The notes beneath the pieces were generated by a model. It was given only the letters and a program-made list of their open reading frames with translations, did no database searches and was not told the DNA's origin. Positions 1-64,000 of a stretch of DNA of 64,000 nucleotides are shown piece after piece. Each line of letters opens with the position of its first letter. Within the stretch, counting starts at the first letter, position 1. The position numbers and the translations under genes are program-made. Source of the stretch: Agromyces sp. ISL-38 (GTDB lineage: Bacteria > Actinomycetota > Actinomycetes > Actinomycetales > Microbacteriaceae); contig NZ_JAGGPF010000014.1 in NCBI RefSeq assembly GCF_018613935.1, positions 1 through 64,000 of the forward strand. Direction: 5' to 3'.

Positions 1-334
1 CGCGGGCGCTGGCCGCCGCACCGACCGCACTCGCCCCCGCGCCGGCCCACGGGGCTCGCGCTCTGGCGGGCGCGCTTGCTCTCCTCGGGGCCGCGCCACC
101 AGGCCTGTCGCCGCCACCGGAATCTGCAGGAGATCTCGCGTCACAGGCACGCATCTGGGTGCATGATCCGGAATCTCCTGCATTTCGAGAGTCGTGACGC
201 TCGGACGAGGTGCAGTTCTCTCCACGCTGGTGTGCCCGACGAGGTGCAGCAGCTCTCCACAGCGCTGGCGAGGTCCTTCCACAGTCAAGGTGAATCCGAG
301 AGCTACGGATGCCTCTGTGCGCGAGACTCGCCGC
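1..334. other. Left-edge stretch without a confident gene
   Basis: No gene can be supported here. The third forward frame stays open from the window edge to a TGA near 198 and reads as an Ala/Pro/Leu-rich peptide. It could be the tail of a truncated upstream membrane protein, but it runs straight through the palindromic repeat at 125-182, which argues against it. The other frames are Arg/Pro-rich, as expected of high-GC shadow translation. The only clear element is the repeat described separately. Confidence 0.5.
125..182. repeat. 58-bp palindromic repeat, copy 1
   Basis: Begins TGCAGGAGAT and ends ATCTCCTGCA, so the 10-base ends are perfect inverted repeats around a 38-base interior. A second element of exactly the same length and design lies at 1395-1452. 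Both are followed immediately by TTTCGAG. The two copies share most bases of the left half as well as the ends, so they are copies of one element rather than two unrelated hairpins. They bracket the DUF559 gene. Confidence 0.8.
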
Positions 335-1378
335 ATGAACCCGACCTCTTCACCAGAGCGCGACGATCGCGTCGGCCCTCCGCGACCGCCCACCGGCGTC
401 TCTCCGACGAAACGGGACCGGGTCACTCAACCCTCTCGGCGGTCGGCACGCGCAGCTCGACCCGAAGTCGGCGCGGTGGCGCGCCGTATCCGGGAGAACG
501 GCGGTGCGCTCTCCTACGCGTCGCTCGATGCAGCAGGCGTCTCCCGTCATGACGTCGCGGCGGCGCTCCGTGCCGGCGCGATCGTGCGGGTGCGGAACGG
601 ATGGTTCGCGTACCCTGGGGCTCCTCTCGACGTGGTGCGAGCGGCACGCGTCGGCGGCGCGCTCACCGGGGCATCCGTTGCTCGACTGCACGGGCTCTGG
701 CTGCTCGACGATCCTTTGCTGCACGTCCGCGTTCCGTCGTCGAGTGCCCGGCTGCGCGCCCCCGACGACCGTCGGATCTCGCTCGACCGCGGCGAGCACG
801 GCGTCTGCGTGCACTACCGGCCGGACGGTGAGAGTTGTGCACGCGACCCTCTGCCTGTCGCGCTTGCCGAGATGTTCCCGTGCAGCGGACCGGTCGGTGC
901 CATGATCGCACTCGACTCCGCCCTGAACAGCGGTGAACTCACGTCGGCGGGGCTGGCGCAACTTCGTGGGCTCGTCTCGGCAGCGCACAGTCGCCTTGTA
1001 GATCGCGCGGACCCTGGGTGCCAGTCGGGTCTTGAGACGATCGCTCGATTGCTGCTTTACCGTCGCCGGGTGGCGCACCGAACCCAAGTGTGGATTCCGG
1101 GCGTCGGCTACGTCGATCTCCTGATCGGTGATCGGCTTGTTGTGGAGCTCGACGGCAGGAGCTTCCACGAGGGCGAGGACTTCGAGACCGACCACCGGCG
1201 CGACTTCGAGCTCGCCCTGCGCGGGTACGTCGTCGTTCGGATCTCGTACCGCATGATCATCGACGACTGGGAGCAAGTGGAGGCCGGGATCCTCACCCTC
1301 CTCGCCCGTGGCGAGCATCGCTGGGGACACCGCGCGAGCGAAGTGACCGCCCCGGGACCGCTCGTAACGTGGAGCTGA
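335..1378 (+). CDS. DUF559 / Vsr-like endonuclease-fold protein with N-terminal AbiEi-like winged helix
   Basis: Predicted 347-residue protein. Residues about 40-120 resemble the winged-helix N-terminus found in AbiEi-type antitoxin and DUF559 proteins (a SYASLDAAGVS helix-turn-helix stretch, then GWFAYP). The C-terminal third carries the DUF559 signature, with VDLLIGDRLVVELDG near residues 259-273. That pattern matches the D and ExD positions of the PD-(D/E)XK fold shared with Vsr nickases. A substrate is unknown for this family. ATG 335 is chosen because upstream in-frame codons run back toward the repeat; the alternative start at 194 would add 47 Arg/Ser-rich residues. The gene stands alone between two 58-bp repeats. 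Family placement is firm; nuclease activity is inference. Confidence 0.8.
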   Translation: MNPTSSPERDDRVGPPRPPTGVSPTKRDRVTQPSRRSARAARPEVGAVARRIRENGGALSYASLDAAGVSRHDVAAALRAGAIVRVRNGWFAYPGAPLDVVRAARVGGALTGASVARLHGLWLLDDPLLHVRVPSSSARLRAPDDRRISLDRGEHGVCVHYRPDGESCARDPLPVALAEMFPCSGPVGAMIALDSALNSGELTSAGLAQLRGLVSAAHSRLVDRADPGCQSGLETIARLLLYRRRVAHRTQVWIPGVGYVDLLIGDRLVVELDGRSFHEGEDFETDHRRDFELALRGYVVVRISYRMIIDDWEQVEAGILTLLARGEHRWGHRASEVTAPGPLVTWS

Positions 1379-1394
1379 CGAGCTGGTTGGAAAG

Positions 1395-1452
1395 CGCAGG
1401 AGATATCGCTTCAGAGGCGCGCTAGCCGACCTATGGTGGAGGATCTCCTGCG
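1395..1452. repeat. 58-bp palindromic repeat, copy 2
   Basis: Begins CGCAGGAGAT and ends ATCTCCTGCG, with perfect 10-base inverted ends. It has the same length, orientation and TTTCGAG downstream flank as the element at 125-182. It starts 16 bases after the DUF559 stop codon. It could act as a transcription terminator or mRNA 3' stabiliser for that gene, but there is no T-tract. Confidence 0.8.
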
Positions 1453-1592
1453 TTTCGAGGCCCGTTCAGAAGGCAGACGTAACGCCCTGCGATACGCGTT
1501 GACCAGGCGGCCGTTCCGCCCTGCGACGACGAGCGGAGCAGGCGGCCGCGCCGCCCGCGACGACGCGCGAGCGGGCAACGTGCCGGCCGCGG

Positions 1593-3272
1593 CTACGCGC
1601 GGAGCCAGGCCGTGGCGTCGCCCGGCAGGCTGCGGCCGGTGAGCGCCTCGCTCGCGACCAGCACGTCGCCGGCGGGCAGCTCCACGGGTTCGGTGCCCGT
1701 GTTCGCCACGGCGATGACGTCGCCGTTGCGGAGGGCGAGCACGTCGTCGCGGAATCCGGGCAGCCATTCGACTGCGCCCGAACCGAGGTCGTGCTCACGC
1801 CGCCGGCGGAGCAGCGACCGGTAGAGCTCGAGCGTCGAGCCGTCGACGCCGCGCTGGCGGTCGCGGGCGAGTTCGCGCCACTGCGCGGGCTGCGGGAGCC
1901 AGGATGCCTCGCTGGGCCCGAAGCCGTAGGACGGCGAGTCGGCCTCCCAGGGGATCGGCACGCGGCATCCGTCTCGTCCGTAGCGCTCGCCGTTCGTGCG
2001 GAACCACGTGGGGTCTTCGCGTGCCTCGTCGGGGAGGTCGATGACCTCGGGCAGGCCGAGCTCCTCGCCCTGGTAGAGGTAGGCCGAGCCTGGGAGCGCG
2101 AGCATGAGGGTGGTGGCGGCACGTGCGCGGCGCAGCCCAGGCTCGTACGAGGGCAGGCCATTCGATCGGGGGCCGAGCCCGTGGCCCTGTGGGTTCGCCT
2201 CGGTGACCGAGAGGCGCGTCGCGTGGCGCACGACGTCGTGGTTCGAGAGCACCCACGTGCTCGGCGCGCCGACTGAGCCGAAGGCGTCGAGCGAGGCGTC
2301 GATCACGCCACGGAGGGCCGCGGCATCCCATGGCGTCTCGAGGTAGGCGAAGTTGAACGCCTGGTGCATCTCGTCGGGGCGCACCCAATTGGCCACGCGG
2401 GGGAGCGGGTCGACCCACGCCTCGGCAGCGAGGATGCGCTCGCCCGGATACGTGTCGAGGAGCGCACGCCAGTCGCGGTAGATCTCGTGTACGCCGTCTT
2501 GGCCCCAGTACGGTGCGAGGTCGCCGGGCTCGGAGCTGATCTCGGGCTCTAGGGGGACGCCGGCGGTCACCGCCGCGCCGCCCATGCTGCCGCCGTCGGC
2601 GGGCGGCGTGTAGTCGGGCAGGCCGTCGGCCTTGATCATGCCGTGCGCCACGTCGACGCGGAAGCCGTCGACGCCGCGGTCGAGCCAGAAGCGCAGGATG
2701 CCCCGGAACTCCTCGCGAACCTCGTCGTTCGTCCAGTCGAAGTCGGGCTGCGAGCTATCGAAGAGGTGCAGATACCACTGGCCCGGAGTGCCGTCGGCCT
2801 CGACGACGCGGGTCCATGCGGGTCCGCCGAAGACCGAGTCCCAGTTGTTCGGCGGCTCGTCGCCGGCGGGGCCGCGCCCGTCGCGGAAGAGGTAGCGCGC
2901 CCTTTCGGCGCTGCCGGGCCCGGCGGCGAGCGCCGCCTGGAACCACTCGTGCTCGTCGGACGAGTGGTTCGGCACGAGGTCGATGATCACGCGGATGCCG
3001 CGGGCGTGCGCCTCGGCGAGCATCGCGTCGAAGTCGGCGAGCGTGCCGAAGCGAGGGTCGACGTCGCAATAGTCGGCGACGTCGTAGCCGGCGTCGCGCT
3101 GGGGGGACGTGAAGAACGGCGAGAGCCAGATGGCGTCGATGCCGAGTTCGTGCAGGTCGTCGAGGCGCGAGGTGATGCCGGCGAGGTCGCCCATGCCATC
3201 ACCGTTCGCATCGGCGAACGACCGGGGGTAGATCTGGTAGATCGCGGCGGTGCGCCACCAATCGGAAGTCAT
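1593..3272 (-). CDS. GH13 alpha-glucosidase (oligo-1,6-glucosidase/maltase type)
   Basis: Predicted 559-residue cytoplasmic enzyme hydrolysing alpha-glucosidic bonds in maltose, isomaltose or short maltodextrins. The TIM barrel is complete: IYQIYPRSFADANGDGMGDL at the N-terminus is diagnostic of the oligo-1,6-glucosidase subfamilies. The four conserved regions follow: DLVPNHSS, GFRVDVAHGM with the nucleophile Asp, ILAAEAWV with the acid/base Glu, and LSNHDVVRH. There is no signal peptide. The start at 3272 (MTSDWW) removes six residues relative to an upstream ATG at 3290. The gene is divergent from malE, and a LacI-type operator (3303-3316) sits just upstream, so it is probably co-regulated with the transporter. 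It would process the maltodextrins the transporter imports. Confidence 0.93.
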   Translation of the reverse strand: MTSDWWRTAAIYQIYPRSFADANGDGMGDLAGITSRLDDLHELGIDAIWLSPFFTSPQRDAGYDVADYCDVDPRFGTLADFDAMLAEAHARGIRVIIDLVPNHSSDEHEWFQAALAAGPGSAERARYLFRDGRGPAGDEPPNNWDSVFGGPAWTRVVEADGTPGQWYLHLFDSSQPDFDWTNDEVREEFRGILRFWLDRGVDGFRVDVAHGMIKADGLPDYTPPADGGSMGGAAVTAGVPLEPEISSEPGDLAPYWGQDGVHEIYRDWRALLDTYPGERILAAEAWVDPLPRVANWVRPDEMHQAFNFAYLETPWDAAALRGVIDASLDAFGSVGAPSTWVLSNHDVVRHATRLSVTEANPQGHGLGPRSNGLPSYEPGLRRARAATTLMLALPGSAYLYQGEELGLPEVIDLPDEAREDPTWFRTNGERYGRDGCRVPIPWEADSPSYGFGPSEASWLPQPAQWRELARDRQRGVDGSTLELYRSLLRRRREHDLGSGAVEWLPGFRDDVLALRNGDVIAVANTGTEPVELPAGDVLVASEALTGRSLPGDATAWLRA

Positions 3273-3302
3273 CTGGAAACTGTACGTCATCTGGACACCG
3301 CA

Positions 3303-3316
3303 TGGAAACGCTTGCA
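3303..3316. promoter_or_regulatory. LacI-family operator upstream of the alpha-glucosidase
   Basis: TGGAAACGCTTGCA is a near-palindrome with a central CG and TG...CA ends, the classic LacI/GalR-family operator form. Read on the minus strand it follows a possible -10 (GATACT), which suits repression of the alpha-glucosidase promoter. It shares the TGCAAGCG half with the second site at 3400-3413, so one regulator probably binds both. No LacI gene lies next to it in the window. Confidence 0.75.
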
Positions 3317-3370
3317 GTATCGTGGCGTAACCTGATGGTCACGAACCTGTATCGATACTGCCCTCTTGGT

Positions 3371-3399
3371 TTGGGGATGGCGGCGCCGCAAGGTATACC
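3371..3399 (+). promoter_or_regulatory. Candidate promoter of malE-malF-malG
   Basis: TTGGGG (3371-3376), a 17-base spacer and TATACC (3394-3399) form a plausible sigma-70 type promoter. The LacI-type operator begins at the next base, so a bound repressor would block initiation. The call rests on sequence match and operator placement only. Confidence 0.55.
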
Positions 3400-3413
3400 T
3401 GTAATCGCTTGCA
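3400..3413. promoter_or_regulatory. LacI-family operator upstream of malE
   Basis: TGTAATCGCTTGCA carries the same TGCAAGCG half-site (on the reverse strand) as the element at 3303-3316 and has a central CG. It abuts the -10 of the candidate malE promoter. The pair of operators is 97 bases apart across the divergent promoter region, compatible with joint control and possibly looping. Confidence 0.75.
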
Positions 3414-3545
3414 TATCGCGAGCACTCCACACGGAAGAACGGCCTTTCGGGCACGGTGCGCGGTTCCACGGGAACCGGAACGGGGAACACAGCTCCCTCA
3501 CCAGGCGAAGGCGCCGGACTCAAGCACACTGAGAAGGGCACACCA

Positions 3546-4772
3546 ATGAGGGTGAACACGAAGAGCCTCCTCGCTGCCGGGGCCGTCGCGGTTGTCGCGA
3601 CGCTCGGTCTCGCGAGCTGCGCCGCCGGCGACAGCGGCGACGGCGGCGATGCCGCAAGCAGCACGCTCACGGTCTGGGTCGACGCCGAGCGCGTCGACGC
3701 GCTGCAGGGTGCAGCCGACGCATACTCCGAGAAGAACGGCGTCAAGGTCGAGCTCGTCGGCAAGGACAACGCCGACATCAAGGACGACTTCATCCAGCAG
3801 GTTCCGACCGGCAAGGGCCCCGACATCACGATGGGCGCCCACGACTGGCTCGGCGAGCTCTCGACGAACGGTGTCGTCGCTCCGATCGAGCTCGGCGACT
3901 CGGCGGGCGATTACCTGCCGGTCGCGATCGATGCCTCCACCTACGAGGGCACCGTCTACATGCTTCCGTACGCGGTCGAGAACATCGCGGTGATCCGCAA
4001 CACCGACCTCGTTCCCGAGGCCGCCACGAGTTACGACGACATGATCGCGAAGGGCCAGGCCGCCGGCCTCACCCAGCCGTTCGTCGTCGAGCAGGGTGCA
4101 GAGGGCAACCCCTACCACCTCTACCCGTTCCAGACCGCGTTCGGCGCTCCCGTCTTCGGCACGAACGACGAGGGCTACGACGCCACCGACCTGCAGCTCG
4201 GCAGCGCGGGCGGCGAGCAGTTCGCCACGTGGCTCGCCAGCCAGGGCAAGAACGGCACGGGCGTCTTCAACACCGACGTCGACGGTGACATCGCGAAGCA
4301 GGCCTTCCTCGACGGCACCGCCGCCTTCTGGCTCACGGGCCCGTGGAACGTGGGCTCGGCCGTCGACGCCGGCCTCAACGTCGCGATCGACAGCGTGCCG
4401 AGCCCGACCGCCGAGGTCGCCTCGCCGTTCGCCGGCGTGAAGGGCTTCTTCGTCTCCTCCGAGTCGAAGAACAAGGTCGCCGCGAACGACTTCCTCGTCA
4501 ACTTCCTCGGCACCGAAGAGGTGCAGCTCGAGCTCTTCAAGGCGGGCAATGTGCTTCCGGCACTCTCGGCCGCCGCTGAGACCGCGTCGAGCGACCCGAT
4601 CATCGAGGGCTTCGCCGCCGTCGGCGCCGAGGCCGTTCCGATGCCGGCCATCCCGGCCATGGGTTCGGTCTGGCAGTACTGGGGCATCGCCGAGGCCGAC
4701 ATCATCAACGGTGCCGACCCCGTCGCGACGTGGCAGAAGCTGACGGCCGACGTGCAGGCCGCGATCGGCTAA
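3546..4772 (+). CDS. malE: Maltose/maltodextrin ABC transporter substrate-binding lipoprotein
   Basis: Predicted 408-residue lipoprotein. The N-terminus has a positively charged start, a hydrophobic stretch and a lipobox ending LASC with the acylated Cys at residue 25. The mature part is an SBP family 1 protein. Its stretches TVWVDAERVDALQG, DITMGAHDWLGELSTNGVV and FWLTGPWNVG match the maltodextrin-binding MalE type. It would capture maltose or maltodextrins outside the membrane and deliver them to MalFG. The start at 3546 follows GAGAAGG; an in-frame upstream extension lacks a signal peptide. Followed by a strong hairpin and then malF. Confidence 0.93.
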   Translation: MRVNTKSLLAAGAVAVVATLGLASCAAGDSGDGGDAASSTLTVWVDAERVDALQGAADAYSEKNGVKVELVGKDNADIKDDFIQQVPTGKGPDITMGAHDWLGELSTNGVVAPIELGDSAGDYLPVAIDASTYEGTVYMLPYAVENIAVIRNTDLVPEAATSYDDMIAKGQAAGLTQPFVVEQGAEGNPYHLYPFQTAFGAPVFGTNDEGYDATDLQLGSAGGEQFATWLASQGKNGTGVFNTDVDGDIAKQAFLDGTAAFWLTGPWNVGSAVDAGLNVAIDSVPSPTAEVASPFAGVKGFFVSSESKNKVAANDFLVNFLGTEEVQLELFKAGNVLPALSAAAETASSDPIIEGFAAVGAEAVPMPAIPAMGSVWQYWGIAEADIINGADPVATWQKLTADVQAAIG

Positions 4773-4787
4773 CAACGACGAGTCATT

Positions 4788-4822
4788 CCGGGCCGGATGC
4801 CGCACCACGGCGTCCGGCCCGG
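4788..4822 (+). promoter_or_regulatory. GC-rich intra-operon hairpin between malE and malF
   Basis: Arms 4788-4802 and 4808-4822 pair over 15 positions with one G-U pair and a 5-base loop. There is no T-run, so it is unlikely to be a full terminator. A hairpin placed 3' of a binding-protein gene is known to stabilise that mRNA segment or attenuate permease expression in E. coli malE-malF. The same placement recurs in the other three ABC operons here. Confidence 0.75.
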
Positions 4823-4854
4823 AGCAGTCACGTTCGACAGGAAGAGCGAGCAGG

Positions 4855-6474
4855 ATGAGCACCACGATCGACGACGAGGTCACCTCGGGGACTCCGAAGA
4901 AGCCGACGAAGCGGCAGCGCCAAGCGGCAGGCATCGCCGAAGCGGCATCCGGCGGGGTGAAGATGCTCCTCGTCAAGGTGCTGATGCTCGGCATCGTCGA
5001 TGCGATCGCCGTCTACGCGATCTTCATCCTCATCACGAGCGACCAGTGGCTCGTGGCCGGCATCGTCGGCGTCGTCACGGCGATCGTGAACTGGATCTAC
5101 TTCTCGCGCACGAAGCTCCCCGCGAAGTACCTCACCCCGGGCGTCATCTTCCTCGTGATCTTCCAGGTGTTCGTGCTCGTCTACACGGGCTACATCGCCT
5201 TCACCAACTACGGCACGGGGCACAACGGCTCGAAGGAGCAAGCGGTCTCGTCGCTCATGAGCTCGGCGCTCGAACGCGTGCCCGACTCGCCGACCTACGA
5301 GGTCACCGTCGTCGACCAGTTCGGCGAGCTCGGCCTGCTCGTCACCGATCCCGACGGCGAGGCGAGCGTCGGCACGACCGACTCGCCGCTCACCGAGGTC
5401 GACGCCGAGATGGAGGGCGGCAAGGCCGTCGCCGTCGACGGCTGGACGACCCTGAGCTTCGCCGACGTCATCGCCCGCACCGACGAGATCACCGAGCTCG
5501 CGGTGCCGTTCTCCGACGACCCGAACGAGGGCGCCATCCGCACGCCCGATGGGTCGAGCGGATACCTCTACCTCTCGAACCTCGAGTACGACGCCGCCGC
5601 CGGAACGATGACCGACCTCAGCACGGGCACCGTCTACTCCGACCTCGGCACCGGCGCCTTCACCTCCGACGACGGCGAGCAGTTGTTGCCCGGCTGGCAG
5701 ATCGTGGTCGGCTTCGACAACTTCGTGCGCGCGGTCACCGACGAGCGACTGGCGGGCCCGCTCCTCTACGTCACGCTCTGGACCTTCGCCTTCGCACTCA
5801 TCTCGGTCGCGTCGACGTTCTTCCTCGGCCTCTTCCTCGCGATCGTCTTCAACGACCTGCGCATGCGAGGCCGCAAGTACTATCGCGTGCTGATGATCCT
5901 CCCGTATGCGGTGCCGTCGTTCCTGTCGGCGCTCGTGTGGGCGGGCATGATGAATGAGAGCTTCGGATTCATCAACCAGGTGCTGCTCGGCGGGGCATCC
6001 GTTCCCTGGCTCACCGATCCGGTCGTCGCGAAGATCTCGGTGCTCGTCGTCAACCTCTGGCTGGGCTTCCCGTACATGTTCCTCGTGTGCACGGGAGCGC
6101 TGCAGTCGATTCCCGAAGAGCTGCAGGAGGCCGCGACCGTCGACGGCGCGCGGCCGTGGGCGGTGTTCCGGCTCATCAAGCTGCCGCTCCTGCTCGTGAG
6201 CGTCGCACCGCTGCTCATCGCGTCGTTCGCCTTCAACTTCAACAACTTCAACGTGATCTACATGTTGACCGACGGCGGGCCAAGAGACTCGAACGCACCC
6301 ATACCCGTGGGCTTCACCGACATCCTGATCTCGATGGTCTACAAGGTGGCCTTCACCGGCCAGTCGCGTGACTACGGTCTCGCGAGCGCGTACTCGATCA
6401 TCATCTTCATCGTCGTCGCGGTGATCTCGGTCATCGCCTTCCGTCGCACCAAGTCGCTCGAGGAGCTGAACTGA
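4855..6474 (+). CDS. malF: Maltodextrin ABC transporter permease MalF
   Basis: Predicted 539-residue inner-membrane permease. It has a charged cytosolic N-terminus, early membrane segments around residues 45-110, and a long extracytoplasmic insert (about 115-285) as in MalF of enterobacteria. The binding-protein-dependent transport domain follows. The EAA loop that contacts the ATPase is seen at EELQEAATVDGARPWAVFRL. The long insert distinguishes MalF-type from ordinary CUT1 permeases, which are about 300 residues. It ends one base into malG (TGATGG overlap), so the two are translationally coupled. No ATPase gene follows. Confidence 0.92.
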   Translation: MSTTIDDEVTSGTPKKPTKRQRQAAGIAEAASGGVKMLLVKVLMLGIVDAIAVYAIFILITSDQWLVAGIVGVVTAIVNWIYFSRTKLPAKYLTPGVIFLVIFQVFVLVYTGYIAFTNYGTGHNGSKEQAVSSLMSSALERVPDSPTYEVTVVDQFGELGLLVTDPDGEASVGTTDSPLTEVDAEMEGGKAVAVDGWTTLSFADVIARTDEITELAVPFSDDPNEGAIRTPDGSSGYLYLSNLEYDAAAGTMTDLSTGTVYSDLGTGAFTSDDGEQLLPGWQIVVGFDNFVRAVTDERLAGPLLYVTLWTFAFALISVASTFFLGLFLAIVFNDLRMRGRKYYRVLMILPYAVPSFLSALVWAGMMNESFGFINQVLLGGASVPWLTDPVVAKISVLVVNLWLGFPYMFLVCTGALQSIPEELQEAATVDGARPWAVFRLIKLPLLLVSVAPLLIASFAFNFNNFNVIYMLTDGGPRDSNAPIPVGFTDILISMVYKVAFTGQSRDYGLASAYSIIIFIVVAVISVIAFRRTKSLEELN

Positions 6475-7454
6475 TGGCCACCAAGGAGCACCGCTCGTGG
6501 GTCGAGGCCCCTGTCGTCGAGGCCGAGATACTCGCCGCGGGGCTCGACGCTGAAGCAGCGCGGAAGTCGCGCCCGCCGGGGCCGCTGCCGAAGCGTCCGT
6601 TCAACTTCGGCCGCTGGTTCGCGGCGACCGGCTGGCGCCACGTCGTGGGCGTGGTGATGGTGGCCTTCTCGCTGTTCCCGATCATCTTCGTGATCTCGTC
6701 GTCGCTCAATCCGCGCGGCACGCTCACCGGATCGAACGCGCTGTTCGCGAAGATCGGCCTCGACAGCTATGTGCGGATCCTCACCGACCCGCAGGTGCCG
6801 TTCACGACGTGGTTCGGCAACACCCTCCTCATCTCGGGCATCACGGCGGTTGCCACGGTGTTCCTCGGAGCGCTCGCGGCGTATTCCTTCTCGCGCATGC
6901 GCTTCACAGGGCGGCGCTTCGGCCTCATCTCGATCGTCGTCGTGCAGATGTTCCCGCAGATGCTCGCCGTGGTGGCGATCTTCCTGCTCATGAGCGGGAT
7001 CGGCGACTGGTTCCCGGCGATCGGCCTCAACACGCACGTCGGCCTGATCATGGTCTACCTCGGCGGCGCGCTCGGCGTGAACACCTACCTGATGTACGGC
7101 TTCTTCAACACCGTGCCCGCGTCGATCGACGAGGCGGCCAAGATCGACGGCGCCGGTCATGCGCGCATCTTCTTCACGATCATCCTGCGGCTCGTCGCCC
7201 CGATCCTCGCGGTCGTCGCCCTGCTGTCGTTCATCGCCTCGGTGAACGAATTCCTCGTGGCATCCGTGCTGCTCATCGACACCGAGCAGCAGACGCTCGC
7301 CGTCGGCCTCACGAAACTCGTGTCGAACCCGCGCTATGCCGACTGGAGCGCCTTCTCGGCGGGCGCGGTCATCGCCGCGCTGCCGGTCGTCGCGCTGTTC
7401 CTCTTCCTGCAGAAGTACATCGTCGGCGGCCTGACCGCCGGCGCCGTCAAGTGA
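6474..7454 (+). CDS. malG: Maltodextrin ABC transporter permease MalG
   Basis: Predicted 326-residue permease of the CUT1 MalG type. About 60 cytosolic residues precede six membrane segments. The EAA loop is visible at SIDEAAKIDGAGHARIFF, and the ending KYIVGGLTAGAVK is typical of MalG C-termini that reach the ATPase dimer. It pairs with MalF to form the channel. Translation is coupled to malF by a one-base overlap. The operon ends here, directly before a repeat array, and there is no ATPase gene, so a shared MsiK/MsmK-type ATPase encoded elsewhere is the likely partner. Confidence 0.92.
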   Translation: MATKEHRSWVEAPVVEAEILAAGLDAEAARKSRPPGPLPKRPFNFGRWFAATGWRHVVGVVMVAFSLFPIIFVISSSLNPRGTLTGSNALFAKIGLDSYVRILTDPQVPFTTWFGNTLLISGITAVATVFLGALAAYSFSRMRFTGRRFGLISIVVVQMFPQMLAVVAIFLLMSGIGDWFPAIGLNTHVGLIMVYLGGALGVNTYLMYGFFNTVPASIDEAAKIDGAGHARIFFTIILRLVAPILAVVALLSFIASVNEFLVASVLLIDTEQQTLAVGLTKLVSNPRYADWSAFSAGAVIAALPVVALFLFLQKYIVGGLTAGAVK

Positions 7455-7467
7455 CCGGTGGCGTTTT

Positions 7468-7595
7468 CACAATTCAGGAGCGGATGCCGCGGGGTGCTGC
7501 ACAATTCAGGAGCGGATGCTGCGGGGTGCTGCACAATTCAGGAGCGGATGCCGCGAGCAGTTGCACAATTCAGGAGCGGATGCCGCGAGGTCGCA
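7468..7595 (+). repeat. Four direct repeats with exact 32-bp period
   Basis: Copies start at 7468, 7500, 7532 and 7564. Each begins CACAATTCAGGAGCGGATG and continues with a GC-rich variable tail. The first 19 bases are identical in copies 1, 2, 3 and 4; the tails diverge most in copies 3 and 4. The 32-base period is close to three turns of B-DNA. The array starts 13 bases after the malG stop codon. The encoded peptide in any frame is repetitive and not a credible gene. Confidence 0.9.
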
Positions 7596-7643
7596 GGTGA
7601 AGCGCCAGATCGGATGACATCCCGAGCGCAAATCGCAAGACGT

Positions 7644-7699
7644 TCCTGAATTGTGAAATAGACGTTCCTGAATTGTGAAATGGGTGGTCCTGAATTGAG
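7644..7699 (-). repeat. Three inverted copies of the same core with 22-bp period
   Basis: TCCTGAATTGTG at 7644 and 7666, and TCCTGAATTGAG at 7688, are reverse complements of the CACAATTCAGGA core of the four upstream direct repeats. Their period is 22 bases, about two helical turns. Transcribed from malG, this half could pair with the upstream half to form a large alternative stem. The last copy ends 24 bases before the GH13 start at 7724. Confidence 0.9.
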
Positions 7700-7723
7700 A
7701 ACTGGAGACCGGAGAATGAGGGG

Positions 7724-9574
7724 ATGCTGACGCCGCACCACGACGGATCCCCACTGCACGTCTCGACGCATACCCCGGCGCTCGGCGAGGTCGTTCGCGT
7801 GCGGCTGCGCGTGCCGGAGTCGTTCGCGCCGCTCACGTGGGTGGGCACGCGATCGAACCCGAACCGCGAGCCGCGGTTCTCCGAGGCATCCGTCGTCGCG
7901 ACCGCCGACGGCTGGCAGTGGTGGGAGGCGCCCATCGAGGTCGAGAACCCCGTGCACGGCTACCGGTGGCTGCTTGTCGGCGCCGACGGCCGGCAGCACT
8001 GGCTCAATCAGATTGGCCTCTTCACGACCGAGACGCGCGACCACGACGACTTCCGCCTCGTCGCGCACGCACCGCCGCCCGAGTGGGCGGCGTCGAGCGT
8101 GCTCTACCAGGTGTTCCCCGACCGGTTCGCGAGGTCGGATGGCGCAGACGGGCGCGAGCTGCCGTCGTGGGCGATCCCGGCGGCGTGGAGCGACCCCGTC
8201 GACGCCGACCCGCCCGGCCGCTCGCAGCAGTTCTACGGCGGCGACCTCGACGGAGTGCGCGAGCACCTCGACCACCTCGAGCAGCTCGGCGTGAACCTGC
8301 TCTACCTCACGCCCGTGTTCCCGGCGCGTTCGAACCATCGCTACGACGCGTCGACGTTCGACGAGGTCGACGAGCTGCTCGGCGGCGATGACGCGCTCGT
8401 GCGGCTCGTCGAGGAGGCGCACCGTCGCGGCATCCGCGTCATCGGCGACCTCACGTCGAACCACTCGGGTGACGCGCACGAGTGGTTCACGGCGGCGCAG
8501 GCCGATCTTGCTGCGCCCGAGCGCTCGTTCTACTACTTCCGCGACGAGGCGCACGGCGGCGGCTACGAGTCGTGGCTCGGCGTGCCGAGCCTGCCGAAGT
8601 TCGACTGGAGCTCGAGCGAACTGCGGCGCCGGTTCATCGAGGGGCCCGACTCGGTCGTCGCGCGCTACCTCGCCCCGCCGTTCAGCCTCGACGGCTGGCG
8701 CATCGACGTCGCGAACATGACGGGCAGGCTCGGCGCCGAAGACCTGAACGCCGACGTGCGCCAGACGATCCGACGCACGATGCTCGAGGTGAACCCCGAC
8801 ACGATCCTGCTCGGCGAGTCGACGAACGACGCGGCGAGCGACTTCCAGGGCGACGCGTGGCACGGCGCGATGACGTACACGCCGTTCACGCGGCCGCTCT
8901 GGAGCTGGCTGCTCGAGCCCGGCAGCGCGGGCGGCGGCGGCATCGGATTCGCCAACGCCGCGGTGCCCTCGTACACAGGGCACGACTTCATCGAGGCGCA
9001 CCTGCGTTTCAGCGCGGGGTTCCCGTGGCGCACCCGGACCGCGACGATGAACGCGCTCGACACCCACGACACGCCGCGCTTCCGCACGTCGGCGCGCCCC
9101 GGAACCGTACCCGTCGCACTCGGGCTCGCGGTGACGCTGCCCGGCATCCCGGTCGTGTGGGCCGGCGACGAATTCGGACTCACCGGTGTCGACGGCGAGG
9201 AATCCCGTACGCCGATCCCATGGGGGAGCGAGGCGTCGCCCGAGGTCGCGCCGGTGCTCGAGACGTACCGGTCGCTGCTGCGCTTGCGCCGCGACCACCC
9301 GGTGCTCGCGACGGGCGGCATCCGCTGGCTCGCGGTCGGCGACGACGCAGTGGCGTTCGTGCGAGAGTCGGCTGACGAGCGGCTGCTGGTCTTCGCCGCG
9401 CGGGGCGCTGCGACGCTCGCGCTCGCGCCCGAGTCGGTCTGGGCGACGGATGCCGCGACGCCGCTGTTCGGTGACGCCCGGCTCGAGGCATCCGCTGGTC
9501 TCCTGGCGCTCTCGGCCGCCGGGCCGACGTTCGCGGTCTGGCAGCTCGACGGCGTCACCGCTCCCGACTGGTGA
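7724..9574 (+). CDS. GH13 cyclomaltodextrinase/neopullulanase-like glycosidase
   Basis: Predicted 616-residue enzyme without a signal peptide, so probably cytoplasmic. Residues 1-120 form a beta-rich N-domain as in neopullulanase and cyclomaltodextrinase. The catalytic barrel begins at VLYQVFPDRFARS. Conserved regions seen are DLTSNHSG, GWRIDVANMTG (nucleophile Asp near 327), ILLGEST (acid/base Glu near 365) and LDTHDTPRF. The C-terminus is a beta-sandwich. Expected role: linearising or shortening cyclodextrins, pullulan fragments or maltodextrins imported by the preceding transporter. A GGAGAATGAGGGG ribosome site precedes ATG 7724. The repeat array separates it from malG, so it may be expressed independently. 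The exact substrate is not deducible. Confidence 0.9.
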   Translation: MLTPHHDGSPLHVSTHTPALGEVVRVRLRVPESFAPLTWVGTRSNPNREPRFSEASVVATADGWQWWEAPIEVENPVHGYRWLLVGADGRQHWLNQIGLFTTETRDHDDFRLVAHAPPPEWAASSVLYQVFPDRFARSDGADGRELPSWAIPAAWSDPVDADPPGRSQQFYGGDLDGVREHLDHLEQLGVNLLYLTPVFPARSNHRYDASTFDEVDELLGGDDALVRLVEEAHRRGIRVIGDLTSNHSGDAHEWFTAAQADLAAPERSFYYFRDEAHGGGYESWLGVPSLPKFDWSSSELRRRFIEGPDSVVARYLAPPFSLDGWRIDVANMTGRLGAEDLNADVRQTIRRTMLEVNPDTILLGESTNDAASDFQGDAWHGAMTYTPFTRPLWSWLLEPGSAGGGGIGFANAAVPSYTGHDFIEAHLRFSAGFPWRTRTATMNALDTHDTPRFRTSARPGTVPVALGLAVTLPGIPVVWAGDEFGLTGVDGEESRTPIPWGSEASPEVAPVLETYRSLLRLRRDHPVLATGGIRWLAVGDDAVAFVRESADERLLVFAARGAATLALAPESVWATDAATPLFGDARLEASAGLLALSAAGPTFAVWQLDGVTAPDW

Positions 9575-9667
9575 CGGACGCGCCTGGGGAACACGTATAA
9601 CGCTTCGTCGCTCTGCACCGATAGCATGGCGCTCGCCGCCCTCGACGACCATCAGGAGAACCAGCGC

Positions 9668-9997
9668 ATGGATGCCACCACGACGACGCCGACCGCCACC
9701 TACGTCGTGCCGGCGGCAGTGCCGGCCGAACCGCCCCACAACGTGCTCGCGTGGGTGAGTCTCGGCCTTGCGGTGGGGTTCGTGTTCTTCGGCCCGCTCA
9801 CGTCGATACCCGCGATCATCACCGGTCACCTCGCGCGGAGCCAGATCCGGGCGAAGGGTGAACTCGGCGACGCCGCGGCCCTCACGGGCCTCGTGTTGGG
9901 CTATGTGTTCAGCGCGCTGAGCGTGCTGGGAGTGGTCGCCTTCGTCGTCTTCATCATCGGCATCGCCGCCGCCGCGAGCAACCCCTACATGTGGTGA
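9668..9997 (+). CDS. DUF4190 domain small membrane protein
   Basis: Predicted 109-residue protein: a short Thr/Pro/Val-rich cytosolic lead, then two membrane segments (about 29-50 and 74-100) around a GHLARSQI loop. That loop pattern is the DUF4190 hallmark in actinobacteria. The function is unknown for the family. ATG 9668 is preferred over 9626 because CAGGAG lies 10 bases upstream. It is followed by the tRNA pair and is not part of the amylolytic block by function. Confidence 0.8.
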   Translation: MDATTTTPTATYVVPAAVPAEPPHNVLAWVSLGLAVGFVFFGPLTSIPAIITGHLARSQIRAKGELGDAAALTGLVLGYVFSALSVLGVVAFVVFIIGIAAAASNPYMW

Positions 9998-10059
9998 CAC
10001 CGGTTCGGAGGAGCACCCGCGAAGTGATATCCTCGTACGGTTGCCGGTTGCGGCAGCGC

Positions 10060-10131
<72 letters not shown>

Positions 10132-10165
10132 CTGGTTCTCTCGGCTCGCGCCGTGAAACCTGCCC

Positions 10166-10242
10166 GGCGGGGTAGCTCAGGTGGTTAGAGCACACGGCTC
10201 ATAATCGTGGTGTCGCGGGTTCGAGTCCCGCCCTCGCTACCA
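10166..10242 (+). tRNA. tRNA-Met (anticodon CAT), CCA encoded
   Basis: Acceptor GGCGGGG pairs with CCTCGCT (two G-U pairs). The D stem is GCTC/GAGC. The anticodon stem CACGG/TCGTG holds loop CTCATAA, giving CAT. The T arm is GCGGG-TTCGAGT-CCCGC, and CCA is encoded at 10240-10242. The body is that of actinobacterial elongator tRNA-Met rather than initiator (no three-G-C anticodon stem). An Ile2 identity is less likely but cannot be excluded from sequence alone. Confidence 0.95.
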
Positions 10243-10248
10243 TTGAAC

Positions 10249-10270
10249 TTCACCGTCCCTGAGCGGTGAA
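10249..10270 (+). terminator. Short hairpin after tRNA-Met
   Basis: TTCACCG (10249-10255) and CGGTGAA (10264-10270) are perfect 7-base arms around an 8-base loop, seven bases after the tRNA CCA. It is probably a terminator or processing signal for the tRNA transcript. No T-tract follows. Confidence 0.5.
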
Positions 10271-10358
10271 CCACAGGGACATCCGGCGTGGTCGCCCAGC
10301 GCATCTCTGCGGTCGTCGACGGCATGCCGGGCGTAGCCGTGGCGCGACACCCGGTCGG

Positions 10359-10625
10359 CTAGCCCGCCGACAGGGGCGACATGCGCTCGAGCCGGACCGT
10401 CGTCGGACGCTCACCGACCTCGATCGTGCAGTCGGGAGCCGCCGCGAAGCGCTCGTGCGAGAAGCACAGCGTCTGGCGGTCGGCGGGCCCGAAGACCATG
10501 GTGCCGACGCGCCCGCTGCCGGTGATGAGACCGTGCTCCCAGCCGGGGGCCTCGTCGGTGCGGGTCTCGAAGACGGGCAGGGCCTGGGTGTGCGGCGCGG
10601 CCGGCGTGTTCTCCGCCGCGCTCAT
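10359..10625 (-). pseudogene. 5' remnant of a GH95 alpha-L-fucosidase gene
   Basis: Only 88 codons remain. The visible N-terminal block, APGWEHGLITGSGRVGTMVFG followed by QTLCFSHERF, matches the start of GH95 alpha-L-fucosidases (W-E-x-ALPxGNGRxGAMVFG type), which are normally about 750-800 residues. The reading frame ends at TAG-type stop after MSPLSAG, and only about 115 bases separate it from tRNA-Met. The catalytic domain is therefore deleted rather than frameshifted. It starts inside the lactonase stop codon (ATGA overlap), so it was the last gene of that operon. The fragment is useful mainly as a hint that the operon once served fucosylated glycans. Confidence 0.72.
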
Positions 10626-11494
10626 GCGCCGCCCACGGACGGCACTCGACGCAGGGCCGAGCCGCCGCCGGGAAGGTAGGCGCGCCGAGCCGTCTCCGCT
10701 GAGACCGTGGGCCAGTCGGTGTCGCCCACGACGCGCCGAACACGGTCGACCCAGTCTTCGAAGGCTCCCCCGATGCCGAAGGTGGCGCTGACGGGCCAGT
10801 CGCTGCCGATCATGGCACGCTCGGGTCCGAAGACGGCGAGCGCGTGCTCGATCCAGCCGTCGGCGTGGCGCGCGAAGGCGGCCGGGTCGGTGGACTCGGC
10901 CGTCATTCCGGAGAGCTTGACGAACGTGTTGGGGCGCTCGGCGAGCGATTGGATGCTGCGCGCCCAGGCACGCCCGGCCGTGCTGCCGATTCCTTCGTCG
11001 ACGGGCGGCTTGCCCAAGTGGTCGAGGATCACGGTGAGGCTCGGGGCGACGGCCAGCAGATCGATCAGCGCGGGCAACTGCGCGTGCCGGATGCACGCGT
11101 CGAAACGCCCGCCGTGAGCCTCGAGCACGCGCAGTCCTTCGGCGACCGAAGGGAAGTCGTCGACTGGAGCGTCCTGCAGCAGATGCCGTACGCCGACCAC
11201 GCGCGGGAATGCCGCAAGTGCGTTCAAGTGGTCGGTGACTGCGGATGCCTCGAGCGTCAGGTCTGCGCCGGCGACGATCGCGATGAGCTCGGGCCACTCG
11301 CTCTCGTCGACCCATCGCGCCTCGTCGAGCGGGTCGGAGCCGCCGGCCTCCACGAAGATCATGCCGGTCGTCGTTCCACCGGCGCGGTCGACCTCTTGGG
11401 GCAGCACCGGGCGGTCGAGCTCGGTCCCCGCGAGCCACGGGTACGGGAGTCGTCGCGGATCCCAGACGTGCACGTGGCTGTCGATGAGCGTCAT
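10622..11494 (-). CDS. Amidohydrolase-family sugar lactonase (L-fucono-/L-rhamnono-lactonase type)
   Basis: Predicted 290-residue TIM-barrel amidohydrolase of the PF04909 class. The N-terminus has DSHVHVWDPRRLPYPW, where HxH would be a metal site and WD...YPW is typical of fuconolactonase and related sugar lactonases. Later ligands and catalytic positions appear as VGVRHLLQ, LTVILDHLGKP, FVKLSG and the terminal IGSDWPV Asp. The expected reaction is opening of an aldonolactone to the aldonic acid, feeding a dehydratase. It is separated from FadR by 97 bases and overlaps the GH95 remnant. ATG 11494 is chosen; 11506 would add four residues. The pathway role fits; the sugar is inferred from the GH95 neighbour. 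Confidence 0.82.
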   Translation of the reverse strand: MTLIDSHVHVWDPRRLPYPWLAGTELDRPVLPQEVDRAGGTTTGMIFVEAGGSDPLDEARWVDESEWPELIAIVAGADLTLEASAVTDHLNALAAFPRVVGVRHLLQDAPVDDFPSVAEGLRVLEAHGGRFDACIRHAQLPALIDLLAVAPSLTVILDHLGKPPVDEGIGSTAGRAWARSIQSLAERPNTFVKLSGMTAESTDPAAFARHADGWIEHALAVFGPERAMIGSDWPVSATFGIGGAFEDWVDRVRRVVGDTDWPTVSAETARRAYLPGGGSALRRVPSVGGA

Positions 11495-11591
11495 CGGCCG
11501 AGCCATCGCCGTCGACCGGCAGCACGATTCCCGAGACGTAGTCAGATGCCGAGGATCTCTGATGTGTCGCTCCAGCCGCAAGATGGCCACG

Positions 11592-12368
11592 CTAGGACGG
11601 CACGGCGGCATCTTCCTCGGGAAGGCCCTGACCCTCACGCTCGTGGATGAACTCTTCCACAGCCAGCAGATGAGCACCCATCCACAAGCGCGCGGCTTCC
11701 GGATCATGTGCTGCGAGGGCACGAAGAACCGCGCGGTGCTCCGCATGAGTGGCGCGCGTTGCACCGTCTTCGGTAATGGCTCGCCACATCCGCGTGCGAA
11801 CGGTCTTGCTCGCCAGTGCCTCGATGAGGGCCTCGAGAGCCGGATTGCCGGAGGCGTGAGCGACGATCCGATGGAATCGGATGTCGGCCTCCATGACCGC
11901 ATCGTGGTCGATCTCCGCGGCGCTGAGAAGGGACTCGAAGTGGTCGAGTGTCTCGTCGGCCTCGAGAAGAGCCTTCTCGTCGATGACACATGCAGCCAAC
12001 CCCGCCGCTTCCATCTCCAACACTCGACGAACAGCCTGCAGATGAACACTGCTGTGAGCGGCTTGCAGATCGACCATGAAACTCACCGGCGACAACAACA
12101 GGCTCGCCTCGAGCGATGTCACATACGTACCGTCACCCTGCCGCGTTTCCAGCACGCCCATCATGCACAATGCACGGACACCTTCTCGCAGAGGCCCGCG
12201 GGACACCCCGAACTGGAGCGCAAGCTCCTTTTCGATCGGCAATCTGGCACCCGGGGCCCATGCCCCCTCGACGATCATTCGTTTGATCTCATCGACGACC
12301 ACATCGGTCTGCGCCCGCGGAACGTGGCCCGCCGAACGCGGCGACGAGGACGAGAGAACGCCATTCAT
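11592..12368 (-). CDS. FadR-subfamily GntR transcriptional regulator
   Basis: Predicted 258-residue repressor. The winged helix lies at about 20-85 (VVVDEIKRMIVEGAWAPG, LPIEKELALQFGVSRGPLRE). It is followed by the all-helical FCD ligand-binding domain, with the metal-binding Asp/His pattern around EADIRFHRIVAHASGN and a late HAEH stretch. FadR-type GntR proteins commonly sense sugar acids. It lies within the lactonase/dehydrogenase operon and is the obvious local controller. No clear ribosome site precedes ATG 12368, and a -10 like TACGAT lies only a few bases upstream, so leaderless expression is possible. Confidence 0.88.
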   Translation of the reverse strand: MNGVLSSSSPRSAGHVPRAQTDVVVDEIKRMIVEGAWAPGARLPIEKELALQFGVSRGPLREGVRALCMMGVLETRQGDGTYVTSLEASLLLSPVSFMVDLQAAHSSVHLQAVRRVLEMEAAGLAACVIDEKALLEADETLDHFESLLSAAEIDHDAVMEADIRFHRIVAHASGNPALEALIEALASKTVRTRMWRAITEDGATRATHAEHRAVLRALAAHDPEAARLWMGAHLLAVEEFIHEREGQGLPEEDAAVPS

Positions 12369-12527
12369 GTGACCATCGTAGTTGGCGAGACTGATACGCC
12401 CTTGGATAACGACATCCACCATGCATGCTCTACCTGCCGAGCCAGACGCGCGACGCGATCACCGATGATCGAAGGAATTTCCCCCAGCGCACGCAGAGAC
12501 TGCCTCGACGGTTCACGGTCGCCATGA

Positions 12528-12944
12528 TCACCCCGGAGTCCCCTTGGTCATCCGGTCGATCTGCGCCTCGATACCGCCGGCATCGCGCACAATTTCCGTA
12601 TAGATCCGGCCCGAGCGGAACCTGCCGTCCTGGACGTGAAAGATGTTGACCCCCACGAACTCCATGACCGCACCATCCCGGCGGGTTCCGCGCATGCCCC
12701 ACTCCATCCACACCTCGTCGCCGTCTGATACCGTCCGGGAAATCTTCGCCGTGAGGTCAGGCAGGTCGCTGAGCAGTGTCTCGAAATTCTGCCGGACAGC
12801 GTCTTGCCCTTGGACGGATTCCCCGCGGCGTGCCGGAGCTTCGTCGGTGTAGGCCTTGTCGAAGCAATCCACCGCTGCTTCCAGGTCATGTAACGACAGG
12901 GCCCTGACCCACCGCTGCGCCACTGCCTCCGGATCGTTGCCCAT
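12528..12944 (-). CDS. SnoaL/NTF2-like small protein
   Basis: Predicted 138-residue alpha+beta cone protein. The start DPEAVAQRWVRALSLHDLEA and the WMEWGMRGTRRDGAVMEF beta hairpin are typical of the SnoaL-like fold, which includes isomerases, cyclases and non-enzymatic binding proteins. The function is not predictable. It lies between the dehydrogenase and the FadR gene, all on the minus strand, so it probably belongs to the same catabolic operon. The ATG at 12944 is the first in a frame that otherwise extends upstream over the dehydrogenase 3' end. Confidence 0.75.
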   Translation of the reverse strand: MGNDPEAVAQRWVRALSLHDLEAAVDCFDKAYTDEAPARRGESVQGQDAVRQNFETLLSDLPDLTAKISRTVSDGDEVWMEWGMRGTRRDGAVMEFVGVNIFHVQDGRFRSGRIYTEIVRDAGGIEAQIDRMTKGTPG

Positions 12945-13000
12945 GCACTCAATGCTGGAGGCCCGGAGTCTGTATGGCAACAGCCCGAACGTGCGGGCAG

Positions 13001-14032
13001 CTACTGTTCGACGCGCGACGGGCGGGAGATCTCGACGTGGATCTTGGGCCCGGATGCGGCGTCCGAGGGCCGTTCGCCGGCGAGCACGCCGGCCAGCTCG
13101 TCGAGGGCGACGGTCGCCGCGATGAGCGGGGTCGGGTCGACCCTGCCGCTCGCGTACGAGCGGATGGTCGGGGCGAGGCCAGCGGACGCGCCGAGGATGC
13201 CGACGGCAGTGAGGTCGCCGAGCACGAGCATGCGCGTGTCGATGAGGCTCGGGCTGCCCGCGAGCCCCACGTGCACGATGCGCTTGCCCGGCTCCACGAG
13301 CTCCAGCGCCTTCGCGGGCAGGTGCGGTGCGTTCGACGAGTCGATGACGGCGTCCCATCGCAGCGCCGGAAGATCATGCTCCGTCCAGACGCCGTCGAAC
13401 CCGAACGTGCGGGCGAACTCGAGGGACCGACCGGCACGACCCATGAGGTGCACCTCGGCGCCGGCCGCGTGGGCGAACATCGCGCAGAGCAGCCCGATGG
13501 TGCCGGGGCCGAGGATCAGGACCCGGTCACCCTCTCTGAGCCCTGCCGCCTCGACGCTGCGCCACGCATTGCCGCCGGGTTCGACGAGCGCGCCTGCGGC
13601 ATCCGTCACCGAATCGGGAAGGGCGTGCAGATAGCGGGCCGGGAACGCGAGCTGTTCGGCCAGCGCGCCCGGGCGTCCGCCGCGGATGCCGACTTCCGTG
13701 CGGAACTCGCACACCTGGTGGTAGCCGGTGCGGCAACGATGGCATTCACCGCAACCGAGCATCGTGTCGCCGGTCACGCGGCGGCCCAGCCAGGTCGTGT
13801 CGACGCCCTCGCCGACGGCGGAGACGGCGCCCATCCACTCGTGGCCGATGCGGATCGGGTACGACGCGTTCCCGTCATGCAGGTACTGCATCTCGCCGGT
13901 GTAGAACTCCACGTCGGTGCCGCAGACCCCGGCGCGCGCGACGTCGATGACGACCTCGCCCGGGCCGGCAATGGGCGGGTCGACGTCTACGACGCCCGCC
14001 TTCCGCGGACCGGAGATGACGAAGGCCTTCAT
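13001..14032 (-). CDS. Zinc-type medium-chain alcohol/sugar dehydrogenase
   Basis: Predicted 343-residue NAD(P)-dependent MDR enzyme. Catalytic zinc ligands are seen at AGVCGTDVEFY and GHEWMGAVSAVG. Structural zinc cysteines follow as CGECHRCRTGYHQVC. The Rossmann glycine motif is LILGPGTIGLLC. Sorbitol, threonine and deoxy-sugar-acid dehydrogenases share this layout. In this context it probably oxidises a sugar or a 2-keto-3-deoxy sugar acid. It is the first gene of the minus-strand operon and is divergent from the IlvD-type dehydratase across a 130-base control region. The substrate is unproven. Confidence 0.85.
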   Translation of the reverse strand: MKAFVISGPRKAGVVDVDPPIAGPGEVVIDVARAGVCGTDVEFYTGEMQYLHDGNASYPIRIGHEWMGAVSAVGEGVDTTWLGRRVTGDTMLGCGECHRCRTGYHQVCEFRTEVGIRGGRPGALAEQLAFPARYLHALPDSVTDAAGALVEPGGNAWRSVEAAGLREGDRVLILGPGTIGLLCAMFAHAAGAEVHLMGRAGRSLEFARTFGFDGVWTEHDLPALRWDAVIDSSNAPHLPAKALELVEPGKRIVHVGLAGSPSLIDTRMLVLGDLTAVGILGASAGLAPTIRSYASGRVDPTPLIAATVALDELAGVLAGERPSDAASGPKIHVEISRPSRVEQ

Positions 14033-14128
14033 GTGGCTTGCTCCTCGCTTGCCGACTCGCTTGGGTTGCGGATGAGGGGTGGCCGCCGCCCGGTGGCCAC
14101 CTCATACGCTGTGCTTACAACGATTCAC

Positions 14129-14139
14129 CAGTTCAACTG
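14129..14139. promoter_or_regulatory. Candidate operator between dehydrogenase and dehydratase genes
   Basis: CAGTTCAACTG is a perfect 11-base palindrome in the divergent intergenic region, 24 bases before the dehydratase ATG. The FadR-type regulator of this block is the natural candidate binder. Short palindromes arise by chance, so this is tentative. Confidence 0.4.
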
Positions 14140-14162
14140 AAATTCTGAAAGTTGGAAAGCCG

Positions 14163-15884
14163 ATGTCGTCCCAGCTTCGCAGTTCCGAGTGGTATTCGGG
14201 TGATGACCGCAACGCCTACATTCACCGCGCGTGGATGCGCAGGGGCCTGCCCGACAGTGCGTTCGCAGGGGCGCGGCCGCATATCGCGATCGCCAACACC
14301 GCGTCCGACCTGACGCCGTGCAATGCGCACCTCGACGAGGTCGCGCAGTCGGTCAAGAACGGGATCTACGAGGCGGGCGGCATCCCGCTGAACCTGCCGG
14401 TCGTGTCGCTCGGCGAGACGCAAGTGCGCCCGACGGCGATGCTGTGGCGCAACATGGCGGCGATGGCCACCGAGGAGATGCTTCGCGCGAACCCGATCGA
14501 CGGGGTGGTGCTGCTCGGCGGATGCGACAAGACGATTCCGGCGCTGCTCATGGCCGCGGCATCCGTCGACCTGCCCGCCGTGGTCGTGCCCGGCGGGCCG
14601 ATGAGCACCGGCACCTTCCGTGGCGAGGCGCTCGGCTGCGGCACCGACGTCTGGCGGCTGAGTGAGGAGGTGCGCGCTGAGACCCTCAGCGAGCGCGACT
14701 TCCTGAGATCCGAGTCATCGATGATCCGGAGCCGCGGACACTGCAACACCATGGGCACGGCGTCGACGATGGCGCTCGTGGCCGAGGCGCTCGGCACCGT
14801 CATTCCCGGCCTCGCCGGAACGCCCGCCGTCGACAGTCGCCTGCTCGAGGCGTCGCACGAGACCGGGCGGCTCGCGGTTGCGCTCGTCGAGGCCGAGCGG
14901 CGACCGTCGACGTTCCTCACCAAGGCGAGCTTCCACAACGCGATCGTCGCGCTCGCCGCGATCGGCGGCTCGACCAACGCGGTGGTGCACCTGCTCGCCA
15001 TCGCCGGGCGCCTCGGCATCGACCTCACCCTCGACGACTTCGACCGCATCGGCGCGGACGTGCCGCTCCTCGTCAACCTGCAGCCGGCCGGTCGATACCT
15101 CATGGACGACCTCCAGCGCGCCGGCGGCTTCCTCGCCGTGCTGCGCGAGGTGCGCGACCTGCTCGACGCCGACGCCCTCACAATCACCGGGCGGCCGCTC
15201 GTCGACTACCTCGACGGCGCGAGGATCTGGGACCCCGACGTCATCACCCCCCGTGACACCCCGCTGCTGCCAGCCGCAGGAATCAGTGTGCTACGGGGGA
15301 GCCTCGCGCCCGGCGGCGCCCTCATCAAGCCCGCAGCTGCATCACCGCACCTGCTGAAGCACCGCGGCCGAGCCGTGGTGTTCGACAGCATCGAGGACTT
15401 CCACGCGCGCATCGACGACCCCGAGCTCGAGGTCGACGCCGACTCCGTGCTCGTGCTGCGCGGTTGCGGCCCCAAGGGCTACCCGGGCATGCCCGAGGTC
15501 GCGAACATGCCGCTGCCGAAGAAGCTGCTCGAACAGGGCGTGCGCGACATGGTCCGCGTTTGCGACGGTCGGATGAGCGGCACCGCCTACGGCACCGTCG
15601 TGCTTCACGTCACTCCCGAGGCTGCTTCCGGCGGACCGCTCGCGCTCGTGCAGACCGGCGACTGGATCTCCCTCGACGTTCGCGGCCGCCGCCTCGACCT
15701 CGACGTCCCGGCCGAGGAACTCGCCGCCCGCGTGCCCAACCAGGCGACGCTCGACGGGTTCGCGAAGCCCCGCCGCGGCTGGGAGCGACTCTACGTCGAC
15801 CACGTCATGCAGGCCGACACGGGCGTCGACCTCGACTTCCTCGTCGGGTCGACCGGATCGAAGGTCAGCCGCGAGTCGCACTGA
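14163..15884 (+). CDS. IlvD/Edd-family sugar-acid dehydratase
   Basis: Predicted 573-residue Fe-S dehydratase. Cluster cysteines are visible in DLTPCNAHL, GGCDKTIPALLMA and GHCNTMGTASTM. The last motif reads GTAST, as in arabonate/xylonate/galactonate-type dehydratases, whereas true dihydroxy-acid dehydratases (IlvD) have CGGMYTANTM. The enzyme therefore probably converts an aldonate to a 2-keto-3-deoxy-aldonate. It is transcribed divergently from the zinc dehydrogenase. With the lactonase it gives two consecutive steps of a non-phosphorylative route. Start ATG 14163 follows GGAAAG; an upstream in-frame ATG at 14079 lies inside the divergent control region. Confidence 0.87.
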   Translation: MSSQLRSSEWYSGDDRNAYIHRAWMRRGLPDSAFAGARPHIAIANTASDLTPCNAHLDEVAQSVKNGIYEAGGIPLNLPVVSLGETQVRPTAMLWRNMAAMATEEMLRANPIDGVVLLGGCDKTIPALLMAAASVDLPAVVVPGGPMSTGTFRGEALGCGTDVWRLSEEVRAETLSERDFLRSESSMIRSRGHCNTMGTASTMALVAEALGTVIPGLAGTPAVDSRLLEASHETGRLAVALVEAERRPSTFLTKASFHNAIVALAAIGGSTNAVVHLLAIAGRLGIDLTLDDFDRIGADVPLLVNLQPAGRYLMDDLQRAGGFLAVLREVRDLLDADALTITGRPLVDYLDGARIWDPDVITPRDTPLLPAAGISVLRGSLAPGGALIKPAAASPHLLKHRGRAVVFDSIEDFHARIDDPELEVDADSVLVLRGCGPKGYPGMPEVANMPLPKKLLEQGVRDMVRVCDGRMSGTAYGTVVLHVTPEAASGGPLALVQTGDWISLDVRGRRLDLDVPAEELAARVPNQATLDGFAKPRRGWERLYVDHVMQADTGVDLDFLVGSTGSKVSRESH

Positions 15885-16023
15885 GGCGACGGCCTTTCTT
15901 CGGACCGGCCGAGCGAGAATCGGCTGAAGGCGGGCGTCGCGAGCTCGCCACTATGGGGTATTGAGCCGGAGCCTCCCGATCGCAAATCTCAGCGAGGACC
16001 ACCTCGGTGCGATCCCGCGTGCG

Positions 16024-16377
16024 TCACGCGATACGCGAGATCTGCACACGCACCGTCGCGTCAGTATGTCCGGCCTCTTCGGCAGCACCACGCAACACGT
16101 CGGCGACCTCACGCGCGACGATCACGGATCGCGCGTCCCGGTCGGTGGCAATTGAGGTCTCTATGGAGACATGCCCGTCTTTCGTGTTCAGCTCGACAGC
16201 GCCTGATGGTTTGGCTGGAGTGCTCTTGATCCAGCGAGCCAGCGTTGCTGGGGTGCCTGTGAGGCTCGTCACGGGACGATAGACGTCTCGTACTCCGGGC
16301 ACGCGAAGAACCCGCCGCGTCAGCTCATCTGCATCGACGGAGGCCAGCGTCCCTACCGAATCCGCCATCCCAGTCAT
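16024..16377 (-). CDS. Small protein of the Asp23 cluster (degenerate Asp23-like)
   Basis: Predicted 117-residue soluble protein. The N-half (ADELTRRVLRVPGVRDVYRP) resembles the opening helix and VPGV turn of Asp23 domains. The C-half ends in an alternating beta pattern, ATVRVQISRIA. A full Asp23 core is not apparent, so it may be a shortened relative. The start codon overlaps the stop of the upstream Asp23 gene (ATGA), so it is translationally coupled. It completes a three-gene unit headed by the ECF sigma factor. Confidence 0.6.
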   Translation of the reverse strand: MTGMADSVGTLASVDADELTRRVLRVPGVRDVYRPVTSLTGTPATLARWIKSTPAKPSGAVELNTKDGHVSIETSIATDRDARSVIVAREVADVLRGAAEEAGHTDATVRVQISRIA

Positions 16378-16988
16378 GGTCGTTCCCCTTCACTGCTCGG
16401 CGCGTCGCCGCGTTCCGCGATATGGACGTCCTCGATGGCAACGTCGACGGAGACCACCCGGATCTGGGTGTGCTGAGCCAGGGCTCTGTAGACCTGGACT
16501 CGAACCTCATCGGCAAGGCCCGGAACGGACTCGCCCCACGCGATGCTCGCGGTGACACGAACGGTGATCGGCGCGTCAACGGTGTCGAGGTCACCGAGGA
16601 GTTCGCACCGGCCCACCAAGATTCCGGTGACCGCGTCGCCCGCGGCTCGGATCAGAGCACGTATCGCCCCCTCAGTGACGGTGACGGTGACGTGAGGGTC
16701 GCTGTGACTGATCGGCACGGATCGACCGGAGCGCATCTCCCGGTGGATATTGGTCATGATTCTTCCGATCCAAGAGTCGGAGAGGGGCGGGAGCGCTGCG
16801 GCGTCCTCGGCGAGCAGGTCACGTGAGAGCGGCCCGAGTCGTTCGAGCGCTTCGAGCGCGTTGAGGCATTCAGGGCACGTCTCGATGCTCTCGTCGTATG
16901 GTGTGCGGTCACGAGAGAGGTAGTCGCTCAACTCATCGAGGCTCTTCTCGCAGTCCAGCTGCGTCCTGGTCAGGTCGTTCACCGCCAT
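16374..16988 (-). CDS. Asp23/Gls24 protein with N-terminal Cys-motif (anti-sigma-like) domain
   Basis: Predicted 204-residue protein in two parts. Residues 1-75 carry C13 and a C38-P-E-C41 pair in a helical segment (DELSDYLSRDR then CPECLNALEALERL). This is the layout of zinc-finger anti-sigma domains, although the usual His four residues before the first Cys of the pair is Ser here. Residues about 90-200 are an Asp23-like domain (TVTEGAIRALIRAAGDAV, then ITVRVTASIAWGESVPGLADEVR). It overlaps the 3' end of the ECF sigma gene by 10 bases, the usual place for an anti-sigma factor. An anti-sigma role is inference. Confidence 0.72.
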   Translation of the reverse strand: MAVNDLTRTQLDCEKSLDELSDYLSRDRTPYDESIETCPECLNALEALERLGPLSRDLLAEDAAALPPLSDSWIGRIMTNIHREMRSGRSVPISHSDPHVTVTVTEGAIRALIRAAGDAVTGILVGRCELLGDLDTVDAPITVRVTASIAWGESVPGLADEVRVQVYRALAQHTQIRVVSVDVAIEDVHIAERGDAPSSEGERP

Positions 16989-17566
16989 GCCTCCATATCG
17001 GCCCCGACGCTGGCGCGGGCCCGGGCGAGCTTTCCCCGCACACTCGCGGGGCTGATGGCCAGCTCTTCGGCGATCTCGCGGTAGCTGAGCTCGGCCACTT
17101 CGCGGAGGAGCCAGCATTGACGTTGATCGTCTGGGAGTCTGTCAAGAGCCGCTGACAATGCGCTGAACTGAGCATTCCGCACAGCGACCTGCTCGGGTTG
17201 CCGACTATCCGTGGAGGATAGTGTCGCAAGCGGCAGTGGTACGTCGGCCCGCCGTCGGCGGAGGTGGGTGAATGCCTGCCGGCTCACGATCCGCATCAGC
17301 CAAGCACGTACCGCCGCACCGTCGCGGATGTCAGGCAGCCGCTGCCATGCCAGGAAGAACGAGTCTTGGACGACATCGTCAGCCTCCGCGGGTGATCCGA
17401 CGATGCGGGCGGCGTACGCGCGCATGATCGGGGCGTAACGGCGGATCAGGGTTTCGAACGCGAGGCTGTCCCCATCGATCGCGCGCGCGACCAAGATCAC
17501 GTCTCCGGCCGCCGTGAGCGACTGCGGCGAGGTCTTCCCGGTTCGTGCTCGCATGGCAACGATCAT
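16979..17566 (-). CDS. ECF-family RNA polymerase sigma factor
   Basis: Predicted 195-residue sigma-70 family factor without region 1 or 3. Region 2 spans LIRRYAPIMRAYAARIVG and ADDVVQDSFFLAWQRLPDI. Region 4 spans LDRLPDDQRQCWLLREV and LSYREIAEELAISPASVRGK. It would direct polymerase to envelope or stress promoters. It heads a unit with two Asp23-like genes and is divergent from the main Asp23/AmaP operon, its most likely target. The start is uncertain: ATG 17566 or ATG 17554, neither with a good ribosome site. Confidence 0.88.
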   Translation of the reverse strand: MIVAMRARTGKTSPQSLTAAGDVILVARAIDGDSLAFETLIRRYAPIMRAYAARIVGSPAEADDVVQDSFFLAWQRLPDIRDGAAVRAWLMRIVSRQAFTHLRRRRADVPLPLATLSSTDSRQPEQVAVRNAQFSALSAALDRLPDDQRQCWLLREVAELSYREIAEELAISPASVRGKLARARASVGADMEAWR

Positions 17567-17694
17567 CTTGAAGATAGTTTGTGACGAACTCGACTTCGAA
17601 TGCGTCTTAAGTCTAGAGCGACACAACCGCTCCGATGTGGTCGCCGATACCGGTTCGACCTCATCTCACGATCGAACGCGCGAGGAGTCACCTC

Positions 17695-18189
17695 ATGGCC
17701 AGCGAAGAATTCTCCACCACACCCACCACCCCCGCCGGCCCGGCTGCGGCGACATCCCCCCTCGGTGCACCGCGCGTCGACCGCAGCACGAAGATGCCTG
17801 CGTCGGCCTCGGTTCCCAGCGCTGGCAAGACCACCATCGCAGACAGCGTCGTAGCGAAGATCGCCGGCATCGCCGCCCGTGATGTGCCGGGTGTGTACGC
17901 ACTGGGCGGTGGAGGGGCGCGCGCCCTCGGCGCCCTCCGCGATGCCATGAACGTCGGCGACCTCTCGCAGGGCGTGAAGGTCGAGGTCGGCGAGACCCAG
18001 GCCGCGGCGGACATCACCATCGTCGTCGAGTACCCGATGCCGATCCAGGATGTCGCCGGCGGGGTCCGCGCTGCCGTTACCGGTGCGATCACCTTGCTCG
18101 TCGGCCTCGAAGTCGTCGAGGTCAATGTGGATGTCAATGACGTCCACGTTCCCGGCGCCGACGTGGACGAAGAATCGCGCGTGTCATGA
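17695..18189 (+). CDS. Asp23/Gls24 family envelope stress protein
   Basis: Predicted 164-residue cytosolic protein. A disordered Thr/Pro/Ala-rich lead of about 45 residues precedes a canonical Asp23 domain: IADSVVAKIAGIAARDVPGVYALG, VKVEVGETQAAADITIVVEYP and the closing VEVNVDVNDVHVP. In Staphylococcus, Asp23 forms a membrane-associated shell tethered by AmaP. A GAGGAG site lies 8 bases before ATG 17695. It is the first gene of a tightly packed five- or six-gene operon and overlaps the next gene by four bases. Confidence 0.93.
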   Translation: MASEEFSTTPTTPAGPAAATSPLGAPRVDRSTKMPASASVPSAGKTTIADSVVAKIAGIAARDVPGVYALGGGGARALGALRDAMNVGDLSQGVKVEVGETQAAADITIVVEYPMPIQDVAGGVRAAVTGAITLLVGLEVVEVNVDVNDVHVPGADVDEESRVS

Positions 18190-18374
18190 GCAACACCCTC
18201 GCTGGCATCCTCATCGGTACCGTCTTGGCCGTGAGCATCATCCTGTTCGGGTTCTGGGGGTTCCTGCTTGTGGCGCTGTTCATGGCCATCGGGGCCCTCG
18301 TGGGCCGTATTGCCGACGGCAAGCTCGACCTACGTGGACTCGCGAATGCGTTCAGCGGAAAGCGAACCTCGTAA
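18186..18374 (+). CDS. DUF2273-like small membrane protein
   Basis: Predicted 62-residue protein. Two membrane segments nearly abut: GILIGTVLAVSIILFGFWGF and LLVALFMAIGALVGRI. A short basic tail (DGKLDLRGLANAFSGKR) follows. This matches DUF2273 proteins that accompany Asp23 and AmaP in Gram-positive bacteria. It starts in the Asp23 stop codon (ATGA) and ends directly before the next ATG with no spacer, so the operon is translationally coupled. Confidence 0.85.
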   Translation: MSNTLAGILIGTVLAVSIILFGFWGFLLVALFMAIGALVGRIADGKLDLRGLANAFSGKRTS

Positions 18375-18770
18375 ATGCATGGGGCGGTAGAAGGCTCACG
18401 TGGTGGCGGCACACATGCGGCCACCACCTCCGCCCCTGTACACCCTGGCCGCATCACGGTGACGGAGCGCGCGTTGACCCGGGCTGCCGAAGCGATCGCT
18501 GCCGACACACTCGGCGTGGGTCGGAAAGACCTGAGCGTGTCGCTCGCCGGGGCGCGCGGCGGGCTCGCCCTGCAGGTGGAGACACTGCTCAGTGTTCCCG
18601 ATCTGGACGATGACGCCGCCGTGGACGCGGCCGGCTCGATTCTCGATCGTCTCGCTTCGGCGCAGGCCACGATCCGCGACCGCGCGGCAGAGGTCCTGGG
18701 GCGCGACGTGGTTCGGGTGAACATTCGCATTTCTGGCGCGCAAGTCAACGAACGGAGGCGTGTCCGGTGA
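18375..18770 (+). CDS. Asp23-related protein
   Basis: Predicted 131-residue soluble protein. GRITVTERALTRAAEAIAADTLGV resembles the first helix of Asp23 domains. The strand-helix-strand body (LALQVETLLSVPDL, AGSILDRLASAQATIRDRAAEVLG, VRVNIRISG) matches the fold. It is shorter than the first Asp23 and lacks the VPGV turn. ATG 18375 begins at the base after the previous stop. It shares a GTGA overlap with the following gene. Confidence 0.72.
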   Translation: MHGAVEGSRGGGTHAATTSAPVHPGRITVTERALTRAAEAIAADTLGVGRKDLSVSLAGARGGLALQVETLLSVPDLDDDAAVDAAGSILDRLASAQATIRDRAAEVLGRDVVRVNIRISGAQVNERRRVR

Positions 18771-19345
18771 GTTCCCCTCCCTACCGGCGCATCGTGCGTC
18801 GTGAAACTCATTCGCCACGCACCGCGGCGGTTCTCGTTGTCGTCACGATCCTCATTCTGGGGCTGCTCTACGCTGGCACTGAGATTGTGCTCGACCTCTT
18901 GGGGCAACCGGCGCTGCTCGTGGCGCCGGCCGACGTAGGTGACTGGATCGCCGAGCTTCCGCAGCTTCAGCCGGCAGCGGCAATCATCGCGGGCGGCGTC
19001 GCCATCGCGATCATCGGGCTCGTCCTGGTGATCTTGAGCCTCGCCCCGGGCCGGTTGGCGAAACACGAGATGCGCTGGGAGGACCGCGCCATCGTCGTCG
19101 ACAACGACGTCATCGCCGCCGCCCTCGCCAGCCGGATCTGCGACGAGACCGGCCTCGCTCGCGAGCAAGTCACTGTGGGCGTCTCCCACCGGACCGTCCG
19201 GGTCGACATCGCACCCGGTGCTGGACTCCCCGTCGACGAGGGCCCCGTTCGCGGAATCATCGAGGCCGAGATCGACGCGTATGAACTCGCGCCGCGCGTG
19301 ACCAAGAAGGTTCACATCGATCGTCGCCAGATCGTCGCACCATGA
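18767..19345 (+). CDS. DUF6286 membrane protein of the Asp23 operon
   Basis: Predicted 192-residue protein. It has two membrane segments (about 19-45 and 68-92) with an extracytoplasmic loop between, then a cytosolic C-domain (EMRWEDRAIVVDNDVIAAAL onward) of about 90 residues. That layout is the DUF6286 pattern, found next to Asp23 genes in actinobacteria. It starts with GTG in the stop codon of the preceding gene; an ACGGAGG ribosome site supports this. The topology parallels AmaP downstream, so it may be a second membrane anchor. Confidence 0.8.
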   Translation: MSSPPYRRIVRRETHSPRTAAVLVVVTILILGLLYAGTEIVLDLLGQPALLVAPADVGDWIAELPQLQPAAAIIAGGVAIAIIGLVLVILSLAPGRLAKHEMRWEDRAIVVDNDVIAAALASRICDETGLAREQVTVGVSHRTVRVDIAPGAGLPVDEGPVRGIIEAEIDAYELAPRVTKKVHIDRRQIVAP

Positions 19346-19391
19346 TGGATCCCATCCGGCCGACCCGCCAAGCTATCGGAGAGGGGCAGCC

Positions 19392-20012
19392 ATGAACAGC
19401 ACCAACCGCTTCCTCAACCGGATCTGCCTCTTTCTCGTCGGCGTCCTGCTCATCGCACTTGGCGCATCGGTCGCCGCAGTCGTTCTGGTACCTGATCTCG
19501 GCCGAGCCTGGGCAGACGTCGCCGGGGCGGCACGAGCGTGGACGGACCAAGCTGTCGGCGCGACCTTGATCGGCGATTCGACCCTGAGCTGGGTCGCGAT
19601 CGCCGCACTGGCCGTCATCGTCATCATCGTCATACTCCTCCTCGTCGTTGCGCTGACGGGGCTCGGTGGCGGGCGCACCTCGACGGTGCTCCGAACGTCG
19701 TCGCAGGCGGGTACCGGCGAAGCCGGATACATCATCGTGGACTCGGCCTTCGCCTCCGATGCCCTTCGCACCGCACTCGACCGGCGCCCAGATGTGCTGT
19801 TCTCGAGCGTGACGGCACATCGGATTCGCAAGACGGCGGTCATGGAAGTCAGCGTGACTCCCCGACAGAACACCTCACCGCTGGATGTCGCCCACGACGT
19901 CGACAAGCTCCTCAGGAACCTCGCGACCCTGACCGGCAGCACCATCCCCACCTACGTCTCGATCCACTCCGGGCTACGATCGCGACTCGCACACGACAAG
20001 GAACTCGCATGA
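19392..20012 (+). CDS. amaP: AmaP-like alkaline shock response membrane anchor protein
   Basis: Predicted 206-residue protein. It has an N-terminal membrane segment (ICLFLVGVLLIALGASVAAV), a loop, a second very hydrophobic segment (VAIAALAVIVIIVILLLVV), and a cytosolic C-domain with an SVTPRQNTSPLDVAHDVDKL pattern. AmaP of Staphylococcus anchors Asp23 to the membrane, and the two-helix-plus-domain topology agrees. An AGAGGGGCAGCC ribosome site precedes ATG 19392. The end overlaps a 21-codon open frame. Confidence 0.82.
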   Translation: MNSTNRFLNRICLFLVGVLLIALGASVAAVVLVPDLGRAWADVAGAARAWTDQAVGATLIGDSTLSWVAIAALAVIVIIVILLLVVALTGLGGGRTSTVLRTSSQAGTGEAGYIIVDSAFASDALRTALDRRPDVLFSSVTAHRIRKTAVMEVSVTPRQNTSPLDVAHDVDKLLRNLATLTGSTIPTYVSIHSGLRSRLAHDKELA

Positions 20013-20074
20013 CCGAACGCCCGACGCCAGCGGGGTCCCAGACCTTGGTTTCTGACGCCGGTGCGGCTTACTGA
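20009..20074 (+). CDS. Possible 21-residue peptide at the end of the Asp23 operon
   Basis: ATG 20009 lies in the amaP stop codon (ATGA), the same coupling used by most genes of this operon. It opens a 21-codon frame starting MTERPTPAGSQ and ending GAAY. There is no membrane segment or recognised motif. It may be a real small protein or the 5' remnant of a longer lost gene. Support rests only on position and coupling. Confidence 0.35.
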   Translation: MTERPTPAGSQTLVSDAGAAY

Positions 20075-20075
20075 G

Positions 20076-20504
20076 CTAACCCCGCCCATACTTGCCCGGG
20101 AGGAGCTCACTGATCGGGCGCTTCGTTCGCCGCCCATCGTCGTCGTGCATCAGCACGCTGGCGTGGGGTGCGTAATCGGAGATGAGCTCGCGGCACATTC
20201 CGCACGGAGGCAGCACGGTGATCCGCCCGTCGGTGTGATGGAAGACGGCGACGATCGTGTCGATGTCGGCGCTGCCATGCTCGGTCACCGCGCGACCGAG
20301 CGCCACGGCTTCTGCGCAGACCGCGATCCGGCCGACGTACGCCTCGAGGTGCACTCCTGAGACGACCGTTCCATCGCGGAGCCGCAAGGCTGCGCCCACC
20401 TCGTGCCAATCGGGAACGAATCGTGAGGCGATCGCGAGCTTCGCGGCCTCGATCAACGCCTCGTCCTCACTGGAGAGGTCGCTCGGTTCGCTCGTTGCCG
20501 ACAT
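20076..20504 (-). CDS. Cytidine/blasticidin deaminase-like zinc hydrolase
   Basis: Predicted 142-residue member of the CDA fold. Zinc and catalytic residues are visible as CAEAVALG (Cys ligand and catalytic Glu) and PPCGMCREL (two Cys ligands). The N-terminal AGLREGDT-type strand of CDA appears as VGAALRLRDGTVVSGVHLEA. It would deaminate cytidine, deoxycytidine or an analogue. ATG 20504 is preferred over the ATG at 20531 because an AAGGCGGA stretch precedes it. It is convergent with the Asp23 operon and ends two bases after the 21-codon frame. Confidence 0.85.
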   Translation of the reverse strand: MSATSEPSDLSSEDEALIEAAKLAIASRFVPDWHEVGAALRLRDGTVVSGVHLEAYVGRIAVCAEAVALGRAVTEHGSADIDTIVAVFHHTDGRITVLPPCGMCRELISDYAPHASVLMHDDDGRRTKRPISELLPGKYGRG

Positions 20505-20805
20505 CGTGTCCGCCTTCGTCTGCAGGTGCATCCATCATCCCTGCATCCGCGGTAATGGCGCTGGTACTGCATGGCCAGTAGGTGGAGGTGAGGATGCTTC
20601 ACACTGACGGCGCCGGGGCAGGTACCGCGCTCGTTGCGGGCCCGCGCACCCCGACGAGTAGAGGTGAGCGACGCCGCCGGTTCTCATCGCAGGAGCTGTC
20701 AAGGCCCTAGGGGCTGTCGAGACGGGATGCTATTCTGCGCCTGCATCGGCTCCCCTGGACCCTGGGAACCCGCGAGCCCGAACACGTTCGATCGCAGGGA
20801 AAATC
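20505..20805. other. Intergenic stretch, promoter region only
   Basis: No protein frame here has convincing coding character. It must hold the promoters of the leftward deaminase gene and of the rightward hypothetical gene. TATTCT at 20731-20736 is the best -10 candidate for the latter, with no good -35. A CCCTAGGG palindrome near 20704-20711 is the only other symmetry noticed. Confidence 0.4.
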
Positions 20806-21165
20806 ATGGAACGAATCCACTACGGAAGCCACGTCTTCTACACCGGAACCGAGATCGCCGGCGCCGTGCTCGACTATGCGGGATTGCTTGCCGCCTCCGG
20901 CAGGTTCGCGACCATCGACATGCCGATCGTCGATGCCGATGGCGGGCCGGCGAAGGCCCGGCTGCTCCTCGGCCCGTCGATGCCCATTGCGAGCGAGTCG
21001 ATGCCCGACGACGGTGCGGAGTTCCGCGACGAGGGCGCTTTGGAGACCCTCCGCGGCGCCGCCCGGCAGCTGGCCGCTCCGAGGATGCGGACGGCGGCCC
21101 CCGCGGGGATGGATCCTCGGAAGACGTCGATGATCGACGATTGGCTCGAGCTCGACTCGTACTGA
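20806..21165 (+). CDS. Hypothetical protein
   Basis: Predicted 119-residue acidic cytosolic protein without a recognised domain. It starts MERIHYGSHVFYTGTEIAGA and has a central strand-rich part (FATIDMPIVDADGGPAKARLLLG) and a C-terminal DDWLELDSY. The compact beta-like opening and codon use typical of the window support it as a gene. It lies alone between a deaminase and the ANTAR pair, convergent with the latter. No function is proposed. Confidence 0.6.
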   Translation: MERIHYGSHVFYTGTEIAGAVLDYAGLLAASGRFATIDMPIVDADGGPAKARLLLGPSMPIASESMPDDGAEFRDEGALETLRGAARQLAAPRMRTAAPAGMDPRKTSMIDDWLELDSY

Positions 21166-21197
21166 GCGGCCCGCCGACGCGTACTGGGCGGCGCCGC

Positions 21198-21911
21198 TCA
21201 GATGATGAGGATGCGGTCGACGAGCTGCCGCGCCACCACGGCGAGTGGCAGCTGGTTCGACCGGGCATGGTTGCGCAGCATCGTGAACGCAGCTTCCATC
21301 GACACTCCGTGCGTGTACGCGAGGATGCCCTTCGCCTGCTCGATCGCGACCCTCGAGTTCAGTGCGTTCTGCAGCTGCCCACGAGCCTCGTCGCTCGCCC
21401 TGAGCGTGCGCTCGTGAAGGATGCCGATGGTCGCGACATCCGCGAGCGCCCTCGCAGCCCGCAGGTCGCGGTCGCCCAGGGTGTCACCATCCTGCTGGAA
21501 GAGATTGAGCGCGCCGATCGTCGTCTCGCGCAGCCGCAGGGGAATCGCGTGCACCGCGGTGTATCCGTGTTCGCGGGCCGCCGTGCGGAACGGCTCCCAA
21601 TCCGGGGGACCCTGCTCGAGGTCGGTGACGGAGATCACCGTGCCGGTGCGGAAACTCTCGATGCACGGCCCGGCCTCTGCGCTCAATTGCATCGTCTCGA
21701 CGAGCCGGCTCTCTTCGCTCGTCGACACGAGCACCTCGAGGTCGCCACCGCCGTCGGAGAGGAGCAACCCGGCCGCTGCGACGTCGAATGTCGATACGCA
21801 CGTGTCCACGAGCGTCTGGAGCAGGTCGACGACGTCGTAGTCGTCGATGAGCGTGTCGGCGAGGGTCGCGAACACGTCGACGAGTCGTTCCTCGCGCGTG
21901 AGCTCGCTCAT
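21198..21911 (-). CDS. GAF-ANTAR domain RNA-binding antiterminator (second of pair)
   Basis: Predicted 237-residue protein. The GAF domain covers about 25-165 (AAAGLLLSDGGGDLEVLVST, GPCIESFRTGTVISV, GALNLFQQDG). The ANTAR domain covers about 175-235 (SRVAIEQAKGILAYTHGVS, then AFTMLRNHARSN). ANTAR domains bind paired RNA hairpins to prevent termination; GAF would sense a small ligand or redox state. The start codon sits in the stop codon of the other GAF-ANTAR gene (ATGA), so the two are made together and may form a heterodimer. Confidence 0.9.
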   Translation of the reverse strand: MSELTREERLVDVFATLADTLIDDYDVVDLLQTLVDTCVSTFDVAAAGLLLSDGGGDLEVLVSTSEESRLVETMQLSAEAGPCIESFRTGTVISVTDLEQGPPDWEPFRTAAREHGYTAVHAIPLRLRETTIGALNLFQQDGDTLGDRDLRAARALADVATIGILHERTLRASDEARGQLQNALNSRVAIEQAKGILAYTHGVSMEAAFTMLRNHARSNQLPLAVVARQLVDRILII

Positions 21912-22621
21912 CGTTCCACCTCGATCGAGTTGTCGTTGAGTTCGAAGGTGAGACGGCGCTCGATCAGGTCTTCGGCGATCTCGCGCATCGAACGGCCGTG
22001 GGAGAACGCCCGGCCCTGGATCAGGAGTTGCGCGTCTTCGGCGGAGATCCCCAATTGGGCGATGACGAACCCTGTGGCCTGATGGATGATCCGGCGCGAG
22101 TTGGGGCCGCTGTCCTCTGAATCGGTCGCGCCCGACTCGCGCAGAGCGCGTCGCAGCACGTGCCGGCTCACGATCGAGGCGAACACCTCGGTGCGCTTCG
22201 CATCCCGCGATCCGAGTTCCATGGGTTGCACGGCGTACAGGTCGAGCGCGCCGATGCGCAGGGGGCCGATGATGAGGGGGAATGCGAACAGCGAGCCGAC
22301 TGGCTGCGCAGACACGGCATCGGAGAACGCCGGCCAGCGAGCCATCGTTGACCGGAGGTCGGGCTCGAGCATCGGCACCCCGCCGGCGAGTGCGTCCCAG
22401 CAGGGGCCCTCGCCGAGATCGAACTGCATCTCGTCGATTCGGGCGGCAACGGCGTCACTCGCGGTGATCGTCTCCGACCCGAGGAAATCGCCGAGGGTGG
22501 AGACGGCCGCGCCCGTGACGGGGATGATGTCGAGGATCGGCGTAGTCAGCGACGAGCTGTCGCCGTCCATCTGTGACAGGGCGTCTGCCGCGGCGGCGAA
22601 GCGATCAGCCATGAGCGCCAC
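21908..22621 (-). CDS. GAF-ANTAR domain RNA-binding antiterminator (first of pair)
   Basis: Predicted 237-residue protein with the same architecture as its neighbour. The GAF-like part has DLGEGPCWDALAGGVPMLEP and LRIGALDLYAVQP. The C-terminal ANTAR has RRIIHQATGFVIAQLGISAEDA, then SMREIAEDLIERRLTF. The ANTAR core is more diverged than in the second gene, so the two probably do not recognise identical RNA. ATG 22621 or 22612 could be the start. It lies first in a two-gene coupled unit with no obvious local RNA target. Confidence 0.88.
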   Translation of the reverse strand: MALMADRFAAAADALSQMDGDSSSLTTPILDIIPVTGAAVSTLGDFLGSETITASDAVAARIDEMQFDLGEGPCWDALAGGVPMLEPDLRSTMARWPAFSDAVSAQPVGSLFAFPLIIGPLRIGALDLYAVQPMELGSRDAKRTEVFASIVSRHVLRRALRESGATDSEDSGPNSRRIIHQATGFVIAQLGISAEDAQLLIQGRAFSHGRSMREIAEDLIERRLTFELNDNSIEVER

Positions 22622-22749
22622 CGATCCTGATCTCAGTGATGCGCGAGGACATGGTCACGTCGCGATCGTCCATACGGAAGACGTTACTCCGCGGATCGGC
22701 CGGGAAACCGGCAGGTTACCGCGAATCCCCGGGTTTGATGCACGCGCAC

Positions 22750-23886
22750 TCAGACGAATGCGAGGGAGCCGTCAGGGCGGAGCGGTACGCGTCGATCCCA
22801 GCGGACGTAGTCGTCGGTGGCCAGTGCTTCCTCATCGATTTCGACACCCCAACCGGGGCGATCGGGTCGCAGGTCCAGGTGACCGTCGACGGGCACGTAC
22901 GGGTCGGGGCACCACCTGGTCGGGTCGGGCTTGTACTCGAGCAGGGCGAAGTTGCTGCACGCCGCTGCGAAATGCACGTTGTGCGCGGTCGCCAAAGGGC
23001 CCATGGGGTTGTGCGGCGAGACCGTGACGAAGTGGGCCTCGGCGATCGTCGCGATCCTGCGCATCTGGGAGAGGCCTCCGACCACGCAGATGTCGGGTTG
23101 CACGATGTCGGCTCCGCCGGCGGCAAGGAGCGCCAGAAACTCGTTCGGCGAGTACAGGCTCTCTCCAGTGGCGAGCGGCACCGTCAACTGGGATCGCAAG
23201 CGCGACCACGCGGGAACGTGCTCAGGGCGGATCGGCTCCTCGATGAACAGCGGATCCCACGGAGCGAGGGCGTTTCCGAGCTGAATCGCCTTGATCGGCT
23301 CGAAGATCTTCGCGTGCGCGTCGAAGGCGAAGTCCCACGCGTTGTTGCAGGTCTCGCGGACGGCGCGGAAGTAGTCGGCCGACTCCCGCACCACGTCACC
23401 CCAGCGCCGCGTGTGGAGGTCGCCGCGATACGGGTGCAGCTTGAACGTCGTGAAACCGTTCGACTCGTGGAGTTCGTCGGTGAGGTCGCGACACTCCAGG
23501 GGATCGGGCGCGGCGTACAGTCCGCAGTAGAGAGGGACGCGGTCACGTACGGCACCGCCGAGCAACGCGTAGACGGGAACGCCGAGCGCCTTGGCGGCGA
23601 TATCCCAGAGGGCGTGGTCGACGGCGGCGATCGCCGCCAGACCGATCGCGCCCTGAGGGAAGCGCATCGTTCGCAGAAGCAGCTGGTTCAGGTACTCGAC
23701 GCGCGTCGGATCCTTGCCCACGAGGAAGTCGAAGAGGTAGTCGAGGTAGGGGACCAGGGCGTGGTCGGGGCCGTGATTGTACGCCTCGCCCCATCCGTCG
23801 ATCCCCTCATCGGTGCGAACGCGCACGAGGAGACGCGGCCGGTCGCCGACGCGCTGCATGTAGGTGGAGAGCCCGACGATCCTCAT
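22750..23886 (-). CDS. Enolase-superfamily acid-sugar dehydratase (galactonate dehydratase-like)
   Basis: Predicted 378-residue member of the mandelate racemase/muconate lactonising family. The capping domain opens MRIVGLSTYMQRVGDRPRLL. Barrel residues seen are FKLHPYRG (Lys), DAHAKIF (Asp ligand), FIEEPIRPE (Glu ligand), LATGES (Glu ligand), QPDICVVGG (Asp) and SPHNPMG (His). The D...E...E metal triad with the late His-Asp pair fits sugar-acid dehydratases such as galactonate dehydratase. It would yield a 2-keto-3-deoxy sugar acid. ATG 23886 overlaps the stop of the upstream DHDPS-family gene. Substrate not determined. Confidence 0.85.
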   Translation of the reverse strand: MRIVGLSTYMQRVGDRPRLLVRVRTDEGIDGWGEAYNHGPDHALVPYLDYLFDFLVGKDPTRVEYLNQLLLRTMRFPQGAIGLAAIAAVDHALWDIAAKALGVPVYALLGGAVRDRVPLYCGLYAAPDPLECRDLTDELHESNGFTTFKLHPYRGDLHTRRWGDVVRESADYFRAVRETCNNAWDFAFDAHAKIFEPIKAIQLGNALAPWDPLFIEEPIRPEHVPAWSRLRSQLTVPLATGESLYSPNEFLALLAAGGADIVQPDICVVGGLSQMRRIATIAEAHFVTVSPHNPMGPLATAHNVHFAAACSNFALLEYKPDPTRWCPDPYVPVDGHLDLRPDRPGWGVEIDEEALATDDYVRWDRRVPLRPDGSLAFV

Positions 23887-24827
23887 GCCGGCATCGGCTC
23901 CGTCAGTCTCGGGGTACCGCAGTCGAGATCGAACTCGCTGCCCCAATCGACGAGGATGCCCGCAACCTCGGTTCGGCCGTCGGCATCCAGTTCGCTGCTG
24001 GGCGCCCTCACCTCTCTGGAGCAGAGCCCGAGCTGGTACAGCGCTTCTTTGATGACGCTGACATTGTTGGCCGAAGTGTGCTCAGCGCGAAGCTGCTCGA
24101 ATCGATCGATTCGCCTGCTCAACTGCGCTGCGCGAACGAGGTCACCACGTTTCAGGCTGGCGAGCAGCTCGAGCGACAGGCCGGGATTCACGTTCACGAG
24201 TCCGGAGGTGAAGCCGACCGCACCGTGCACGGTGTACGAGAGCGCGTATGGCTCAGCGAGGCCAGCGATCCATGTGAGCTCGTCGGCGCCGGTGGCCTGG
24301 CGAATGCGGGCGAAGGCGACGGCATCGGGCACGGCGTACTTGATGCCGACAAGATTGGGTACCCGGTCGAGCAGTTCGCGCAACATGTCGGCTGTGACCC
24401 ACGGATTGCGGACGTATAGGACGATACCCATCGGGCGGAGTGCCGCGGCGATGGTCGCGTGATAGTCGACCCAACCCGCCCTCGAGACATACGGATGCAC
24501 CGGCTGGTGGATCATGGCGAACGCGGCCCCGTGCTCGGCTGCGAGGGTGCCCTCCGCGATTGCGGTCGGGATGTCGTGGCCGATGCCGGCGACGATCGCG
24601 GTCGTCGCGCCGAGCACCTCGGCGGTCACGCGAAGGAGGTCGCGCCGCTCTTCGGGGGTCAGCGCGTAGAACTCGCTCGTGTTGCCGTTGGGCGTGACCA
24701 CACGAACGCCGGCGTCGACGATCCTGCGCAGCAGCACCCCGTATCGATCGAGGTCGACGTCGCCTCGGTGGAAGGGAGTGACCGGTATCGCGACGACGTC
24801 GGCGAGCACCGACGTACTGTCGGTCAT
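23883..24827 (-). CDS. DHDPS-family lyase/dehydratase for keto-deoxy sugar acids
   Basis: Predicted 314-residue class I Schiff-base TIM barrel. The Schiff-base Lys is seen in LVGIKYAVPD (about K163) and the conserved Tyr in VLYVRNP (about Y138). The pyruvate-binding loop reads TPNGNTSEFY in place of GTTGE. Members next to sugar-acid dehydratases act as 2-keto-3-deoxy-aldonate aldolases or as 5-dehydro-4-deoxyglucarate / keto-deoxy-pentonate dehydratases. An aldehyde dehydrogenase of the 2,5-dioxovalerate type lies in the same block and favours the dehydratase role. It is coupled by ATGA overlaps on both sides, with FadR upstream and the enolase homologue downstream. Confidence 0.85.
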   Translation of the reverse strand: MTDSTSVLADVVAIPVTPFHRGDVDLDRYGVLLRRIVDAGVRVVTPNGNTSEFYALTPEERRDLLRVTAEVLGATTAIVAGIGHDIPTAIAEGTLAAEHGAAFAMIHQPVHPYVSRAGWVDYHATIAAALRPMGIVLYVRNPWVTADMLRELLDRVPNLVGIKYAVPDAVAFARIRQATGADELTWIAGLAEPYALSYTVHGAVGFTSGLVNVNPGLSLELLASLKRGDLVRAAQLSRRIDRFEQLRAEHTSANNVSVIKEALYQLGLCSREVRAPSSELDADGRTEVAGILVDWGSEFDLDCGTPRLTEPMPA

Positions 24828-25483
24828 CGCTTCCTCGCCAGTTCGGCGAGCGCCCGCTCTTCGAAGGAGCGGATGTGCTGCAGCACGAGGGCGGCGGCGG
24901 CGGGCCCGTCGCCGGCTTTCGCGGCCGACAGGATCGCGGCATGCTCGGCCGCCTCGGGCTCCCAGGTCGGCCGAATCGTCCACGCGGTGATCGTGATCAG
25001 GGTGACCTGATCACGCAGCCCGTCGAGCATGCTGGTGAGGAGCGGATTGCCGCTGTTGGAGTACAGGAGCTGGTGGAAGTCGCGATTCGCGATGCTGCGA
25101 TCCGTGCCGTCGACGGCGCCGTCGGCGACTGCCAAGCTCTGCTCCGCGGCGGCGACGTCGAAGCCGTTTGCAACCGTGCGTTTCACTGCCACTGGCTCGA
25201 GCAGTGCGCGCACGTCGAAGACACTGTGGGCGGTGGCCTCGTCGACCACGCGCACCACGGCTCCTCGGTAGTCGCTCATGGTCACGAGCCCTGCGCCGGC
25301 GAGGATCTTGAGGGCCTCGCGAACGGGGGTCTTCGACAAGCCGAACGAGCCGGCGAGGTCGGCCTCGATGAGTTGTCGACCGGCAGGAAGCTCGCCGGAG
25401 AGGATCGCCCGCCGTAGGGCGTCGACCACCATTCCCGTGCGTGAGATTGGTGTGATGGTCCCGACTGCGCCGTCAGAGCTCAT
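24824..25483 (-). CDS. FadR-subfamily GntR transcriptional regulator
   Basis: Predicted 219-residue repressor. The winged helix lies at about 15-75 (VVDALRRAILSGELPAGRQL, EADLAGSFGLSKTPVREALK), followed by an FCD helical sensor with NRDFHQLLYSNSGN and a late AAEHAAIL metal-site pattern. It heads the minus-strand operon with the DHDPS-like and enolase-like genes and is divergent from the ABC importer. A TCATATATGA palindrome in the intergenic region is the probable operator. An AGGAAAGG ribosome site precedes ATG 25483. Confidence 0.9.
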   Translation of the reverse strand: MSSDGAVGTITPISRTGMVVDALRRAILSGELPAGRQLIEADLAGSFGLSKTPVREALKILAGAGLVTMSDYRGAVVRVVDEATAHSVFDVRALLEPVAVKRTVANGFDVAAAEQSLAVADGAVDGTDRSIANRDFHQLLYSNSGNPLLTSMLDGLRDQVTLITITAWTIRPTWEPEAAEHAAILSAAKAGDGPAAAALVLQHIRSFEERALAELARKR

Positions 25484-25527
25484 GTGCTGCCTTTCCTCGA
25501 GTAGACGTTACCATCTTACTTCATATC

Positions 25528-25537
25528 TCATATATGA
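25528..25537. promoter_or_regulatory. Candidate GntR/FadR operator
   Basis: TCATATATGA is a perfect 10-base palindrome in an unusually AT-rich stretch (25507-25540). It is 45 bases upstream of the FadR gene and 73 upstream of the binding-protein gene. AT-rich ATCATATATGAT-like palindromes are typical of FadR-type GntR sites. It probably overlaps both divergent promoters. Confidence 0.65.
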
Positions 25538-25610
25538 TCGACCCGTGCCTCAGCCAAGTTGGGGCTGCCTTGCGGCTACGACAGCCGGAAGCCGACCGAA
25601 AGGAAACGCA

Positions 25611-26960
25611 ATGAAGCGTCGCAGCAACCTCCCGGAGCCTCGGTCCCGGATGGCGGGCCGCCGTGCCCGATCGGCCATCGCCGCGTTCGCCCTCGGCGCC
25701 GTCACCCTTGGCGCCGCGGGGTGCGCGGCTCCGTCACCCGCGGACGACGAGAACATCGTCTTGGAACTCTGGGACACCGACACGCGCCCCGCCCGCGCCG
25801 AGAACCTCGAGAAGCTCATCGACATGTTCGAGGCGGAGAACCCGAACATCACCATCGAGTACCTCGGCCTGCCGACCGACTCATACATGCAGAAGATCAG
25901 CACGGCGATTGCGACCAACTCCACGCCCGACCTGCTGACCCCGAAGGCGTCGGACATTGCCGCGCTCGTGGCGCAGGAGGCCCTCGCGTCGCTCGACGAG
26001 CGCTTCGAGGAGGGCGGCTGGGGGGACGAGATCGACCCCTCGATGGTCGAGTCCTCCAAGGCGGCCTCGCCAGACGGCTCCCTCTACCTGACCCCCGCCA
26101 CGAGTCTTGCCGACGTGATCTACTACCGCCCCGATCTGTTCGAGGCTGCCGGCTTGGATGCCCCTGAGAGCTGGGATGACTTCTTCGCCGACGCGGTCGA
26201 GTTGACCGATCCGGCGACCGGGCAGTTCGGCTACACCATTCGCGGCGGTGCGGGATTCTTCTCGCAGTTCGTGCAGATGGTGTATCCGCAGGCCGGCATC
26301 GACACCTTCTTCCTGGAAGACGGCACGTCGACCCTCGACGACCCTGCGGTCGTCGAGGCCACGCAGCGGTACGTCGATCTGTACCGGAAGGCGACGGCCG
26401 AGAGCGACCTCACCGCGGACTTCAAGGTCATGGTCGCCCAGTTCGGCTCCGGCAGCACAGGGATGCTGAGCCACAGTGTCGGTTCCTACCCCGACCACGT
26501 CAAGGCGCTGGGCGCCGACGCCGTCGCCGCAGTCGTACCCTTCCCGTCGGAGGACGGCGAGTACGTGCTCACCGGGCGTATGACCACAGGCTTCGCCATG
26601 TTCGAGGCCAGCGAGCATCAGGATGCCGCGTGGAAGTTCCTCGAGTTCACGATGAGCGAAGAGGGCAACAGCTTCTGGGCCGAGGCCTCGGGATACATTC
26701 CGGGCAACCTGGCAGTGCAATCCGAGCCGTGGGTGGCCGAGAACCCGGCCATCGCAGTCGCGGCCGAGGCCGGATCGAGTCCCGACGCGACGGTTCTGCA
26801 GCAGCCGTTCCATCTGCCCGAGTTCAACTCGATCACCTCCACCGACATGCTGCCCCAGTGGCAGGCCGTGCTGCAGGGCGACCTCTCGGTCGAGGACTTC
26901 CTCGGCGACGCGGCAGAAGCGCTCACCGATGCCCAGCAGCGCTACCTTGCCTCCCAGTAG
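25611..26960 (+). CDS. ABC sugar/sugar-acid transporter substrate-binding lipoprotein
   Basis: Predicted 449-residue lipoprotein of SBP family 1 (CUT1). It has an Arg-rich start, a hydrophobic segment and a lipobox ending LGAAGC (Cys38). The mature start IVLELWDTDTRPARAENLEK and GSTGMLSHSVGSYPD are typical of sugar-binding proteins. It is divergent from the FadR/enolase/DHDPS operon, so the ligand is probably a uronate, aldonate or an oligosaccharide containing it. AAAGGAAA precedes ATG 25611. A strong hairpin separates it from the permease genes. Confidence 0.88.
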   Translation: MKRRSNLPEPRSRMAGRRARSAIAAFALGAVTLGAAGCAAPSPADDENIVLELWDTDTRPARAENLEKLIDMFEAENPNITIEYLGLPTDSYMQKISTAIATNSTPDLLTPKASDIAALVAQEALASLDERFEEGGWGDEIDPSMVESSKAASPDGSLYLTPATSLADVIYYRPDLFEAAGLDAPESWDDFFADAVELTDPATGQFGYTIRGGAGFFSQFVQMVYPQAGIDTFFLEDGTSTLDDPAVVEATQRYVDLYRKATAESDLTADFKVMVAQFGSGSTGMLSHSVGSYPDHVKALGADAVAAVVPFPSEDGEYVLTGRMTTGFAMFEASEHQDAAWKFLEFTMSEEGNSFWAEASGYIPGNLAVQSEPWVAENPAIAVAAEAGSSPDATVLQQPFHLPEFNSITSTDMLPQWQAVLQGDLSVEDFLGDAAEALTDAQQRYLASQ

Positions 26961-26967
26961 CCGGCCC

Positions 26968-26999
26968 CAGCGGGGCGGCGACCACACGCCGCCCCGCTG
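26968..26999 (+). promoter_or_regulatory. GC-rich intra-operon hairpin after the binding-protein gene
   Basis: CAGCGGGGCGGC (26968-26979) and GCCGCCCCGCTG (26988-26999) are perfect 12-base arms with an 8-base loop, 7 bases after the stop codon. It has the same position and style as the malE-malF hairpin. It likely stabilises the upstream message or reduces permease expression. Confidence 0.78.
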
Positions 27000-27017
27000 C
27001 CCGATCCGAAAGTCGTC

Positions 27018-27950
27018 ATGACAAGTTCCATACTTACGAGGTCCCCCCTCTCCGAAGCGCCCACGCGCAGGCGAGCGCCGGCGACCCGCTGGTACCCCTA
27101 CCTGCTCATCGCGCCGGCCGCGCTACTCGTGCTCGTGTTCCTGGTGTACCCGGTCGGCAGCGTCTTCTACTACAGCCTCCAGCACTACAACATCACGCAG
27201 CCGTGGGCCGACGGCTTCGCGGGACTCGACAACTTCATCGCGATGGGCCAGGACCCGCTCTTCTGGCGCAGCCTCGTCTTCACCGGACAGTGGGTGCTCG
27301 TCGAGGTCGCCCTGCAGTTCGTCCTCGGGTTGGGGCTCGCCCTGCTCATCAACCAGACGTTCGTCGGGCGTGCCGTGGTGCGGTCGCTCGTCTTCTCGCC
27401 GTGGGCGGTGTCCGGCATCCTCACGACCACGATCTGGATCCTGATCTACAACCCGTCCACCGGAGTGGGGCGCTACCTCGCCGAGGTCGGCCTCGTGCCG
27501 TTCGGCACTTCGCTGCTCTCCGGCGCCGGAACGACATTCTGGGCCGTCATCCTCGCCGAACTCTGGAAAGGCGCACCGTTCTTCGCGATCCTCATCCTCG
27601 CCGACCTCCAATCGGTGCGCACCGAGCTCTATGAGGCGGCGGAGGTCGATGGTGCCGGACGGATACGCAAGTTCGCTTCGATCACGTGGCCGCACATCCG
27701 CTCGGCTGTCGTCATCGCGACCCTGCTGCGTGCTGTGTGGGAGTTCAACAACGTCGATCTGCTCTACACGCTGACGGGCGGTGGACCGGCAGGCTCGACG
27801 ACCACCCTGCCGCTCTACGTCGCGCAGACTGCCATCCACGACCGGGACTTCGGCTATGGCTCGGCCCTGACCGTGGTCGCCTTCATCATCCTGACCGTGT
27901 TCTCGGTCGTCTATCTGCGGGTCAACCGCTTCGGGAGGGACGACGCATGA
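27018..27950 (+). CDS. CUT1 ABC transporter permease (MalF-like position)
   Basis: Predicted 310-residue membrane protein with six membrane segments beginning at YLLIAPAALLVLVFLVYPVG. The EAA loop ELYEAAEVDGAGRIRKF lies near residue 205. TGGGPAGSTTTLP is the usual substrate-path motif. It pairs with the following permease through a four-base ATGA overlap. There is no ATPase gene in the operon. Confidence 0.92.
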   Translation: MTSSILTRSPLSEAPTRRRAPATRWYPYLLIAPAALLVLVFLVYPVGSVFYYSLQHYNITQPWADGFAGLDNFIAMGQDPLFWRSLVFTGQWVLVEVALQFVLGLGLALLINQTFVGRAVVRSLVFSPWAVSGILTTTIWILIYNPSTGVGRYLAEVGLVPFGTSLLSGAGTTFWAVILAELWKGAPFFAILILADLQSVRTELYEAAEVDGAGRIRKFASITWPHIRSAVVIATLLRAVWEFNNVDLLYTLTGGGPAGSTTTLPLYVAQTAIHDRDFGYGSALTVVAFIILTVFSVVYLRVNRFGRDDA

Positions 27951-28837
27951 CCGGCCTCGTATCTGCCACGACGGCGCGTTCCGGCGTCGCGTCTGCAACG
28001 ACCACGCTTCAGAAACGCCGCAGCAGGACATCGGCGACAGATCGCGCACTGCTCGTCGTGCCCCTGGTGCTCTATCTTGCCTTCACGCTGGTGCCGTTCT
28101 ACTGGATGCTGCTGTTCGCCTTCCGCCCCGCGGGCTCCACAGCCCTGGTGCCATGGCCGATCACCTTCGACAACTTCGCCACGGTGTGGAACGGTTCGGG
28201 GTTCGGCATCTACTTCCAGAACAGCATCATCGTCGCAGTCGCGAGCCTCGTCGTCTCGACCGTCATCGCCTTGCTCGGCGGCTATGCACTCGCTCGATTC
28301 CCGTTCCGTGGGAAGGCGCTGTTCGTGCTGGCGATGCTGTGCACCCAGTTCATTCCGGGCGCGATGATGCTCATCCCGCTGTTCCAGATCTTCAACGGAC
28401 TCGGCCTCACGGACAACCTCTGGAGCCTCATCATCTCCGACACGGTGTTCCACCTGCCGTTGTCGCTCGTCCTCATGGCCGGCTTCATCCGGAACGTGCC
28501 CATGGAGTTGGAAGAGGCGGCATGGGTCGACGGATGCAGCCGCGTCGACGCGTTCCGGCTGGTCATCCTCCCCCTGCTGAGGCCTGGAATCGTCGCGGTC
28601 GGCTCGTTCGCCTTCATCAGCGCCTGGAACAACTTCCTGTTCGCCATCATGTTCCTGAGCAGCCAGGACCAATTCACCATCCCGGTCGGCCTCAGCTACC
28701 TGCTCGGCGAGTTCGGAACCGACTTCGGTGCGCTCGCTGCTGGAGGCGTCATCGCCATCGTCCCGGTGGTCGTGATCTTCGCCTACGTCCAGCGATTCCT
28801 GGTCCAGGGTCTGAGCGCCGGTGCGGTGAAGGGGTGA
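27947..28837 (+). CDS. CUT1 ABC transporter permease (MalG-like position)
   Basis: Predicted 296-residue membrane protein. A Thr/Ser/Arg-rich cytosolic lead precedes six membrane segments. The EAA loop reads MELEEAAWVDGCSRVDAF, and the end VQGLSAGAVKG is typical of MalG-type subunits. The start is in the stop codon of the first permease. Its own stop overlaps the GTG start of an aldehyde dehydrogenase, so transport and catabolism are co-translated. Confidence 0.92.
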   Translation: MTGLVSATTARSGVASATTTLQKRRSRTSATDRALLVVPLVLYLAFTLVPFYWMLLFAFRPAGSTALVPWPITFDNFATVWNGSGFGIYFQNSIIVAVASLVVSTVIALLGGYALARFPFRGKALFVLAMLCTQFIPGAMMLIPLFQIFNGLGLTDNLWSLIISDTVFHLPLSLVLMAGFIRNVPMELEEAAWVDGCSRVDAFRLVILPLLRPGIVAVGSFAFISAWNNFLFAIMFLSSQDQFTIPVGLSYLLGEFGTDFGALAAGGVIAIVPVVVIFAYVQRFLVQGLSAGAVKG

Positions 28838-30294
28838 TCGAGACTCACGATGCGTTCGCCCCTTCCACCGCGGCACTCGTGGAGGTCGAGCGCGCCTGCG
28901 CAGCGTCGGCGGTGAGCTGGGCGACCCTCCGCTCGCTCCCACGACTGCGCCGCGCTGAGCTGCTACGTGCGATAGCGGCCGCCATCCGCGAGGACGGCGA
29001 CACGATCCTTCCTCTCGCCGCGGAGGAGACTCGGCTCCCGCTGCGCCGGCTCTCGGCCGAACTCGAGCGCACTGCAGCGCAGGCGGAGTTGTTCGCGGCA
29101 GTGGTGTCCGAGGGCTCCTACCTCGAAGCTGCGATCGATCACCGCAGAGACGGTCTGCCCGAACTGCGGCGGATGCAGGTTCCCCTGGGCCCGGTCGCGG
29201 TGTTCGCCGCCGGCAACTTTCCCCTGGCGTTCAGCGTCATGGGCGGCGATACCGCCTCCGCGTTGGCGGCCGGTTGCAGCGTGGTGATCAAGACGCACCC
29301 CGACCACCCGCGGACGAGCCGCGCGGTACTCGCGAGTGTGCATCGAGCCCTCCGAAGTACGGGAATCCCGTCCTCGGTTGTCGCGGCGGTGTCCGACCCG
29401 TCGGCCGGGGCGGCACTCGTGGCAGATCCGCGCATTGCGGCCGGCGGATTCACCGGTTCGCTCGCCGGTGGGCGTTCGCTCTTCGACATCGCGGCGCGCC
29501 GGCGGCATCCGATTCCGTTCTTCGCCGAGATGAGCAGCATCAACCCGGTCATCGTCGCACCCAAGGCGGCGAGGAACGACCCCGAGGGGATCGGCGGATT
29601 GCTCGCCGATGCGATTCTCGGGAGCGCCGGCCAGCTGTGCACGAAGCCGGGCGTGCTGCTCGTGCCTGAAGACGCTCACGAGCTCGTTGACGTCATGAGA
29701 CGGCGCCTCGAGATCGCCGATGCGCAACCGATGCTCTCGCCGGGCATCGCCAGTCGATTCGCCGACCGGCTCGCCTCGTGGCAGTCGGAGCGTGTTCGGC
29801 CGCTGACATCGGGGATGGTCGACAGCAACTGGGCTGCGACCGCGACCCTCGCCGAGACGACCTTGAGCGACCTCGACGGTCCGGTGCTCGAAGAAGCCTT
29901 CGGCCCGGCTGCTGTGATCGCCCGCTATGCCGACCTGAAATCGGTGCCGCCCGTGCTCGAGCGCATGGGCGGACAGCTCACGACCACGTTCCACCTCGAC
30001 CGCGAGGAGATCGAGGAAGTCCGGCCGCTCCTGGCGGTGGCCGAGGTGATGAGCGGACGCGTCCTCGTCGGCGGAGTGCCGACCGGCGTGCGCGTCGGGT
30101 GGGCGATGACCCATGGCGGCCCCTACCCGGCGACCACCGCACCGTCTTCGACCTCAGTCGGCGCGGCGGCGATCGGGCGCTGGCTTCGGCCGGTGACCTG
30201 GCAGGACGCACCGCAGGAGTTGCTTCCCGACGAGCTGCGTGACGCGCCGCGGCATCCGCTGCCTCGCCGGGTCGACGGGCGGCTCATCGCATGA
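28834..30294 (+). CDS. Aldehyde dehydrogenase, 2,5-dioxovalerate (alpha-ketoglutarate semialdehyde) type
   Basis: Predicted 486-residue NAD(P)-dependent ALDH. The catalytic Glu is seen at FFAEMSSINP (about E232) and the catalytic Cys at GQLCTKPG (about C269). GSLAGG stands at the cofactor site, and MSSINPV plus QLCTKPG is the local signature of alpha-ketoglutarate semialdehyde dehydrogenases. It would convert 2,5-dioxopentanoate to 2-oxoglutarate, the last step after a DHDPS-type dehydratase. The GTG start at 28834 overlaps the permease stop (GTGA); no ATG is near. The in-frame extension upstream overlaps the permease and is a shadow. Confidence 0.85.
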   Translation: MIETHDAFAPSTAALVEVERACAASAVSWATLRSLPRLRRAELLRAIAAAIREDGDTILPLAAEETRLPLRRLSAELERTAAQAELFAAVVSEGSYLEAAIDHRRDGLPELRRMQVPLGPVAVFAAGNFPLAFSVMGGDTASALAAGCSVVIKTHPDHPRTSRAVLASVHRALRSTGIPSSVVAAVSDPSAGAALVADPRIAAGGFTGSLAGGRSLFDIAARRRHPIPFFAEMSSINPVIVAPKAARNDPEGIGGLLADAILGSAGQLCTKPGVLLVPEDAHELVDVMRRRLEIADAQPMLSPGIASRFADRLASWQSERVRPLTSGMVDSNWAATATLAETTLSDLDGPVLEEAFGPAAVIARYADLKSVPPVLERMGGQLTTTFHLDREEIEEVRPLLAVAEVMSGRVLVGGVPTGVRVGWAMTHGGPYPATTAPSSTSVGAAAIGRWLRPVTWQDAPQELLPDELRDAPRHPLPRRVDGRLIA

Positions 30295-30334
30295 CCCGCA
30301 CGATTCGGATCCGATCGTGCATCGACGCGGCGGC

Positions 30335-31456
30335 TCAGCCGCCCGTGACCTCCGCCGAAGTCGACGACGCCCTGACGTGCAGCTCGGGCAGCACCTGCAC
30401 CCGCTGCATCGGGCGCTTCGGTCCCTCGGAAAGGCGCGCGAGCAGGGTCTCGACCGCGAGCCGCCCGATGTGCTGCTTCGGGGGCCGCAGCGCGGTGATG
30501 GGCGGTTCGCCGTTCTCGGCGATCTCGTCGTCGTAGGCGACGATCGCGAGGTCTTCGGGAATCCGGATGCCGCGATCGAAGCAGCGGTGCTCGAGGAGGA
30601 TCGCCTGCGGGTCGGAGTGGATCATGATCGCCGTCGTGCCGGTGGCGAGGCACCGGTCGAGCACCTCGTCGAGGCGGGCGTCGCGGTGCCCGTTCTCGAT
30701 GTCGTCGAGTACGGTGTCGACCGTGAGCGAGGAATCCAGCCCGAGTTCGGAGTGCGCACGAGCCCACCCCCGGCGCAAGTGTCCTGAGGTGGGGGAGTGC
30801 CGCGCGATGGCGATGCCGATGCGGCGGTGACCCTGCTGGTAAAGGTGGTGCACGGCGAGGATCGCGCCGAACTCGTGGTCGGTGGTCACCCACTCGAGCT
30901 TCCGCAGCGCGAGCGCCGTCGGGGCGCGCCGCTCGGCGAGCACCACGGGGATCGGCAGCGAGTCGAGCCAGGCGAGCAGGGAGTAGCCGTCCTGGCCGCT
31001 CGTCTCTGGCGCGGCGATGAGTCCGTGGATGCCGCCGGCCTCCACGAGCGCCGCGATCTGCCGGCGCTGGTCGGCCGGGTCGTAGGTGGAGCCGCGCAGC
31101 ACAAGCTGCGAGCGACTGAGTGCTGCGGTCGCCCGCGCACCGTTGACGATCTGCGGCCAGTAGTAGCTGAGCGAGGGCACGACCATGCCGAGCCGGAATC
31201 GGGACGGACCGGATGCGTCGGCCGCGCGCGCGACGCTCGTGTCGAGCGAACTGCGCAGGGTGGCGCCGCCGTGCACCCGGGTCACGAGCCCGCGGTCGGC
31301 GAGCTCGGCGATGTCACGCCGGATGGTGAGCTCGGTGACGCCCAGCAGCACGGCGAGGTCGCGCACGACCACCTTTCCCGCGCGACGGATCTCGTCCATG
31401 ATCCGCTCGCGGCGCTCGATCCCGAACGCCGGGGCCGCCCTGCCGTCGCGGCTCAT
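30335..31456 (-). CDS. Hybrid transcriptional regulator: DeoR-type HTH plus LacI-type sugar-binding domain
   Basis: Predicted 373-residue regulator. Residues about 14-70 are a DeoR helix-turn-helix (RRERIMDEIRRAGKVVVRDL, LLGVTELTIRRDIAELADRG). DeoR proteins normally continue into a sugar-phosphate isomerase-like domain. Here the remainder is a periplasmic-binding-protein fold as in LacI/GalR (LGMVVPSLSYYWPQIVNGA, GLIAAPETSGQDG, HRRIGIAIARHSP, AIVAYDDEI). It should therefore sense a free sugar. The start overlaps the stop of the heparinase-like gene (ATGA), and it is convergent with the ALDH gene. Confidence 0.88.
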   Translation of the reverse strand: MSRDGRAAPAFGIERRERIMDEIRRAGKVVVRDLAVLLGVTELTIRRDIAELADRGLVTRVHGGATLRSSLDTSVARAADASGPSRFRLGMVVPSLSYYWPQIVNGARATAALSRSQLVLRGSTYDPADQRRQIAALVEAGGIHGLIAAPETSGQDGYSLLAWLDSLPIPVVLAERRAPTALALRKLEWVTTDHEFGAILAVHHLYQQGHRRIGIAIARHSPTSGHLRRGWARAHSELGLDSSLTVDTVLDDIENGHRDARLDEVLDRCLATGTTAIMIHSDPQAILLEHRCFDRGIRIPEDLAIVAYDDEIAENGEPPITALRPPKQHIGRLAVETLLARLSEGPKRPMQRVQVLPELHVRASSTSAEVTGG

Positions 31457-33348
31457 CGCGCAGCCTCGGCGGTGAGACGGATGCCGGAGGCATCCGGTGC
31501 CGGACGCAGCACGAGCCGCGCGACCTCCGAGCCCCAGGAGCGCATCATGACCGGATCGTCGAGCCGCCGCACCTCGATCGTGTGACGCGCTGCGTCGTGG
31601 TGCAGCACGAGGTCGCGCACGCCCTCGACGGGCCGGCGCAGCACGAGGCGACCGTCGCCATCGTCGGAGAGCTCGCCCCACACGAGGTACGTGACGGTCG
31701 TGCCGGCAGGGTCGTCGAGCGCCCAGGAGTCGTCGACCGTCACGCGGCGAGCACTCCGGTCGAGGCTCACGCCTCGCTGCCACGTCTCGTCGGCGTCGAG
31801 CCCGTACGCCCCGCCGATCTCGACCTGCCAGGCGGCGACGTCGCCGTCGTCGCCGCCCCTGAATGCACGCGCTGCGAACTCGGCGCCGACCCCCTGCATG
31901 CGACCACCGGGCGAGGCCGTGCTGTGCCACTCGCTGCGCATCGACCAGATGTCGTAGCGGTCGGGACCGAAGGTTCGGGCGTCGTAGGTGGGCCGTCCGA
32001 CATCGATCACGGCCGGCACGCCGTCGAGTGCGACGATCACGCTGCCGACGTCGTTGTGATTGTGGTTCTCCCCGTTGTGTCCGCCCTTCAGCGTGACGGC
32101 GAGGCCGCGGTCGGAGCCGGACGTCTCGCGAGCGAGCGCGAGCTGCACCGACGGGAGCTCGACGCTGGCCGGCAACGGCGGCTCCGCCGGAGTCGCGGCG
32201 CGCCAGTCCTCGTCGAGCAGCGCGGTCAGGATCCTGCCCGTGCCCATGCCCGTGGAGACGACGGTCGTTCCCGGCCGTCGGTGAGCGGCGGCGTAGGAGG
32301 CGACATCCGTCAGACCCAATCGGCGCGCCCAGCGGTGCAGCACGTGCCAGGGGCGTTCGTCGTCGGCGCGAGCCTGGGCATCGGCGACGTTCACGTACCA
32401 CTCGGCGGACAGCTGCATCCGCTGGGGGAAGCGCAGCAGGGCGGCGAGGCCGGGCATGCTGCCGAGGTCGAGGGGCGCGCCGCCGATGCGGTCGAGCACG
32501 TCGAGCGCCTCGAGGACCCGTGCTGCGCCGTTCCACCAGTACTCGTAGCCCTCGTCGATGGCCCCGTCGGCCGGCATCGCGGCGAGGTAGCGATCGATCC
32601 CCGCGACGGCCCGGTCGACCACGCGACGAGCTTCGTCGGGCTCGGCGAGCGTCGCGGCCGCGACGATGACGTTGCCGAGGATCCACGGGTTCCAGTTGTG
32701 CAGGCGGCCGTCGAGTCCCAGCCAGTGCCAGTCGTCGCGATCGAGGAACGGCCGGAACACCCGGATCTCCGCCTCGTCGCGGATCCGATCGGTCAAGCCG
32801 GGGAACCGCTCGTCGAGCTCGACGCCGATAGCGGCGACCGCCCAGCCGATCGTGGCGACCGATTCGCCCGCGCCGAGATCGAGGTACGGCGACGACCGCG
32901 ACGGGGTGACGGTGCCGAACCGGGTGAAGGCGTCGTCGTGGGCCGGCCAGCACCACGTCGACTGCTCGCAGAGGAGCCAGAGCCCGTCGGCCGCCTCTGA
33001 CAGCCAGCGCTCCTCGCCCGTCGCGGCGGCGAGGGCGACGGCACGGGTGAGGCGGTCGCTGTGTGCGAAGACCGGTGTCTCGTACGTGACGCGGTCGCCG
33101 CGGAGCGGGTATGCCGCGTACTGGGAGAACAGCGGCTGCGGCCACGGGGTGCCGAGCTCAGCGAGGGCGGCGCTGGTGAGGGCGTCGATGAGGGCCGGGT
33201 CTGCGGATGCCCACGTCGACCGGTCGGATGCCAGCGGTGAGCGGAGCCGATCCACGTCGAGAGCCGCCCATGCTCGAACGAGGGCTCCGGGCTCGGCGAC
33301 CGTGGGCACCGTCTCGTCTCGGACTGTCACTGCCGCCTCCGTGATCAT
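31453..33348 (-). CDS. Heparinase II/III-like protein (putative uronate-polysaccharide lyase)
   Basis: Predicted 631-residue protein without a signal peptide. The N-terminal half is an alpha/alpha toroid (HWLGLDGRLHNWNPWILGN, EYWWNGAARVLEALD). The C-terminal half is beta-rich and contains GGHNGENHNHNDVGSVIV, whose His-Asn-Asp cluster is the family's metal/active-site region. Such enzymes cleave uronic-acid polysaccharides or oligosaccharides by beta-elimination. Cytosolic location suggests action on imported oligosaccharides. It is co-expressed with the DeoR/LacI hybrid and divergent from the dehydrogenase/DUF2264/ABC operon. The substrate is unknown. Confidence 0.78.
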   Translation of the reverse strand: MITEAAVTVRDETVPTVAEPGALVRAWAALDVDRLRSPLASDRSTWASADPALIDALTSAALAELGTPWPQPLFSQYAAYPLRGDRVTYETPVFAHSDRLTRAVALAAATGEERWLSEAADGLWLLCEQSTWCWPAHDDAFTRFGTVTPSRSSPYLDLGAGESVATIGWAVAAIGVELDERFPGLTDRIRDEAEIRVFRPFLDRDDWHWLGLDGRLHNWNPWILGNVIVAAATLAEPDEARRVVDRAVAGIDRYLAAMPADGAIDEGYEYWWNGAARVLEALDVLDRIGGAPLDLGSMPGLAALLRFPQRMQLSAEWYVNVADAQARADDERPWHVLHRWARRLGLTDVASYAAAHRRPGTTVVSTGMGTGRILTALLDEDWRAATPAEPPLPASVELPSVQLALARETSGSDRGLAVTLKGGHNGENHNHNDVGSVIVALDGVPAVIDVGRPTYDARTFGPDRYDIWSMRSEWHSTASPGGRMQGVGAEFAARAFRGGDDGDVAAWQVEIGGAYGLDADETWQRGVSLDRSARRVTVDDSWALDDPAGTTVTYLVWGELSDDGDGRLVLRRPVEGVRDLVLHHDAARHTIEVRRLDDPVMMRSWGSEVARLVLRPAPDASGIRLTAEAAR

Positions 33349-33383
33349 CTGCGATCAAGCGTGTTCGAATCGGTTCGTTTGCT

Positions 33384-33410
33384 TTGACTGGGATCGAAGG
33401 GGAGTATTCA
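33384..33410 (+). promoter_or_regulatory. Candidate promoter of the dehydrogenase/DUF2264/ABC operon
   Basis: TTGACT (33384-33389) is a near-consensus -35. TATTCA and TTCACT about 15-17 bases later are possible -10 elements. TTCGAATCGGTTCG just upstream (33364-33377) holds two TTCG repeats and may be the regulator's site in this divergent region. Confidence 0.45.
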
Positions 33411-33465
33411 CTATCTCTCAGCCCGCCGCAACACCGGGCGCACCACTCGAAGAGGAGACCACCGG

Positions 33466-34485
33466 ATGACTCACGGATCGCGACCTTCCGCGTTCGTCGC
33501 GATGTGGCCCGACTCGTTCTCCGCCCTCTTCGACGAGAGCCGGCTCGCCCGCCTGCGCACGCTATGCCGCGTGGCCGACCCCGTGACCTCCGGCGACCTC
33601 GACGACCCGGCCCTCGCCGATCGACTCGCCTCGGTCGAGGTGCTCATCACCTCGTGGGGCACGCCCACGCTCACGGCGGAACGGCTCGACCGAATGCCGA
33701 ACCTGAAGGCTGTGTTCCATTGCGCCGGCACCGTGCGGCCCATGGTGAGCGAGGCGTTCTGGGATCGCGGCATCCTCGTCACGTCGGCCGCTGAGGCGAA
33801 CGCGATCCCCGTCGCGGAATTCACCTTCGCGTCGATCGTGCTCGCCGGGAAGCGCGCACAGTACTTCGCCCGCGACCCCCGCGCGCACCGTCGCGAGTGG
33901 CGTTCGCTGCTCGACTCGCCGCGCATGTCGAACTTCCAGCGCAGCGTGGGCGTCGTCGGCTTCTCGCGCATCGGGCGCCGAGTGGTCGCGCTCCTGCAGC
34001 AGCTCGACGGAGCCGACGTGCTCGTCGCCGATCCCTATGCGGATGCCGCGGCCGTCGCCGCTGCCGGCGCCCGTCTCGTCTCGCTCGACGAGCTGCTCCC
34101 CTCGGTCGACGTGCTCTCCCTCCACGCACCCGCCCTGCCCGAGACGATCAACATGATCGGCGAGCGTGAGCTCGGGATGCTGCGTGACGGTGCCACGGTG
34201 ATCAACACGGCTCGCGGCACCCTCCTCGACACCGACGCCCTCGCGGTCGAGTGCTCGAGCGGCCGGCTCGACGCCATCCTCGACGTCACCGATCCAGAAC
34301 CCCTTCCGCTCGACTCGCCGCTCTTCGACCTGCCGAACGTCTCGATCACGCCCCACATCGCGGGCTCCCTCGGCACCGAGACGTTCCGGCTCGCCGACGC
34401 CGCCCTCGACGAGCTCGAGCGCTTCCTCGACGGCCGTTCGCCGCTCTCCGCCGTCACGTTCGACGACCTCGGAGTCAGCGCATGA
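33466..34485 (+). CDS. D-isomer-specific 2-hydroxyacid dehydrogenase
   Basis: Predicted 339-residue NAD-dependent enzyme. The cofactor motif is VGFSRIGRRVVALL. The catalytic Arg is in NTARGTLLD, the Glu in DVTDPEPLP, and the His in ITPHIAGSLG. It would interconvert a 2-hydroxyacid and a 2-ketoacid. Next to DUF2264 and heparinase-like genes it may handle a keto acid derived from unsaturated uronates. The first Gly of the canonical GxGxxG loop is retained but the second is Ser, a common variant. It is coupled to the DUF2264 gene by an ATGA overlap. Confidence 0.9.
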   Translation: MTHGSRPSAFVAMWPDSFSALFDESRLARLRTLCRVADPVTSGDLDDPALADRLASVEVLITSWGTPTLTAERLDRMPNLKAVFHCAGTVRPMVSEAFWDRGILVTSAAEANAIPVAEFTFASIVLAGKRAQYFARDPRAHRREWRSLLDSPRMSNFQRSVGVVGFSRIGRRVVALLQQLDGADVLVADPYADAAAVAAAGARLVSLDELLPSVDVLSLHAPALPETINMIGERELGMLRDGATVINTARGTLLDTDALAVECSSGRLDAILDVTDPEPLPLDSPLFDLPNVSITPHIAGSLGTETFRLADAALDELERFLDGRSPLSAVTFDDLGVSA

Positions 34486-36470
34486 GCGCCACGACCCTGC
34501 AGTTGCCCGCCCTCGATCGAGAACTCTCGCCGCACACCGGCTGGACCCGCGAGCACTGGACCGCGCTCGCCGACCGCATCCTCTCGTCGGCACGCCCGTT
34601 CGCCTCGCCGAGGCACGCCCTCATCTCCTTCCCGGGCGCTCCGGGCGGCTACGGCAGCGCGGTCGACGGCCTCGAGGGCTTCGCTCGCACGTTCATGCTC
34701 GCCGCCTTCCGCATCGCCGGCTCGCCCGGCGACACCGGCTCGCTCGCCGAGTGGTTCAGCGAGGGACTCGACGCGGGCACCGATCCCACGTCGCCCGAGC
34801 GCTGGCTGCGCCCCGACGAGGTCGACCAGGCGAAGGTCGAGGCCGCGGCGCTCGCGATCGGCCTGCACCTCACCCGCGGCGTCATCTGGAATCGGCTCGA
34901 CGCACGCGTGCAGGGCAACATCGTCGGCTACCTCTCCACGGTCATCGGCCAGTCGTACCCGCCGATCAACTGGGTGTGGTTCCGTATCGTCGTCGAGCAG
35001 TTCCTCGCGAGCGTCGGCGGGCCCTACCGCCGCGACGACATCGAAGAGGACCTCGCCATCGCCGATGGGTTCTTCCGGGCCGACGGATGGTTCTCCGACG
35101 GCTCCTCTCGTGCGTTCGACCACTACACGGGCTGGGCGCTCCACCTCTACCCGGTGCTGTGGGCCGGCATGGTCGGCGGCGACCCTCAGCATGAGGAACG
35201 CATCGCCCGGTATCGCGCGCACCTCGACCGCTACCTCGACGACGCAATCACCCTCGTCGGGGCCGACGGCTCACCCCTCATCCAGGGCCGCAGCCTCGTC
35301 TACCGGTTCGCCGCCGCTGCCCCGTTCTGGGCGGGCGCGCTCGCCGGGTCCGAGACGCTCGCGCCCGGACTCGTGCGCCGTGCGGCGAGCGGCATCGTCT
35401 CGCACTTCGCCGACCGCGGGGCGCCCGACGCCCGCGGCATCCTCACCCTCGGCTGGCACGGCGAATGGCGTGCCATGGCGCAGTCCTACTCGGGGCCCGG
35501 GTCGCCGTACTGGGCGTCGAAGGGCATGCTCGGCCTCGCACTGCCCGCCGACCATCCCGTCTGGACCGCGGTCGAGGAGCCGCTTCCCGTCGAGCTCGGC
35601 GACGTGCAGCGAGTGATCGCGGCACCCGGCTGGCTCGTCAGCGGCACGCGTGCCGACGGCCTCGTGCGGGTCGTCAACCACGGCACCGACCACGGCCACG
35701 AGGGTGAGGCCCAGATCGACCCGCCCCTCTACGCGCGATTCGGCTACTCGACCGCGACATCACCCCTGCTGCGCGGCATGGGAGCGGAGCATCCGCTCGA
35801 CGGTTCGGTCGCAGCCCTGCGCGACGGCGTTCCGAGCCATCGATCCGGTTTCACCCGCGGGCCGCTCGAGTCGCTGCTCGGCGACGAGGGGGCGGAGTTC
35901 GGCTTCGGGGCATCCGTGGCCCGTGCCCACTGGATCGACGACGCGCCGACCGGTCCCGATCACGGCGACGGGAGGGCCGCGAGCGCGGTGACCCGCGGCC
36001 AGCCCATCGAGACGTGTTCGCTCGTGCGCGGCGCGTGGGAGGTGCGGTTCGTGCGCGTCTCGACGACGGGCGACGAGGACGTGGCCGCCGTCCCCATCCG
36101 CGTCGGAGGGTGGACGCTGTCGGGCGACGCCCGGCCGCTTGTCGAGGGAGCCGTCGCGAGCTGCAACGGCCTCACGAGCGCCCTCGTTCCGCTCGCCGGA
36201 TTCGAGGAGTCAGGGGTGCGCGACGACCTCGACGCGACGCCGCTCGGCGCCCACTCGGCGACGCCGTGGTGCAGCACGGCCGATCCGGTGACGGATGACG
36301 TGTGGCGCATCGTCGCAGTCCTGCTCTCGGGCGACGCCAACCCGCCGTCGCCGGCTCCCCAGGTCGATCTCCTCGGCGCCGACCGGTTCCGCGTGGAGTG
36401 GCCCGACGGAGCCGTGATCTCGATCGACCTGCCGGAGGTGAACCGAGCCCGAGAGCCCCACCAACCCTGA
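34482..36470 (+). CDS. DUF2264 family protein
   Basis: Predicted 662-residue cytosolic protein covering the whole DUF2264 fold, an alpha/alpha toroid with a beta-sandwich. Characteristic stretches are SFPGAPGGYGSAVDGLEGFA, INWVWFRIVVEQFL, DGWFSDG and DHYTGWALHLYPVLWA. Family members cluster with polysaccharide-lyase and rhamnogalacturonan genes and are presumed glycoside-processing. It starts inside the preceding stop and is followed 56 bases later by the binding-protein gene, so it belongs to the same operon. The exact reaction is not known. Confidence 0.88.
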   Translation: MSATTLQLPALDRELSPHTGWTREHWTALADRILSSARPFASPRHALISFPGAPGGYGSAVDGLEGFARTFMLAAFRIAGSPGDTGSLAEWFSEGLDAGTDPTSPERWLRPDEVDQAKVEAAALAIGLHLTRGVIWNRLDARVQGNIVGYLSTVIGQSYPPINWVWFRIVVEQFLASVGGPYRRDDIEEDLAIADGFFRADGWFSDGSSRAFDHYTGWALHLYPVLWAGMVGGDPQHEERIARYRAHLDRYLDDAITLVGADGSPLIQGRSLVYRFAAAAPFWAGALAGSETLAPGLVRRAASGIVSHFADRGAPDARGILTLGWHGEWRAMAQSYSGPGSPYWASKGMLGLALPADHPVWTAVEEPLPVELGDVQRVIAAPGWLVSGTRADGLVRVVNHGTDHGHEGEAQIDPPLYARFGYSTATSPLLRGMGAEHPLDGSVAALRDGVPSHRSGFTRGPLESLLGDEGAEFGFGASVARAHWIDDAPTGPDHGDGRAASAVTRGQPIETCSLVRGAWEVRFVRVSTTGDEDVAAVPIRVGGWTLSGDARPLVEGAVASCNGLTSALVPLAGFEESGVRDDLDATPLGAHSATPWCSTADPVTDDVWRIVAVLLSGDANPPSPAPQVDLLGADRFRVEWPDGAVISIDLPEVNRAREPHQP

Positions 36471-36526
36471 ATTTCGCGGCCGCCCGGTCGCGAACTAGCA
36501 TGCCCCCGAATGAGGAGTACAACGCA

Positions 36527-37789
36527 ATGAAGCGAACATCGGTCTCAGCGGCCGCGATCACCGCGGCCATCGGACTCGCACTCACCGGCTGCTCGGGCGC
36601 CCCCGCCCAGCAGGAGGACGAAGGTCCGGTCACCTTGAGCGTCTCGGTCTGGAACATGGAGCAGACGCCCGAGTTCCAGGCGCTCTTCGACGCCTTCGAG
36701 AAGGCGAACCCCGACATCACCATCGAGCCCGTCGACATCCTCGCCGACGACTACTCGGAGAAGGTCACCACGATGCTCGCCGGTGGTGACAAGACCGACG
36801 TGCTCACCATGAAGAACGTCACCGACTACGCGCGCTACGCGAACCGCGGGCAGCTCCTCGACGTGAGCGATGTCGTCGAGTCGCTCGGCGCCGACAACCT
36901 GGCCGGCATCGAGCCGTTCGACCTCGACGGCAAGTACTTCTCGGTGCCCTACCGCCAGGACTTCTGGCTGCTGTACTACAACAAGGGCCTCTTCGACGCG
37001 GCGGGCGTCGACTACCCCGACCACATCACGTGGGACGAGTACCGGAGTCTCGCCGAAAAGCTCACGGGCGAGACCGGTGGCCAGAAGGTCTACGGCACCT
37101 ACCAGCACTACTGGCGGTCGGTCGTGCAGGCGATCGCGGCGGCACAGACCGGCGGCGACCTGCTGAGCGGCGACTACGACTTCATGGAAGACCAGTACAA
37201 GCTCGCGCTCGAGCTGCAGAACGGCGGGTACGCGCTCGACTTCGGAACCGCGAAGACGCAGCAGATCAGCTACCGCACGATGTTCGAGACCGGCCAGGCC
37301 GCGATGATGCCGATGGGCACCTGGTACATCTCGGGGATCGCCGCAGCGATCGCAGATGGCAAGTCGACCGTCGACTGGGGCGTCGCGCCGATGCCGCAGA
37401 TCGATTCCGGTGACGACACCGTGACCTTCGGCTCGCCGACCGCCTTCGCCGTGAACAAGAACTCGGAGCACGAGGCGGCGGCCAAGAAGTTCCTCGAGTT
37501 CGCCGCGGGCGAAGAGGGTGCCAAGGCGATCGCCGCGATCGGCGTCGTGCCGGCCTTCTCGTCCGACGACGTGACCGCGGCCTTCACGGCCCTGCCCACC
37601 GACGACCTGTCGGTGACCACGTTCAACGAGCCGAAGGACGTTGTGCTCGAGATGCCGGTGAGCGAGAACTCCTCGGACATCAGCACCATCCTGGATGAGG
37701 AACACGAGCTCATCATGGTCGGCGACTCGGACATCGCCAGCGGCATCGCCACGATGGACGAGCGCGTCACGCGCGACGTCCTCGAGTGA
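36527..37789 (+). CDS. ABC sugar transporter substrate-binding lipoprotein
   Basis: Predicted 420-residue SBP family 1 lipoprotein. The signal ends in lipobox LTGC (Cys22). The mature start SVSVWNMEQTPEFQALFDAF and DFWLLYYNKGLFDAAGVDYP fit CUT1 binding proteins for complex oligosaccharides. TGAGGAG lies 10 bases before ATG 36527. It sits downstream of DUF2264, so it probably binds fragments of the polysaccharide processed by this locus. A strong hairpin follows. Confidence 0.9.
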   Translation: MKRTSVSAAAITAAIGLALTGCSGAPAQQEDEGPVTLSVSVWNMEQTPEFQALFDAFEKANPDITIEPVDILADDYSEKVTTMLAGGDKTDVLTMKNVTDYARYANRGQLLDVSDVVESLGADNLAGIEPFDLDGKYFSVPYRQDFWLLYYNKGLFDAAGVDYPDHITWDEYRSLAEKLTGETGGQKVYGTYQHYWRSVVQAIAAAQTGGDLLSGDYDFMEDQYKLALELQNGGYALDFGTAKTQQISYRTMFETGQAAMMPMGTWYISGIAAAIADGKSTVDWGVAPMPQIDSGDDTVTFGSPTAFAVNKNSEHEAAAKKFLEFAAGEEGAKAIAAIGVVPAFSSDDVTAAFTALPTDDLSVTTFNEPKDVVLEMPVSENSSDISTILDEEHELIMVGDSDIASGIATMDERVTRDVLE

Positions 37790-37795
37790 TCCAGT

Positions 37796-37825
37796 GGGGA
37801 CCCCGCCACCCACGGCGGGGTCCCC
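37796..37825 (+). promoter_or_regulatory. GC-rich intra-operon hairpin after the binding-protein gene
   Basis: GGGGACCCCGCC (37796-37807) and GGCGGGGTCCCC (37814-37825) form perfect 12-base arms with a 6-base loop, 6 bases after the stop. The left arm contains an inner GGGGACCCC, so alternative folding is possible. It is positioned like the hairpins in the other ABC operons. Confidence 0.78.
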
Positions 37826-37865
37826 GCATCCGCTCGCACCCGAACCACACCCCGGAGGAACCGCC

Positions 37866-38780
37866 ATGGCGATCGCCGCAACGCGCGCACCGATGCGCCA
37901 GGAGTCCAGAGCCCGAGCGCGACGCAACGCACTCGTGGGCTGGAGCTTCATCCTGCCCAACTTCATCGGGTTCGCTGTACTGACCCTCGTGCCGATGGGC
38001 GCCGCCTTCGTCGTCGCCTTCATGGAGTGGGACTCGTACTCGCCGCCCGAGTGGGTCGGCTTCGACAACTTCGAGCGGATGCTGCGCGACCAGTCCTTCT
38101 GGATCGCGCTCGGCAACACGGCGTACTACGCCGCCGGCCACATCCCCCTCACGATGCTCGCCGCCCTCGGCCTCGCGCTCCTGCTGAACAAGCGGATCCG
38201 CGGCCTCGGCTTCTTCCGCACGACCATGTTCTTCCCGTACATCACGTCGCTCGTGGCCGTCGCGGTCGTCTGGAACATGCTGTTCAACCCGACCATGGGC
38301 CCGATCAACCAGTTCCTCGAGTGGATCGGCGTGCAGGACCCGCCGGGCTGGACGACCACCTCGGCGTGGTCGATGCCCGCCGTCATCATCACGAGCGTCT
38401 GGCGCGACATGGGCTACTACATGGTGCTCTACCTCGCGGGCCTCCAGGCGATTCCGCAGGAGTACTACGAGGCCGCCCACGTCGATGGTGCGAATGCGTG
38501 GCAGCGATTCTGGAACATCACGATCCCGTCGCTGCGGCCGACGACGTTCTTCGTGCTCATCATGGTCACCATCGCGAGCTTCAAGGTGTTCGACCTGATC
38601 GTCGTGATGACCGACGGCGGCCCCGGCCGATCGACGCTCGTGCTCTCGCAACTCATCTATCGGGAGGGCATCAAGGAGAACCGCTTCGGCTACTCGTCGG
38701 CGATCTCGCTCGTGCTCTTCCTCATCGTGCTCGTCTTCACCGTCGTGCAGTTCCGCATCCAGAAGAGGAAGGAGGACTGA
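37866..38780 (+). CDS. CUT1 ABC transporter permease
   Basis: Predicted 304-residue membrane protein with six membrane segments (WSFILPNFIGFAVLTLVPMG first). The EAA loop is EYYEAAHVDGANAWQRF, and MTDGGPGRSTLVL the usual late motif. CGGAGGA precedes ATG 37866. The stop overlaps the next start by one base (TGATG). Confidence 0.93.
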   Translation: MAIAATRAPMRQESRARARRNALVGWSFILPNFIGFAVLTLVPMGAAFVVAFMEWDSYSPPEWVGFDNFERMLRDQSFWIALGNTAYYAAGHIPLTMLAALGLALLLNKRIRGLGFFRTTMFFPYITSLVAVAVVWNMLFNPTMGPINQFLEWIGVQDPPGWTTTSAWSMPAVIITSVWRDMGYYMVLYLAGLQAIPQEYYEAAHVDGANAWQRFWNITIPSLRPTTFFVLIMVTIASFKVFDLIVVMTDGGPGRSTLVLSQLIYREGIKENRFGYSSAISLVLFLIVLVFTVVQFRIQKRKED

Positions 38781-39700
38781 TGTCCGTCACCAGTACGCTC
38801 CCCGAGGTCGACCGGCTGGCCGACGAGCTGACACCTCCGGCCGCCGGCCGCCCGGTGACCGCGAAGCGCCGCGGGCCGAGGCTCGATCCGGCGAAGCGCG
38901 TCATCCTGTACGTGCTGCTCGCGGCACTGACGCTGCTGATCTTCGTGCCGTTCTTCTGGATGGTCTCGTCGTCGCTCAAGCACGACAACCAGGTCTTCTC
39001 GATTCCGGTCCAGTGGATCCCGACCGAGTTCGTCTGGTCGAACTACGTCGACATCTGGACCCGCATCCCGCTGCTGACGTACCTGAAGAACTCGCTGTTC
39101 CTCTCGGTCACCATCACGTTCCTGCAGGTGCTGACCGGCAGCTTCGCCGCCTACGGCTTCTCGAAGATGCGCTTCAAGGGCCGCGACGTGCTGTTCGTCA
39201 TCTACATCGCGACGATCGCGGTGCCGTGGCAGGCCTACATGATTCCGCAGTACATCATGATGCAGAACGCCGGCCTCGTGAACACGCACCTCTCGATCAT
39301 CCTGCTGCAGGCGTTCGGCGCCTTCGGCGTGTTCCTCATGCGGCAGTACTACATGACGATCCCCGACGAGCTGAGCGAGGCTGCCCGCATCGACGGCCTC
39401 AACGAGTACCGGATCTGGTGGCGGATCATCCTCCCGCTCACGAAGCCGGCGCTCGCGAGCCTCGCCCTGCTGACCTTCGTGGGCACCTGGAACGACTACA
39501 TGGGTCCGTTCATCTACTTCACGAGCAATGACCTGTGGACCGTGCAGCTCGGGCTGCGGTCGTTCGTCGGCCAGTTCGATGCGGAGTACGCCATGATCAT
39601 GACCGGGTCGGTGATCTCGGTCATCCCGATCGTGATCGTGTTCCTGCTCGGCCAGCGGTTCTTCATCCAGGGCATCGCGACGAGCGGCATGAAGGGCTGA
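38780..39700 (+). CDS. CUT1 ABC transporter permease
   Basis: Predicted 306-residue membrane protein. About 40 cytosolic residues precede six membrane segments. The EAA loop is ELSEAARIDGLNEYRIWW, and the end QRFFIQGIATSGMKG is the MalG-type tail. An AGGAAGGAGG ribosome site lies just before the overlapping start. No ATPase gene follows; a DUF624 gene does. Confidence 0.93.
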   Translation: MSVTSTLPEVDRLADELTPPAAGRPVTAKRRGPRLDPAKRVILYVLLAALTLLIFVPFFWMVSSSLKHDNQVFSIPVQWIPTEFVWSNYVDIWTRIPLLTYLKNSLFLSVTITFLQVLTGSFAAYGFSKMRFKGRDVLFVIYIATIAVPWQAYMIPQYIMMQNAGLVNTHLSIILLQAFGAFGVFLMRQYYMTIPDELSEAARIDGLNEYRIWWRIILPLTKPALASLALLTFVGTWNDYMGPFIYFTSNDLWTVQLGLRSFVGQFDAEYAMIMTGSVISVIPIVIVFLLGQRFFIQGIATSGMKG

Positions 39701-39702
39701 CT

Positions 39703-40443
39703 GTGGGCACCGACCAGCGTGTGAGCATCGACCGGCGGCCGAAGTCGGGCATCGCCCGTCTGCTGTCGCCGAGCCGCGAGACGTTCGAGAACGTGTTCGA
39801 CACCGCCTACCAGGCGCTCGCAATCGCGTTCTCGGTGGCCCTGGCGGGCGTGCCGCTCGTCGCGGCGCTCACCGTCGTCGCACAACCGTTCGCGGCATGG
39901 CCGTTCCTGCTGCTGTGCGCCGTGCCGCTCGGCCCGGCGATCACCGCGGCATTCAGTTGCTTCGAACGCGCCCGGCACACGGGCGAACTTCGACCGATGC
40001 ACGACTTCTGGATCGCCTACGCCGGCACTGCCAGGCGTTCGCTCGCCGTCTGGGTCGCGACGCTCGTGCTGGGGGCGATCCTCGTGCTCGACGTCGTGTT
40101 CCTGTGGGGCACGGAGTTCGCCGCGATCGTCGGTCCGCTCCTCGCGGTGGTCGGGGCGCTCCTCGTCGTCACGGCGCTCGGCTCGTTCACCGGCATCGCG
40201 CGGCATCCCGAGTCGCGGGTGCGCGACATCCTGAAGGCCGCGCTCTTCCTCGCCGTCAGGCGCTGGCCGGTCTCGCTCGTGACCCTCGCCATTCTCGTGG
40301 CATGGGTTGCGATCATCCTGGCCCAGCCGGTGGTCGGAGTGCTCGGGCTCGGCGGCTTCGCGCTCTACCTGCTCTGGAGCAATTCCGCGGCCGGCTACGC
40401 GTCGCTCACGCGTGAGTCCGAGGGCACCCCGACCACCAGATAG
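39703..40443 (+). CDS. DUF624 (YesL-like) membrane protein
   Basis: Predicted 246-residue protein. A 45-residue cytosolic lead precedes five or so membrane segments (IAFSVALAGVPLVAALTVVA, FLLLCAVPLGPAITAAFS, LAVWVATLVLGAILVLDVVF). The PLGPA turn is a DUF624 hallmark. YesL of Bacillus is encoded with rhamnogalacturonan transport genes, but its role is not established. The likely start is GTG 39703, two bases after the permease stop; GTG 39721 is an alternative. It is the last gene of its ABC operon. Confidence 0.8.
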   Translation: MGTDQRVSIDRRPKSGIARLLSPSRETFENVFDTAYQALAIAFSVALAGVPLVAALTVVAQPFAAWPFLLLCAVPLGPAITAAFSCFERARHTGELRPMHDFWIAYAGTARRSLAVWVATLVLGAILVLDVVFLWGTEFAAIVGPLLAVVGALLVVTALGSFTGIARHPESRVRDILKAALFLAVRRWPVSLVTLAILVAWVAIILAQPVVGVLGLGGFALYLLWSNSAAGYASLTRESEGTPTTR

Positions 40444-40444
40444 C

Positions 40445-40732
40445 TCAGGCCTGCTGCGGCACGACGTCGAATGCGACGCTGCCGTCGGGGGAGACGCTCG
40501 CGTCGAGCGTCTTGTCGGCGAGCGCGATGACCGCGTTCTCGCCGAGATAGACGCGGGCGCCGGCCTGTTCGACGATGGCGTCGCTCTCCTCGGGGATGGG
40601 GACGATCTCGACGGCGAACTCCGTGCCGGCCGGATCCTCCGCGTTGATGCGGAGCCCGGTGCCATCGGGGCCACCGCTGCGGTCGACGATCTCCTTGACG
40701 ACCATGGTGGCCGTGTCGGTCAGTGTGAGCAT
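40445..40732 (-). CDS. HesB/IscA-like protein without cysteines
   Basis: Predicted 95-residue beta-rich protein. LTLTDTATMVVKEIVDRSGG, GLRINAEDP and ARVYLGENAVIALADKTLDA align by eye with the A-type Fe-S carrier fold. The three Cys that bind iron-sulfur in HesB/IscA/ErpA are all missing; there is no Cys in the protein. It is therefore probably not a carrier. GGAGGAG precedes ATG 40732. It lies between the tails of two convergent ABC/DUF624 operons. Confidence 0.75.
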   Translation of the reverse strand: MLTLTDTATMVVKEIVDRSGGPDGTGLRINAEDPAGTEFAVEIVPIPEESDAIVEQAGARVYLGENAVIALADKTLDASVSPDGSVAFDVVPQQA

Positions 40733-40891
40733 GCGATTCTCCTCCTCGATCACGAAGTGTCCACCCTTCAGCATCGCGGCCGACTCGACAACCCCTTGAG
40801 ATCGAGCCGCGGATGCCCCAGACTGGGCGCCCCTGGGGGCCTCGTCGGCTTCCCTGCATACAGTTCGATACGTGGCCGGCTGCGCCGGGCG

Positions 40892-41614
40892 CTACTCAAC
40901 CACCGGGAACGAATCCGGCGACAGCGTGGCTGCATAGCGGCTGACGAGCTCGTCGAATCCGAAGGTCGCGTTGACGATCAGGATCCCGGATGCCGCGACC
41001 GCGGGCGTGAAGAACGCCAGGCTCGGCCCGATGAGGGGGATGAGGGTCGCCGCGTACGCGATCACGACGAGCAGGAGCCACGCGAGCCCGACGTGCGGGC
41101 GGGACGCCACCGACCGGGCGGCCACGACGAGGAGCGCCGACGGGCGACCCGAGGCGCCCGACGCGACGGCACACGAGAGCGCCACGGCGAACACGATCGC
41201 GATGACCGCGAGGAGGATCGCGCCGACGAGGACCATCGCCGTGTCACCGGTCAGGATGACGTTGTAGGCCATCAGGACCGCGAGCAGCGCGACGAGCCCC
41301 CAGTACCAACCCAGCGAGGTCGTTCCCGACGCGAAGGCACGCCAGAACCGGTGGAATGCGGCGCCGGGGGAGCCGCCGCGCTCGAGGAGGAAGGCCCGCG
41401 CCGTGGAGAGTGCAGCGAAGAGCGCCGGGCCCAGGGGCAGCATCGAGACGACGCCGAAGACGACGGCCAGGTGGGTGGGCTGCCATCCCACCAATTGCTC
41501 GAACAGCGCGTAGGGAATCGCGCACACGACGACGCTCACGGAGACCGCGAAGAGACACGCGACGTTCAGCAGCGCCCGCGCAAGGGGCCCGTCGTGCGCG
41601 AAGCCCTTCATCAT
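40892..41614 (-). CDS. DUF624 (YesL-like) membrane protein
   Basis: Predicted 240-residue protein with several membrane segments (LLNVACLFAVSVSVVVCAIP, LAVVFGVVSMLPLGPALFAAL, GLAWLLLVVIAYAATLIPLI). It has the same PLGPA turn as the DUF624 protein at 39703. Translation starts in the stop of the permease gene (ATGATGA). It terminates the minus-strand ABC operon, mirroring the plus-strand operon on the other side of the HesB-like gene. Confidence 0.82.
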   Translation of the reverse strand: MMKGFAHDGPLARALLNVACLFAVSVSVVVCAIPYALFEQLVGWQPTHLAVVFGVVSMLPLGPALFAALSTARAFLLERGGSPGAAFHRFWRAFASGTTSLGWYWGLVALLAVLMAYNVILTGDTAMVLVGAILLAVIAIVFAVALSCAVASGASGRPSALLVVAARSVASRPHVGLAWLLLVVIAYAATLIPLIGPSLAFFTPAVAASGILIVNATFGFDELVSRYAATLSPDSFPVVE

Positions 41615-42501
41615 CCCTTGACCGCTCCGATCGACATCCCCTTGATGAAGTATCGCTGAAACGCCGCGAAGATGATCACCGAGGGGATGATGGCGAGGAT
41701 CGCGCCGGTGTAGATGAGTTCCCACTGCGACGTCAGCAGGCCCATCATGCGGCTGAGGGCGACGTTGATCGTGCCCGCCGACGAGGAGTCGAGGAACACG
41801 AGCGGGATGAAGAAGTCGTTCCAGAGACCGAGCGCCTGGATGATGATGAACGCCGAGGTCACGGGCATCAGCATGGGGAAGACGATCGACCAGAACGTGC
41901 GGAACCGGCCGGCGCCGTCCATGTGGGCGGCTTCTTCGACCTCAGTGGGAACGCCCTTGATGAAGCTGCAGTAGAGGAGCACGCCGAAGGATGCCGCACC
42001 GCCGAGGTGCACGAGGATGACGCTCGCCAGGGTGCTGTAGAGGCCCACGTCGTCCATTGCCGACACGAGGGGGATCATTCGCACCTGGAAGGGGATCATG
42101 AGCCCCGCGATGAACAAGATGTAGATGAATCGCGACGCGCGTCCGCCGATGCGCTCGATGCCGTAGGCCGCCATCGGCACCAGCGCGATCAGCAGCACGA
42201 TCGTGCCGACGGTGATGACGAGGGTGTTCCAGAGCGCCTCGCCGTATTGCGTGTCCTGGAACAGCCGAACATAGTTGTCGAACCCGAACGACGTGGGCAA
42301 TCCCATCGGATCACGCGTGATCTCCGCATAGTTGCGGAAGGAGTTGAGCAGCGCGTAGACGACGGGGAACGAGACCACGATGACGAGCACCGCGAGCACG
42401 ACCATCGAGACGATCTCGCCGCGGCCCAGCCGCATCCGCTCGGCCTTCCTGATGCTGCTGCGCGAAGCCGGGCGCTGTGCTTTCGTGGAGTGCGTGCTCA
42501 T
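41611..42501 (-). CDS. CUT1 ABC transporter permease
   Basis: Predicted 296-residue MalG-type permease. It has a Lys/Arg-rich cytosolic lead and six membrane segments. The EAA loop reads EVEEAAHMDGAGRFRTFW, and the tail is FIKGMSIGAVKG. The start overlaps the stop of the other permease (ATGA). It belongs to the operon of the binding protein at 43639-45024. Confidence 0.93.
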   Translation of the reverse strand: MSTHSTKAQRPASRSSIRKAERMRLGRGEIVSMVVLAVLVIVVSFPVVYALLNSFRNYAEITRDPMGLPTSFGFDNYVRLFQDTQYGEALWNTLVITVGTIVLLIALVPMAAYGIERIGGRASRFIYILFIAGLMIPFQVRMIPLVSAMDDVGLYSTLASVILVHLGGAASFGVLLYCSFIKGVPTEVEEAAHMDGAGRFRTFWSIVFPMLMPVTSAFIIIQALGLWNDFFIPLVFLDSSSAGTINVALSRMMGLLTSQWELIYTGAILAIIPSVIIFAAFQRYFIKGMSIGAVKG

Positions 42502-43523
42502 GCCTGGATCTCCCGTTTGCGCATGTACCGATTGGCCAGGACCGTGCTGACGATGACGACGATGAAGAGCACGATGGCCGCGGCGCTGCCATAGCCTGCG
42601 CGGTACTCGCCGAATCCGACCTTGTAGATGAAGAAGGCCATCGTCTCGCTCACGAATCCTGGGCCACCGCTGGTCAGCACCATGACCTGGTCGAAGATCG
42701 TCCAGCCGGCGATCACCGCGAGGGTCATGTTGACGGTGACGGCGCCGGCCAGCATCGGCCAGGTGACGTAGCGGAAGACCTTCGCGTTGCTTGCGCCGTC
42801 GATCCTGGCCGCCTCCACGAGCTCTTGCGGAACGGATTGCAGGTTCGCGAGGTAGATCAGGGTCGTGTTGCCGCCGAGCGTGAAGCAGACGATGAAGAGG
42901 AGCACACCGACGACGAGATCGCTGTCGCCCAGCCAGTCCTGGGCGACGTCGCCGAGGCCCAGGTCGCGGAGCAGCGTGTTCACGGAACCGAAGTTGAAGT
43001 TCAGCATGTACTTCCAGATCGTTGCCGCGATGAATCCGCTGACGAGCGCCGGCAGGTAGACCACCGTGCGGAAGAACCCCTGCCCTCGATTGAGCTTGTC
43101 GAGCAGCAGCGCGACCACGAGGGAGATGACGTTGATGATGACGGCCGAACCGAGGCCGAGGAGGAGGGTGTTCCTGACGGCGTTCCAGAATCGGCCGCTG
43201 CCGAGGATCTCCTCGTAGTTGCGCAGCCCGATGTAGTCGTAGGAGCTGTTGACGCCGTCCCAGTCGGTCAGGCTGAGCTGCAGCGATTGCAGCGAGGGGA
43301 GGACGACCATCACGAGGTAGACCACGAGCGCCGGCAGGATGAACATGAACATGCCCCAGCGCTGCCTGCGGAATCGGCGCGAGACGACGCGGACCGGCGC
43401 GATGTCGGCGTCGGGTCGGTCGCCCCCGGTGCCTCGCGGTTCCTCCAGCGGTTTCAGCGGTCCGTCGCCCGCCAGGCGCACGGCCGTGGCGACAGCCGCG
43501 GTCTGTCCCTCTTGATCACTCAT
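42498..43523 (-). CDS. CUT1 ABC transporter permease
   Basis: Predicted 341-residue MalF-type permease. The roughly 50-residue hydrophilic lead is longer than in the other CUT1 permeases here. Six membrane segments follow (MFMFILPALVVYLVMVVLP first). The EAA loop is ELVEAARIDGASNAKVF, and LTSGGPGFVSETM the late motif. It follows the binding-protein gene after a 115-base gap with a large hairpin. Confidence 0.93.
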   Translation of the reverse strand: MSDQEGQTAAVATAVRLAGDGPLKPLEEPRGTGGDRPDADIAPVRVVSRRFRRQRWGMFMFILPALVVYLVMVVLPSLQSLQLSLTDWDGVNSSYDYIGLRNYEEILGSGRFWNAVRNTLLLGLGSAVIINVISLVVALLLDKLNRGQGFFRTVVYLPALVSGFIAATIWKYMLNFNFGSVNTLLRDLGLGDVAQDWLGDSDLVVGVLLFIVCFTLGGNTTLIYLANLQSVPQELVEAARIDGASNAKVFRYVTWPMLAGAVTVNMTLAVIAGWTIFDQVMVLTSGGPGFVSETMAFFIYKVGFGEYRAGYGSAAAIVLFIVVIVSTVLANRYMRKREIQA

Positions 43524-43585
43524 GATGTGTCTCTTCGCTCCCGGTCGGGTGGGCGTGTCGCGCCCGAGCGTATGGTGGGCGGATG

Positions 43586-43631
43586 ACCCGGTGATCCGCG
43601 TTCGACCGGGCAGGTCGGCGGATCACCGGGT
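43586..43631 (-). promoter_or_regulatory. GC-rich intra-operon hairpin after the binding-protein gene
   Basis: ACCCGGTGATCCGC (43586-43599) and GCGGATCACCGGGT (43618-43631) are perfect 14-base arms around an 18-base loop. Transcribed leftward, it starts seven bases after the binding-protein stop codon. It is the longest such hairpin of the four ABC operons. Confidence 0.8.
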
Positions 43632-43638
43632 GCTCCGA

Positions 43639-45024
43639 TCAGCCGGCGGCCGCGATCTTCTCGAACTCGGCCTGCGCCTTCTCGATGGCCTGGTCGATGG
43701 TCGTCTGGCCGTCCTGCATCTCGATCCGGGTCTGGCGGAAGAACGTGTTGAAGCTGCTGAAGGTGGCCAGCTTCGGCTCGTTCGAGTACCAGTTGAGGTT
43801 CGGGTTCTCCAGCAGTCCGAAGAAGTCGTCGGCGCCGGGGATGGAGGTGTTGCGCTTGACCTTGTCGGAGTCTGCGATGTTCGGGGCGATCATGCCCAGC
43901 TTCTCGATGAGGTTCGCCGTGTCGACAGAGAAGTAGAACTCCAGGAAGTCGACGGCTGCCTGGTACTCCTTCTTGTCCTCGGCGGCCTGCGAGGAGATGG
44001 CGATGCCGGTCGCCGTGTCGCCGTTCACCGCGTTCTTGAGCACGTCGATGTTCCCGTCCTCGTCGGGGATGATGAACAGCCCCGCCTCGAAGTCGGGATC
44101 GACCTTGTTGATGTCGAGCAGTCGCCCGAGACCTGCCGACGACGTCGCCATCACGGCCTGGCCGTTCACCAGGAGGGTGGTGGTCTGTGCGTCGGCCGTG
44201 GACTGCCATCCGTCGAGCACGTAGGTGTCGGTGATGCGCTTGAGCTCCTCGAGCGGCTTCCTGAGGTCATCGATGGATGCCTCACCGGCCTGCACTGCAT
44301 TCCAGAAGCCGCCCTCATCGCCCCACTCGGCGAACACGGGCGCTGCGAGCGGCTTCCAGAGCTGGTCGCTCGGCCAGACCTCGCCTGCGGCTGTCGCCAA
44401 TGGCACGTCGCCGTTGCTCTTGATCTCGTCCATGAGGTCGATGAAGTCGTCGTACGTCTCGGGCACCTCGAGCTTGTGCTTCGTGAAGTACGCCTTGTCG
44501 TAGACGATGTTGATGCCGATCTCGCCGTTCAGCGCGGTCGTCGGCACGACGTAAACGTTCCCGTCGCTGCTCTCGCCGTAGACGTTCTTGTCGAGGAGCG
44601 AGGTGACCGACTCGGGGATCGGGGCGAGCTTGCCCGCGTTGATGTAGGTCAGGGTGTCGCGCATGTCGATGAGGGCCGGCCAGTTGCCCGTCGCATCCAT
44701 CGTCTTCACTGCGGTGGCATAGTCGCTGCCCGCGGGCAGGGGGTCGAGCTGCACGGTCGCCGTGTCGCTCTGCTCGTTGAAGGCGTCGACGACGCCCTCG
44801 ACGACGGAGTTCCAGGTCTCGTCGCCGGTCGCGTACGTGAACCGGATGGTCGTCTTGTCGGCAGGTCCGGTGTCGGCTCCGGCTGTCGTGCTGCAGCCGG
44901 TGAGCGCCAGCGCCGCGACCGCCGTCATCGCGAGCGCGATGCCGGCTTTCCTCCTCGCACCACGCCCGGTGGGCTTCGCCGCCCCGACGCCTCGCGACGA
45001 GGGTCGCGCCATTGCGTATGTCAT
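43639..45024 (-). CDS. ABC sugar transporter substrate-binding lipoprotein
   Basis: Predicted 461-residue SBP family 1 lipoprotein. It has an unusually long Arg-rich n-region, a hydrophobic segment and lipobox LTGC (Cys44). The mature part begins IRFTYATGDETWNSVVEGVV and has GEIGINIVYDKAYFTKHKLE. AAAGGAG precedes ATG 45024; ATG 45012 would give a shorter n-region. It is divergent from a LacI regulator and the GH36/GH43 genes, so the ligand is probably an alpha-galactoside or a pentose-containing oligosaccharide. Confidence 0.88.
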   Translation of the reverse strand: MTYAMARPSSRGVGAAKPTGRGARRKAGIALAMTAVAALALTGCSTTAGADTGPADKTTIRFTYATGDETWNSVVEGVVDAFNEQSDTATVQLDPLPAGSDYATAVKTMDATGNWPALIDMRDTLTYINAGKLAPIPESVTSLLDKNVYGESSDGNVYVVPTTALNGEIGINIVYDKAYFTKHKLEVPETYDDFIDLMDEIKSNGDVPLATAAGEVWPSDQLWKPLAAPVFAEWGDEGGFWNAVQAGEASIDDLRKPLEELKRITDTYVLDGWQSTADAQTTTLLVNGQAVMATSSAGLGRLLDINKVDPDFEAGLFIIPDEDGNIDVLKNAVNGDTATGIAISSQAAEDKKEYQAAVDFLEFYFSVDTANLIEKLGMIAPNIADSDKVKRNTSIPGADDFFGLLENPNLNWYSNEPKLATFSSFNTFFRQTRIEMQDGQTTIDQAIEKAQAEFEKIAAAG

Positions 45025-45079
45025 GTCTTCTCCTTTGAGATCACGTCGCCCACTCGGGTCGCGGGACACTCTACGTGAC

Positions 45080-45095
45080 TGGAGAACGTTTGCCA
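45080..45095. promoter_or_regulatory. LacI-family operator upstream of the binding-protein gene
   Basis: TGGAGAACGTTTGCCA is a strong palindrome with central ACGT and TGG...CCA ends, the usual LacI/CcpA-type operator form. It is 56 bases before the binding-protein start (minus strand), where it would overlap the promoter. Its sequence class differs from the GGATATCG-type sites nearby. Confidence 0.7.
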
Positions 45096-45159
45096 ACACC
45101 GTGCTGCGCAATGTTTCACGAACCGCGTCCGGCGATATCGCTGACTATGGTCATACAGT

Positions 45160-45173
45160 GGATATCGGTGTCC
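45160..45173. promoter_or_regulatory. GGATATCG-type operator upstream of the LacI gene
   Basis: GGATATCGGTGTCC matches, in 12 of 14 positions, the reverse complement of the site before the GH36 gene (46338-46351). A related GCGATATCGC palindrome lies at 45132-45141. Shared sites at the regulator and its neighbouring enzyme gene suggest autoregulation and common control. Confidence 0.6.
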
Positions 45174-45222
45174 GTCACGCTTGTCGTGGACGAGTGGACG
45201 GCCCCGAAGGGGAGGATGGATC

Positions 45223-46296
<1,074 letters not shown>

Positions 46297-46337
46297 CGCA
46301 CCCGCGACGTGCGATGCTCGTGTCTCGATGTAAGGTG

Positions 46338-46351
46338 GGATAACGATATCC
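46338..46351. promoter_or_regulatory. GGATATCG-type operator upstream of the GH36 gene
   Basis: GGATAACGATATCC is palindromic at 12 of 14 positions around a central CG. It resembles GGATATCGGTGTCC before the LacI gene. It lies 49-62 bases before the probable GH36 start and would overlap its promoter. Confidence 0.62.
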
Positions 46352-46399
46352 GCACAGTTGCGTCACCGACGTGACGATCTCGGGACGAAGGAGTCAGCC

Positions 46400-48475
46400 A
46401 TCACGAACGAACTCATCGACGCCACCCAGACGGCGGCGTCGCTGTCCTCCGTCGCGCGAATGGGTTGGGACGATGACCACGCCGTTTCGCTCATCGGAAT
46501 CGACGACTCCACCTTCCTCGGCCGCCGCGGCGTGCCGCTCGTGGAGATCTTCACCGCCGACGAGCAGCGCTCGCGTACGAGCCAGGCCTACGTGCGCTCC
46601 GCGATCGGGGCGCGTCTTCGCTACGTCGAGCATTCTGAGCAGGCGACCGACTCCGAGACATCCGTCTGCGTCACGCAACGCGACCCCGAGACCGGGCTGG
46701 TCGTGCGTTCCTGGATCACGCGCCCCCGAACGGCCCGCGTGATCAGGGTGCGCACGACGATCGAGAACACGTCGAGCACGACGATCGTGCTCACCGCCGC
46801 CTCGACCGCGACCTTCGGCTTCGGCGCGACGGACGACGACCTCGACGACGTGCTGCTCGCGGTCGCCGACAGCGAATGGCTCGCCGAGAATCGCTGGCAG
46901 GAGCACTCCCTGAGGTCGTGGCTGCCTCGACTGAACCTCGGCCTGCACGGGCAGGATGGTCGCGGTCACCATGGCATGACCAGTCACGGGGCATGGTCGA
47001 CGGGCGAGCACCTGGGTGCCGGAATCGCGACGAATGTCATGACGGGCGAAGCGCTCGGCTGGCAGTTCGAGACGAGCGGGGCGTGGCACTGCGACCTCTC
47101 CCAGGCGCGAGACGGTGGCACGATCAGCCTCCTCGGGCCGACCGACCTCCACCACCAGTTCGCCCACGAACTGCAGCCGGGGGAGACCTTCGAAACCGTC
47201 CCGGTCGCCGTGGCGACCTCCGATCATGGGCGCGACGGCGTCGTCGCCGAGTTCACGCGGTACCGTCGCTGGCTGCGTGCCGACGCGCCGGATCGCGAGC
47301 AGCTGCCCGTGATCTACAACGACTTCATGAACACCCTCATGGGCCAGCCCACGACCGAGGCCCTGTTGCCGCTCATCGACGCGGCGGCGGAGGCGGGCGC
47401 GGAGTACTTCTGCATCGACGCCGGCTGGTTCGCCGACCCCGCGATCGGCGACTGGTGGTCGACCGTCGGCGAATGGCGCGAAGCACCTGGTCGCTTCACC
47501 GGCGGACTGGCCAAGGTCATCGACCACATCCACCGCCGTGGCATGAAGAGCGGGCTGTGGCTCGAGCCCGAGGTCGTCGGCGTCGACAGCCCGGCTGCCG
47601 CGGTCCTGCCCGACGACGCGTTCTTCACCCGCCTCGGGCGCCGGGTACGAGAGCACGACCGCTACCACCTCGATCTGCGTCATCCTGCAGCTCGTGCTCA
47701 TCTCGACGAGACCGTCGACCACCTCGTATCGGCGTTCGGCGTCTCCTACCTCAAGCTCGACTACAACATCAACCCGGGCGTCGGCACCGACTGGCGCGCG
47801 ACCGCGGCGGGCGACGGGCTGCTCGGGCACACCCGCGCATTCCGCACCTGGCTCGTCGACGTGCAGGAGCGGCATCCGTACCTCCTGATCGAGAACTGCA
47901 GTTCGGGAGCCATGCGCGCCGACTACTCGCTGCTCTCGGTCACGCACCTGCAGTCGACAAGCGACCAGCAGGACTTCCGGCTCTACCCGCCGATCGCGGC
48001 ATCCGCACCCGCGACGATCCTTCCGGAGCAGTGCGGCAACTGGGCCTACCCGCACCTCGAGATGACCGACGAGGAGACGGCGTTCACGCTCGTGACGGGC
48101 CTTGCCGGCCGGCTCTACCTGTCGGGATTCCTCGACACGCTGCGCGGCTCGCAGTTCAGCCTCGTGCGCGAGGCGGTTCGCATGCACAAGGAGTTGCTCG
48201 GCGGGCTCGGCGGGCTCGAGCCGTTCTGGCCGATGGGTCTTCCCGGGTGGGACGACTCCGCGATCTGCCTCGGCCTTCGCGGCCCCGATGCGAGCTACCT
48301 CATCGTCTGGGACCGCAGCGACGTCGCCGCCTCGATCACCGTGCCCGGTGTCGCGGGCACGGTTCGCGAGGTCTTCCCGCGGAGCCTTGCCGAGTGGCGC
48401 ACCACCCCTGAGGGAGACGGCATCCGCTTCGAGACGGTGCCCGGACTGACCGCTCGCGTGTTCGAGCTCGGTTGA
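46400..48475 (+). CDS. GH36 alpha-galactosidase (probable ATC start)
   Basis: Predicted 691-residue cytoplasmic alpha-galactosidase. The N-terminal beta-supersandwich is followed by the catalytic barrel with YFCIDAGWFAD, GLWLEPEVVG, YLKLDYNINPG (nucleophile Asp) and LQSTSDQQDF (acid/base Asp). ENCSSGAMRADYSLL is a GH36 signature. No ATG or GTG lies at the right place. A perfect AAGGAG (46388-46393) is six bases before in-frame ATC ACG AAC, so ATC at 46400 is the best start. TTG 46358 lacks a ribosome site, and the first in-frame ATG (46460) would cut the N-domain. It would release galactose from melibiose- or galactomannan-type oligosaccharides. Confidence 0.88.
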   Translation: MTNELIDATQTAASLSSVARMGWDDDHAVSLIGIDDSTFLGRRGVPLVEIFTADEQRSRTSQAYVRSAIGARLRYVEHSEQATDSETSVCVTQRDPETGLVVRSWITRPRTARVIRVRTTIENTSSTTIVLTAASTATFGFGATDDDLDDVLLAVADSEWLAENRWQEHSLRSWLPRLNLGLHGQDGRGHHGMTSHGAWSTGEHLGAGIATNVMTGEALGWQFETSGAWHCDLSQARDGGTISLLGPTDLHHQFAHELQPGETFETVPVAVATSDHGRDGVVAEFTRYRRWLRADAPDREQLPVIYNDFMNTLMGQPTTEALLPLIDAAAEAGAEYFCIDAGWFADPAIGDWWSTVGEWREAPGRFTGGLAKVIDHIHRRGMKSGLWLEPEVVGVDSPAAAVLPDDAFFTRLGRRVREHDRYHLDLRHPAARAHLDETVDHLVSAFGVSYLKLDYNINPGVGTDWRATAAGDGLLGHTRAFRTWLVDVQERHPYLLIENCSSGAMRADYSLLSVTHLQSTSDQQDFRLYPPIAASAPATILPEQCGNWAYPHLEMTDEETAFTLVTGLAGRLYLSGFLDTLRGSQFSLVREAVRMHKELLGGLGGLEPFWPMGLPGWDDSAICLGLRGPDASYLIVWDRSDVAASITVPGVAGTVREVFPRSLAEWRTTPEGDGIRFETVPGLTARVFELG

Positions 48476-48483
48476 GGAGCATG

Positions 48484-50070
48484 ATGTCCAACGTGCCGGT
48501 CATCGCCAAGAATCCGATCCTCCGGGGGTTCAACCCCGACCCCTCGATCGTGCGGGTCGGCGACGAGTACCTCATCGCCACGAGCACGTTCGAGTGGTTC
48601 CCCGGGGTGCGCCTCCACCGGTCTCGCGACCTCGCGAACTGGGAGGTCGCCGGGCACGCGCTCGACGAGTCGAACGGCTTCGATCTCCGCGGCATCCCCG
48701 ACTCGGGCGGGGTGTGGGCACCGAGCCTCACCTGTGTCGATGGCGAGTTCTGGCTCGCGTACTCCGTCATCCGCACGATGGACGGCGACAACAAGGATCT
48801 CGACAACTACCTCGTGACGGCTCCGGATGTCTCGGGGCCGTGGAGCCACCCGATCCATCTCGGCTCCCGGGGCTTCGATTTCTCGTTCTTCCACGACACC
48901 GACGGCACGCACTGGATCGTCGGGGTGCAGTGGGACCAGCGCCCCGAGCACCCGAGCTTCAGCGGGATCGTGCTCGAGCAGTACTTCCACGACCGGCAGC
49001 GCGTGTCGGGCGAGCCCGTGCAGATCTACAGCCAGCCGTCGCTCGTCGAGGGGCCGAACCTCTACCACGTCGACGACGGCTACCACCTGTTGCTCGCCGA
49101 GGGCGGCACGGGCTGGAACCACGGCATCACGATGGCGCGGTCGCACTCCCTGAAGGGGCCGTTCGTGCGCGACGAGGCGCCCGCCGTACTGACCAGCCGC
49201 GACGACCCGGGCACGCCGCTGCAGAAGGCCGGCCATGGTGAGCTCGTCGCCCTTCCCGGCGGCGGATGGGCGCTGGTCCACCTCGCGAGCCGCCCCGCGC
49301 TCCGGCTCGGCGAGCGCTACTCGACGCTCGGACGGGAGACCTGCATCCAGCGCGTCGTCTTCGACGAGGAGGGGTGGCTCCGGCTCGAGGGCGGCGGGCA
49401 CCACGGCCGCGTCGAGGTCCCGTTCCCCGAACTCGAGGCGGCGCCCGTGGCGATGCCGCCGGCGCGCGACGACTTCGAGGGCGGCAGCCTCGACCATCGC
49501 CGGTGGTCGACCCTGCGTGCCGGTGCTGATCCGGCCGTCTTCGATCTCGCCGCCAGGCCCGGATGGTTGCGGCTTCGCGGCGGGCACTCGACGGCGAGCG
49601 TCTTCGAACAGTCGATGATCGCGCAGCGCGTCGAGGAGCTCGACGCCACCGTCGAGACCTTCGTCGATTCGGAGCCGACGTCAGTGCGCCAGGCGGCCGG
49701 CCTTGTCGCGTGGTACGACCGATCGGCGTGGATCTGGCTCCAGCTCACGTGGGATGCCGAGAACGGGCGACACCTTCGGGTCGTCACCCGCGATCGCACG
49801 ACGACGAGATCCGAGCCCTACGCCGTCGGCCCCGGTCCCGTCGGCCTGCGGATGTCGATCGTCGGCGGCGACCTCCACTGCTCGGCGACCGGGGCCGATG
49901 GAGCGTGGCGTGATCTTCCCGGGGTGTATCCGGCTCACGCGCTCTCCGACGACCACGGTGGCGGCCTGCGCTTCACCGGGATGTTCGCCGGCGTGCGCGC
50001 TGAGGACCTCGACCGACAGGGCTGGTTCGCCGACTTCGACTACGTCGACGCCGTCTTCCGAGGGGCCTGA
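48484..50070 (+). CDS. GH43 beta-xylosidase/alpha-L-arabinofuranosidase
   Basis: Predicted 528-residue enzyme without signal peptide. The five-bladed propeller shows GFNPDPSIVRVGDEYLI (general base Asp), GIPDSGGVWAPSLTCVDGEF and QPSLVEGPNLYHVDDGY (acid Glu). A C-terminal beta-sandwich (about 320-525) of the beta-xylosidase type follows. It would act on xylo- or arabino-oligosaccharides inside the cell. AGGAG overlaps the GH36 stop, so the two are coupled. ATG 48484 gives better spacing than 48481; TTG 48472 is also possible. Confidence 0.88.
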   Translation: MSNVPVIAKNPILRGFNPDPSIVRVGDEYLIATSTFEWFPGVRLHRSRDLANWEVAGHALDESNGFDLRGIPDSGGVWAPSLTCVDGEFWLAYSVIRTMDGDNKDLDNYLVTAPDVSGPWSHPIHLGSRGFDFSFFHDTDGTHWIVGVQWDQRPEHPSFSGIVLEQYFHDRQRVSGEPVQIYSQPSLVEGPNLYHVDDGYHLLLAEGGTGWNHGITMARSHSLKGPFVRDEAPAVLTSRDDPGTPLQKAGHGELVALPGGGWALVHLASRPALRLGERYSTLGRETCIQRVVFDEEGWLRLEGGGHHGRVEVPFPELEAAPVAMPPARDDFEGGSLDHRRWSTLRAGADPAVFDLAARPGWLRLRGGHSTASVFEQSMIAQRVEELDATVETFVDSEPTSVRQAAGLVAWYDRSAWIWLQLTWDAENGRHLRVVTRDRTTTRSEPYAVGPGPVGLRMSIVGGDLHCSATGADGAWRDLPGVYPAHALSDDHGGGLRFTGMFAGVRAEDLDRQGWFADFDYVDAVFRGA

Positions 50071-50145
50071 ATGGCGCTCGCGGACCCCTCCGCCTATCCT
50101 CGAACCGGGGGTGGTACGACGGATTCGAGCTGAGGAGAGGTGAGC

Positions 50146-50694
50146 ATGCCGGAGACCGACGAGAATTCGAGCCCCGGATCCATGCGCCCGCGAGGCCGCC
50201 ATGCCGCGCCATCCGTGAGCCCGATGACCACCGCGCACCCGCTCAGCGCGCGCGCCGTCGCACTGGTCGGCGCCGTGATCGAGTGGGGTTCCCCGCGCGT
50301 CTCCGCGATCGCCGCGTGGGTCATGCGGCATCCTCGGAGCGTCTTCGCCGGAGTCGTCGGCGTCACCGTGGTGGCGGCACTCGGCGGCACGCTGGCCCTG
50401 CTCCAGTCGACGAATCCCGTGCCCCCCGAAGGCAGCGCCTCCTCGATCGTCGACCAGCCGCGGCCGACGTCGACCCAGGCTCCCACTCCGGCCCCCTTCG
50501 GGCCGATCCTCCCCACGCCGAAGCCGCCGTCGTCGTCGCCGCCTCCGACGACCCCCGCTCCCGAACCCGGCGACGAGGTTCCGGCGGTCGGCGACGGCAC
50601 CGTCGCGGAGCCGACGCCGTCGCCCACCGAGGCGGGGCATCCGTCCGACAACGCGCCCGGCGCGAGCAATCGACCCGACAAGGGAAAGGGCTGA
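50146..50694 (+). CDS. Single-pass membrane protein with Pro-rich extracytoplasmic tail
   Basis: Predicted 182-residue protein with no known domain. A cytosolic N-terminus (about 1-65) precedes one membrane segment (SVFAGVVGVTVVAALGGTLA). A Pro/Ser/Thr-rich tail of about 90 residues follows (TPAPFGPILPTPKPPSSSPP and similar), suited to spanning the cell wall. GAGGAGAGG precedes ATG 50146. It lies alone between the GH43 gene and the helicase. Confidence 0.7.
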   Translation: MPETDENSSPGSMRPRGRHAAPSVSPMTTAHPLSARAVALVGAVIEWGSPRVSAIAAWVMRHPRSVFAGVVGVTVVAALGGTLALLQSTNPVPPEGSASSIVDQPRPTSTQAPTPAPFGPILPTPKPPSSSPPPTTPAPEPGDEVPAVGDGTVAEPTPSPTEAGHPSDNAPGASNRPDKGKG

Positions 50695-50742
50695 GCGAAC
50701 CCACCCGTGGGAGTCGGCCGCGCGACGGACTACCGTGGGAGG

Positions 50743-52548
50743 ATGTCATCCCTCGATTCCACGGCGCAGACCGAGGCGGCCGACGAGGCCCCCGTCACGC
50801 CGACATTCTCAGACCTCGGTCTCTCGGAACCGGTGCTGAAGGCCCTCAGGGACATCGGATACGAGACGCCCTCGGCAATTCAGGCCGCAACCATCCCCGC
50901 GTTGCTCGCGGGCCGCGATGTCGTCGGGCTCGCCCAGACCGGCACCGGCAAGACCGCGGCGTTCGCGCTGCCCATCCTCTCTCGCCTCGACGTCTCGCAG
51001 AAGACCCCGCAGGCGCTCGTGCTCGCCCCCACGCGTGAGCTGGCGCTCCAGGTCTGCGAGGCGTTCGAGAAGTACGCCGCTCACGTGCGCGGCGTGCACG
51101 TGCTGCCCGTCTATGGCGGGCAGGGCTACGGGGTGCAGCTCTCGGCGCTCCGCCGCGGCGTGCACGTCATCGTCGGCACGCCGGGCCGCATCATGGACCA
51201 CCTCGACAAGGGCACGCTCGACCTCACCGAGCTGAAGTACCTCGTGCTCGACGAGGCCGACGAGATGCTCAAGATGGGCTTCGCCGAAGACGTCGAGACG
51301 ATCCTGGCCGACACCCCCGACGACAAGCAGGTCGCGCTCTTCTCCGCGACCATGCCCGCGCCGATCCGCCGCATCTCGAAGCAGTACTTGCACGACCCCG
51401 AAGAGATCACGGTCAAGAACAAGACGACGACGTCGGTGAACACGACGCAGCGCTACCTGATCGTGTCGTTCCAGCAGAAGGTCGACGCCCTCACCCGCAT
51501 CCTCGAGGTCGAGAACTTCGAGGGCATGATCATCTTCGTGCGCACGAAGAACGTCACCGAGGAGCTCGCCGAGAAGCTCCGCGCCCGCGGATACTCCGCG
51601 GCGGCGATCAACGGCGACGTCGCACAGGTGCAACGCGAGCGCACGGTCAACCAGTTGAAGGCGGGCAAGCTCGACATCCTGGTGGCCACGGATGTCGCGG
51701 CGCGCGGTCTCGACGTCGAGCGCATCAGCCATGTCGTGAACTTCGACATCCCCACCGACACGGAGTCGTACGTGCACCGCATCGGACGCACGGGCCGCGC
51801 GGGCCGCAGCGGCGACGCGATCAGCTTCGTGACCCCTCGCGAGCGCAACCTCGTGTCGGCCATCGAGCGCGCCACCCGCCAGCCGCTCACCCAGATGCAG
51901 CTCCCGAGCGTCGACGATGTCAACGTCACGCGCCTGGCTCGCTTCGACGACCAGATCACCGAGGCCCTCGGCCAGAGCGAGCGCATCGAGCGGTTCCGCG
52001 ACATCATCGGGCACTACGTCAAGGAGCACGACGTGCCCGAGGTCGACGTCGCCGCGGCGCTCGCGGTCGTCTCCCAGGGCGAGACGCCCCTGTTGCTCTC
52101 ACCTGAGGCCGACCGCCTGGCGCGCCAGGAGCGCGACCGCGGCGAGCGTGCCGACCGCCCGGCACGGGGCGAGCGCCCCGAGCGAGGCGACCGCGGCGAC
52201 CGGCGGGGAGCGAGTGACCGGCCCGAGCGACCCGAGCGACGCGCGCGCCCGGGCGACACGCCGATGTCCACCTACCGCATCGCGGTCGGCAAGCGCCACA
52301 AGGTCGAACCCCGCCAGATCGTGGGTGCGCTCGCGAACGAGGGCGGACTCAGCCGCGGCGACTTCGGCGCGATCCAGATCCGGCCCGACTTCTCGCTCGT
52401 CGAGCTGCCCGCCGATCTCGGCCCCGAGGTCTTCGAGAAGCTCGAGAGCACCCGCATCTCGGGCAGGCTCATCGAGCTGCGTCCCGACCGCGGCGGCCCC
52501 GCCAGGCGTTCAGACGACGAGAAGTCCTACCGGAAGCCGCGGCACTAG
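50743..52548 (+). CDS. deaD: DEAD-box RNA helicase with DbpA-type RNA-binding domain
   Basis: Predicted 601-residue ATP-dependent helicase. Motifs in order: Q motif FSDLGLSEPVLKAL, AQTGTGKT (I), PTRELA (Ia), GTPGR (Ib), DEAD (II), SAT (III), ATDVAARGLD (V) and HRIGRTGRAGRSG (VI). An Arg/Asp/Gly-rich linker (about 463-515) precedes a DbpA RNA-binding domain (YRIAVGKRHKVEPRQIVGAL). This is the DeaD/CsdA layout of actinobacteria, linked to ribosome assembly and cold growth. ATG 50743 follows GGGAGG. Confidence 0.95.
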   Translation: MSSLDSTAQTEAADEAPVTPTFSDLGLSEPVLKALRDIGYETPSAIQAATIPALLAGRDVVGLAQTGTGKTAAFALPILSRLDVSQKTPQALVLAPTRELALQVCEAFEKYAAHVRGVHVLPVYGGQGYGVQLSALRRGVHVIVGTPGRIMDHLDKGTLDLTELKYLVLDEADEMLKMGFAEDVETILADTPDDKQVALFSATMPAPIRRISKQYLHDPEEITVKNKTTTSVNTTQRYLIVSFQQKVDALTRILEVENFEGMIIFVRTKNVTEELAEKLRARGYSAAAINGDVAQVQRERTVNQLKAGKLDILVATDVAARGLDVERISHVVNFDIPTDTESYVHRIGRTGRAGRSGDAISFVTPRERNLVSAIERATRQPLTQMQLPSVDDVNVTRLARFDDQITEALGQSERIERFRDIIGHYVKEHDVPEVDVAAALAVVSQGETPLLLSPEADRLARQERDRGERADRPARGERPERGDRGDRRGASDRPERPERRARPGDTPMSTYRIAVGKRHKVEPRQIVGALANEGGLSRGDFGAIQIRPDFSLVELPADLGPEVFEKLESTRISGRLIELRPDRGGPARRSDDEKSYRKPRH

Positions 52549-52572
52549 GGCCGCAGCGGGCGACCCGCCGCG

Positions 52573-53643
52573 TCAGCCCGTGACCCGGCCCAGGAAGTCG
52601 ATCGTCTCGGTGAGCGCCTCCTGTGCCTCCTCGGAGTCGAGGTGGAACTGGTACTCGTGCGGCAGCGCGGGCTCGTGGTTCGCCGGCCAGAACAGCGCCG
52701 TGACGTCCACGCCCTGCGCCTCGAGGGCGCTGCGCATCGGCACCGACTGGATCCAGGTGAGCGCGTCGCCGTTGCCGCCCGAGATGAACGTCGCCGGGAA
52801 GTCCTCGCTCACGAAGTCGATCGTCGACATCAGCGCGCCTGACGAGCTCTGCGACCAGTCCTGCGTGCCTGTGTAGCCCCAGAGCGCGATCTTGAACCCC
52901 CACGCGCCGATGCCGGTGAGCTCCGACATCGCGTCGAGGTCGTATACGCCGCAATTCAGGATGGTGCCCACGAGCTGGTCGGCGTCGAGCGCCGGGTCGA
53001 TGCCCACGAGGTCCGCGTAGTCGGGGTTCGTCGACATCGCGGCGACCTGGCTTGCGAGCTGGGAGCCGGCGGAATCGCCGGCGATCACGATGCGGTCGGC
53101 GTCGATGCGATAGTCCGCAGCGTTCGCGTCGAGGAAGGCGAGGGCGTCGTTCAGTTCGTGCATGGCTGTGGGGTAGGTCGCTTCGGGCCCGACCGTGTAG
53201 TTGAGACCGACGGTCGTGTAGCCCTCGGCCGCGAGGATGCGCAGGTAGGGGTCGACGTCGGTCGAGCTTCCCGAGATCCATGCACCGCCGTGGATCCAGA
53301 TGACGGTAGGCAAGGGGTCGTCGCCGCCGGCGGGGGAGTACACGTCGAAGGTGATGCCCGTGTCGTCGGCATCGTCTCCGAACGGCACGGCGAGCTGCTC
53401 GGTGAGGGCCGTGTCGGGCACGTGCTTCTGCATCTCGGCGGCGGTGGCCCGTCCGCCCTGCTCGAAGACGGTGCGGATCAGGAGCGCCGACGGCCAAGCA
53501 GTCAGCGTGAGGATCCACGTGACGATGAAGCTGATGACGGCGATGCTCGCGATCGTGCCGACGAAGCGGCGTTGACCCCGCTTGAGCCAGATCTCGTTTC
53601 CCCACCACGAGGGCAGCCTGGTCGGTCGCTTCCGTGACGACAA
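52573..53643 (-). CDS. Membrane-anchored alpha/beta hydrolase (HSL/carboxylesterase type), TTG start
   Basis: Predicted 356-residue protein. One N-terminal membrane segment (FVGTIASIAVISFIVTWILT) positions the catalytic domain outside. The oxyanion HGGAW, nucleophile GDSAGSQLA and terminal His in WPANHEPALPHEYQF are those of the hormone-sensitive-lipase group. It would hydrolyse esters; the substrate is unknown. TTG 53643 is chosen because GAGGGGAGA lies five bases upstream. The ATG at 53838 would add an Arg/Trp-rich stretch with no homologous character. Confidence 0.85.
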   Translation of the reverse strand: MSSRKRPTRLPSWWGNEIWLKRGQRRFVGTIASIAVISFIVTWILTLTAWPSALLIRTVFEQGGRATAAEMQKHVPDTALTEQLAVPFGDDADDTGITFDVYSPAGGDDPLPTVIWIHGGAWISGSSTDVDPYLRILAAEGYTTVGLNYTVGPEATYPTAMHELNDALAFLDANAADYRIDADRIVIAGDSAGSQLASQVAAMSTNPDYADLVGIDPALDADQLVGTILNCGVYDLDAMSELTGIGAWGFKIALWGYTGTQDWSQSSSGALMSTIDFVSEDFPATFISGGNGDALTWIQSVPMRSALEAQGVDVTALFWPANHEPALPHEYQFHLDSEEAQEALTETIDFLGRVTG

Positions 53644-53660
53644 CAGCGTCTCCCCTCGAC

Positions 53661-53702
53661 GTTGTACCGCAACGACGTTCCTCCACGTCGTTCCGCAACG
53701 AC
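53661..53702. repeat. Two direct copies of a palindromic 16-mer upstream of the hydrolase gene
   Basis: GTTGTACCGCAACGAC (53661-53676) and GTCGTTCCGCAACGAC (53687-53702) differ at three positions. The second is a perfect inverted repeat, GTCGTT/AACGAC. They are 26 bases apart, centre to centre, just before the hydrolase ribosome site. They look like regulator binding sites. Confidence 0.65.
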
Positions 53703-53924
53703 ATCCTGTCCGAGAACCGGTCGCCCAAGCCGCGTGACGCACCGGGCGCGGCGAGACACACCCGTGAGTTCGCCGCGCTGCATGCCCGCGGAGTTCCGCG
53801 CGCCATCGAATGCCGACACAGGCATTCGACTTCGTCACACCCCGCGTTCACGTCACGTTCAGGTCGAGATGTTCGGCTAGTGTGCAAGCCAGATGCCCAG
53901 TGCTGCGCATCGACAACCGAATCG

Positions 53925-54878
53925 ATGGGACGAATCGTGACCACCCGTACGGCCGAGTACCCCCGGCCGGACCACTTCCTCCTCCACATCAGCGACACCC
54001 ACCTGCTCGCCGGAGGTGGTCTCCTCTACGACCGCGTCGCAAGCGAGCAGCACCTGCAATCGCTCTTCGACGAGTTCGAGGCATCCGGGGGCCGACCCGA
54101 AGCGATCGTCTTCACGGGCGATCTCGCCGACCGCGGCGAGCCCGACGCCTACGACAGCATCCGCCGCATCGTCGATCCCGTCGCCGATCGGCTCGGCGCG
54201 CAGGTCATCTGGGTGATGGGCAACCACGACGAGCGCAGCGCGTTCCGCCGGGGCCTGCTGGGCGAACGCGGCGGCTCACGCCCCGTCGACCGCGTCGACG
54301 AAGTGAACGGCTTGCGGGTCATCACCCTCGACTCCACCGTGCCGGGCCATCACCACGGCGAGGTCACGCCGTCGCAGCTCGACTGGCTCGCCGAGGAGCT
54401 CAGCATGCCGGCGCCGCACGGCACGATCCTCGCGATGCACCACCCGCCGGTGCCGAGCGTCCTCGACCTCGCGGCGAGCGTGGAGCTGCGCGATCAGGCG
54501 GGGCTCGCCGAGGTCGTCGAGGGCAGCGACATCCGCTCGATCATCGCCGGCCACCTGCACTACTCCTCGACGGCGACGTTCGCGGGCGTGCCGGTGTCGG
54601 TCGCCTCGGCGAGCTGCTACACGCAAGACCTCAACGTGCCGGCCGGCGGCACGCGCGGCCGCGACGGCGCCCGGGCGTTCAATCTCGTGCACGTCTACCC
54701 GACGACGGTGCTGCACTCGGTCGTGCCGCTCGGCTCGTTCCCGACGCTCGACTGGGTCGACGCTGACGAGAGCTGGCGCCGCATCGACGCGTCGGGCGTC
54801 AGGATCGCGGATGCCACGACGCCGGCGCACACGGCCGAGCCGCCGTTCACCATGCCGATCCCGGTGCTCGCCGGCTGA
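53925..54878 (+). CDS. Calcineurin-like metallophosphoesterase (CpdA-type cyclic nucleotide phosphodiesterase)
   Basis: Predicted 317-residue dimetal phosphoesterase. Motifs: HISDTHLL, FTGDLADRGEPDAY, VMGNHDERSAF, AMHHPPVP and GHLHYSS. These match class III cyclic nucleotide phosphodiesterases such as Rv0805 and CpdA. Expected reaction: cAMP or another phosphodiester to monophosphate. There is no signal peptide. ATG 53925 or GTG 53937 could start it. It is divergent from the hydrolase gene across about 280 bases. Confidence 0.87.
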   Translation: MGRIVTTRTAEYPRPDHFLLHISDTHLLAGGGLLYDRVASEQHLQSLFDEFEASGGRPEAIVFTGDLADRGEPDAYDSIRRIVDPVADRLGAQVIWVMGNHDERSAFRRGLLGERGGSRPVDRVDEVNGLRVITLDSTVPGHHHGEVTPSQLDWLAEELSMPAPHGTILAMHHPPVPSVLDLAASVELRDQAGLAEVVEGSDIRSIIAGHLHYSSTATFAGVPVSVASASCYTQDLNVPAGGTRGRDGARAFNLVHVYPTTVLHSVVPLGSFPTLDWVDADESWRRIDASGVRIADATTPAHTAEPPFTMPIPVLAG

Positions 54879-54929
54879 CCTGCGCGAAGCCTTCAACGCA
54901 GGTCGGGTGGCGGTCGCTGCGACTCTGGC

Positions 54930-54959
54930 TTGACGGGGTGCATTCCGGGGGCGTAGACC
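54930..54959 (+). promoter_or_regulatory. Candidate promoter of the BBE-type oxidoreductase
   Basis: TTGACG (54930-54935) is followed after 18 bases by TAGACC (54954-54959). It lies 94 bases before the start codon. The -35 is near consensus; the -10 is weaker. Confidence 0.5.
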
Positions 54960-55052
54960 GGATTTCGTACGACGCCTGAGAGTCGGACCGCAGGACGTGT
55001 GACAGGTGCTGACGAGCAGTGTGTCGGGTCGGCAATCCCGAAGGAGTACACC

Positions 55053-56432
55053 ATGTCCAATATCGAACTCGGAGGGCTTCGCGAGAATGTGCGGGGACGC
55101 GTCATCGACCGCGACGACCCCGACTACGATGATGCCCGATCGGTCTTCAACGGGATGATCGACCGGCGACCTCTCGCCGTCGTAAGGGTGTCCCAGGTGG
55201 CCGATGTCATCGCCACCGTCGGCTTTGCAAGGGACAACGGCCTCGACCTCGCCATCCGCGGCGGCGGGCACAGCGCGCCCGGTTTCGGCACCGTCGATGA
55301 CGGGATCGTCATCGACTTCGCCGATCGGATCGGCGTGCATGTCGACCCTGAGGCCCGAACGGCTCGTGCCGAGCCGGGGGCGACGTGGGCCGACTTCAAC
55401 CATGCCACGCATGCCTTCGGCCTCGCGACGACTGGAGGAATCATCGGCTCGACGGGCATCGCGGGGCTCACCCTCGGCGGCGGAATCGGATATCTGGCCC
55501 GGAAGTACGGCCTGTCCTGCGACAACCTCATCTCGGCGGATGTCGTGACCGCCGACGGTGGGTTCCTCACAGCCGACGAGAACCAGAATGCGGACCTGTT
55601 CTGGGCGCTGCGCGGTGGCGGCGGGAACTTCGGGGTCGTGACATCGTTCCGCTACCGACTTCATCCCGTCGACATCATCTATGGCGGGGTGATCATCTAC
55701 TCCGCAGAACACGGCGAGACGGTCGGAAAGTTCTACCGGGACTTCATCGCGGCAGCGCCGGAGGAGTTCGGCGCCTTCTATGGCTTCCACCAGGGCCCGC
55801 CCGTGCCCTTCCTGCCGGAACAGTGGCACGGGACGCCCGTATGCGTGATCGTGGGGGCCTGGACGGGACCCCTCGACGAGGGCGAGAAGGCGTGGCAGCC
55901 GCTCCTCGATGCCGCACCCGTGCTCGGCTCGTTCCTCGGGCCACTGCCGTATCCGGCACTCAACACGCTCTTCGATCCGCTCCAGCCGAAGGGGATGCAG
56001 GCGTACTGGAAGGCGGACTTCCTCCGCACGCTGAGCGACGACGCACTCCGCGTCGCCGCCGACTTCGGCAGCCGGATTCCGAGCGTGGAGAGCGCGAATC
56101 ACTTCTACCCGATCGACGGCGCCGTCCAGCGGGTGGCGCCTGACGCGACCGCGTTCTCCTACCGGAATGTCGGCTTCGCGCCCGCCATCGCCGGCCAGTG
56201 GCACGATCCAGCCGACAATGCGGACAACACCCGGTGGGTGCGTGACTACTGGGAGGCTCTGCATCCGTACGCGGAGGCCGGCGGATACATCAACTTCATG
56301 GATGCCGACGATCAGTCGCGCATCGCCGACAACTACCGCACGAACTACGCGCGCCTGGCAGACGTGAAGGCGACGTACGACCCGGGAAACCTCTTCCATG
56401 TCAACCAGAACATCGCACCGGCGGCATCCTGA
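55053..56432 (+). CDS. FAD-linked oxidoreductase of the berberine-bridge type, probably bicovalent flavin
   Basis: Predicted 459-residue oxidase. The FAD-binding PCMH domain contains AIRGGGHSAPGFG, whose His is the 8-alpha histidyl attachment site. GLSCDNLISADVVTADG supplies the Cys for 6-S-cysteinyl linkage. The C-terminal BBE motif is seen as NYRTNYARLADVKATYDPGN and LFHVNQNI. Such enzymes oxidise alcohols, sugars or secondary metabolites using oxygen. There is no signal peptide. AAGGAG precedes ATG 55053. It is a single gene; the substrate is unknown. Confidence 0.9.
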   Translation: MSNIELGGLRENVRGRVIDRDDPDYDDARSVFNGMIDRRPLAVVRVSQVADVIATVGFARDNGLDLAIRGGGHSAPGFGTVDDGIVIDFADRIGVHVDPEARTARAEPGATWADFNHATHAFGLATTGGIIGSTGIAGLTLGGGIGYLARKYGLSCDNLISADVVTADGGFLTADENQNADLFWALRGGGGNFGVVTSFRYRLHPVDIIYGGVIIYSAEHGETVGKFYRDFIAAAPEEFGAFYGFHQGPPVPFLPEQWHGTPVCVIVGAWTGPLDEGEKAWQPLLDAAPVLGSFLGPLPYPALNTLFDPLQPKGMQAYWKADFLRTLSDDALRVAADFGSRIPSVESANHFYPIDGAVQRVAPDATAFSYRNVGFAPAIAGQWHDPADNADNTRWVRDYWEALHPYAEAGGYINFMDADDQSRIADNYRTNYARLADVKATYDPGNLFHVNQNIAPAAS

Positions 56433-56499
56433 TCCGCGCCGGGCGCTCGAACGAGGTCTTTGCCGGCGTGACCTCTAGCGCAGCGGGCAGTGCAGTTGC

Positions 56500-58215
56500 T
56501 CAGGCGGTGAGGTCGGGTACGGCTGGTTGGATGTCGGCGTGCGTGCGTGGCGAGGCATCCGTCGCCTGCTTCTCCCACGGCGCCGCGAACGGGAAGTACC
56601 CCTCGAGGAAGTCGATGACAGCACTCGTGCGCTCCTCGACGTCGATCTCGGGGAAGCTCCCGTCGTTCAGGCAGAACATGTCCTGGTTGCGGCGCTTCAG
56701 CAGCTGCCTCATCGCGGGCAGCGCCTTGCGCAGTGTCGTCTCGACGTACTTCACGCGCGCGTCGGTCTGCACGACGGCATGCCCGGCGAGCAGCGCGTAG
56801 TAGTGGTAGAGCGAGTTCGTCACCGAGATGTCGGTGGCCGAGCGGAAGCGGCTCGCCGCCGTGCGCCGGAACTCCTCGGGGAACGCCTGCTCGAGCTCGG
56901 CCATGACGCTCTTGCGGAGCGGAGCCGCGCAGTGCTCGAGGTGCCGGGTGGTGACCTTGCCGAATCGATCGCGCAAGAGGGCCCGGTTCACGCGTGCGGC
57001 GTTCTCGAAGCCGCTGCGGCCTGGGTGCGTGCCGCCGAGGCCGATGCGGGTCGAGGCCTCGACGAACTTCGTGATGCCGCCCGGCGAGAAGAACAGCGAC
57101 GGGCTCACGGGCCGGCCGAAGAACATGTCGTCGTTCGAGTAGAGGAAGTGCTCGGCGAGGCCCTCGATGTGGTGCAGCTGGCTCTCGACGGCGTGCGAGT
57201 TGTGCGTCGGCAGCACGGAGGTGTCGGCGAACATCTCTTCGCTGCGAACGATCGTGACCTTCGGATGCTTCGCGAGCCAGCTCGGTGCGGGCGAGTCGGT
57301 CGCGATGAAGATGCGGCGCACCCAGGGTGCGAAGAGATGCACCGAGCGGAGCGCGTACTTCAGCTCGTCGATCTGGCGGTAGCGCGCCTCGGAGTCGTCG
57401 CCCTCGCCCACGACGTAGCTCTGCATGCGCTTCGCGCGTTCTCGCACGAACTCGTCGCTCGAGCCGTCGACCCACGAGAACACCATGTCGATCTCGAAGT
57501 CGACGTCGCTCGCGAGCGGCGCGAACATGTGCTCGATGGTCGGCCACTCGCGCCCGTGCAACTGCACGACGTCGTCGGTGGCCTCGGACCGGGGCAGCGT
57601 TCGGCGCATGAGCGCGTTCTCGACGGGCGCCTCGATGGTCTCGTCGCCGAAGCGCCAGAACTCGAGCTGCACCGCGGTCTCCTTGCCGTAGCGCAAGCGC
57701 CCGGCTGGTTCGACGCGGGGCCGGTGCACGCGCAGCACGGTGGGCTTGCGATGCGACGAGAGGCGTCCGTCGGCGAGCAGCACGGGGTGGGAGTCTGCCG
57801 CTCGTTCGGGCTCGATGGTCGCCGCGTAGAACGGCTCGTTCGCGAACGCCTCGGCGAATGCGCGGGCCACGGCCTTGCGCTCGGCGCGATCGACGGCGAT
57901 CACGACGCGATCGTCGTTGCCGCGCACGAGGAGGAACGGGATGCCGGCCGCGTCGAGGGCGTCGCCCACGGCACGCAGGTCTTCGACCATCGACTCATGC
58001 GGCGTCATGTGGCCGTTGCGCAGCGCGTACTGGCCTTTGCGGATGACGAGGTCATCGCGATCGAATCGCGACAGGCGCGGGGCGGATGCCACGAGCACGA
58101 GTTCCGACGCATCGCTCAGCCGCATCGGCGGAGCGGGGGAGGGCTCCCGCTTCGCGAACGCATGCCCATTGTGCGGCTGTCGGTCAGGTGTTCGATCGCG
58201 GTCGGGTCTCGTCAC
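56500..58215 (-). CDS. Stealth-family surface-polysaccharide phosphotransferase
   Basis: Predicted 571-residue protein. Stealth region 1 is IDMVFSWVDGSSDEF, region 2 RYRQIDELKYALRSVHLFAP, region 3 HAVESQLHHIEGLAEHFLYS and NDDMFFG, and region 4 VKYVETTLRKALP with NQDMFCLNDG. Stealth proteins transfer sugar-1-phosphate to build phosphodiester-linked capsules or wall glycans. An N-terminal extension of about 230 residues with no clear domain precedes region 1. It is a lone gene, with no capsule cluster nearby. Confidence 0.92.
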   Translation of the reverse strand: MTRPDRDRTPDRQPHNGHAFAKREPSPAPPMRLSDASELVLVASAPRLSRFDRDDLVIRKGQYALRNGHMTPHESMVEDLRAVGDALDAAGIPFLLVRGNDDRVVIAVDRAERKAVARAFAEAFANEPFYAATIEPERAADSHPVLLADGRLSSHRKPTVLRVHRPRVEPAGRLRYGKETAVQLEFWRFGDETIEAPVENALMRRTLPRSEATDDVVQLHGREWPTIEHMFAPLASDVDFEIDMVFSWVDGSSDEFVRERAKRMQSYVVGEGDDSEARYRQIDELKYALRSVHLFAPWVRRIFIATDSPAPSWLAKHPKVTIVRSEEMFADTSVLPTHNSHAVESQLHHIEGLAEHFLYSNDDMFFGRPVSPSLFFSPGGITKFVEASTRIGLGGTHPGRSGFENAARVNRALLRDRFGKVTTRHLEHCAAPLRKSVMAELEQAFPEEFRRTAASRFRSATDISVTNSLYHYYALLAGHAVVQTDARVKYVETTLRKALPAMRQLLKRRNQDMFCLNDGSFPEIDVEERTSAVIDFLEGYFPFAAPWEKQATDASPRTHADIQPAVPDLTA

Positions 58216-58465
58216 GGAGCGGTTGCCTCCAGGGGTGGTGGTATGCGGCGCGAGATGCGCAGTGCTCTGATTGTACGGCGCGAGGCGGTCAGTTCACGCG
58301 GATCGACAGGGTATCCGATCCGGAGCCGGAACGCCGACCTGATTGCGCTCGACGGGCGCACTGGGCCGACACGCGACGATCGGCGTCGGTGGCGGAGTTT
58401 ACAACGCCGCTGTGAGTCAGCCAAGGGCTATTCGCCGCCGAATATCACCGGCGTAGCCTTGAAGC

Positions 58466-58633
58466 ATGTGGTGGACCGTGATCGTCATACTGCTCGTCCT
58501 CTGGGCGATCCTGTCGATCGTCGGGTTCGTCTTCGAGGGCCTGTTCTGGCTCGCACTGGTCGGCGCCGTGCTGTTTGTCGGCACGCTGATCATCGGCATC
58601 ATCCGCCATCGCGGTCGGAGTCCCACCGTCTAG
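58466..58633 (+). CDS. 55-residue two-helix membrane protein
   Basis: Starts MWWTVIVILLVLWAILSIVG and continues with a second hydrophobic stretch (FWLALVGAVLFVGTLIIGII) and a basic end (RHRGRSPTV). It has two membrane helices with a short FEG hinge. The pattern is that of small actinobacterial hypothetical membrane proteins. No ribosome site is obvious. It ends 57 bases before the desaturase start and may share its transcript. Confidence 0.65.
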   Translation: MWWTVIVILLVLWAILSIVGFVFEGLFWLALVGAVLFVGTLIIGIIRHRGRSPTV

Positions 58634-58690
58634 CCAGCCCTGAGTCCGCGTGCCCAGACCCCGCGTGCGGCGACGAAGAGAGAGGTCATC

Positions 58691-59788
58691 ATGACCCCCG
58701 ACATCGCCGACGTTCGTCACACCCGGACCGCGGCAGCAGGATCCAGCGCGCCGCCGGCGGGCGACTTCACGGAGCTGGCCCGCCGAATCAGGGATGCCGG
58801 GCTCATGCGCCGACGCTACGGCTACTACTGGACCAAGCTCATCGGCGTTCCCCTCGCGGTGACCGGCGCCCTGGCGCTGTTCGTCTGGATCGGCGACAGC
58901 TGGTGGCAGATGCTCACCGCTGTGGGATTCGCCGTGCTGTTCACCCAGATCGCATTCCTCGGGCACGATGCCGCGCACCGCCAGATCTTCCGCTCGGGGC
59001 GATGGAACGACTGGACGAGCCTGATCATCGGCGACCTCTTCATCGGCATGAGCTACGGCTGGTGGCAGAACAAGCACACGCGACACCATGCGAACCCCAA
59101 CGAGATCGACACGGACCCCGACATCGACCTGCCCGTCGTCGCGTTCACGCCCGATCAGGCGGCGCGGCCACGACCCGCGCTCCTGCGCTGGCTCATCGCG
59201 CACCAGGGCGCCTTCTTCTTCCCGATCCTGCTCCTCGAGGGCCTCTCCCTGCACGCCTCGAGCGTGCACCGCGTCTTCGCTCGGGAGCGCGTCGACCGGC
59301 GCCCGGTCGAGATCGCGTTGCTCGCGTTCCGGATCGTCGGCTACCTCACGATCGTGTTCCTCGTGCTCTCGCCCGACAAGGCGTCCGTCTTCCTCGCGAT
59401 CCAGCTCGGCCTCTTCGGCTTCTACATGGGCATGTCGTTCGCCCCGAACCACAAGGGCATGCCGCTCGTTCCGAAGGGGATGAAGCTCGACTTCCTTCGG
59501 CGGCAGGTGCTCATGAGCCGGAACATCCGTGGGAACCGGGTGCTCGATGTCGCCATGGGCGGACTCAACTACCAGGTCGAGCACCACCTGTTCCCCTCGA
59601 TGCCGCGCCCCCACCTCCGGCGCGCCGCTCCGATCATCCAAGAGTACTGCCGCGACCACGACGTGCCGTACACGCAGACCACGCTCGTGGAGTCGTATGC
59701 CATCGTGTTCCGCTACATCAACCGGGTCGGCCTCGGCGAGCGGGATCCGTTCGAGTGCCCGCTCCTGGCGCAACGCTCGAGCATCTGA
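58691..59788 (+). CDS. Membrane fatty acid desaturase
   Basis: Predicted 365-residue di-iron desaturase. The three His boxes are HDAAHRQ, HTRHHANPN and EHHLFP, with membrane segments between (VTGALALFVWIGDSWWQMLT, YLTIVFLVLS). The spacing matches acyl-CoA/acyl-lipid desaturases of actinobacteria. It introduces a double bond into fatty acyl chains using reduced ferredoxin or an equivalent. AGAGGTC precedes ATG 58691. Confidence 0.94.
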   Translation: MTPDIADVRHTRTAAAGSSAPPAGDFTELARRIRDAGLMRRRYGYYWTKLIGVPLAVTGALALFVWIGDSWWQMLTAVGFAVLFTQIAFLGHDAAHRQIFRSGRWNDWTSLIIGDLFIGMSYGWWQNKHTRHHANPNEIDTDPDIDLPVVAFTPDQAARPRPALLRWLIAHQGAFFFPILLLEGLSLHASSVHRVFARERVDRRPVEIALLAFRIVGYLTIVFLVLSPDKASVFLAIQLGLFGFYMGMSFAPNHKGMPLVPKGMKLDFLRRQVLMSRNIRGNRVLDVAMGGLNYQVEHHLFPSMPRPHLRRAAPIIQEYCRDHDVPYTQTTLVESYAIVFRYINRVGLGERDPFECPLLAQRSSI

Positions 59789-60072
59789 GTGCATGACGGC
59801 GAGTGACGTGCCGTTCCACCGTGTGACGGCCCGCCTCGCGGCATCCGCTCGCCGTGCCTCGCGTCGGAGCAGGTCGCCCGTCGTCTCACTCGTCGCCGTC
59901 TCAGGCAGCCTGCACTCGCCGTCGAAGACCACCGTGCTCGGCGAACCGGAGGCAGCGCCCCCGCTTCCATGACCGAATGTTTCGCGGCATGACACCGTGC
60001 GGCGTCTCGCGGTTGAGGGGTTGCCGCGGCATCCGTAGCCTCGTGCCACACGAGTTGCGAGGAGTGCGCACC

Positions 60073-61440
60073 ATGATCGGCATCGAGGAGCCAACGACGG
60101 CGACGCTGTCGGCGCCTCGACGAGCGGTGTCGGATGCCGCGGCCACGTCGGCGACCACGGCGCCCGCGGCACTCGGGCCCCTCGCCGTGCTCGCCGACGC
60201 GGGCCTCGAGGTGCCGGTGCTCGGCGGCGCATTCGTGCGCCACGTCAACCTCGACGTCGCCGCCTCCGCGCCGGCACTCGAGGCCGTGACCGCGCACGTC
60301 GCGCGCGTGTTGCCCTACTACTCGAGCGTGCACCGCGGCTCGGGCTACCCGTCGCAGCTCTCGACGACGCTCGTCGAGGAGGCGCGCGGCACGGTCGCCC
60401 GCCATGTCGGCGCCCGCGACGACGACCTCGTCGTCTTCACGCGCAACACGACCGACGCGCTCAACCTGCTCGCGAGCGCAGTGCCGGGCGACACCGTGGT
60501 GCTCGATCTCGAGCACCACGCGAACCTGCTGCCGTGGCGTGCCGACGCGCGGCGCGTGGTCGTGGCCCGCCGCACGATCGCCGAGACACTCGATGCGCTC
60601 GACGCAGAGCTCGCCCGATGTCCGGCCGCGCTGCTCACGGTGACGGGCGCGTCGAACGTCACGGGCGAGGTGCTGCCCATCGCGAGGCTCGCCGAGCTCG
60701 CCCACGCGCGAGGCGCGCGAGTCGCGATCGACGCCGCGCAACTGCTGCCGCACCGCAGGGTCGACATCGCGGCATCCGGCATCGACTACCTCGCCTTCTC
60801 GGGCCACAAGGCGTACGCGCCGTTCGGCGCCGGTGCGCTCGTCGGGCGCGCGGACTGGCTCGACGCGGCACCGGCACACCTCGCCGGCGGGGGAGCGGTC
60901 GCCGCCGTGCGCTTAGACGGCGTCGACTGGAAGCGGGGCGCCGAACGCCACGAGGCGGGCACGCCGAACGTGATCGGCATCGCGGCGCTCGCCCGCGCGC
61001 TCACCGAGCTCGAGCGGATCGGCGAGACGGCGCGAGCGAGTCACGAGCGGGCCCTCACCGAGCGCCTGCACGCTGGGCTCGCCGCGCAACGCGGCATCCG
61101 GGTCATCCGCGGCTTCGACGACGCCGACGACCGGCTCGGCATCGCGACCATCGAGCTCGAGCGCGGCTCGGTGGGGCGGCTCGCCGCGGCGCTCGCCGCC
61201 GAGCACGGAATCTCGGTGCGCGCGGGCCGGTTCTGCGCCCACCCCTTCTTCGATCGAGTGGCGACGAGGGGGAACGGGCTGCGCGCGAGCCTCGGCGCGG
61301 GCACCTCCGCCGACGACGTCGACCGGTTCCTCGCGGCGCTCGCCGTGCTCATCGCCGACGGCCCGGCCCACGAGTACGAGCGATCGGCGGCCGGCTGGTG
61401 CCCCGTCGACGACGATCGACCCCGGCCGGCGTTCGACTGA
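60073..61440 (+). CDS. PLP-dependent class V aminotransferase, SufS/CsdA cysteine desulfurase-like
   Basis: Predicted 455-residue fold-type I PLP enzyme. YLDxAASAPA-like start is seen as VNLDVAASAPALEAV. The PLP site shows FTRNTTDALNLLA, DLEHHANLLPW, IDAAQLLPH and the Schiff-base Lys in FSGHKAYAPFG. RAGRFCAHP matches the position of the catalytic Cys of SufS-type desulfurases. It may mobilise sulfur or act as a lyase on a related substrate. GAGGAG precedes ATG 60073. It is not in a suf operon. The N-terminal extension of about 55 residues is Ala/Thr-rich. Confidence 0.85.
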   Translation: MIGIEEPTTATLSAPRRAVSDAAATSATTAPAALGPLAVLADAGLEVPVLGGAFVRHVNLDVAASAPALEAVTAHVARVLPYYSSVHRGSGYPSQLSTTLVEEARGTVARHVGARDDDLVVFTRNTTDALNLLASAVPGDTVVLDLEHHANLLPWRADARRVVVARRTIAETLDALDAELARCPAALLTVTGASNVTGEVLPIARLAELAHARGARVAIDAAQLLPHRRVDIAASGIDYLAFSGHKAYAPFGAGALVGRADWLDAAPAHLAGGGAVAAVRLDGVDWKRGAERHEAGTPNVIGIAALARALTELERIGETARASHERALTERLHAGLAAQRGIRVIRGFDDADDRLGIATIELERGSVGRLAAALAAEHGISVRAGRFCAHPFFDRVATRGNGLRASLGAGTSADDVDRFLAALAVLIADGPAHEYERSAAGWCPVDDDRPRPAFD

Positions 61441-61583
61441 GCCCGGGCCGCTCCCTGCGGCTGCCTGCGTCTCGCAACGACGCTCGGCGGCCCCGCCCGC
61501 ACCGCCGATCTCGCCCGTCTCGCTGAGATCGCCGCGCGTTCTGGGGCATTCCCACCGCGTCATCCGTGCGCCACACTGAGCGC

Positions 61584-62504
61584 ATGGGATCAGCGCTGAC
61601 CACCATCGGATTGCCCGTCGCCCTCGGCATCATCATGTTCGGCCTGGGCCTCTCACTCACTCCGGTCGACTTCTCGCGCGTCGCGAAGCACCCGAAGGCC
61701 GTGGTCGTCGCCCTTCTCTGCCAGATCGTCGTGCTGCCCGCGCTCTGTCTCGCGCTCGTGCTGCTCTTCCGGCTGCCGCCCATGCTCGCGGTGGGCATGA
61801 TGCTGCTCGCCGCATCGCCCGGCGGCACCACCGCGAACCTGTACAGTCACCTGTTCCGCGGTGACGTCGCCCTGAACATCTCACTCACCGCGATCAACTC
61901 GGTGCTCGCCGTCGTCACGGTGCCGTTCATCACGAACCTCGCGATCGGGTATTTCCTCCCCGGGAACGACGAGCTCGGCCTGCAATTCGCGAAGGCCGTG
62001 GAGGTATTCGCGATCGTGCTCATCCCCGTGGTGCTCGGCATGCTCGTGCGATGGTGGCGGCCGGCCTTCGCCGACCGCATGGACCGGCCTGTGCGCATCG
62101 CCTCCGTCGTCATCCTCGTGATCGTCATCGCCGGGGCGATCGTCGCGAACCTCGAGCTGCTCATGGAGAACGCAGGCCGCCTCGCCGGCATCACGATCGC
62201 TTTCTGCCTGTTGAGCCTCACGGTCGGCTACCTCGTGCCGCGGCTGCTGCGCGTCAACCGCACGCAAGCGATCGCGAGCTCGTTCGAGATCGGCATCCAC
62301 AACGCGACACTCGCGATCGTGATCGCCCAGACGGTGATCGGGAGCGTCGAGATGAGCCTGCCCGCGGCGGTCTACGGCGTGCTCATGTTCTTCATCGCGC
62401 TCGCCTTCGGGTTCCTCATCCGCGGCAGGGAGAGTGCCGAAACGGATGCCGCGGCCACCGCAGTGCCCGCGGCGCCCGGGGCCGCGCAACCACCGGGGAG
62501 CTGA
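61584..62504 (+). CDS. BASS-family bile acid:sodium symporter-like transporter
   Basis: Predicted 306-residue transporter with nine or ten membrane segments. MLLAASPGGTTANLYSHLFRGD and SSFEIGIHNATLAIVIAQ are the two crossover-helix signatures of the bile acid/sodium symporter family. Bacterial members carry organic anions; the substrate here is unknown. ATG 61584 is chosen over the in-frame start at 61566 because the membrane segment then begins near the start. It follows the PLP enzyme after 143 bases. Confidence 0.92.
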   Translation: MGSALTTIGLPVALGIIMFGLGLSLTPVDFSRVAKHPKAVVVALLCQIVVLPALCLALVLLFRLPPMLAVGMMLLAASPGGTTANLYSHLFRGDVALNISLTAINSVLAVVTVPFITNLAIGYFLPGNDELGLQFAKAVEVFAIVLIPVVLGMLVRWWRPAFADRMDRPVRIASVVILVIVIAGAIVANLELLMENAGRLAGITIAFCLLSLTVGYLVPRLLRVNRTQAIASSFEIGIHNATLAIVIAQTVIGSVEMSLPAAVYGVLMFFIALAFGFLIRGRESAETDAAATAVPAAPGAAQPPGS

Positions 62505-62549
62505 AGCACGCGGCAGCGGACATCCCGCCGCCGGCAACCAGGGCAGGAG

Positions 62550-63227
62550 ATGGCAACCGAAGACGATCTGGAACGTCGCCGAGACGAGTTGCGGCGGATC
62601 GTCTTCGGCGACTCCGGTGAGCCGCCCGCCGAGGTCGCGGCCGAGCTCGCCGCCGTGGAGCGGGAGCTCGCCGCCGTCGAGCGGCAGCTCGCCGCGCGCG
62701 GCGGCTCGGCGGTCGACGCGGCCAAGGACGTGGAGGGCGCCCGTCGGCTGTCGCGGGGCTGGGCGCTGCTCGTCGCGGCCGGGGTCCTCCTGCTCGTCAT
62801 CGTCGGCCTGGCGGTGCTCGCCCCCGTGCGGGAGTCGCTCTCGCCGCCGCGCGGCCTCGAGGTGTTCGACCGGCCGCCGACCGCTGAGGAACAGGACCAG
62901 GCTCGCGATGTGGTGGCCAGGGCTCACCTGGGGGCGAGGGGCGACGTGGTGCTCCGCTCACTCGGCCACGTCGTCGGCTACGAGTTCTGGGCGATGCTCG
63001 ACGACGACCAGGTGTGCCTGCTCTCGCGGCGTGAGTTCTTCTTCGACTGGCTCGCGACGTGCACCTCGCTCGAGCGGTTCGCCACGTACGGGCTCACGAG
63101 GTGGATCTCGGTCGACGACATCGGTTTCGCGGCGAGGCCGTTCCGGGCGCAGCCCGACGACATCGTCGTCGTGAGCTGGGGACCGCGATCGTCGGAGGTC
63201 GAATGGCGCGTCGCGCCCGGTTCGTAG
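62550..63227 (+). CDS. Coiled-coil single-pass membrane protein of unknown function
   Basis: Predicted 225-residue protein. An N-terminal charged helix with heptad-like repeats (ELAAVERELAAVERQLAARG, about 33-52) precedes one membrane segment (WALLVAAGVLLLVIVGLAVL). A C-terminal domain of about 130 residues follows. No family is recognised. GCAGGAG precedes ATG 62550. It may be co-transcribed with the FBP-domain gene 28 bases downstream. Confidence 0.72.
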   Translation: MATEDDLERRRDELRRIVFGDSGEPPAEVAAELAAVERELAAVERQLAARGGSAVDAAKDVEGARRLSRGWALLVAAGVLLLVIVGLAVLAPVRESLSPPRGLEVFDRPPTAEEQDQARDVVARAHLGARGDVVLRSLGHVVGYEFWAMLDDDQVCLLSRREFFFDWLATCTSLERFATYGLTRWISVDDIGFAARPFRAQPDDIVVVSWGPRSSEVEWRVAPGS

Positions 63228-63255
63228 ACTGGGAGCAGCGCACGAGGGGAGATGC

Positions 63256-63753
63256 ATGCAGCCGCTGGTTGAGAGCGACATCCGCTCCGCACTCGGGAAC
63301 GCGAACGAAGCCGAGCTCGCCCAGTTGTCGCTGCCCGTGCACTTCTTCGTCGCCGAGTGGGCGCACCTCGACGCGTTCGGCTGGCGCGACCCGAGGATCG
63401 CGCCCCGCGGCTACCTCGTGACGGAGCTCGACGGTGCGCCGGCCGGCGTCGTGCTGCGTGCGGCCGAGCGGAGCGGCTCGCATCATCGTGCCGCCATCTG
63501 CAACCTCTGCCACACGCAACAGCCGGGTGACCAGGTGGTGCTCTTCTCGGCGCGGCGTGCGGGTGCCGCCGGCGTGCGGGGCGATAGCGTCGGCACGTAC
63601 ATCTGCAGCGACCTGGCCTGCCAGGAGACGGTGCGCCTCGGCCGTCCAGCTGCCCCGTCCGAGGTGCAGCCGACCGCGATCGAGCTCGAACGCATCGAGG
63701 GCCTCGCAAGACGCACGCGAGCGTTCGTCGCCGACGTGCTCGCGGCGCGCTGA
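63256..63753 (+). CDS. FBP-domain protein with treble-clef zinc finger
   Basis: Predicted 165-residue protein. The first half is an alpha/beta domain (LPVHFFVAEWAHLDAFGWRD, GAPAGVVLRAAE). The second half holds four zinc-binding Cys in CNLCH and CSDLACQ, the FBP/elongation-factor-G-binding C-terminal treble clef. Related proteins (FusB-type) bind EF-G and rescue stalled ribosomes, including from fusidic acid. Whether this shorter form does so is inference. GGGGAG precedes ATG 63256. Confidence 0.85.
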   Translation: MQPLVESDIRSALGNANEAELAQLSLPVHFFVAEWAHLDAFGWRDPRIAPRGYLVTELDGAPAGVVLRAAERSGSHHRAAICNLCHTQQPGDQVVLFSARRAGAAGVRGDSVGTYICSDLACQETVRLGRPAAPSEVQPTAIELERIEGLARRTRAFVADVLAAR

Positions 63754-63765
63754 GCGCTCAGCGCC

Positions 63766-63787
63766 GAGCGCCGAACGTTCGGCGCTC
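63766..63787. terminator. Perfect 22-base palindrome between convergent genes
   Basis: GAGCGCCGAACGTTCGGCGCTC is a perfect palindrome, 11-base arms, placed between the stops of two convergent genes. TGAGCGCTCA at 63751-63760 adds a second small stem. It likely serves as a two-way terminator despite lacking T-tracts. Confidence 0.7.
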
Positions 63788-63792
63788 AGGCG

Positions 63793-64000
63793 TCAGCGCG
63801 AGGCATCCGAAGCCAACGGCTCGAGCGTCGGCCGCTTGGCGGTGCGCCCGTCGCCCGATGAGCGGCCCGTGAGGCGGCGCCCGATCCACGGCAGCACGAA
63901 CTCGCGATAGTAGGCCGCGGTGTTGCGGCTCCGAGGCCCCGGCGGCGCGGCGGCGACTTCGGCGACACCCCACTCGGGCGGCACCGGAACGTCGAGCGCG
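63793..64000 (-). CDS. C-terminal part of a probable SGNH/GDSL hydrolase (cut by window edge)
   Basis: Only the last 69 codons are present; the gene continues past 64000. The visible tail has PPEWGVAEVAAAPPGPRSRN, AAYYREFVLPWIGRRLTGRS and SGDGRTAKRP. This resembles the C-terminal extension seen in actinobacterial SGNH/GDSL hydrolases (YYREHVxPWxxRRLRGxSSGD). The catalytic region is outside the window, so the family call is tentative. Confidence 0.6.
   Translation of the reverse strand, partial: ALDVPVPPEWGVAEVAAAPPGPRSRNTAAYYREFVLPWIGRRLTGRSSGDGRTAKRPTLEPLASDASR

Follow-up and report, generated by a model that had tools for sequence, protein, structure and literature searches.

A phased, two-armed repeat array between malG and a GH13 gene of Agromyces as a probable dispersed element recognised by an AbiEi-EDxHD/Vsr protein

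The window analysed here is the whole stretch of 64,000 nucleotides from Agromyces sp. ISL-38 (source genome G000, 3.72 Mb in 24 contigs). The repeat array at 7468-7699 in this window is probably a dispersed copy of a two-armed element that is recognised by an AbiEi-EDxHD/Vsr protein, in an arrangement resembling that of REP repeats and RAYTs, with an unrelated enzyme. Many genes of the corresponding family have such an element on either side, and each of these genes has a motif of its own. We observed the arrays and their helical phasing, the pairing of genes with arrays, covariation of motif and protein, and a deletion in the nuclease part of the gene on contig C4 that is the cognate of the window array. 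The array and the adjoining genes are located in the window as follows.

6474..7454, plus strand: malG-like permease gene, 5' of the array, with a BPD_transp_1 domain
7468..7575, plus strand: forward arms, CACAATTCAGGA at 7468, 7500, 7532 and 7564, in 32-bp steps (32, 32, 32)
7576..7643, no strand: gap between the converging arms, the innermost cores being 77 bp apart, core to core
7644..7699, minus strand: reverse arms, CACAATTCAGGA at 7644, 7666 and 7688, in 22-bp steps (22, 22)
7724..9574, plus strand: GH13 alpha-amylase-type gene, 3' of the array, with an Alpha-amylase domain

The earlier note on this DNA had described seven copies, four forward at 32 bp followed by three inverted at 22 bp, between malG and a GH13 gene, and both the coordinates and the domains encoded on either side agree with that description. 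Six of the seven CACAATTCAGGA copies are exact, the exception being the copy at 7688-7699 with a single mismatch. If up to two mismatches are tolerated, the window contains 8 matches, 7 of which form the array, at an expectation of 1.58, and 0 of 100 shuffled sequences reached 8. The 32-bp unit is composed of the 12-bp core, a word resembling GCGGATGCCGCG and a tail that varies. The word GCGGATGCCGC turns up in many intergenic gaps, within and outside arrays (window 7468-7591 and the malG-GH13 gaps of relatives). Elsewhere in the window, a run of the hexamer GACGAG occupies 46189-46229 (6.8 copies, 97% matches). A CRISPR, which the note had discounted, is ruled out by the 32-bp units, which are near identical throughout without unique spacers, and by the inversion of the second half. 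Its proposal of iteron-like phased protein binding stands in part: helical spacing classes recur in related arrays, and a replication iteron is not supported by the adjoining genes, which are malG-like and GH13 and not a replication initiator.

Further arrays, for which the note had suggested a search, are present in the source genome. It holds 37 exact CASAATTCAGGA sites, compared to 0 for the reversed control, and in a grouping to which 12 one-mismatch sites were also submitted these form 14 groups, 13 of them convergent (forward then reverse) and one a single copy. In a set with one genome per species, the 12-mer is present in 17 of the 60 genomes of the genus, and 64 of 398 Microbacteriaceae genomes, representing 29 of 85 genera, carry the convergent pair AATTCAGGA...TCCTGAATT, with reversed controls of 0 in every row. 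The bases flanking the core vary from genome to genome. According to a simple gene caller, 48 of 79 arrays are flanked by tandem genes, 23 by convergent genes and 8 by divergent ones, and 9 of the 79 share over 60 bp with a called gene; compared with baseline gaps (47 tandem, 15 convergent, 16 divergent) the orientation bias does not go beyond a trend (Fisher p 0.067 and 0.080). A distribution restricted to the terminus, suggested by the first ten listed places of genome G225, was dropped because other genomes have scattered array places. Gene-free doublets of two arrays are found at L095 16581-16815, L097 15174-15380, L100 6255-6549 and L101 5645-5922; these may be leftovers of brackets after gene loss.

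A linked gene family is indicated by three stretches from other genera, in which AATTCAGGA arrays adjoin genes whose start resembles AbiEi. A first bracket test, on a set less shaped by selection, included 34 DUF559 loci, 4 from G000 and 30 from 90 Microbacteriaceae genomes. Convergent repeats of one motif bracketed 13 of these loci at a score of at least 22 and 14 at any score, compared to 1 and 4 of 102, respectively, in the shuffle control. When the test also takes the position of the gene into account, arrays of their own motif bracket 52 of 103 family loci (51 of 100 distinct), in most cases no more than about 100 bp from the gene. This rate is not unbiased, since later loci were partly chosen because of their arrays; for random placements in real sequence the figure was 26 of 2,809 (0.9%). 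The bracketed genes stand between two whole elements. By the same test 49 of the 100 distinct loci have no bracket, which counts against the proposed link between family and arrays. A phylum-wide sample gave 13 bracketed loci out of 29, and outside the Microbacteriaceae 10 out of 26, two of these ten scoring only 19 and 21. Brackets of a related motif, GAGCAGTCGC / GAGCAGACGC, at L307 (G521) and L309 (G597), from another family of the same class, show that the pairing extends beyond Microbacteriaceae. At L095 6921-6998, L096 9679-9756 and L097 6538-6615 an array at the 3' end of a family gene supplies the final codons of that gene in frame, the open frame thus running through the array.

Arrays of the AATTCAGGA type bracket a family gene on both sides, with at most 1 mismatch, in 13 of the 21 genomes that carry such arrays (G000, G004, G008, G024, G059, G080, G096, G169, G172, G225, G276, G420 and G422), and such an array is found on one side of a family gene in two others (G257, G316). 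The remaining six gave no bracketed family gene, in the case of G036 among the sites listed. No family match is located within 5 kb of an exact array site in G002, G003, G010, G045 and G048; arrays thus persist in these five genomes without a bracketed cognate, which also speaks against the main reading. Named contig stretches with the pair number 119, many being chance matches in other phyla; 6 of them contain a family gene, and a AATTCAGGA array adjoins each, for example in Cryobacterium algoricola (L352) and Salinibacterium amurskyense (L328).

Motif similarity rises with protein identity over 51 bracketed genes (Mantel r 0.22, p 0.001). Below 30% identity the longest motif match averages 4.9, and this mean increases to 5.2 at 30-40%, 7.4 at 40-50%, 9.7 at 50-65% and 13.7 above 65% (three pairs). 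It was predicted beforehand that a species with another motif in the malG-GH13 gap should have a family gene bracketed by that motif. The gap motif was found on both sides of family gene L267 in G020, on both sides at L280 in G059 (one of eight family loci looked at there), and as single arms on both flanks of L252 in G016. In G026 it brackets L284, a case that had been partly seen before the prediction.

The cognate gene of the window array is found on another contig of the source genome, and the window itself contains a paralogue with its own bracket:

C4:143884-144513: cognate gene of the window array (locus L160), bracketed by the same arrays
C4:143505-143661 and C4:144589-144756: arrays bracketing the cognate gene
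window 125..182, no strand: two-arm convergent element 5' of the paralogue, with TGCAGGAGAT arms
window 389..1378, plus strand: paralogue of the linked family (AbiEi-type region and DUF559 nuclease), start codon approximate
window 1395..1452, no strand: two-arm convergent element 3' of the paralogue, with CGCAGGAGAT arms

The bracket on C4 lies between an accA3-like gene of the biotin-carboxylase type and a gene for a pyridine nucleotide-disulphide oxidoreductase; the neighbours of the L160 gene encode a biotin-lipoyl protein and this oxidoreductase. Alignment of the cognate (L160 1384-2154) with L280 and L131 revealed an in-frame deletion of the part that carries the catalytic residues D, H and D. 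The DNA-binding part is kept and the frame is open, and the deletion may represent a natural turn from nuclease to binding protein. Since the cognate has lost its nuclease core, the array in the window probably represents an older copy, perhaps still bound and no longer moved. In G048, two array groups lie about 180 bp apart 3' of accA3, with no family match between them. The unit at 389-1378 is a second gene with bracket (score 20), located upstream of the mal operon, and its motif is related to that of the array and different from it. The gene was rejected as the cognate of the 7468-7699 array because it carries its own motif. An AbiEii toxin gene is found neither beside this gene, where the next gene is GH13, nor beside L160, where both neighbours are other genes.

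The family proteins consist of an AbiEi-type DNA-binding region joined to an EDxHD/Vsr-type nuclease (DUF559/MTES_1575). Among 20 members the residues E195, D222, H239 and D246 are invariant; Pfam models matched as DUF559 in 18, MTES_1575 in 17 and AbiEi_4 in 12 of these, and PADLOC returned its AbiEi model for 17 and a homing endonuclease model for 8. The four residues are all kept at 97 of 103 loci, including 51 of the 52 bracketed ones; the proteins that lack the set are one bracketed protein, the C4 cognate, and five of the 51 unbracketed ones. Profile searches matched PDB entries 3hrl (8.1e-14) and 3r3p, which is I-Bth0305I (E 1.2e-6). In an AlphaFold2 model of the G225 protein (pLDDT 93.2), residues 1-190 match AbiEi 6y8q (Z 7.2, 177 aligned, 4.5 A; Foldseek E 7.4e-5), and residues from about 190 to 288 match 3hrl, 3r3p and 1vsr (Z 8.6, 8.4 and 6.2). 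These predicted fold matches are modest by Z alone and consistent with the sequence matches. The bracketed proteins that were scanned gave no match to transposase models, and Y1 (Transposase_17, PF01797) is not among the matched families listed. No intron or intein was seen.

The malG-GH13 gap was read by eye in 30 genomes. AATTCAGGA arrays occur there in three, as FFFFRRR in G000, FFRR in G048 and FR in G045, a change by whole units at the same place such as the earlier note had thought worth looking for. Convergent pairs of other motifs are present in four (G059, G020, G016 and G026), and no array was seen by eye in the other 23, with malG not recognised in two (G024, G001). The array-free gaps are short and diverged, so that element borders could not be drawn from empty sites. 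Comparison with 22 array loci from six other genomes of the genus gave a match at the homologous place for 8 of 12 array loci of G000; the array is thus neither unique to one strain nor a fragment of a known mobile element, the two findings that the note had held to tell against its proposal. In 11 comparisons of homologous arrays, at loci picked for exact cores, the arms are 86% and the sequences between the arms 69% identical; the pair L046 and L200 forms an exception with arms less alike than spacers. At a FrnE-glyS site in one genus, 5 of 6 genomes were matched and the gene is present in 4 of the 4 with enough flank, which left no solo site to compare.

One alternative, which we consider unlikely, is that the arrays are DNA sites useful to the host, acting in chromosome organisation, silencing or insulation or as part of a defence system, and that the AbiEi-nucleases are domesticated binding factors rather than selfish enzymes. 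It would fit the greater identity of arms than of spacers, at loci so chosen, the retention of arrays at homologous places and their presence in genomes whose cognate has lost the nuclease or was not found. The one family protein used as query gave no plasmid or phage match, which is in line with host sites and counts against the main reading. However, the distribution in the genus is patchy (the 17 of 60 genomes noted above), most relatives examined have no array at malG-GH13, and the four mentioned have other motifs there. That the array is a local operator for a mal/GH13 regulator, with phased sites controlling only that operon, is highly improbable: the position between two operon genes and the phased direct repeats fit a regulator, but the same sites occur beside unrelated genes in the 13 other groups of G000 and the malG-GH13 motif is changed or missing in relatives.

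Spacing within the arrays follows the DNA helix. Convergent neighbour pairs (n=141) cluster at 53, 65-66, 76-77, 87 and 97-98 bp, and tandem pairs (n=49) at 21-23, 32-33 and 42-44 bp. The best-fit periods are 11.3 and 10.35 bp, and 0 of 2,000 uniform draws reached either, giving p values that are too small because many pairs are related by descent; with each convergent distance taken once (24 values) p is 0.03, weaker than for all 141 pairs. The 77-bp core-to-core spacing of the window array is the commonest class among related arrays. In the arrays of this class (n=34) a centre resembling CGCGnAATTnCGCG stands out, with a symmetry that is built in since each array was entered in both orientations. 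Within one array, the extensions of the forward and reverse arms resemble each other no more than extensions taken from different arrays do (7 genomes with 3-13 arrays each; permutation p 0.16-0.73), and this lack of covariation favours separate protein sites on double-stranded DNA.

The same result gives no support to the suggestion of the earlier note that the two halves can pair in RNA. We give only a very slim chance to an RNA element between malG and GH13, be it a hairpin, a terminator or an mRNA-stability signal. The forward and reverse halves are complementary and the 48 tandem and 23 convergent settings among 79 arrays would suit it, but the arms do not covary in any of the 7 genomes, the spacing tracks the helix, the array has no Rfam match, and window 7300-7900 contains 0 terminator-like sites (stem-loop plus T run), as expected from the note's view that this is not an ordinary terminator. 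An ordinary insertion-sequence fragment or a chance repeat expansion is hardly credible, as the note had already held for an IS end: the window copy by itself could be a local expansion, but against this stand the 37 exact sites with none of the reversed pattern, the 64 of 398 Microbacteriaceae genomes, for which every reversed control shown is 0, and the scanned bracketed proteins, which match no transposase model.

For the array as a dispersed element recognised by a family protein, a possible way of working can be outlined. Subunits of the protein would bind the converging arms, helical phasing would keep these arms to one defined side of the DNA, and the bound subunits would meet over the array centre; binding as a multimer appears well supported. 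The nuclease domains of intact members may then cut or nick at the centre, as the conserved residues and predicted fold modestly suggest. Repair might copy arrays, or a gene with its two arrays, into intergenic places elsewhere, in the manner supposed for RAYTs and their REPs, and we put forward such spread of arrays or genes only tentatively. Inter-arm spacers of different arrays in one genome have no evident kinship, neighbouring doublets excepted, so recent copying is not seen, which counts against spread; further weak points are that no near-identical distant array copies were noticed and that arrays in this genus are retained even with a dead cognate or with none found. In G000, with its dead cognate, the array would perhaps still be bound while its movement would have ended. 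In a wider sense, we judge the chances about even that a second, independently evolved REP-like world exists in Actinomycetota, in which private phased elements bracket AbiEi-EDxHD genes and seed solo copies, cut-and-repair spreads arrays and genes, and gene loss leaves arrays behind.

No earlier description of these arrays was found among the titles and abstract openings listed from the open-licence literature. In the parts of that literature that were available, REP repeats are tied to one enzyme type, the RAYTs. If the reading proposed here is correct, an unrelated nuclease family has the same layout of brackets and scattered copies, such systems arose more than once, and proteins still named as domains of unknown function acquire a role. 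The many gene-motif pairs form a ready test set for DNA reading by AbiEi-EDxHD proteins. With their help one can also test whether arrays of the REP-like kind are selfish copies or turn into host sites after death of the enzyme, as may have happened in G000.

Compared with known systems, the arrays are closest in layout to REP, BIME and REPIN sequences with their RAYTs. According to published work, RAYT genes are always flanked by two inverted REPs and coevolve with them (PMC2817692), REP doublets form REPINs (PMC3116915), and REPs occur mostly between tandem and convergent genes (PMC3733652). Shared features are short extragenic repeats, convergent doublets and scattered copies, as well as a gene flanked by its own repeats and a motif and enzyme that vary together (PMC2817692, PMC3116915, PMC3733652). 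In contrast, the enzyme here is an AbiEi-EDxHD protein whereas RAYT is a Y1 (HuH) transposase, arms of the form TTCA[CG]AATTCAGGA have no GTAG or CGTC tag and no hairpin-type self-complementarity of their own, the arms are phased on the duplex with no covariation within an array, and copies number tens, not hundreds. With both the enzyme type and the tagged palindromic unit absent, the Agromyces system is not a member of the REP/RAYT group.

The nuclease fold and the E-D-H-D residues are shared with Vsr and with EDxHD homing endonucleases such as I-Bth0305I, which according to a review forms a dimer on a target nearly 60 bp long (PMC3943268). Unlike in these homing endonucleases, no intron or intein is involved as far as seen, the gene is located between two whole elements, and the protein has an AbiEi-type N-terminal part. 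AbiEi, the antitoxin of a type IV toxin-antitoxin system, binds paired inverted repeats. The family differs from it in having no AbiEii toxin neighbour at the two genes examined and in its fusion to a nuclease domain, and resembles it in the N-terminal part of about 190 residues, which is predicted to share the 6y8q fold.
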